From Solobacterium sp. (GTDB lineage: Bacteria > Bacillota_I > Bacilli_A > Erysipelotrichales > Erysipelotrichaceae): DNA of 16,243 bases. The notes beneath the pieces were generated by a model that worked only from the letters and a program-made list of their open reading frames with translations, ran no database searches and was not told the origin of the DNA. The translations under genes were made by a program, and so were the position numbers. The DNA is taken from NCBI GenBank assembly GCA_016280695.1, contig JAEEHG010000257.1, positions 1 to 16,243 on the forward strand, in the 5' to 3' direction. Shown in pieces: positions 1-16,243 of this stretch (positions are counted from its first letter, which is position 1; every line of letters starts with the position of its first letter).

Positions 1-1080
1 ATACAGCGTGATACCCAGCTGATCTGCCAGGAACCCGAACAGCGGCGGCATGGCGCTGATGCCGGCATACGCTCCGGTCATCATCACCCCGACAATGGCC
101 TGGGACCGGTCAGCCCCGAACAGATGCGGTACGGAATGCATCATCGATGGGAATATTGGCGCGCACCCGCACCCGACCATGACAAGCCCGGCCAGCACCA
201 GGGTCCGGCTGAACGGCTGTACCAGACAGGCCAGCCCGGCCAGGACGATGCCTTCACCCAGACGGATCATCTGCGCGTCGTCCAGTTTCAGCGTGATGAA
301 CCCGCTGACCGCCCGGCCCAGTGTAATGCCCAGGTAGAACAGGCTGGCAAACCGTGCCGCAGTTATCTCATCGATGCCGCGGGCACTGACCATCCAGCTC
401 GAAGCCCAGAGCCCGGCTGTCTGCTCCACCGCGCAGTACAGGAAGAATGCCGCGATCATCTCCCTGGTCCCGGGGATCCGCAGGATTTCATCCAGACGCA
501 ACGAGGTTCCCTTCGCGGTTTCAGCCGTGCTGTCCCGCTTCCAGAGCCCCAGGCTGGCAAACAGCGCCGCGGCCAGCAGGCTCTGCAGGATACCGACGTA
601 CCGGTAACCCATATGCCAGTCTGACTGATGGTGCAGCAGCGCAAAACTCATGATATACGGGCCGATTGACGCTCCCAGCCCCCACATGCAGTGCAGCCAG
701 CTCATGTGCCGGCTTGCGTAGTGCAGGGCCACATAGTTGTTCAGGGCCGCGTCAATTGATCCGGCGCCCAGCCCGTAGGGAACGGCAAACAGGCACAGGG
801 ATACAAATGAACGGCTGACGGAGAACCCGAACAGGGCAAACGCTGTCATGGCCGTGGAACAGGCTGTCACCAGACCGGTGCCGAAACGCCGGTTCAGCCG
901 GTCGCTGTTCATCGCCGAAGTCATCGTCCCGAGCGAAATAATCATGAAAACAATGCCCGACCAGGACATCGGCACATGCATCTGCGGATGAATGACCGGC
1001 CACACCGAGCCCAGCAGCGCGTCCGGCAGACCGAGACTGATAAATGCAAGATAAATAACAGCGAGCAGAATACTGAACAT
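1..1080 (-). CDS. Major facilitator superfamily (MFS) transporter, C-terminus cut by window edge
   Basis: The reverse strand is open without a stop from ATG at 1080 to the window edge, giving 360 residues of a very hydrophobic protein. The start MFSILLAVIYLAFISLGLPD is a typical first MFS helix, and GLGAGSIDAALNNYVALHY followed by MSWLHCMWGLGASIGP matches the helix 4-5 region of the FucP/YbjJ-like branch. A charged loop near residues 190-205 (KRDSTAETAKGT) separates the two six-helix halves. About 10-12 transmembrane segments are expected, with a further part of the last helices missing at the left edge. A GAGG ribosome site lies about 7 bases before the start. The family moves sugars, drugs or metabolites across the inner membrane by proton coupling; the substrate cannot be read from sequence. 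It follows the cupin gene on the same strand but is separated by a hairpin and a TATAAT. Confidence 0.85.
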   Translation of the reverse strand, partial: MFSILLAVIYLAFISLGLPDALLGSVWPVIHPQMHVPMSWSGIVFMIISLGTMTSAMNSDRLNRRFGTGLVTACSTAMTAFALFGFSVSRSFVSLCLFAVPYGLGAGSIDAALNNYVALHYASRHMSWLHCMWGLGASIGPYIMSFALLHHQSDWHMGYRYVGILQSLLAAALFASLGLWKRDSTAETAKGTSLRLDEILRIPGTREMIAAFFLYCAVEQTAGLWASSWMVSARGIDEITAARFASLFYLGITLGRAVSGFITLKLDDAQMIRLGEGIVLAGLACLVQPFSRTLVLAGLVMVGCGCAPIFPSMMHSVPHLFGADRSQAIVGVMMTGAYAGISAMPPLFGFLADQLGITLY

Positions 1081-1103
1081 TTTTTGCCTCAGACAATGGT
1101 TTT

Positions 1104-1109
1104 ATTATA
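1104..1109 (-). promoter_or_regulatory. Possible -10 box of the MFS transporter gene
   Basis: TATAAT on the reverse strand, 24 bases before the MFS start codon and just after the cupin hairpin. No convincing -35 box is seen 16-18 bases upstream, because that position falls in the hairpin, so this is a weak call. Confidence 0.35.
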
Positions 1110-1113
1110 AGCG

Positions 1114-1138
1114 AAAATACGGCTTCAGGCCGTATTTT
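1114..1138 (-). terminator. Hairpin after the cupin gene, possible terminator
   Basis: A perfect 10-bp inverted repeat, AAAATACGGC (1114-1123) and GCCGTATTTT (1129-1138), with a 5-base loop, begins 4 bases beyond the cupin stop codon. The A/T arms make it nearly symmetric. The T-rich end of the arm, rather than a separate T tract, would supply the release signal. Confidence 0.55.
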
Positions 1139-1142
1139 GCAT

Positions 1143-1562
1143 TCATTTCAGTTTTTGATATTCCGCTTCCGGTACCGGGCCATACCAGTCTGCCCCGGTA
1201 TTGACCCCCTCGATTTCAATGGCCAGATGGGAGAACCATGAGTCTTTGGCAGCTCCGTGCCAGTGCTTTACGCCCGGCGGGATATGCACCACCGTTCCCG
1301 GCGTCATTTCCACCGCTTCTTCTCCCCAGGCCTGGTACCAGCCGCGGCCGCCTGTACAGATCAGCATCTGGCCGCCGCCCTGATCAGCCCGGTGCACATG
1401 CCAGTGATTTCTGCACCCCGGTTCAAAAGTCAGATTCGACATATGAATCTGTTCCGTAGAAACCGGCGCGATATATACAATACCGGTAAAATAGCGGTCA
1501 AATTCCGGGTGGTGTTCTCCGATGGGAAAGATGATTGTCTTCCCGTATTCTTCCGGCGTCAC
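1143..1562 (-). CDS. Cupin-domain protein of the hydroxynitrile-lyase-like, metal-binding type
   Basis: A 139-residue single-domain cupin. Motif 1 is NHWHVH (52-57) followed by GGGQMLICTGGRGWYQ (62-77). Motif 2 is PPGVKHWHGAA (95-105). The probable metal ligands are His55, His57, Gln65 and His100 or His102. This 2-His/Gln/His set, with Gln where classic cupins have Glu, is the pattern of the manganese cupins related to Granulicella hydroxynitrile lyase, which share the WHTH...GQ...KHWHGA framework. Relative to that framework the stretch between the His pair and the Gln is about four residues longer. The start ATG overlaps the stop of the upstream monooxygenase gene by 4 bases (ATGA), so the two are probably translationally coupled. 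The true substrate is unknown; a detoxification or small-molecule oxygenase/lyase role is inferred. Confidence 0.82.
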   Translation of the reverse strand: MTPEEYGKTIIFPIGEHHPEFDRYFTGIVYIAPVSTEQIHMSNLTFEPGCRNHWHVHRADQGGGQMLICTGGRGWYQAWGEEAVEMTPGTVVHIPPGVKHWHGAAKDSWFSHLAIEIEGVNTGADWYGPVPEAEYQKLK

Positions 1563-1888
1563 GTCCTGATAAACTCCCGGTCGTGTTCCGGCATCCCGTC
1601 GTCCGACACATAGCGCTCGACTTCCATATGCAGGTCGTATTTTTCCCGCAGGGCCGCAATGACTGCCATCATCTCCGAGGCATGGTGGCGGTCAATGGCT
1701 TCCTGGTTTTCCCAGCTGTCAATCAGCAGGACGGTTTCCGCGTCTTCCAGCGGCAGGTAGTATTCATAACGCAGATTGCCGGGAACCCTGCGGATTTTAT
1801 CCACCGTTCCGCTTTCGGTCATCTCCGCCGCAAACCGGCGGGCATTGTCCCCGGTGCCATGGTACCGGATATTGACTGTAATACTCAT
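1559..1888 (-). CDS. ABM-superfamily (YgiN-like) putative quinol monooxygenase
   Basis: A 109-residue protein with the size and signature of antibiotic-biosynthesis-monooxygenase dimeric ferredoxin-fold proteins. It has a beta strand MSITVNIRYH, then VPGNLRYEYYLPLEDAETVL (36-55), then LIDSWENQEAIDRHHAS (55-71), where the SWEN...A...H segment is the usual family core. Members act without cofactor on quinols or related aromatics, or have unassigned roles. An extended -10 and a strong GGAGG-type ribosome site precede it, so it is the first gene of the operon with the cupin. The 30-residue tail after the core (KYDLHMEVERYVSDDG...) is typical. The exact reaction cannot be inferred. Confidence 0.85.
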   Translation of the reverse strand: MSITVNIRYHGTGDNARRFAAEMTESGTVDKIRRVPGNLRYEYYLPLEDAETVLLIDSWENQEAIDRHHASEMMAVIAALREKYDLHMEVERYVSDDGMPEHDREFIRT

Positions 1889-1911
1889 AAACTGCTGCCC
1901 TCCTCTTCCGC

Positions 1912-1920
1912 ATCATAACA
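1912..1920 (-). promoter_or_regulatory. Extended -10 promoter of the monooxygenase-cupin operon
   Basis: TGTTATGAT on the reverse strand matches the extended -10 form TGnTATAAT with one mismatch. It sits 24 bases before the start codon. No good -35 is present, as expected for an extended -10 promoter. Confidence 0.5.
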
Positions 1921-1951
1921 GATTTTCCGCGGTTTCCGCCCGGCAGATTGA

Positions 1952-1983
1952 AAACACACGGGCATTTACGTACCCATGTGTTT
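1952..1983 (-). terminator. Terminator hairpin after the alpha/beta hydrolase gene
   Basis: Read on the reverse strand, an 11-bp stem AAACACATGGG / CCCGTGTGTTT with a 10-base loop is followed by a short T-rich run. One pair is G-U on this strand but would be an A-C mismatch on the other, which favours reverse-strand use. It lies about 36 bases beyond the hydrolase stop codon. Confidence 0.65.
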
Positions 1984-2019
1984 CTTTTTTCAATTCCTTG
2001 TCTTACCGGTACAGCCGGA

Positions 2020-2946
2020 TCAGTGGCAGTAATCGAAGAACGCGATGATGCCCTGTTCCACCTCGTCACGGATGTCATCGTAGTTATGAATCTCATGACG
2101 GTAGCCGGTGTACAGTTCGGTTGTGACTTCGTGGCCGGTGTCAATCAGCCAGTTTGCGGTCTGGTACACACCAGTGCCGTACTGGCCGACGGGGTCCTGG
2201 TCACCGGCAATATTGTAGACCGGCAGGTCTTCCGGAACCTTCTTCGCCCATTCTTCCCCGGTGATGTCCTCCATCATCTGCAGGAAATACAGCCAGGCCC
2301 GGTTGCTGGTCGGCTTTGTAAAGGCATCGAACGGGTCTTCCGCATGATCCTTCTGCACCCACGGGTCATCACAGATCCACTCGTTGCCGAGCTTGACGCC
2401 TTCCTCGCAGCGGGCAAACATCCAGCCCATGAACTGCGCACCAAGGGTCGGATCGGCTTCCTCTCCTTTGCCTTCATCGACAAGTTTCTTTACCGTGGCA
2501 ATATTGGCTTCCAGATTCGGCCAGACACCTGTCGTGCCGCAGATCACCGCGCCGTCCAGGTCAGCGCCGTAGCGGGCCATATACTGTCTGGTAATGAAGG
2601 AACCCATGCTGTGACCGAACATGAAGTACGGCAGGTCCGGATACTTTTCACAGACCAGGTCATGGAGCTTCTTTTCATCTTCGACCATGGTTGTGAAGCC
2701 TTTGCCGCCCCAGTCACCCCAGGTGTTGTTTTCCACTGCGGTCTTGCCGTGACCGACATGGTCATCGGCAGCCACGATATAGCCGGCCTCCATGAAACTG
2801 GTGATCATGTGCAGATACCGCCGGGAATGCTCACCGAAGCCGTGAATCAGCTGAATGATGCCTTCCGGTTCACAGGCCGGGACATAGATCCAGCCGTAAA
2901 CCTGGTCACGCTCGTTGAATGATGTAAACTTCACTTCATGCAGCAT
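2020..2946 (-). CDS. Alpha/beta hydrolase, monoacylglycerol-lipase / serine aminopeptidase S33 family
   Basis: 308 residues, a normal length for the Hydrolase_4 (lysophospholipase/monoglyceride lipase) family. Visible motifs are the oxyanion-hole HGFGEHSRRY (35-44), HVGHGKT (63-69), the nucleophile elbow GHSMGS with Ser113, an acid in GDQDPVG (Asp251), and the base in YRHEIHNY (His284). A cap region lies between about residues 145 and 235. No signal peptide or transmembrane segment is seen, so it should be cytoplasmic. It likely hydrolyses acylglycerols, lysophospholipids or other esters; the true substrate is not shown. An AAAGGA ribosome site precedes the start at 2946. It is a single gene with its own extended -10 and terminator, downstream of the ispE operon on the same strand. 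Confidence 0.9.
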   Translation of the reverse strand: MLHEVKFTSFNERDQVYGWIYVPACEPEGIIQLIHGFGEHSRRYLHMITSFMEAGYIVAADDHVGHGKTAVENNTWGDWGGKGFTTMVEDEKKLHDLVCEKYPDLPYFMFGHSMGSFITRQYMARYGADLDGAVICGTTGVWPNLEANIATVKKLVDEGKGEEADPTLGAQFMGWMFARCEEGVKLGNEWICDDPWVQKDHAEDPFDAFTKPTSNRAWLYFLQMMEDITGEEWAKKVPEDLPVYNIAGDQDPVGQYGTGVYQTANWLIDTGHEVTTELYTGYRHEIHNYDDIRDEVEQGIIAFFDYCH

Positions 2947-2993
2947 ATCAAATTATCCTTTCCGGAGCAGATGCTCCCATTCTTCCTGATTTG

Positions 2994-3002
2994 ATCATAA
3001 CA
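2994..3002 (-). promoter_or_regulatory. Extended -10 promoter of the hydrolase gene
   Basis: TGTTATGAT on the reverse strand, identical over nine bases to the element before the monooxygenase gene. It lies about 48 bases before the hydrolase start and just beyond the ispE hairpin. No clear -35 box is present. Confidence 0.45.
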
Positions 3003-3008
3003 GGAAAA

Positions 3009-3029
3009 CGGCGTCCGTTGTGAACGCCG
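3009..3029 (-). terminator. Weak terminator hairpin after ispE
   Basis: A 6-bp GC-rich inverted repeat (CGGCGT / ACGCCG, 9-base loop) starts 4 bases beyond the ispE stop on the reverse strand and is followed by TTTT. The stem is short, so read-through into the hydrolase gene is possible. Confidence 0.45.
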
Positions 3030-3032
3030 CTG

Positions 3033-3887
3033 TCATTTTTCTTCCTTGCCGTTCAGAATTCTGGTAACCCGGACAAAATACCGTCTGTTCCGCATGATAT
3101 TCCGGGCTCTTTCGACCAGTTTCCCGTTCCTGGTAATGGCGAAGACCGTGGAGCCGCTGCCGGACATCAGGACGCCGTCAAACCCCATTTCTGTCAGTTC
3201 TTCCTTGATCTGCCGGATCTCCGGGACCAGCTTCAGGCTGATTTCCTCCAGCGTGTTGCCCAGGGCGGCAATCACCCCGCCGTAGTCCCCGCTGATCAGG
3301 GCTGCGCGCATCTTTTCACAGTCGGGATGCGCGGCTGCAGCGATGTCAAGATTCTCGAAGGCAACCTTGGTGGATATGCCGCGGCGCGGTTTGACCAGCA
3401 GGATCCGGAAATCTGCCGGGCAGGCAAACGGGGTGATGATTTCCCCGATGCCTTCGACCAGTGCCGGTTTGTTGATAACGCAGAACGGGACATCCGCACC
3501 GACCTGCCGGCCGATCTCCGCCATCTCTTCGACACTCAGGTTCAGCTTCAGCATCCGGTTGAGAATCCGGATCGCCGCCGCCGCGTCCGCGCTTCCCCCG
3601 GCCAGTCCGGCCTGGGTAGGAATATGCTTGGCCAGGGTGCAGGCAAACTCTTCACGGAAACCAAAGCGCTCCCGCATGACCTGGATGGCTTTGATCACGG
3701 TGTTTTTCTCATTGACCGGAAGATAAGCCCGGTTCAGCTTCAGGGTCGTTTCGGCAGCCGGCACAATATCGAGCAGGTCATAGAAATCCACCGGCACCAT
3801 GATCATCTTCAGGTCATGATAGCCGTCTTCCCGGCGCCGGACCACATCCAGGCACAGGTTGATTTTCGCGTAGGCTCTCTCTTTCAT
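3033..3887 (-). CDS. ispE: 4-diphosphocytidyl-2-C-methyl-D-erythritol kinase (IspE)
   Basis: 284 residues of a GHMP kinase. IspE phosphorylates CDP-methylerythritol with ATP in the MEP pathway to isoprenoid precursors, in the cytoplasm. The N-terminal AYAKINLCLDV (5-15) carries the substrate-contacting Lys8. The ATP-binding motif is PTQAGLAGGSADAAAAI (90-106), GADVPF (130-135) contains the catalytic Asp132, and SGSGSTVFA (242-250) is the third GHMP motif. I place the start at 3887 rather than at an ATG 45 bases upstream, because AAGGAG lies 8 bases before 3887 and homologues begin MKE-AYAKINL. The start overlaps the rsmA stop by 4 bases (ATGA). ispE is the last gene of the five-gene operon; rsmA-ispE proximity is common in Bacillota. 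Confidence 0.96.
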   Translation of the reverse strand: MKERAYAKINLCLDVVRRREDGYHDLKMIMVPVDFYDLLDIVPAAETTLKLNRAYLPVNEKNTVIKAIQVMRERFGFREEFACTLAKHIPTQAGLAGGSADAAAAIRILNRMLKLNLSVEEMAEIGRQVGADVPFCVINKPALVEGIGEIITPFACPADFRILLVKPRRGISTKVAFENLDIAAAAHPDCEKMRAALISGDYGGVIAALGNTLEEISLKLVPEIRQIKEELTEMGFDGVLMSGSGSTVFAITRNGKLVERARNIMRNRRYFVRVTRILNGKEEK

Positions 3888-4732
3888 CCCCGGATCTCCT
3901 TCAGCAGGACGGCAAACTGTTCCGGCGCGCATTCCTGGGCCCGCTGCCCCGGATCAATCCCGGCGCTTTGCAGCACCTGTTCCGCCTGCTGCGCATCCTG
4001 CAGATATTCTTTCATATTGTTGCAGATCGTCTTGCGGCGCTGTTTGAAACAGGCCTTGACGAGGTCAAAGTACGCCGTGAGTTCTTCATCCTGCGGGGTC
4101 TGTGGCCGGCGGTGGAACCGGACAATCGCGCTGTCCACCTTCGGGGCGGGATTGAACGCCGTGCGGGGCACATTGAACAGCCGTTCGACTTCATACAGAT
4201 ACTGGCTTTCCACACTCAGCGTACCGTAGTCCGGCGAGTTCACCGGGGCCGCGAAGCGGTCTGCCACTTCCTTCTGCACCATGACGGTAATCCACTCGAT
4301 ATCCCGGCCTTGTGCAAACAGGGAGAACAGGACCGGGGTGGTAATATAGTACGGCAGGTTGGCCGCCACACTGACGCCGCCGTACTGTTCCTTCAGTTCC
4401 CGCACCGAAGCCGCAATGTCACAGGTCAGAAAATCCTGCAGGATGATTTCGACATTCGGGTAGTCCTGCAGGGTGTCCCGCAGCACCGGCAGAAGCCGCT
4501 CATCCACTTCATAAGCCCGCACATGGGCGGAGCGCAGGGCCAGCTGTTCGGTCAGGGCCCCGATGCCCGGGCCGATTTCGATCACGGCCTGTTCAGCGTG
4601 CGCCGCTTCGGCACAGCGGGCCACGACAGACACATCCACAAGGAAATTCTGCCCGTATCCCTTGCGGGCCCGCAGATCATAGGTTTTGAGTATCTCCCGG
4701 GTCCTGGCCACGGAAGCGATCGGTTTATTCAT
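3884..4732 (-). CDS. rsmA: 16S rRNA (adenine1518-N6/adenine1519-N6)-dimethyltransferase (RsmA/KsgA)
   Basis: 282 residues. The enzyme uses S-adenosylmethionine to dimethylate two adjacent adenines in the 3' helix of 16S rRNA during small-subunit assembly. The N-terminal KGYGQNFLVD (24-33) is the family signature. Motif I is VIEIGPGIGALTEQLA (50-65), and the catalytic motif IV is NLPYYITTPVLF (125-136). The C-terminal RNA-binding part contains KACFKQRRKT (226-235), as usual. The start at 4732 is preferred over an upstream in-frame ATG at 4774: CAGGAG lies 7-8 bases before 4732 and the protein then begins MNKPIAS. The start lies inside the end of rnmV, an 8-base overlap, so translation is coupled. 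Loss of this enzyme is a known cause of kasugamycin resistance; it appears intact here. Confidence 0.96.
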   Translation of the reverse strand: MNKPIASVARTREILKTYDLRARKGYGQNFLVDVSVVARCAEAAHAEQAVIEIGPGIGALTEQLALRSAHVRAYEVDERLLPVLRDTLQDYPNVEIILQDFLTCDIAASVRELKEQYGGVSVAANLPYYITTPVLFSLFAQGRDIEWITVMVQKEVADRFAAPVNSPDYGTLSVESQYLYEVERLFNVPRTAFNPAPKVDSAIVRFHRRPQTPQDEELTAYFDLVKACFKQRRKTICNNMKEYLQDAQQAEQVLQSAGIDPGQRAQECAPEQFAVLLKEIRG

Positions 4733-5258
4733 CCAGTATCTCCTGAAGCTGTTCTTTTGAAAGGCCCAGCGCATTGAGCCGGCGGTGCATTGTTTTGGCG
4801 CTGCCGTAGCCGATATGCAGCTTCCGGGCCGCTTTCCGGCGCCGGTCCGTGCTGTTGTCTGCCCCGATCAGGCCGAGCGCGAACATGTCCTGCATGCCCA
4901 GTGTATCAGCCTGGTTTTCATCCATGGTAATCAGGTGCTCCAGGGCTTCCCGCACCGCCGCCTCATCAGCGTGTTCCACCCCGACCTTGCGGGACGTGCG
5001 GGCATCTTCCTTCTGCACATAGGCATTCAGACAGCCGGGCACAGCCGCGTTGATGCGCTGACGGATCATGTTTCCGGGGGCGTCGGGATCGGTGAGTATG
5101 ATAATCCCCCGCTCCTTCTGCATGGTCCGGATTTCCGCCAGCACGGCATCTGACAGCGACGTCCCGCCGGTTTCGATCGTATCGCAGTCAAACCATTTTT
5201 TCAGCCGGGCTGTATCGTGGCGCCCCTCGACGACGATGACTTCCTGTATTTTCCTCAT
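4725..5258 (-). CDS. rnmV: Ribonuclease M5, 5S rRNA maturase
   Basis: 177 residues. RNase M5 is a Toprim-domain endonuclease of low-GC Gram-positive bacteria that trims the 5S rRNA precursor, with ribosomal protein L18 as cofactor. The Toprim motifs are visible: VVEGRHDT (9-16) with Glu11, GGTSLS (31-36), and LTDPDAPG (55-62) with the metal-binding DxD at 57 and 59. The C-terminal part, rich in basic residues (DRRRKAARKLHIGYGSAKTM), matches the RNA-binding domain. Its start overlaps the tatD stop by 4 bases (ATGA), and its end overlaps rsmA. The tatD-rnmV-rsmA order is the same as in Bacillus subtilis, which supports the assignment and a Bacillota origin. Confidence 0.95.
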   Translation of the reverse strand: MRKIQEVIVVEGRHDTARLKKWFDCDTIETGGTSLSDAVLAEIRTMQKERGIIILTDPDAPGNMIRQRINAAVPGCLNAYVQKEDARTSRKVGVEHADEAAVREALEHLITMDENQADTLGMQDMFALGLIGADNSTDRRRKAARKLHIGYGSAKTMHRRLNALGLSKEQLQEILDE

Positions 5259-6022
5259 TCCGTCACCCCGAGAAAACGCTGCCCGTTCTGCCAGACCTGC
5301 TCTGCCATGGCTTCCTCGCTGACCTGCCGCACCTGGGCCATTACCCGTACGATATGCGGGATGTTGGCCGGTTCGTTGCGGGTGCCGCGGACCGGTTCGG
5401 GGGACATGTACGGGCAGTCTGTCTCACTGAGCAGGTAAGCCGGATCAATGGCTGCGCAGACTTCCTTCGCGTGCCGGGCATTTTTGAACGTAACCGCCCC
5501 GCCCAGGGCAATGTAATAGCCCAGTTTTACGTATTCCCGGGCCAACTCGGCGCTGCCGGAGAAACAGTGCAGCACCCCGGGCACATGATGTTCCTTCAGA
5601 ATATCAAACGTGTCCTGATGCGCGTCCCGGGAATGCACCATGACCGGTTTGCCAACCTGCCGGGCAATTTCTATCTGCCGGATAAAGAGTTCCTTCTGGG
5701 CCGCGGCCATTTCCTTTTCCCAGTGGTAATCAAGACCGATTTCCCCGACAAAGCTGAGCCGGGGGTCTGCCGCGATTTCGGCCATTTCCTTCAGGCTGTC
5801 TTCCGTTACCGTCCGGATATCTTCCGGATGGATGCCGTAGGCCGCCTGAAAACGCCGGGGATCCGCAGCCGCCAAAGCCATGGCTCTGCGGGCTTCGTCG
5901 GGCTGGGTGGTGATGATGACCATCCGTTCCACCCCGGCTTCTTCCGCGCGCTGCAGCACCGCGTCAAAATCATCCCGGAATTCTTCGGAAAGGATATGGG
6001 CGTGGGAATCAAGATATCTCAT
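5255..6022 (-). CDS. tatD: TatD-family metal-dependent deoxyribonuclease
   Basis: 255 residues, the normal TatD length. TatD proteins are TIM-barrel, two-metal hydrolases with 3'-5' DNase activity, linked to DNA repair and degradation. Metal ligands are visible in order: DSHAHI (His7, His9), GEIGLDYHW (Glu94), MVHSRD (His130), LHCFSG (His152) and TDCPYMSPEP (Asp202). The conserved ending VRGTRNEP (211-218) is also present. An in-frame ATG at 6064 lies within mnmE; I prefer 6022 because the protein then starts MRYLDSHAH, as in homologues, 7 bases after the mnmE stop. The ribosome site there (AAAGTAGG) is weak, so translation may depend on coupling to mnmE. Confidence 0.94.
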   Translation of the reverse strand: MRYLDSHAHILSEEFRDDFDAVLQRAEEAGVERMVIITTQPDEARRAMALAAADPRRFQAAYGIHPEDIRTVTEDSLKEMAEIAADPRLSFVGEIGLDYHWEKEMAAAQKELFIRQIEIARQVGKPVMVHSRDAHQDTFDILKEHHVPGVLHCFSGSAELAREYVKLGYYIALGGAVTFKNARHAKEVCAAIDPAYLLSETDCPYMSPEPVRGTRNEPANIPHIVRVMAQVRQVSEEAMAEQVWQNGQRFLGVTE

Positions 6023-6029
6023 ATTCTGC

Positions 6030-7355
6030 CTACTTTCCCAGACAGAACCGCGAGAAGATCTCATCGAGCAGGCCTTCCCGGGTCGCTTCCCCGGTGATTT
6101 CCTTCAGGGCATTGTGGGCCGCCTGCAGGTCAAGGGTGACCAGGTCAAGCTCCAGGCCGGCTTCCAGGGAGCGGATGACATCCTGCATGGCGCGCTTTGC
6201 CTGTATGGCCAGGCCGATCTGGCGCTCGTTGTTCAGGGTGTCTTCATTGGCCGCGTGGATTTCGCTGTCGTATTTCTCTTCGATGGCCTTTACCAGGGCA
6301 TCCAGGTCCTTTTCCTTGGCGCTGATCGCAATAGTATCCGGCAGTTCCACCTGGTCCTTCTTGTTGTAGAGGATGATGCGGTTGCGGCCCTCGGTCAGAT
6401 CAAGCAGGCGCTGATCCTCCGCGGTGACCCCGGAGGAGCTGTCCAGCACCAGCAGGACCAGTTCGGCCTTTTCCAGGGCCTGCAGGGAACGTTCGATGCC
6501 CATCTTTTCGATCTTGTCCCCGGCTTCATGGATGCCGGCGGTATCGATCAGGTTCAGGGTTACATTGCCCAGCCGCACGCTGCCTTCCACCAGGTCGCGG
6601 GTGGTCCCGGCAATGTCCGTCACAATCGCCTTGTCTTCCTCCAGCAGGGCGTTGAGCAGGGAGGACTTGCCGACGTTGGGCTTGCCCAGGATGACCGTAT
6701 CAATACCGCTGCGGATCAGGACGGCCTGCTGGGCTTTCTCGATGATCGTGTCGATTTCCCCGAGCCATTTATACGCAGCCGGCAGGATTTCCTCATCGGT
6801 CAGCTGGTGTACATCCTCATATTCCGGATAGTCGATATTGACTTCAATATGTGCCAGGATCTGCACGATTTCATCCACCAGCGGATCGATCAGCTTTGTG
6901 ACGCTGCCCTTGAGGGAATGCATGGCGCTGCGGGCGTTGACCCTGTCCTGGGCAAAGATCAGGTCATTGACCCCTTCGGCCTGGGCCAGGTCCATGCGCC
7001 CGTTGAGGAATGCCCGTTCGGTGAACTCACCCCGCCGGGCCAGCCTTGCCCCGGCCGCAATACAGAGGCTCAGCACCTTGCGGGTAATGAAAATCCCGCC
7101 GTGGCAGTTGATTTCCGCCATATCCTCACCGGTATAGGAGCGCGGTCCGTGGAACACGCTGATCAGCACTTCATCCACCGGCTCATCGTTTTCCCTGATC
7201 GTGCCATAATGTATGGTATATCCTTCGGCTTTTGTCAGATCCTTCCCCGTCAGCCGGGAAACAATCGGCAATGCCTCATCACCGCTCAGCCGGATGATGG
7301 AAATCGCTCCGACGCCCAGGGCGGTTGAAATCGCAACTATGGTATCCGCTGCCAT
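6030..7355 (-). CDS. mnmE: tRNA uridine-5-carboxymethylaminomethyl(34) synthesis GTPase MnmE (TrmE)
   Basis: 441 residues. MnmE acts with MnmG to build the cmnm5 modification at the wobble uridine of several tRNAs, using tetrahydrofolate, FAD and GTP hydrolysis. The N-terminal folate domain begins DTIVAISTALGVGAISIIRL. The GTPase domain shows GKPNVGKSS (224-232), TDIAGTTRD (246-254), DTAG (271-274), NKKD (331-334) and SAK (345-347). The C-terminus ends FCLGK with the conserved cysteine (438). A strong AAAGGAGG site precedes the start, after an extended -10. This is the first gene of the operon with tatD, rnmV, rsmA and ispE. mnmG, its frequent neighbour elsewhere, is not in this window. Confidence 0.97.
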   Translation of the reverse strand: MAADTIVAISTALGVGAISIIRLSGDEALPIVSRLTGKDLTKAEGYTIHYGTIRENDEPVDEVLISVFHGPRSYTGEDMAEINCHGGIFITRKVLSLCIAAGARLARRGEFTERAFLNGRMDLAQAEGVNDLIFAQDRVNARSAMHSLKGSVTKLIDPLVDEIVQILAHIEVNIDYPEYEDVHQLTDEEILPAAYKWLGEIDTIIEKAQQAVLIRSGIDTVILGKPNVGKSSLLNALLEEDKAIVTDIAGTTRDLVEGSVRLGNVTLNLIDTAGIHEAGDKIEKMGIERSLQALEKAELVLLVLDSSSGVTAEDQRLLDLTEGRNRIILYNKKDQVELPDTIAISAKEKDLDALVKAIEEKYDSEIHAANEDTLNNERQIGLAIQAKRAMQDVIRSLEAGLELDLVTLDLQAAHNALKEITGEATREGLLDEIFSRFCLGK

Positions 7356-7390
7356 GGCTTTGTCCTCCTTTGTTCAGAGATCATGAAACA

Positions 7391-7410
7391 GACACTGTCC
7401 GTGTCCTGTC
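7391..7410 (-). other. Small hairpin in the mnmE leader
   Basis: The leader between the putative transcription start and the mnmE ribosome site contains GACAC (GGACA) GTGTC, a 5-bp stem that can extend by three pairs past a one-base bulge. It has no T run, so it is not a terminator. Any role is unknown. Confidence 0.25.
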
Positions 7411-7413
7411 TAT

Positions 7414-7422
7414 ACTATACCA
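7414..7422 (-). promoter_or_regulatory. Extended -10 promoter of the mnmE operon
   Basis: TGGTATAGT on the reverse strand matches TGnTATAAT with one mismatch, about 59 bases before the mnmE start. There is no good -35 box. It would drive the mnmE-tatD-rnmV-rsmA-ispE operon from within the 113-base gap after the TetR gene. Confidence 0.5.
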
Positions 7423-7468
7423 TGCAAAAGGGACCGGTATGACCCTGTCCGGCAGATCGGCTGCTGTT

Positions 7469-7960
7469 TCAGCGCATCCTTAGAAGCGTGCTGAGGACCC
7501 CGGCATACTGCAGGTAAACTGTCTCTGCCAGCTCGGTGTTCTTCTCCCCGATGCGGTCTTTCAGCAGGCCGTACAGGACATATTCCAGACAGGTCCGCCG
7601 GATCCGCGGCCCATCGGGGTGCTGTACCGCCCTGTGCAGGCAGTCCCTGATGATGCGGTCTGTCTCAGCTTCATATGATGATCCGTACAGGCTCTTCAGA
7701 ATGATGTGCAGTTCCGCTTCCTTATTCAGCAGGCAGATGAGCAGTTCCGCCGCGGAATCACGGACAGCTGGCAGGTCCTCCAGCTCCTCTTTGAGCAGGG
7801 CACCCGCATATTCCGGCAGGGAATGATAGTAGTAATAGAAACCCTGGCGGGTCAGGCCTGCCTGCCGGGTCAGGATGTCAACCGTGACCTCGTCTGCCGG
7901 ATGTTCTTCCAGTATTTCCAGCAGCGCTCTGCGCAGCCGCAGCCATGTTTTCTGTTTCAT
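7469..7960 (-). CDS. TetR/AcrR-family transcriptional regulator
   Basis: 163 residues, slightly short for the family. The N-terminal helix-turn-helix is clear: LLEILEEHPADEVTVDILTR then QAGLTRQGFYYYYHSLPEYA, about residues 13-53, with the typical G-[FY]-YYY-H/F motif after the recognition helix. The C-terminal helical domain (about 55-163) has no recognisable ligand-binding signature; this form, with a short C-terminal part, is like the DhaS or YxbF-type regulators. It would be a dimeric DNA-binding repressor. A GGGAGAAGGAAG purine run gives the ribosome site. No obvious target operon lies directly beside it; the palindromes in the upstream gap suggest it may regulate itself. No clear terminator is visible between it and the mnmE promoter. 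Confidence 0.85.
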   Translation of the reverse strand: MKQKTWLRLRRALLEILEEHPADEVTVDILTRQAGLTRQGFYYYYHSLPEYAGALLKEELEDLPAVRDSAAELLICLLNKEAELHIILKSLYGSSYEAETDRIIRDCLHRAVQHPDGPRIRRTCLEYVLYGLLKDRIGEKNTELAETVYLQYAGVLSTLLRMR

Positions 7961-8080
7961 CTTCCTTCTCCCTTTCCATGCGGGTCCTGCCGGCTTCTGT
8001 TTACCCTTGATATATAAGAGATATTAGATGAATATGTTTGTTTTTCTGCTTTACAGTTTGCGTGCGGAAAATGAATGTCT

Positions 8081-8094
8081 TACACGTTGGTGTA
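8081..8094. promoter_or_regulatory. Inverted repeat, possible operator
   Basis: TACAC-GTTG-GTGTA, perfect 5-base arms with a 4-base centre, about 120 bases upstream of the TetR start codon. Confidence 0.35.
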
Positions 8095-8117
8095 TATGTT
8101 AATTATTTCACATGCCC

Positions 8118-8136
8118 GCATGAACGTGTTTCATGC
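8118..8136. promoter_or_regulatory. Inverted repeat, possible TetR operator
   Basis: GCATGAA-N5-TTCATGC, perfect 7-base arms over 19 bases. A third copy of the arm occurs as CGTTCATGC at 8154-8162, matching the complement of GCATGAACG at 8118-8126. The size and symmetry suit a dimeric TetR-type regulator; binding is inferred. Confidence 0.4.
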
Positions 8137-8148
8137 CATAACTCCATG

Positions 8149-8170
8149 GTATGCGTTCATGCATGCATAC
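8149..8170. promoter_or_regulatory. Inverted repeat, possible operator
   Basis: GTATGC-N10-GCATAC, perfect 6-base arms over 22 bases, with the self-complementary ATGCATGCAT (8159-8168) inside its right half. It overlaps the third GCATGAA-type arm. Confidence 0.35.
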
Positions 8171-8180
8171 ACTGCTGCAG

Positions 8181-8215
8181 AAAAAAACAGCGGGCCGCAT
8201 CCGCGCCGTCCGCCG
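8181..8215 (-). terminator. Intrinsic terminator of the M20 peptidase gene
   Basis: On the reverse strand a GC-rich segment can pair CGGCGG with CCGCTG (one G-U) around a long loop, and it is followed directly by seven T. It starts about 20 bases after the stop codon. The T run is strong but the stem is imperfect. Confidence 0.6.
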
Positions 8216-8235
8216 TTTTGTCTGTTCAGGTGCTT

Positions 8236-9510
8236 TTACACTGTCTGGGTTTTTGAGATCAGCGGTTCAGCCACGCCTTCCACCCCGGTCAGGGCCAGGA
8301 CGCACAGCAGGTTCTTCTGCGCACCAAGGTATGCGTCAGTCGGGTCATACCATTCGCTGATGTCATGGGTGCCGCCGCTGGCGCCGCCGCACGAAATCGT
8401 CGCGGCCGGAATCCCGACAGAGAGCGGGATGTTGGCGTCCGTGCTGGACAGGGCCCGCATTTCCGGTTCAATGCCGGCTGCCGCAAAGGCATTGCGCAGA
8501 ATCGTCACGATCTCGCAGTTTTCATCCTGCACACCGCCGATGGAGCCGCCGATTTCTTCATAATCCAGTTCAATCCTGGCTTCGTAGTTAAACCGTTTTG
8601 CCGAACTGTTCCGGCCCAGCCGGTTTCTTTCCTCTTCCCAGCGGGCATATTCCTCTTCGGCGCACGCATGCGCAATCTCCAGGCACCGGGTCCGGAAGTT
8701 CCGCATGACATCGGCGTCGGCACTGCGCACGTCCATGGTAAAGGAGCACTCACTGGCAATCGAGGTTACCCCGGTGCCGCCCTTTACAGTGGATACGTTG
8801 AAGATCGTGAAGGGGTCTTCCGGTTCCCGTTCTTCGGCAATCCGGGCAATCGTACGCCCCATGCACATGATCGGGTTGACAATGCCGAAGGCCCCCATGG
8901 AATGGCCGCCCGGGCCGCGGAAGATGATCCGGAACTGGGTGTCCGAAACGCCGCCGTAGGTCAGGCTGTTCCCGCAGCCATCAATTGAAACGAACGCGTC
9001 GACTTTCTTTTCCTGCACGTTGAAGATATGCCGCATGCCGCGGAAGTTGCCCACGCCTTCTTCACCGACGTCACCGCCGATCAGCAGGGTGCAGGCCGGT
9101 TTGATGTCCGCTGCCTTCATCGCCCTGAGGATGCCCAGCACCTCGGCACAGCCGCGGGTATCATCACAGATGCCCGGCAGGCAGATCCGCGGACCGTCAT
9201 ACTTCAGCCGCAGTTCCGTATCCAGCGGGAATACGGTATCCAGATGGGCACTGACCATGACCACCGGGCTGCCTTCCGGCCCCGGAATCACCGCAAAGGT
9301 ATTGTGCACTTCGTCCTGGATGGTGTCATAACCCATTTCATCAATCATTTCCCGGAACCGGGCTGCTTTCTTTTCCTCGTGGTTGGAATACGCCGGAATC
9401 AGCGCCAGCTTGATCTGCTGTTCCACAATGTGATCCGCATCTTCCCGGATGAACTGCAGGGCTTTCTGTACCTTGGCACTGTCCCGCAGGGCTTCGATCT
9501 TTTCTTTCAT
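8236..9510 (-). CDS. M20/M25/M40-family zinc metallopeptidase (PepT/ArgE/DapE-like)
   Basis: 424 residues. Family members are two-zinc amidohydrolases: dipeptidases, tripeptidases, deacylases. Ligand motifs are visible: SAHLDTVFP (87-95) with His89 and Asp91, GICDDTRG (113-120) with bridging Asp116 or Asp117, GEEGVGN (149-155) with catalytic Glu150 and Glu151, SIDG (Asp177), and GGTHDISEW (379-387) with His382. The inserted dimerisation domain starts near FRGPGGHSMGAFG (197-209), with His203 as the usual cross-dimer residue. No signal peptide is present, so it should be cytoplasmic. GGAGGG precedes the start. The C-terminal GGTHDISE and GDVGEEG resemble tripeptidase T-like proteins, but specificity cannot be assigned. 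It follows the RraA-like gene on the same strand across a strong terminator, so it is probably transcribed on its own. Confidence 0.9.
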   Translation of the reverse strand: MKEKIEALRDSAKVQKALQFIREDADHIVEQQIKLALIPAYSNHEEKKAARFREMIDEMGYDTIQDEVHNTFAVIPGPEGSPVVMVSAHLDTVFPLDTELRLKYDGPRICLPGICDDTRGCAEVLGILRAMKAADIKPACTLLIGGDVGEEGVGNFRGMRHIFNVQEKKVDAFVSIDGCGNSLTYGGVSDTQFRIIFRGPGGHSMGAFGIVNPIMCMGRTIARIAEEREPEDPFTIFNVSTVKGGTGVTSIASECSFTMDVRSADADVMRNFRTRCLEIAHACAEEEYARWEEERNRLGRNSSAKRFNYEARIELDYEEIGGSIGGVQDENCEIVTILRNAFAAAGIEPEMRALSSTDANIPLSVGIPAATISCGGASGGTHDISEWYDPTDAYLGAQKNLLCVLALTGVEGVAEPLISKTQTV

Positions 9511-9537
9511 GGTTACCCTCCGTCATTTTCTGGATTT

Positions 9538-9546
9538 ATATTATCA
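9538..9546 (-). promoter_or_regulatory. Possible extended -10 of the M20 peptidase gene
   Basis: TGATAATAT on the reverse strand fits TGnTAnnnT, about 28 bases before the start and just after the terminator of the preceding operon. No clear -35 box is seen. Confidence 0.4.
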
Positions 9547-9574
9547 TGCCTGAAAATCAAATTGCATCGGACAC

Positions 9575-9597
9575 AAAAAGGAGGACTTTCGTCCTCC
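9575..9597 (-). terminator. Strong intrinsic terminator of the symporter-aldolase operon
   Basis: On the reverse strand, GGAGGAC-GAAA-GTCCTCC (7-bp perfect stem, GNRA-type tetraloop, 9580-9597) is followed by five T. It lies 5 bases beyond the RraA-like stop codon. Confidence 0.92.
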
Positions 9598-9602
9598 CGG
9601 AA

Positions 9603-10241
9603 TCAGCCTTTCACGGCAGCGATCAGACGGTCGAAACCGTAGATCTCCAGAGTTGTTTTTCCGGCCCTGAGTTCCTGCAGGATCATCTGTTCCTTATCGT
9701 ATTTCTTCAGGGCATTGGCAAATACCTCTTCCGCTTCATCCTGCGGGACCACAACCACCCCGTCGCCGTCCGCGAAGATAATGTCGCCCGGACAGACGCA
9801 TACACCGCCGGCCATGACCGGAATGTTGATGCGGGCAAGGGATTTTTTAACCGTTCCGGCCGGGCATGTGCCGCGGGAATAGACCGGGAATTTCAGCGCT
9901 TTGATATCCTCACGGTCCCGGCAGGTACCGTCAATGATCACGCCGGCAATCCCTCTTGCCAGACAGGCGTTGGCCATCATATCCCCGAAGTGGCCGCCAT
10001 GGCGGTAGCCGCCGCAGGCAAACACCAGCACATCGCCTTTCCCGGCCGCGTAAATGCCCTCATGCAGGGCCAGGTTGTCACCCGGCTGACACTGTACGGT
10101 CACCGCCCTGCCGATCAGATGCAGGGTCGTATCCAGCGGGGTAATGTCCGCGTCCATGACGCCCCCGTCCGGGTTGCAGTCCGCGACGTTTCCGGTCGGC
10201 AGTTTTCCCAGTTCCTTTATGATTTCCTTTGTCAGTTCCAT
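9603..10241 (-). CDS. RraA / 4-hydroxy-4-methyl-2-oxoglutarate (HMG) aldolase family protein
   Basis: 212 residues of the RraA-like fold. Family members are either regulators of RNase E (RraA itself) or metal-dependent pyruvate aldolases and oxaloacetate decarboxylases. The aldolase active-site pair Arg-Asp is kept in GVIIDGTCRDR (100-110; Arg108, Asp109), and a metal-site element is HGGHFGDMMA (81-90). N-terminal TGNVADCN (16-23) and C-terminal CPGDIIFADGDGVVVVP (150-166) are standard. RNase E regulation is unlikely as the role: the protein is longer than RraA and sits beside a transporter. It follows the symporter gene by 13 bases, which contain a CGGAGA ribosome site, so the two are cotranscribed. 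The likely job is cleavage of a 4-hydroxy-2-oxo acid taken up by the symporter, releasing pyruvate or a similar product; this is inference. Confidence 0.85.
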   Translation of the reverse strand: MELTKEIIKELGKLPTGNVADCNPDGGVMDADITPLDTTLHLIGRAVTVQCQPGDNLALHEGIYAAGKGDVLVFACGGYRHGGHFGDMMANACLARGIAGVIIDGTCRDREDIKALKFPVYSRGTCPAGTVKKSLARINIPVMAGGVCVCPGDIIFADGDGVVVVPQDEAEEVFANALKKYDKEQMILQELRAGKTTLEIYGFDRLIAAVKG

Positions 10242-10254
10242 CGTTTATCTCCGG

Positions 10255-11430
10255 TTATTTCAGCAGATTGATGAAGAATGTGATGATGATCGGATTGCAT
10301 ATGTTGATGAAGATTACCGTGACCACCGGCAGGACAAACCAGGCTGTCGGGGCCGGACCGTTCCGCTCGATGACTGCCGACATGTTCGCCACCGCGTTCG
10401 GTGTCTGACCGAGGCCAACACCGCAGTGGCCGGCAGCCATGACCGCGGCATCATAGTCCATGCCCATGGTCCGGAAGGTGATGAATCCGGCCCACAGCAT
10501 CATGACAACCGCCTGGGTCAGCAGGATCACGATCATCGGCAGTGCCAGATCGATCAGTTTGGCAATGTTCAGCGACATCAGCGCCATGGACAGGAACAGA
10601 TTCAGGCAGGTGTTGGAAATCACTTCAACTCCATGCATGCGCAGGTCCAGATGCCTCGCGTCCGCAATATTGCGGAACAGGGCACCACCGAAGAGGCAGC
10701 CGACATAGTACGGGAAACTCAGGCCTGTCATCTGCAGCAGTCTGGAAATATACGAACCGGCAAACGCGGCCAGCAGGATGAGCAGCACGCTGTTGAAGAA
10801 AGTCTTTTCCACCAGCAGGTGCTTTTCTTCTGCTGTTTCGGTTTCAGCTGAAGCTGTGCTCTTCAGGCTGTACTTCTTGATGAGGTGCTCGGCGACCGGG
10901 CCGCCGGTGATGCTGCCGAGCAGCAGGCCGAAAGTTGCGGCTGCTACGCCGATGGTGGTGCCGCCGTCAGCGCCGAGAGCTTCCAGGGTAGGACCGAACG
11001 AAGCCCCGGAGCCGACCCCGCCGGACATGGAAATGGAACCCATCGCCACGCCAAGCAGCTTATTGATGCCGAAGACACTGCACAGGCCGACCCCGACCAG
11101 GTTCTGCACAATCAGGAACAGAACCGCGCCGATGGCCAGCTTGGCCCCGAGCTTGCCGCTCTTTCTGAGAATCGCGAGGCTGCAGGTGAACCCTGTGCCG
11201 GTGAAAAACAGATTCATGAAGAAGTCCTGCAGTGTGTTGGTCATGCTCACTTCGAACAGACCGCTCTGATGACCCGCAAAGATCAGCAGGCTGCACAGCA
11301 GGCCGCCAATGACCGGCGCAGGAATGAAATACTTGCGGAAAAATCCGACTTTTGTTTTGATCCACCGGCCGAGCATATAGATCAGCACGGCAAGTCCGGT
11401 TGTCTGAATCAGATCAAGCTGAATTGTCAT
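10255..11430 (-). CDS. Sodium/glutamate-type symporter, ESS family (GltS-like)
   Basis: 391 residues, very hydrophobic, about 10 transmembrane helices in two inverted halves. The re-entrant-loop motifs of the ESS family are visible: GSISMSGGVGSGASFGPTLE in the first half (about 131-150) and AGHCGVGLGQTPNAVANM in the second (about 340-357). The hydrophilic loop KKYSLKSTASAETETAEEKH (around 185-205) separates the halves on the cytoplasmic side. The family imports glutamate, or related anions, with Na+. GltS-like proteins of this kind are often not strictly glutamate transporters, so the neighbouring aldolase may tell more about the cargo. A strong GGGAGGGAG ribosome site precedes the start at 11430. 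The upstream gene is a divergent LysR regulator, which probably controls it. Confidence 0.9.
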   Translation of the reverse strand: MTIQLDLIQTTGLAVLIYMLGRWIKTKVGFFRKYFIPAPVIGGLLCSLLIFAGHQSGLFEVSMTNTLQDFFMNLFFTGTGFTCSLAILRKSGKLGAKLAIGAVLFLIVQNLVGVGLCSVFGINKLLGVAMGSISMSGGVGSGASFGPTLEALGADGGTTIGVAAATFGLLLGSITGGPVAEHLIKKYSLKSTASAETETAEEKHLLVEKTFFNSVLLILLAAFAGSYISRLLQMTGLSFPYYVGCLFGGALFRNIADARHLDLRMHGVEVISNTCLNLFLSMALMSLNIAKLIDLALPMIVILLTQAVVMMLWAGFITFRTMGMDYDAAVMAAGHCGVGLGQTPNAVANMSAVIERNGPAPTAWFVLPVVTVIFINICNPIIITFFINLLK

Positions 11431-11460
11431 TTTGTTCTCCCTCCCTGAAATGGATTCATC

Positions 11461-11489
11461 TTTACGGACTCACTATAGACTGTTACAAT
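11461..11489 (+). promoter_or_regulatory. Possible promoter of the LysR-type regulator gene
   Basis: TTTACG (11461-11466), 17-base spacer, then TACAAT (11484-11489) preceded by TGT as an extended -10. Transcription would start near 11496, inside the proximal inverted repeat, which would permit self-repression. Confidence 0.45.
11472..11477 (-). promoter_or_regulatory. -10 box of the symporter operon
   Basis: TATAGT on the reverse strand, about 42 bases before the symporter start. The -35 position (near 11495-11500) is a poor match and falls inside an inverted repeat, the usual situation at an activator-dependent promoter. A transcription start near 11465 is inferred. Confidence 0.5.
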
Positions 11490-11506
11490 TCATTTGAATA
11501 ACGAAT
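11488..11506. promoter_or_regulatory. LysR-type binding site, proximal (activation-site position)
   Basis: ATTC-N11-GAAT, a perfect inverted repeat with the 11-base centre seen in many LysR-family boxes. Its centre lies about 32 bases upstream of the inferred symporter transcription start, covering the -35 region. Confidence 0.6.
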
Positions 11507-11521
11507 GATTTATATATTAAT

Positions 11522-11538
11522 TATCGTATTTTTCGATA
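11522..11538. promoter_or_regulatory. LysR-type binding site, distal (recognition-site position)
   Basis: TATCG-N7-CGATA, perfect 5-base arms that include a T-N11-A pair (11524 and 11536). Its centre is about 65 bases upstream of the inferred symporter transcription start, where the recognition site of this family usually lies. Confidence 0.55.
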
Positions 11539-11551
11539 TTTATGGAGGAGT

Positions 11552-12490
11552 ATGAATTTCGAACAGATCGAATCGTTTCTGGCTGTCGTAGCCAGCGGCA
11601 CAATATCCGCTGCAGCCGAGTCATTGTATGTCTCCCAGTCCACAATCAGTTCCCGGATCATGCAGCTGGAAAATGAACTGGGGGTTCAGCTGCTGATCCG
11701 CCGGCAGGGTCACCGGAATGTTGAACTGACCTCACATGGTGAGTCATTTATTCCGCTTGCCAACCAGTGGGATACACTGTTCCGTGAAACCCGTGCCCTG
11801 CAGATGGAACCGGAAGTCAGAAAACTGGCCATTGCCAGTGTGGACGCGGTCAACAATTATACGTTTACGAGTCTTTACAGCCGGTTTGTGAGAGCCTGTC
11901 CGGATATCCACCTGGAGCTCAAGACCCACCACTCCAATGAAATCCATGCCCTGGTGGAAAACCGCACGGCGGATATCGGTTTTGTCTACAGTTCTGCCGC
12001 CTGGCCTGATCTGATTTCCGAGCCGGTGTACAGGGAACTGATGTATCTGGTCTGCCGCGGTGACAGTTCTTATCATGACAATATCACCTGTGCCGAGCTG
12101 GAGGTGCGCAATGAGGCTTTCCTGAATTGGGGTCCGGACTACAAGCGCTGGCACGATGCCCACTGGAGTCCGTACCAATCCCCGTTTATCACTGTCAATA
12201 CCGGTTCAATGCTGCGCCACTATCTGGATGCCCCGCAGCGCTGGGCTGTAGCCCCGATGTCAGTTATTGAAGCCATGCACGAGGAGCGTAATCTGGTTTA
12301 TTACACCATCCAGAATGGTCCCAGCCCCCGCATCTGCTATAAAATCACCAGCCGGTTTCCTTCCCCTACCCGGATCAAGGCCATCCGGCAGTTTGAGGAA
12401 GAAATGCTGAATTATATCCGGAATGATTCCAGTGTATGTATCTATGAAGACTGGATGTTCGGCTCGAATATCTGGAAAGAAGAAAAATAA
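11552..12490 (+). CDS. LysR-type transcriptional regulator
   Basis: 312 residues, the normal length. The N-terminal winged helix-turn-helix is clear: FEQIESFLAVVASGTISAAA (3-22), then SLYVSQSTISSRIMQLENEL (24-43) and GVQLLIRR (44-51). The C-terminal periplasmic-binding-like sensor domain runs from about residue 90 (RKLAIASVDAVNNYTF) to the end; ADIGFVYS (around 139-146) is typical. It is divergent from the symporter-aldolase operon across a 121-base region with two LysR-type inverted repeats, which makes that operon its probable target. GGAGGAG sits only 1-3 bases before the ATG, an unusually tight spacing for a ribosome site; the protein start nonetheless matches homologues. The effector is unknown. 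Confidence 0.92.
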   Translation: MNFEQIESFLAVVASGTISAAAESLYVSQSTISSRIMQLENELGVQLLIRRQGHRNVELTSHGESFIPLANQWDTLFRETRALQMEPEVRKLAIASVDAVNNYTFTSLYSRFVRACPDIHLELKTHHSNEIHALVENRTADIGFVYSSAAWPDLISEPVYRELMYLVCRGDSSYHDNITCAELEVRNEAFLNWGPDYKRWHDAHWSPYQSPFITVNTGSMLRHYLDAPQRWAVAPMSVIEAMHEERNLVYYTIQNGPSPRICYKITSRFPSPTRIKAIRQFEEEMLNYIRNDSSVCIYEDWMFGSNIWKEEK

Positions 12491-12505
12491 CCGGTTTCCC
12501 GGTTA
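12488..12505 (-). terminator. Bidirectional intrinsic terminator between the LysR gene and the membrane-protein gene
   Basis: TAACCGG-(4)-CCGGTTA, a perfect 7-bp stem. On the reverse strand the loop is GAAA and the stem is followed by TTTTTCTT, a strong terminator for the membrane-protein/deaminase unit. On the forward strand it starts within the LysR stop codon and has only a weak T run. Confidence 0.85.
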
Positions 12506-12514
12506 TTAATATGC

Positions 12515-13075
12515 TCAGCCGCCCAGTGTGGCCCGCTCCGCCGGCACCAGGTCAATGGATTTCCATGTGCCCGGACCCTTGGTCTTCAGGTCATGAAGCC
12601 GGATCTCCGGGTTTTTCTTTTTCAGGAAGGCCGCCAGACGTTCTGCCTGCTGCGGGGTCGCCACCTGGGTGTCATATGTCTTCCCCCTGATGGTCAGCCG
12701 GACAGCCCGCTTGCCTTTTTTGCCGATCAGCAGTTCCGCGTCCGTGATGCCGGAATAATCATCCTCAATGACATCACCCCGGGCATAAGCCGCCATCCGG
12801 TTCTCCAGAAAAAACACATAGCCCAGCACCACGGCGTTCTTGTATTCGCTCTGTTTTTTGATATTGTCCAGCTGTCTGCCAGTATGCATGCGGTCCCGGA
12901 CATACAGGACCAGGATTACCACGACCATGGCCGTGCAGCCCATAATCACATACCGCAGCCAGTCCAGAAACAGCTTGCCGTTGATATATGCCAAAGTCAG
13001 AATTAAGGCGGTCAGGGCAAACTCAGCCAGTACATACCGCATGGCAATGAACCCCGCAACATATTTACGTAACAT
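12515..13075 (-). CDS. Two-helix membrane protein of unknown function
   Basis: 186 residues; I do not recognise the family. Two hydrophobic segments lie near the N-terminus: about 12-30 (MRYVLAEFALTALILTLAY) and 41-59 (RYVIMGCTAMVVVILVLYV). The rest (about 60-186) is a hydrophilic, probably cytoplasmic domain with many Lys and Arg. Its part ELLIGKKGKRAVRLTIRGKTY followed by ATPQQAERLAAFLKKKNPEI looks beta-rich with one closing helix, in the style of bacterial PH-like domains, but this is only an impression. The start at 13075 is chosen over a TTG at 13099 because AAAAGGAGA lies about 9 bases before it. It follows the deaminase-like gene by 59 bases with no terminator between, and both share the terminator at 12488-12505, so cotranscription is likely. 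A TATAAT at 13110-13115 could add an internal promoter. Confidence 0.7.
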   Translation of the reverse strand: MLRKYVAGFIAMRYVLAEFALTALILTLAYINGKLFLDWLRYVIMGCTAMVVVILVLYVRDRMHTGRQLDNIKKQSEYKNAVVLGYVFFLENRMAAYARGDVIEDDYSGITDAELLIGKKGKRAVRLTIRGKTYDTQVATPQQAERLAAFLKKKNPEIRLHDLKTKGPGTWKSIDLVPAERATLGG

Positions 13076-13134
13076 GAACCGGAATCTCCTTTTATACAAT
13101 AACTCTAATATTATACATGGATTTTTCTGTTTTC

Positions 13135-15603
13135 CTACCCTTTCAGGCGTCCCATGGATGCCGGGTCCGATACAATTTTCCGGATATCCTCTGCCATCTG
13201 TTCCGGATCTTCCAGCAGGGTGACGTAACCGCGCAGGGAAGCTGCCTTGATCCGCAGCGGGGCACAGCCCGGGTTGACATAGATGCGGCCCCTGCCCTTG
13301 CTGTTGCGCGCTTCCTGCATCAGATTGGCCCCGGCCGAGTTGCCGTCAAGGGCTGCCAGCACAAACGGCCGGCGCTCGAAAATCTCATAATTGAAACTCT
13401 TGTACAGGCCCATCGGCGAGGCTTCGATGGCAATCCGGACCTCCACCCCGGCCTGCTTCAGCCGCCGGACTTCCTCCGGCCGCAGTTCTGCCGGGACAAC
13501 CGCAAAGATCCGGAAACCCCTGTCATTGTGCTCCAGCAGGTATTTTTCATATCCGCTCAGCGTATGCCCGATGATGAAGAACACTTCCTCCGGATCCAGC
13601 CGCAGCAGGGCATCCACTGCCGCTTTCCCGGCTTTGCTCATGCGGGTGTGCCGGCCCCGGTTGTTGAAGCTGCCCCCGGCCACGATCACCGGGAACCGGT
13701 TCCAGGGCATTTCGTGCACCTGCCCGGCCAGTTCCTTCGCCGCCTTGAGATTTGTGCCCGCGCCGGCCGGATGGTCCCTGTTTTCATTTACCGCCGGATC
13801 CGCTGCCAGGATTTCTTCCAGGGTCATTGTCCCCGACAGTCCGGCAAAAATTTCCTGCTTGCGGGCAAACGCCTGCCGGCTTTCCGCCAGGATTTCCGCC
13901 TCGGTCTGCCGCATTTTCTGCAGATCCTCCCGGCTCAGGGCCAGCAGTTTTTCCAGGGCGAGCTGCTCGTCCATGCTTGCCGTCCCGTACAGCGCGCCGC
14001 CGTCGGTCCCCTGTACGCAGCGGATCCCCGCCCGCAGATACTGCTTCAGCGGATGACTCTTCAGGTTGTTCAGGTTATTGAGCCGGACATTGGAAGTGAT
14101 CTGGAATTCGAGAACTGCGCCGCCTTCCTTCAGGTCACTGATCAGCTGCCGGCCCTTCGCGCTGCGCAGCGCTGCTGTATACAGACCATGGCCGATACGC
14201 ACCTTCGGCATCGGCTGTCCGGGGGCCAGGGCTTCCCTGACACAGCGGATACTGTCAGCCACATTGTCCTTCATGCTGTCGTTTTCCCCGGCATGGATGC
14301 GGATGACAAACGTATTGTCATCTGCCGCGATTTTTACCAGTTCCCGGATGACCGGCCGCAGTTCAAGGATACTGTTGATCTCTTCCCCGACAATATCCGC
14401 GCCGGCCACATACGGATCCTTCGCGATGCCCCGCAGCACCCGGATATTCTCTTCCAGGTAGTCGGCCGCGGTCACATTGTCCCGGACGATGGTCAGCGGG
14501 ATTCTGCGGATCGCCGCCAGGAACCTGAGCAGGACTCCTGTTTCCTGTTCGATCTTCGGCATGACGGCATGGACCTGCCGGAGCATTTCCACTGCCTGGT
14601 GCCGTTTCACCAGGGTCGTATCGCTGATCTCGGCATAGTCGATGCCCTGGCGCCGGTAACCCCGGGCCGTCCAGAGCAGCTTGTCCTGAAACAGCGTATT
14701 GCCCGCGTAGATGCCGGCATGATCCGCCTGCATCTGCTGAACGGCCGCGGCGATGTCACGGTCGGGAATCTGCGTGATGTCCCGCAGTTCCACCGGCTGT
14801 TCGTGGGGCTGCCCTTTAGTGAAGACATACCGGTACAGATAGACTTTTTCAAGATTCGTAAAGACAGCCTGACCGTCCTTCAGGATGGCCAGCGACGTCC
14901 TGATCCGCGGGATGTTGTATGCCGCCTTGTCAGGGTTCTGCAGGATCAGTGCCGCAAAATTGATCCAGGTGTGATCATCGATCTTCCGCTCCAGATATTT
15001 GCCGCTCAGCCCGCTGTCCGCAAACTGCGCTGCTGTCCGCTCCCGCTGCCGGTCCAGTTCTTCCGCCTGGGCCGCACCCAGCCGCAGGCCCAGCTTGCGC
15101 ACATAGTACAGGGGATAGCGGATCTGGTGATAAATCCCCAGCGCAATCAGGATATCCGGCCGCAGATTGGCGTTCATGTGCGTATGCAGGTCTGTGCGGA
15201 ACTTGTATTCCCGGGGTATATAGCTCTTGATGATGGTTCGCTGGATATCGAGCCGGTAATCCTTGGTCTGACTCATCAGGGTCTTGGATATGGCCGGGAT
15301 TGAGGCTTTCATCTCGATTGTCCCGTCCGGAAAGATGTTGGCAGTCTTTGTGCCGCCGAGCCGGAAGATATAGATTTCCCGGTTCTGCGCGTCAATGTAG
15401 CACGGCACCTTCCCGCGGATGACCTTCAGCCCGTTTTCATCTTCACTTAACGGCAGGCCGCACAATCCGGCCAGGTTGGTGATCAGGTTGCCGGTATGGT
15501 GGTTCGGGGTCCTCAGGGTATAGGAAAGTTCGCCCTGATCCATGTCCAGGTCAACGATGATGTCTTTTTCCTCATCCAGATAAAACTGTCCGAAATATGT
15601 CAT
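13135..15603 (-). CDS. Large adenosine-deaminase-like multidomain protein with C-terminal Rossmann-like domain
   Basis: 822 residues, more than twice the length of ordinary adenosine deaminase. The deaminase core shows TDLHTHMNA (His140, His142), a strand DYAEISDTT (about 322-330), RIHAGEN (His437, catalytic Glu440), RIGHGLY (His472), LEFQITSN (in place of the usual LExCPTSN) and VQGTDGGALYGT (Asp534). These give the zinc ligands and both catalytic residues. The second Asp of the usual TDDP motif is Gly here. Roughly 130-150 residues are inserted between the HxH motif and the next core strand. Residues 1-130 are an unassigned domain. Residues about 635-795 read as an alpha/beta Rossmann-like domain: FPVIVAGGSFNNRGRH, EEVFFIIGHTLSGYEKYLLE, RIFAVVPAEL, and a later FVLAALDGNSAGANL; this could be SLOG- or TIR-like. 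The start at 15603 has AGGAGG 6 bases upstream. Expected chemistry is deamination of an adenine nucleoside or nucleotide; the biological role is unknown. Confidence 0.75.
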   Translation of the reverse strand: MTYFGQFYLDEEKDIIVDLDMDQGELSYTLRTPNHHTGNLITNLAGLCGLPLSEDENGLKVIRGKVPCYIDAQNREIYIFRLGGTKTANIFPDGTIEMKASIPAISKTLMSQTKDYRLDIQRTIIKSYIPREYKFRTDLHTHMNANLRPDILIALGIYHQIRYPLYYVRKLGLRLGAAQAEELDRQRERTAAQFADSGLSGKYLERKIDDHTWINFAALILQNPDKAAYNIPRIRTSLAILKDGQAVFTNLEKVYLYRYVFTKGQPHEQPVELRDITQIPDRDIAAAVQQMQADHAGIYAGNTLFQDKLLWTARGYRRQGIDYAEISDTTLVKRHQAVEMLRQVHAVMPKIEQETGVLLRFLAAIRRIPLTIVRDNVTAADYLEENIRVLRGIAKDPYVAGADIVGEEINSILELRPVIRELVKIAADDNTFVIRIHAGENDSMKDNVADSIRCVREALAPGQPMPKVRIGHGLYTAALRSAKGRQLISDLKEGGAVLEFQITSNVRLNNLNNLKSHPLKQYLRAGIRCVQGTDGGALYGTASMDEQLALEKLLALSREDLQKMRQTEAEILAESRQAFARKQEIFAGLSGTMTLEEILAADPAVNENRDHPAGAGTNLKAAKELAGQVHEMPWNRFPVIVAGGSFNNRGRHTRMSKAGKAAVDALLRLDPEEVFFIIGHTLSGYEKYLLEHNDRGFRIFAVVPAELRPEEVRRLKQAGVEVRIAIEASPMGLYKSFNYEIFERRPFVLAALDGNSAGANLMQEARNSKGRGRIYVNPGCAPLRIKAASLRGYVTLLEDPEQMAEDIRKIVSDPASMGRLKG

Positions 15604-15626
15604 ATACCGCCTCCTGATTAACGGAG

Positions 15627-15656
15627 AGGATAGCACAGGATATCCGGCCGGTTCAA
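15627..15656 (-). promoter_or_regulatory. Promoter of the deaminase-like gene
   Basis: On the reverse strand: TTGAAC (15651-15656), 18-base spacer, then TATCCT (15627-15632) preceded by TGC as an extended -10. It lies about 24 bases before the start codon. Confidence 0.6.
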
Positions 15657-15688
15657 GCCGCAGCAGCCCGCTTTTGTAAAATATGTTT

Positions 15689-15697
15689 TGTTATAAT
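15689..15697 (+). promoter_or_regulatory. Extended -10 promoter of the aldo/keto reductase gene
   Basis: TGTTATAAT is a perfect extended -10 element; a second TATAAT follows at 15701-15706. The -35 region is weak. The start codon is about 34 bases downstream. Confidence 0.6.
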
Positions 15698-15730
15698 AAA
15701 TATAATCAGTAAAAAAACGGAGGTGGAACA

Positions 15731-16243
15731 ATGATTTACAGAGATTTCAAGGATCTGAAGCTTTCCATGCTGGGGTTCGGCACTATGCGTCTGCCCCTGA
15801 AGGAAGACCAGTCCATCGATGAAGATCTGGTGGCGGAGATGACAGACTATGCCCTGAGCCACGGGATCAACTATATCGATACGGCCTGGCCGTACATGAA
15901 CAACCGTTCGGAAGCCGTCATGGGCCGGGTGCTGCAGAAGTATCCGCGGGACAGCTACTATCTGGCCACGAAGTATCCCGGACACATGATCGCCGAAACC
16001 TATGATCCGGCTGATATCTTCGAACGCCAGCTGAAGAAGTGTCAGACAGACTACTTTGATTTCTACCTGCTCCACAATGTCTATGAAAACTCCATCCAGG
16101 TCTATAAGGATCCGCGCTGGGGCATCATTGATTATTTCATCGAACAGAAGAAACAGGGCCGCATCAGGCACCTGGGCTTCTCCTGCCACGGGGATGTCCC
16201 GCTGCTGAAGCAGTTCCTGGATGAATACGGGGACGCGATGGAA
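15731..16243 (+). CDS. Aldo/keto reductase, C-terminus cut by window edge
   Basis: 171 residues visible of a family that is usually 300-380 residues long. These are NADPH-dependent (beta/alpha)8-barrel oxidoreductases acting on aldehydes and ketones in the cytoplasm. The N-terminus LKLSMLGFGTMRLPL is typical. The catalytic tetrad is in place: Asp50 in INYIDTAWPY, Tyr55, Lys81 in ATKYPGH, and His115 in DFYLLHNV. The segment GRIRHLGFSCHGD (143-155) continues the barrel. The style, with IDTAWPYMNNRSE and LLHNVYENS, is that of predicted oxidoreductases which often carry a C-terminal ferredoxin-like 4Fe-4S domain, but that part would lie beyond the window. GGAGGTGG precedes the start. It is divergent from the deaminase-like gene, with no evidence of a functional link. 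Confidence 0.9.
   Translation, partial: MIYRDFKDLKLSMLGFGTMRLPLKEDQSIDEDLVAEMTDYALSHGINYIDTAWPYMNNRSEAVMGRVLQKYPRDSYYLATKYPGHMIAETYDPADIFERQLKKCQTDYFDFYLLHNVYENSIQVYKDPRWGIIDYFIEQKKQGRIRHLGFSCHGDVPLLKQFLDEYGDAME

Follow-up and report, generated by a model that had tools for sequence, protein, structure and literature searches.

Cad1 (CAAD), the CARF-fused adenosine deaminase (ADA) of type III CRISPR, combines an ADA with a nucleotide-sensing Rossmann-type domain. It converts ATP to ITP and carries Gly and Asn at the positions of Asp19 and Asp296 of mouse ADA, an enzyme in which Asp19 holds adenosine by its 5' and 3' hydroxyls (PMC12669630). RdrB of RADAR, an ADA barrel with an N-terminal extension and an insertion, deaminates ATP and dATP (PMC9994260).

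The SLOG superfamily was reportedly defined in a 2015 survey. In ThsA, the SLOG domain has a cyclic ADP-ribose isomer as its ligand (PMC12948488). ADP-ribose and 8-Br-cADPR are bound by the MHR1/2 domain of TRPM2, a domain that gates a channel (PMC6759353). Judging from the name of a Pfam family and from the matched positions, MHR1/2 would be the SLOG part of TRPM. No ADA-SLOG fusion is described in the literature searched, which included excerpts of PMC7159879, PMC12948488 and PMC9503650 and covered subscription journals and bioRxiv thinly. Here, we report on a window of 16,243 nucleotides from Solobacterium sp. (contig JAEEHG010000257.1), the whole stretch of DNA analyzed, which encodes an 822-aa protein joining an ADA barrel to a C-terminal domain of probable SLOG kinship.

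Overall architecture

A sequence-only reading had described a deaminase of 822 residues with about 130 extra residues in front, a large insertion in the barrel and about 200 residues behind it. This layout holds (Table 1). The open reading frame is confirmed (codon-position GC of 0.63/0.39/0.75) and some 133 residues precede the barrel. The second His of HxH is separated from the His of HAGE by 295 residues, against 214 in the divergent relative L056, and the barrel is followed by a linker and then by a conserved domain containing the VIVAGGS and FFIIGHTLSG strands. In Pfam, A_deaminase (PF00962) matches residues 314-566 with 58.2 bits for a cut-off of 27 (E 9.3e-16), and no other family appears at E<=1. 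The same match was found in all 50 members scanned of the protein's own family, hereafter group A.

Table 1. Features of the ADA-SLOG locus, in window coordinates (aa, residues of the 822-aa protein)
Feature	Positions	Strand	Basis or remark
Small membrane protein without family	12515-13075	-	listed as 194 aa from TTG 13099
ADA-SLOG gene, 822 aa	13135..15603	-	ATG 15603 to TAG
SLOG-like domain, aa 638-795	13219..13692	-	indirect, through group B profile
Variable linker, aa 567-637	13693..13905	-	mean majority share in group A alignment 0.46 (SLOG-like domain, 0.68)
ADA barrel with insertion, ~aa 134-600	13804..15204	-	Pfam match aa 314-566; limits by eye
TDGG, aa 533-536, zinc Asp534, then Gly535	13996..14007	-	motif
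GHGLY, aa 471-475, catalytic His472	14179..14193	-	motif
HAGEND, aa 437-442, zinc His and catalytic Glu440	14278..14295	-	motif
Barrel insertion, ~aa 176-300	14704..15078	-	A/B alignment; limits approximate
HTHMN, aa 140-144, two zinc histidines	15172..15186	-	comparison with mouse ADA (PMC12669630, excerpt)
N-terminal region, aa 1-133, homologous to group B N-terminus	15205..15603	-	hhalign
AGGAGG ribosome-binding site, 6 bases ahead of ATG	15610..15615	-	sequence

Two families sharing this layout

A homologue search returned 5614 proteins at E<=1e-3 among 8000 scored candidates of 0.55-1.75 times the query length. The 120 matches listed are 58-96% identical to the query and cover 97-100% of it, except for two truncated proteins; their named sources include Solobacterium, Erysipelotrichaceae, Lachnospiraceae and Bilifractor, and their labels read 'adenosine deaminase' or 'hypothetical protein'. 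At the genome level, the group A gene occurs in 29 genomes out of 36 in the genus set (counting its own, and some copies only as pieces) and in 3 of 24 genomes from another family of the same order, the further match there, in G039, being to an ordinary ADA. Seven full-length copies (own included) were found in 392 genomes of the phylum, nine further genomes having short ADA-type matches. The class of Bilifractor porci yielded 14 full-length copies and the divergent L056 in 393 genomes, with short ADA-type matches in 22 others. Absences in these counts are soft because many genomes are incomplete. Group A has a patchy distribution and is shared horizontally among Erysipelotrichaceae, Lachnospiraceae and other Firmicutes. 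One Lachnospiraceae copy, L004 (L041, L042), is split by a TGA located between the barrel and the C-terminal domain, which reflects either a disrupted gene or a fault of the assembly.

L056 (783 aa, 26% identical to the 822-aa protein) gave entry to a second family, group B, which has the same layout as group A and to which 457 of 7999 scored proteins belong at E<=1e-5. Among the 120 group B matches listed, full-length proteins measure 775-1016 aa and source names include Clostridia, Christensenellaceae, Bacilli, 'Azospirillum sp.' and Ignavibacteriales. Homology extends to the N-terminal regions of both groups (hhalign prob 93.0, P 3.3e-7), and the three-part architecture is conserved.

Some group B members are longer still. 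P0189 (1016 aa) has an added C-terminal Nuc_deoxyri_tr2 domain (PF15891), so that the ADA-SLOG module seems to gain more nucleotide-related domains. P0123, P0128, P0132, P0145 and other members of ~950-1003 aa carry ~190 extra C-terminal residues, and PGDYG (PF14083) matches 1 of the 44 members scanned (E 0.006).

Active site and substrate

All the zinc and catalytic motifs named by the sequence-only reading (HxH, HAGE, GHG, TD) are present, as HTHMN, HAGEND, GHGLY and TDGG. They put His140/His142, His437, Glu440, His472 and Asp534 at the zinc/catalytic positions, with roles that we take, partly from general knowledge, to be those of their mouse ADA counterparts. Among the 120 matches listed, HTH is found in 118/118 relatives reaching that site (the other two are the truncated proteins), HAGE and GHG in 120/120 each, and (T/S)DG in 120/120 (117 by pattern, three resolved individually). 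Since the set is kept throughout the listed relatives, it is not due to chance. The TD motif calls for one refinement: TD itself is there, but the next residue, at the position of mouse Asp296, is Gly535.

A clue to the substrate comes from the position of mouse Asp19, occupied here by Asn144. This position is Asp in all of the 28 ordinary ADAs compared, which are ORFs from the examined loci that passed a motif filter set on other positions. It is replaced in 118/118 group A proteins reaching it (109 Asn, 9 Ser; 120 matches listed), in 117/117 matched group B proteins (116 Ala, 1 Ser; 3 of the 120 listed unmatched) and in all four RdrB-like proteins compared, which have Val, Phe, Gly and Gly. 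Because Cad1 and RdrB take ATP, the loss of Asp19 accompanies a phosphorylated substrate wherever the substrate is known. By itself, the loss is no proof of such a substrate. Cad1 with both residues restored is still not a good adenosine deaminase (PMC12669630), so that positions 19 and 296 are not the whole story. The latter is Gly in 120/120 group A and 119/120 group B matches listed. We discarded its replacement 'as in Cad1' as a proof of ATP use, since 24 of the 28 ordinary ADAs also have Asn there (Asp in the remaining 4).

The earlier description as a multidomain deaminase is supported, and the loss of Asp19 agrees with a nucleotide, rather than a bare nucleoside, as substrate. The best score of the protein with an ordinary-ADA NCBIfam equivalog is 49.1 bits for a cut-off of 426, and by this measure and the replaced Asp19 it is not an ordinary adenosine deaminase. 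It has the barrel and the zinc/catalytic motifs in common with the ordinary bacterial enzyme (Add), but is 2.4 times longer, lacks Asp19, has Gly at position 296 and belongs to a separate clade.

Membership in RADAR or Cad1, the systems with which the sequence-only reading had compared the protein, is not supported. RdrB models gave no match to it at E<=1, though the same models match the RdrB-like loci L082-L085, and no CARF domain was found in Pfam or PADLOC. The PADLOC model CARF_ADA matches at E 1.2e-5, over model positions 344-558, the ADA part alone; we rejected this match as a sign of Cad1 kinship, since ordinary ADAs score as well as 1e-50 with this model. In the PDB, chains of 600-635 aa named 'adenosine deaminase domain-containing', presumably Cad1, scored E 0.6-1.3. 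By these searches, the protein is neither RdrB nor Cad1. Like Cad1, it would unite an ADA with a nucleotide-sensing Rossmann-type domain, and both Asp19 and Asp296 are replaced; unlike in Cad1, the sensor-like domain lies at the C-terminus and resembles SLOG, and position 296 is Gly instead of Asn. It has an N-terminal extension and a barrel insertion, as RdrB does, and shares the loss of Asp19 with the four RdrB-like proteins, found in the same order, but these form a separate clade, keep TDDP or TDNP and have no SLOG-like tail. No AAA+ (RdrA) partner lies among the window ORFs, the contig ending 640 bases past the start of the gene.

The RdrB-like proteins themselves (L082:1548-4334, L083:1290-4025, L084:1113-3863 and L085:3702-6374) come from three genomes of a related family and match PADLOC RdrB at E 2.5e-22 to 5.9e-32. 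Directly upstream of each gene is a same-strand ORF of 361-498 aa, by its length not a full-size RdrA. A TIR-type protein (L083:4786-5688; PADLOC 'Effector', TIR, E 4e-77) is encoded ~760 bases downstream of the RdrB-like gene in L083.

The C-terminal domain

The C-terminal part had been likened to SLOG/Rossmann or TIR-like domains. A SLOG-like character is supported, indirectly, through group B, whereas TIR and, in Pfam and PADLOC, CARF are not. In direct searches, 0 of 50 group A members matched a SLOG model of Pfam at E<=0.1, and the group A C-terminal profile found nothing relevant in the PDB. Group B C-termini match LSDAT_prok in 11/44 cases (best 8.4e-5) and LSDAT_euk, 'SLOG in TRPM', in 9/44 (best 8.1e-4), both at E<=0.01; that of L056 reaches 16.1 bits with an LSDAT-type SLOG model, below the cut-off of 25.4. 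When the PDB was searched with the full-length group B profile, TRPM chains made up 17 of 53 rows (E 0.22-1.4), the largest non-deaminase class; with the C-terminal profile they made up 27 of 32 rows (E 0.029-0.97), with two KH-domain rows (0.015, 0.021) ranking above TRPM and dihydrofolate reductase (0.079) among them. In the best TRPM alignment, the TGGtnfGvek region of group B (TGGTNxGVEK) falls on TGGTNTGVMK.

Groups A and B are related in this domain. With profiles of 11 chosen diverse group A and 10 chosen group B sequences, hhalign gave a probability of 96 (P 4.9e-9, 177 columns), while reversed alignments reached up to 0.2, the highest of 60 column shuffles 1.6, and slices from the remaining part of group A no more than 0.9, save for the slice overlapping the domain (54.6). 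Broader cuts, or larger and less diverse sets, lowered the value to 69.5 and 52.4. Through group B, residues 638-795 probably form a SLOG domain. The TGGxNxG glycine motif is kept in group B and reads IGHxLxGYE in group A, where 51 of the 158 positions are conserved at >=90%. The most conserved motifs are GGSFN (643-647), IGHTLSGYEKY (678-688), SFNYEIFERR (736-745) and DGNSAGANLMQEA (753-765). TRPM MHR1/2 (SLOG/LSDAT), with which the TGGTNxGVEK region of group B aligns, and the ThsA SLOG domain both bind ADP-ribose-type ligands; the domain studied here differs from them in being fused to a deaminase and in having lost the TGGTN motif in group A.

The signature of LOG proteins, PGGxGTxxE, was not seen; the matching stretch is DGNSAxxNLIQEA in group A and GGGxIVSDMIQRA in group B. 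Across 148 Clostridia-class genomes, LSDAT_prok gave a single match, below the cut-off. We also noted 22 short proteins that are stand-alone copies of the SLOG-like domain; one carries Pfam labels, none of them related to SLOG, and no name among the 22 is informative.

Phylogeny and horizontal transfer

In a quick ADA-domain tree of 50 rows (8 group A, 11 group B, 27 ordinary ADAs and 4 RdrB-like proteins), groups A and B join in a single clade with an SH-aLRT support of 99; ordinary ADAs (97) and RdrB-like proteins (100) each have a clade of their own. The comparison with ADA and RdrB suggested earlier thus sets A+B apart from both; the relative order of RdrB-like proteins and A+B is not trustworthy because their long branches meet, as the program warned.

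Two lines of evidence, identity relative to MnmE and the gene tree, indicate a horizontal spread of the group A gene. In the class of Bilifractor porci, nine copies average 58.6% identity for the gene and 42.6% for MnmE, and a second set of four copies 51.0% and 42.5%. The corresponding values are 59.7% and 65.6% within the genus (22 genomes), 52.7% and 53.3% in the family (3 genomes) and 57.0% and 50.0% in the order (3 genomes). This comparison omits the near-identical G020, the split copies G006, G016, G023, G025 and G030, and G709, whose MnmE match is poor. In a quick gene tree of 38 rows, the Bilifractor porci class falls in two places, and well-supported branches demand at least two changes of genus label.

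A viral origin was considered and rejected: the viral_contigs set holds no relative (two search patterns each), and phage and plasmid matches are weak and of ADA type. On the plasmid side, the group B protein P0160 gave three such matches; on the phage side, they are confined to two Enterococcus phage records (PQ520147.1 and OR846589.1), whose unannotated stretches encode an ADA-domain relative (E ~5e-6).

Genomic context

An aldo/keto reductase gene starts divergently to the ADA-SLOG gene. Downstream lies the small membrane protein, whose Pfam matches are all below cut-off and whose start is probably ATG 13075, behind AGGAG (186 aa), rather than TTG 13099. The suggestion that the two form a gene pair is not supported: among 105 loci, this neighbour is present only in its own locus and as one 94%-identical homologue (L001/L006, the same homologue). 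We found no recurrent neighbour to qualify as operon partner. In mechanically called ORFs within 2.3 kb of 20 copies (19 group A and one group B, own locus excluded), 94 in total, no Pfam family at 1e-8 occurs in more than three members. PADLOC at 1e-10 detected eight models, each in at most two members: HTH_VI in two, and PDC-M37B (two models), DolB, pVip (two models), RmrA and PDC-M69A in one each. No defence island was seen in these 20 neighbourhoods, and PHROGs gave a single, uninformative match (E 0.041). Phage defence, as inferred in the sequence-only reading, is possible; these neighbourhoods, which have no recurrent partner, lend it no support.

Proposed function

We propose that the protein would be a zinc deaminase gated or tuned by its nucleotide-binding SLOG-like C-terminal domain, a reading whose chances we regard as evenly balanced. 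The barrel would convert an adenine nucleotide, or an adenosine with some other 5' substituent, to its inosine form, and the SLOG-like domain would bind a nucleotide-type ligand. We infer the substrate class, the gating and a sensing rather than catalysing role for this domain; for the gating, Cad1 and ThsA serve as analogies. The gene would act singly, with no fixed partner and in horizontally shared copies. In RdrB, the insertions keep an oligomer together (PMC9994260); by analogy, the N-terminal region and the insertion may do so here.

One would also wonder whether the protein could simply be a constitutive purine-salvage deaminase acting on adenosine or AMP, with a C-terminal domain that is structural or serves oligomerisation. 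Its presence in 29 of 36 genus-set genomes (fragments included), its neighbours of housekeeping type, its database name and ~60% identity across classes would agree with this. However, the group A gene is no substitute for ordinary ADA, which is found in 11/29 carriers and 2/7 non-carriers of the genus set (Fisher p 1.0). Asp19 is lost, and the conservation of the C-terminal domain, with 51 of its 158 positions at >=90%, goes beyond the needs of a spacer, so that we consider salvage rather doubtful.

A phage-defence effector is unlikely. Infection would yield an ADP-ribose-type or other nucleotide signal, which the SLOG domain would bind, and the enzyme would then spoil the ATP/dATP pool. RADAR and Cad1 work by ATP-to-ITP conversion (PMC9994260, PMC12669630), SLOG senses infection signals in Thoeris (PMC12948488), and the patchy distribution and horizontal spread would suit such a role; against it stand the lack of a recurrent partner, the scattered PADLOC hits among the 94 neighbours and the near-core status of the gene in the genus set. 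Nucleotide-pool control under stress is at least as likely as defence. The more specific proposal of a one-gene signalling effector in gut Firmicutes, in which an ADP-ribose-class ligand on the SLOG-like domain would switch on conversion of ATP/dATP to the inosine form, as a Cad1/RADAR counterpart built on the same type of deaminase with an independently recruited sensor, we likewise hold to be improbable. Finally, a bifunctional catabolic enzyme, whose barrel would deaminate a nucleotide and whose LOG-like SLOG domain would cleave the base-ribose bond, has very little chance: LOG-clade SLOG domains do cleave such bonds in AMP-containing substrates (PMC9503650) and P0189 bears its extra Nuc_deoxyri_tr2 domain, but the LOG signature was not seen and the closest kin are TRPM-type SLOG domains.

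Group A proteins are frequent in bacteria of the gut and rumen, and databases often label them simply 'adenosine deaminase', a name that the active site suggests to be wrong about the substrate. If the gated-deaminase reading is true, ADA barrels would have come under nucleotide-responsive control several times, through CARF in Cad1, an AAA+ partner in RADAR and SLOG here, and regulated adenine-nucleotide deamination would be a general bacterial switch. The protein would also provide a bacterial relative of the TRPM2 ADP-ribose sensor that is soluble and can be assayed.
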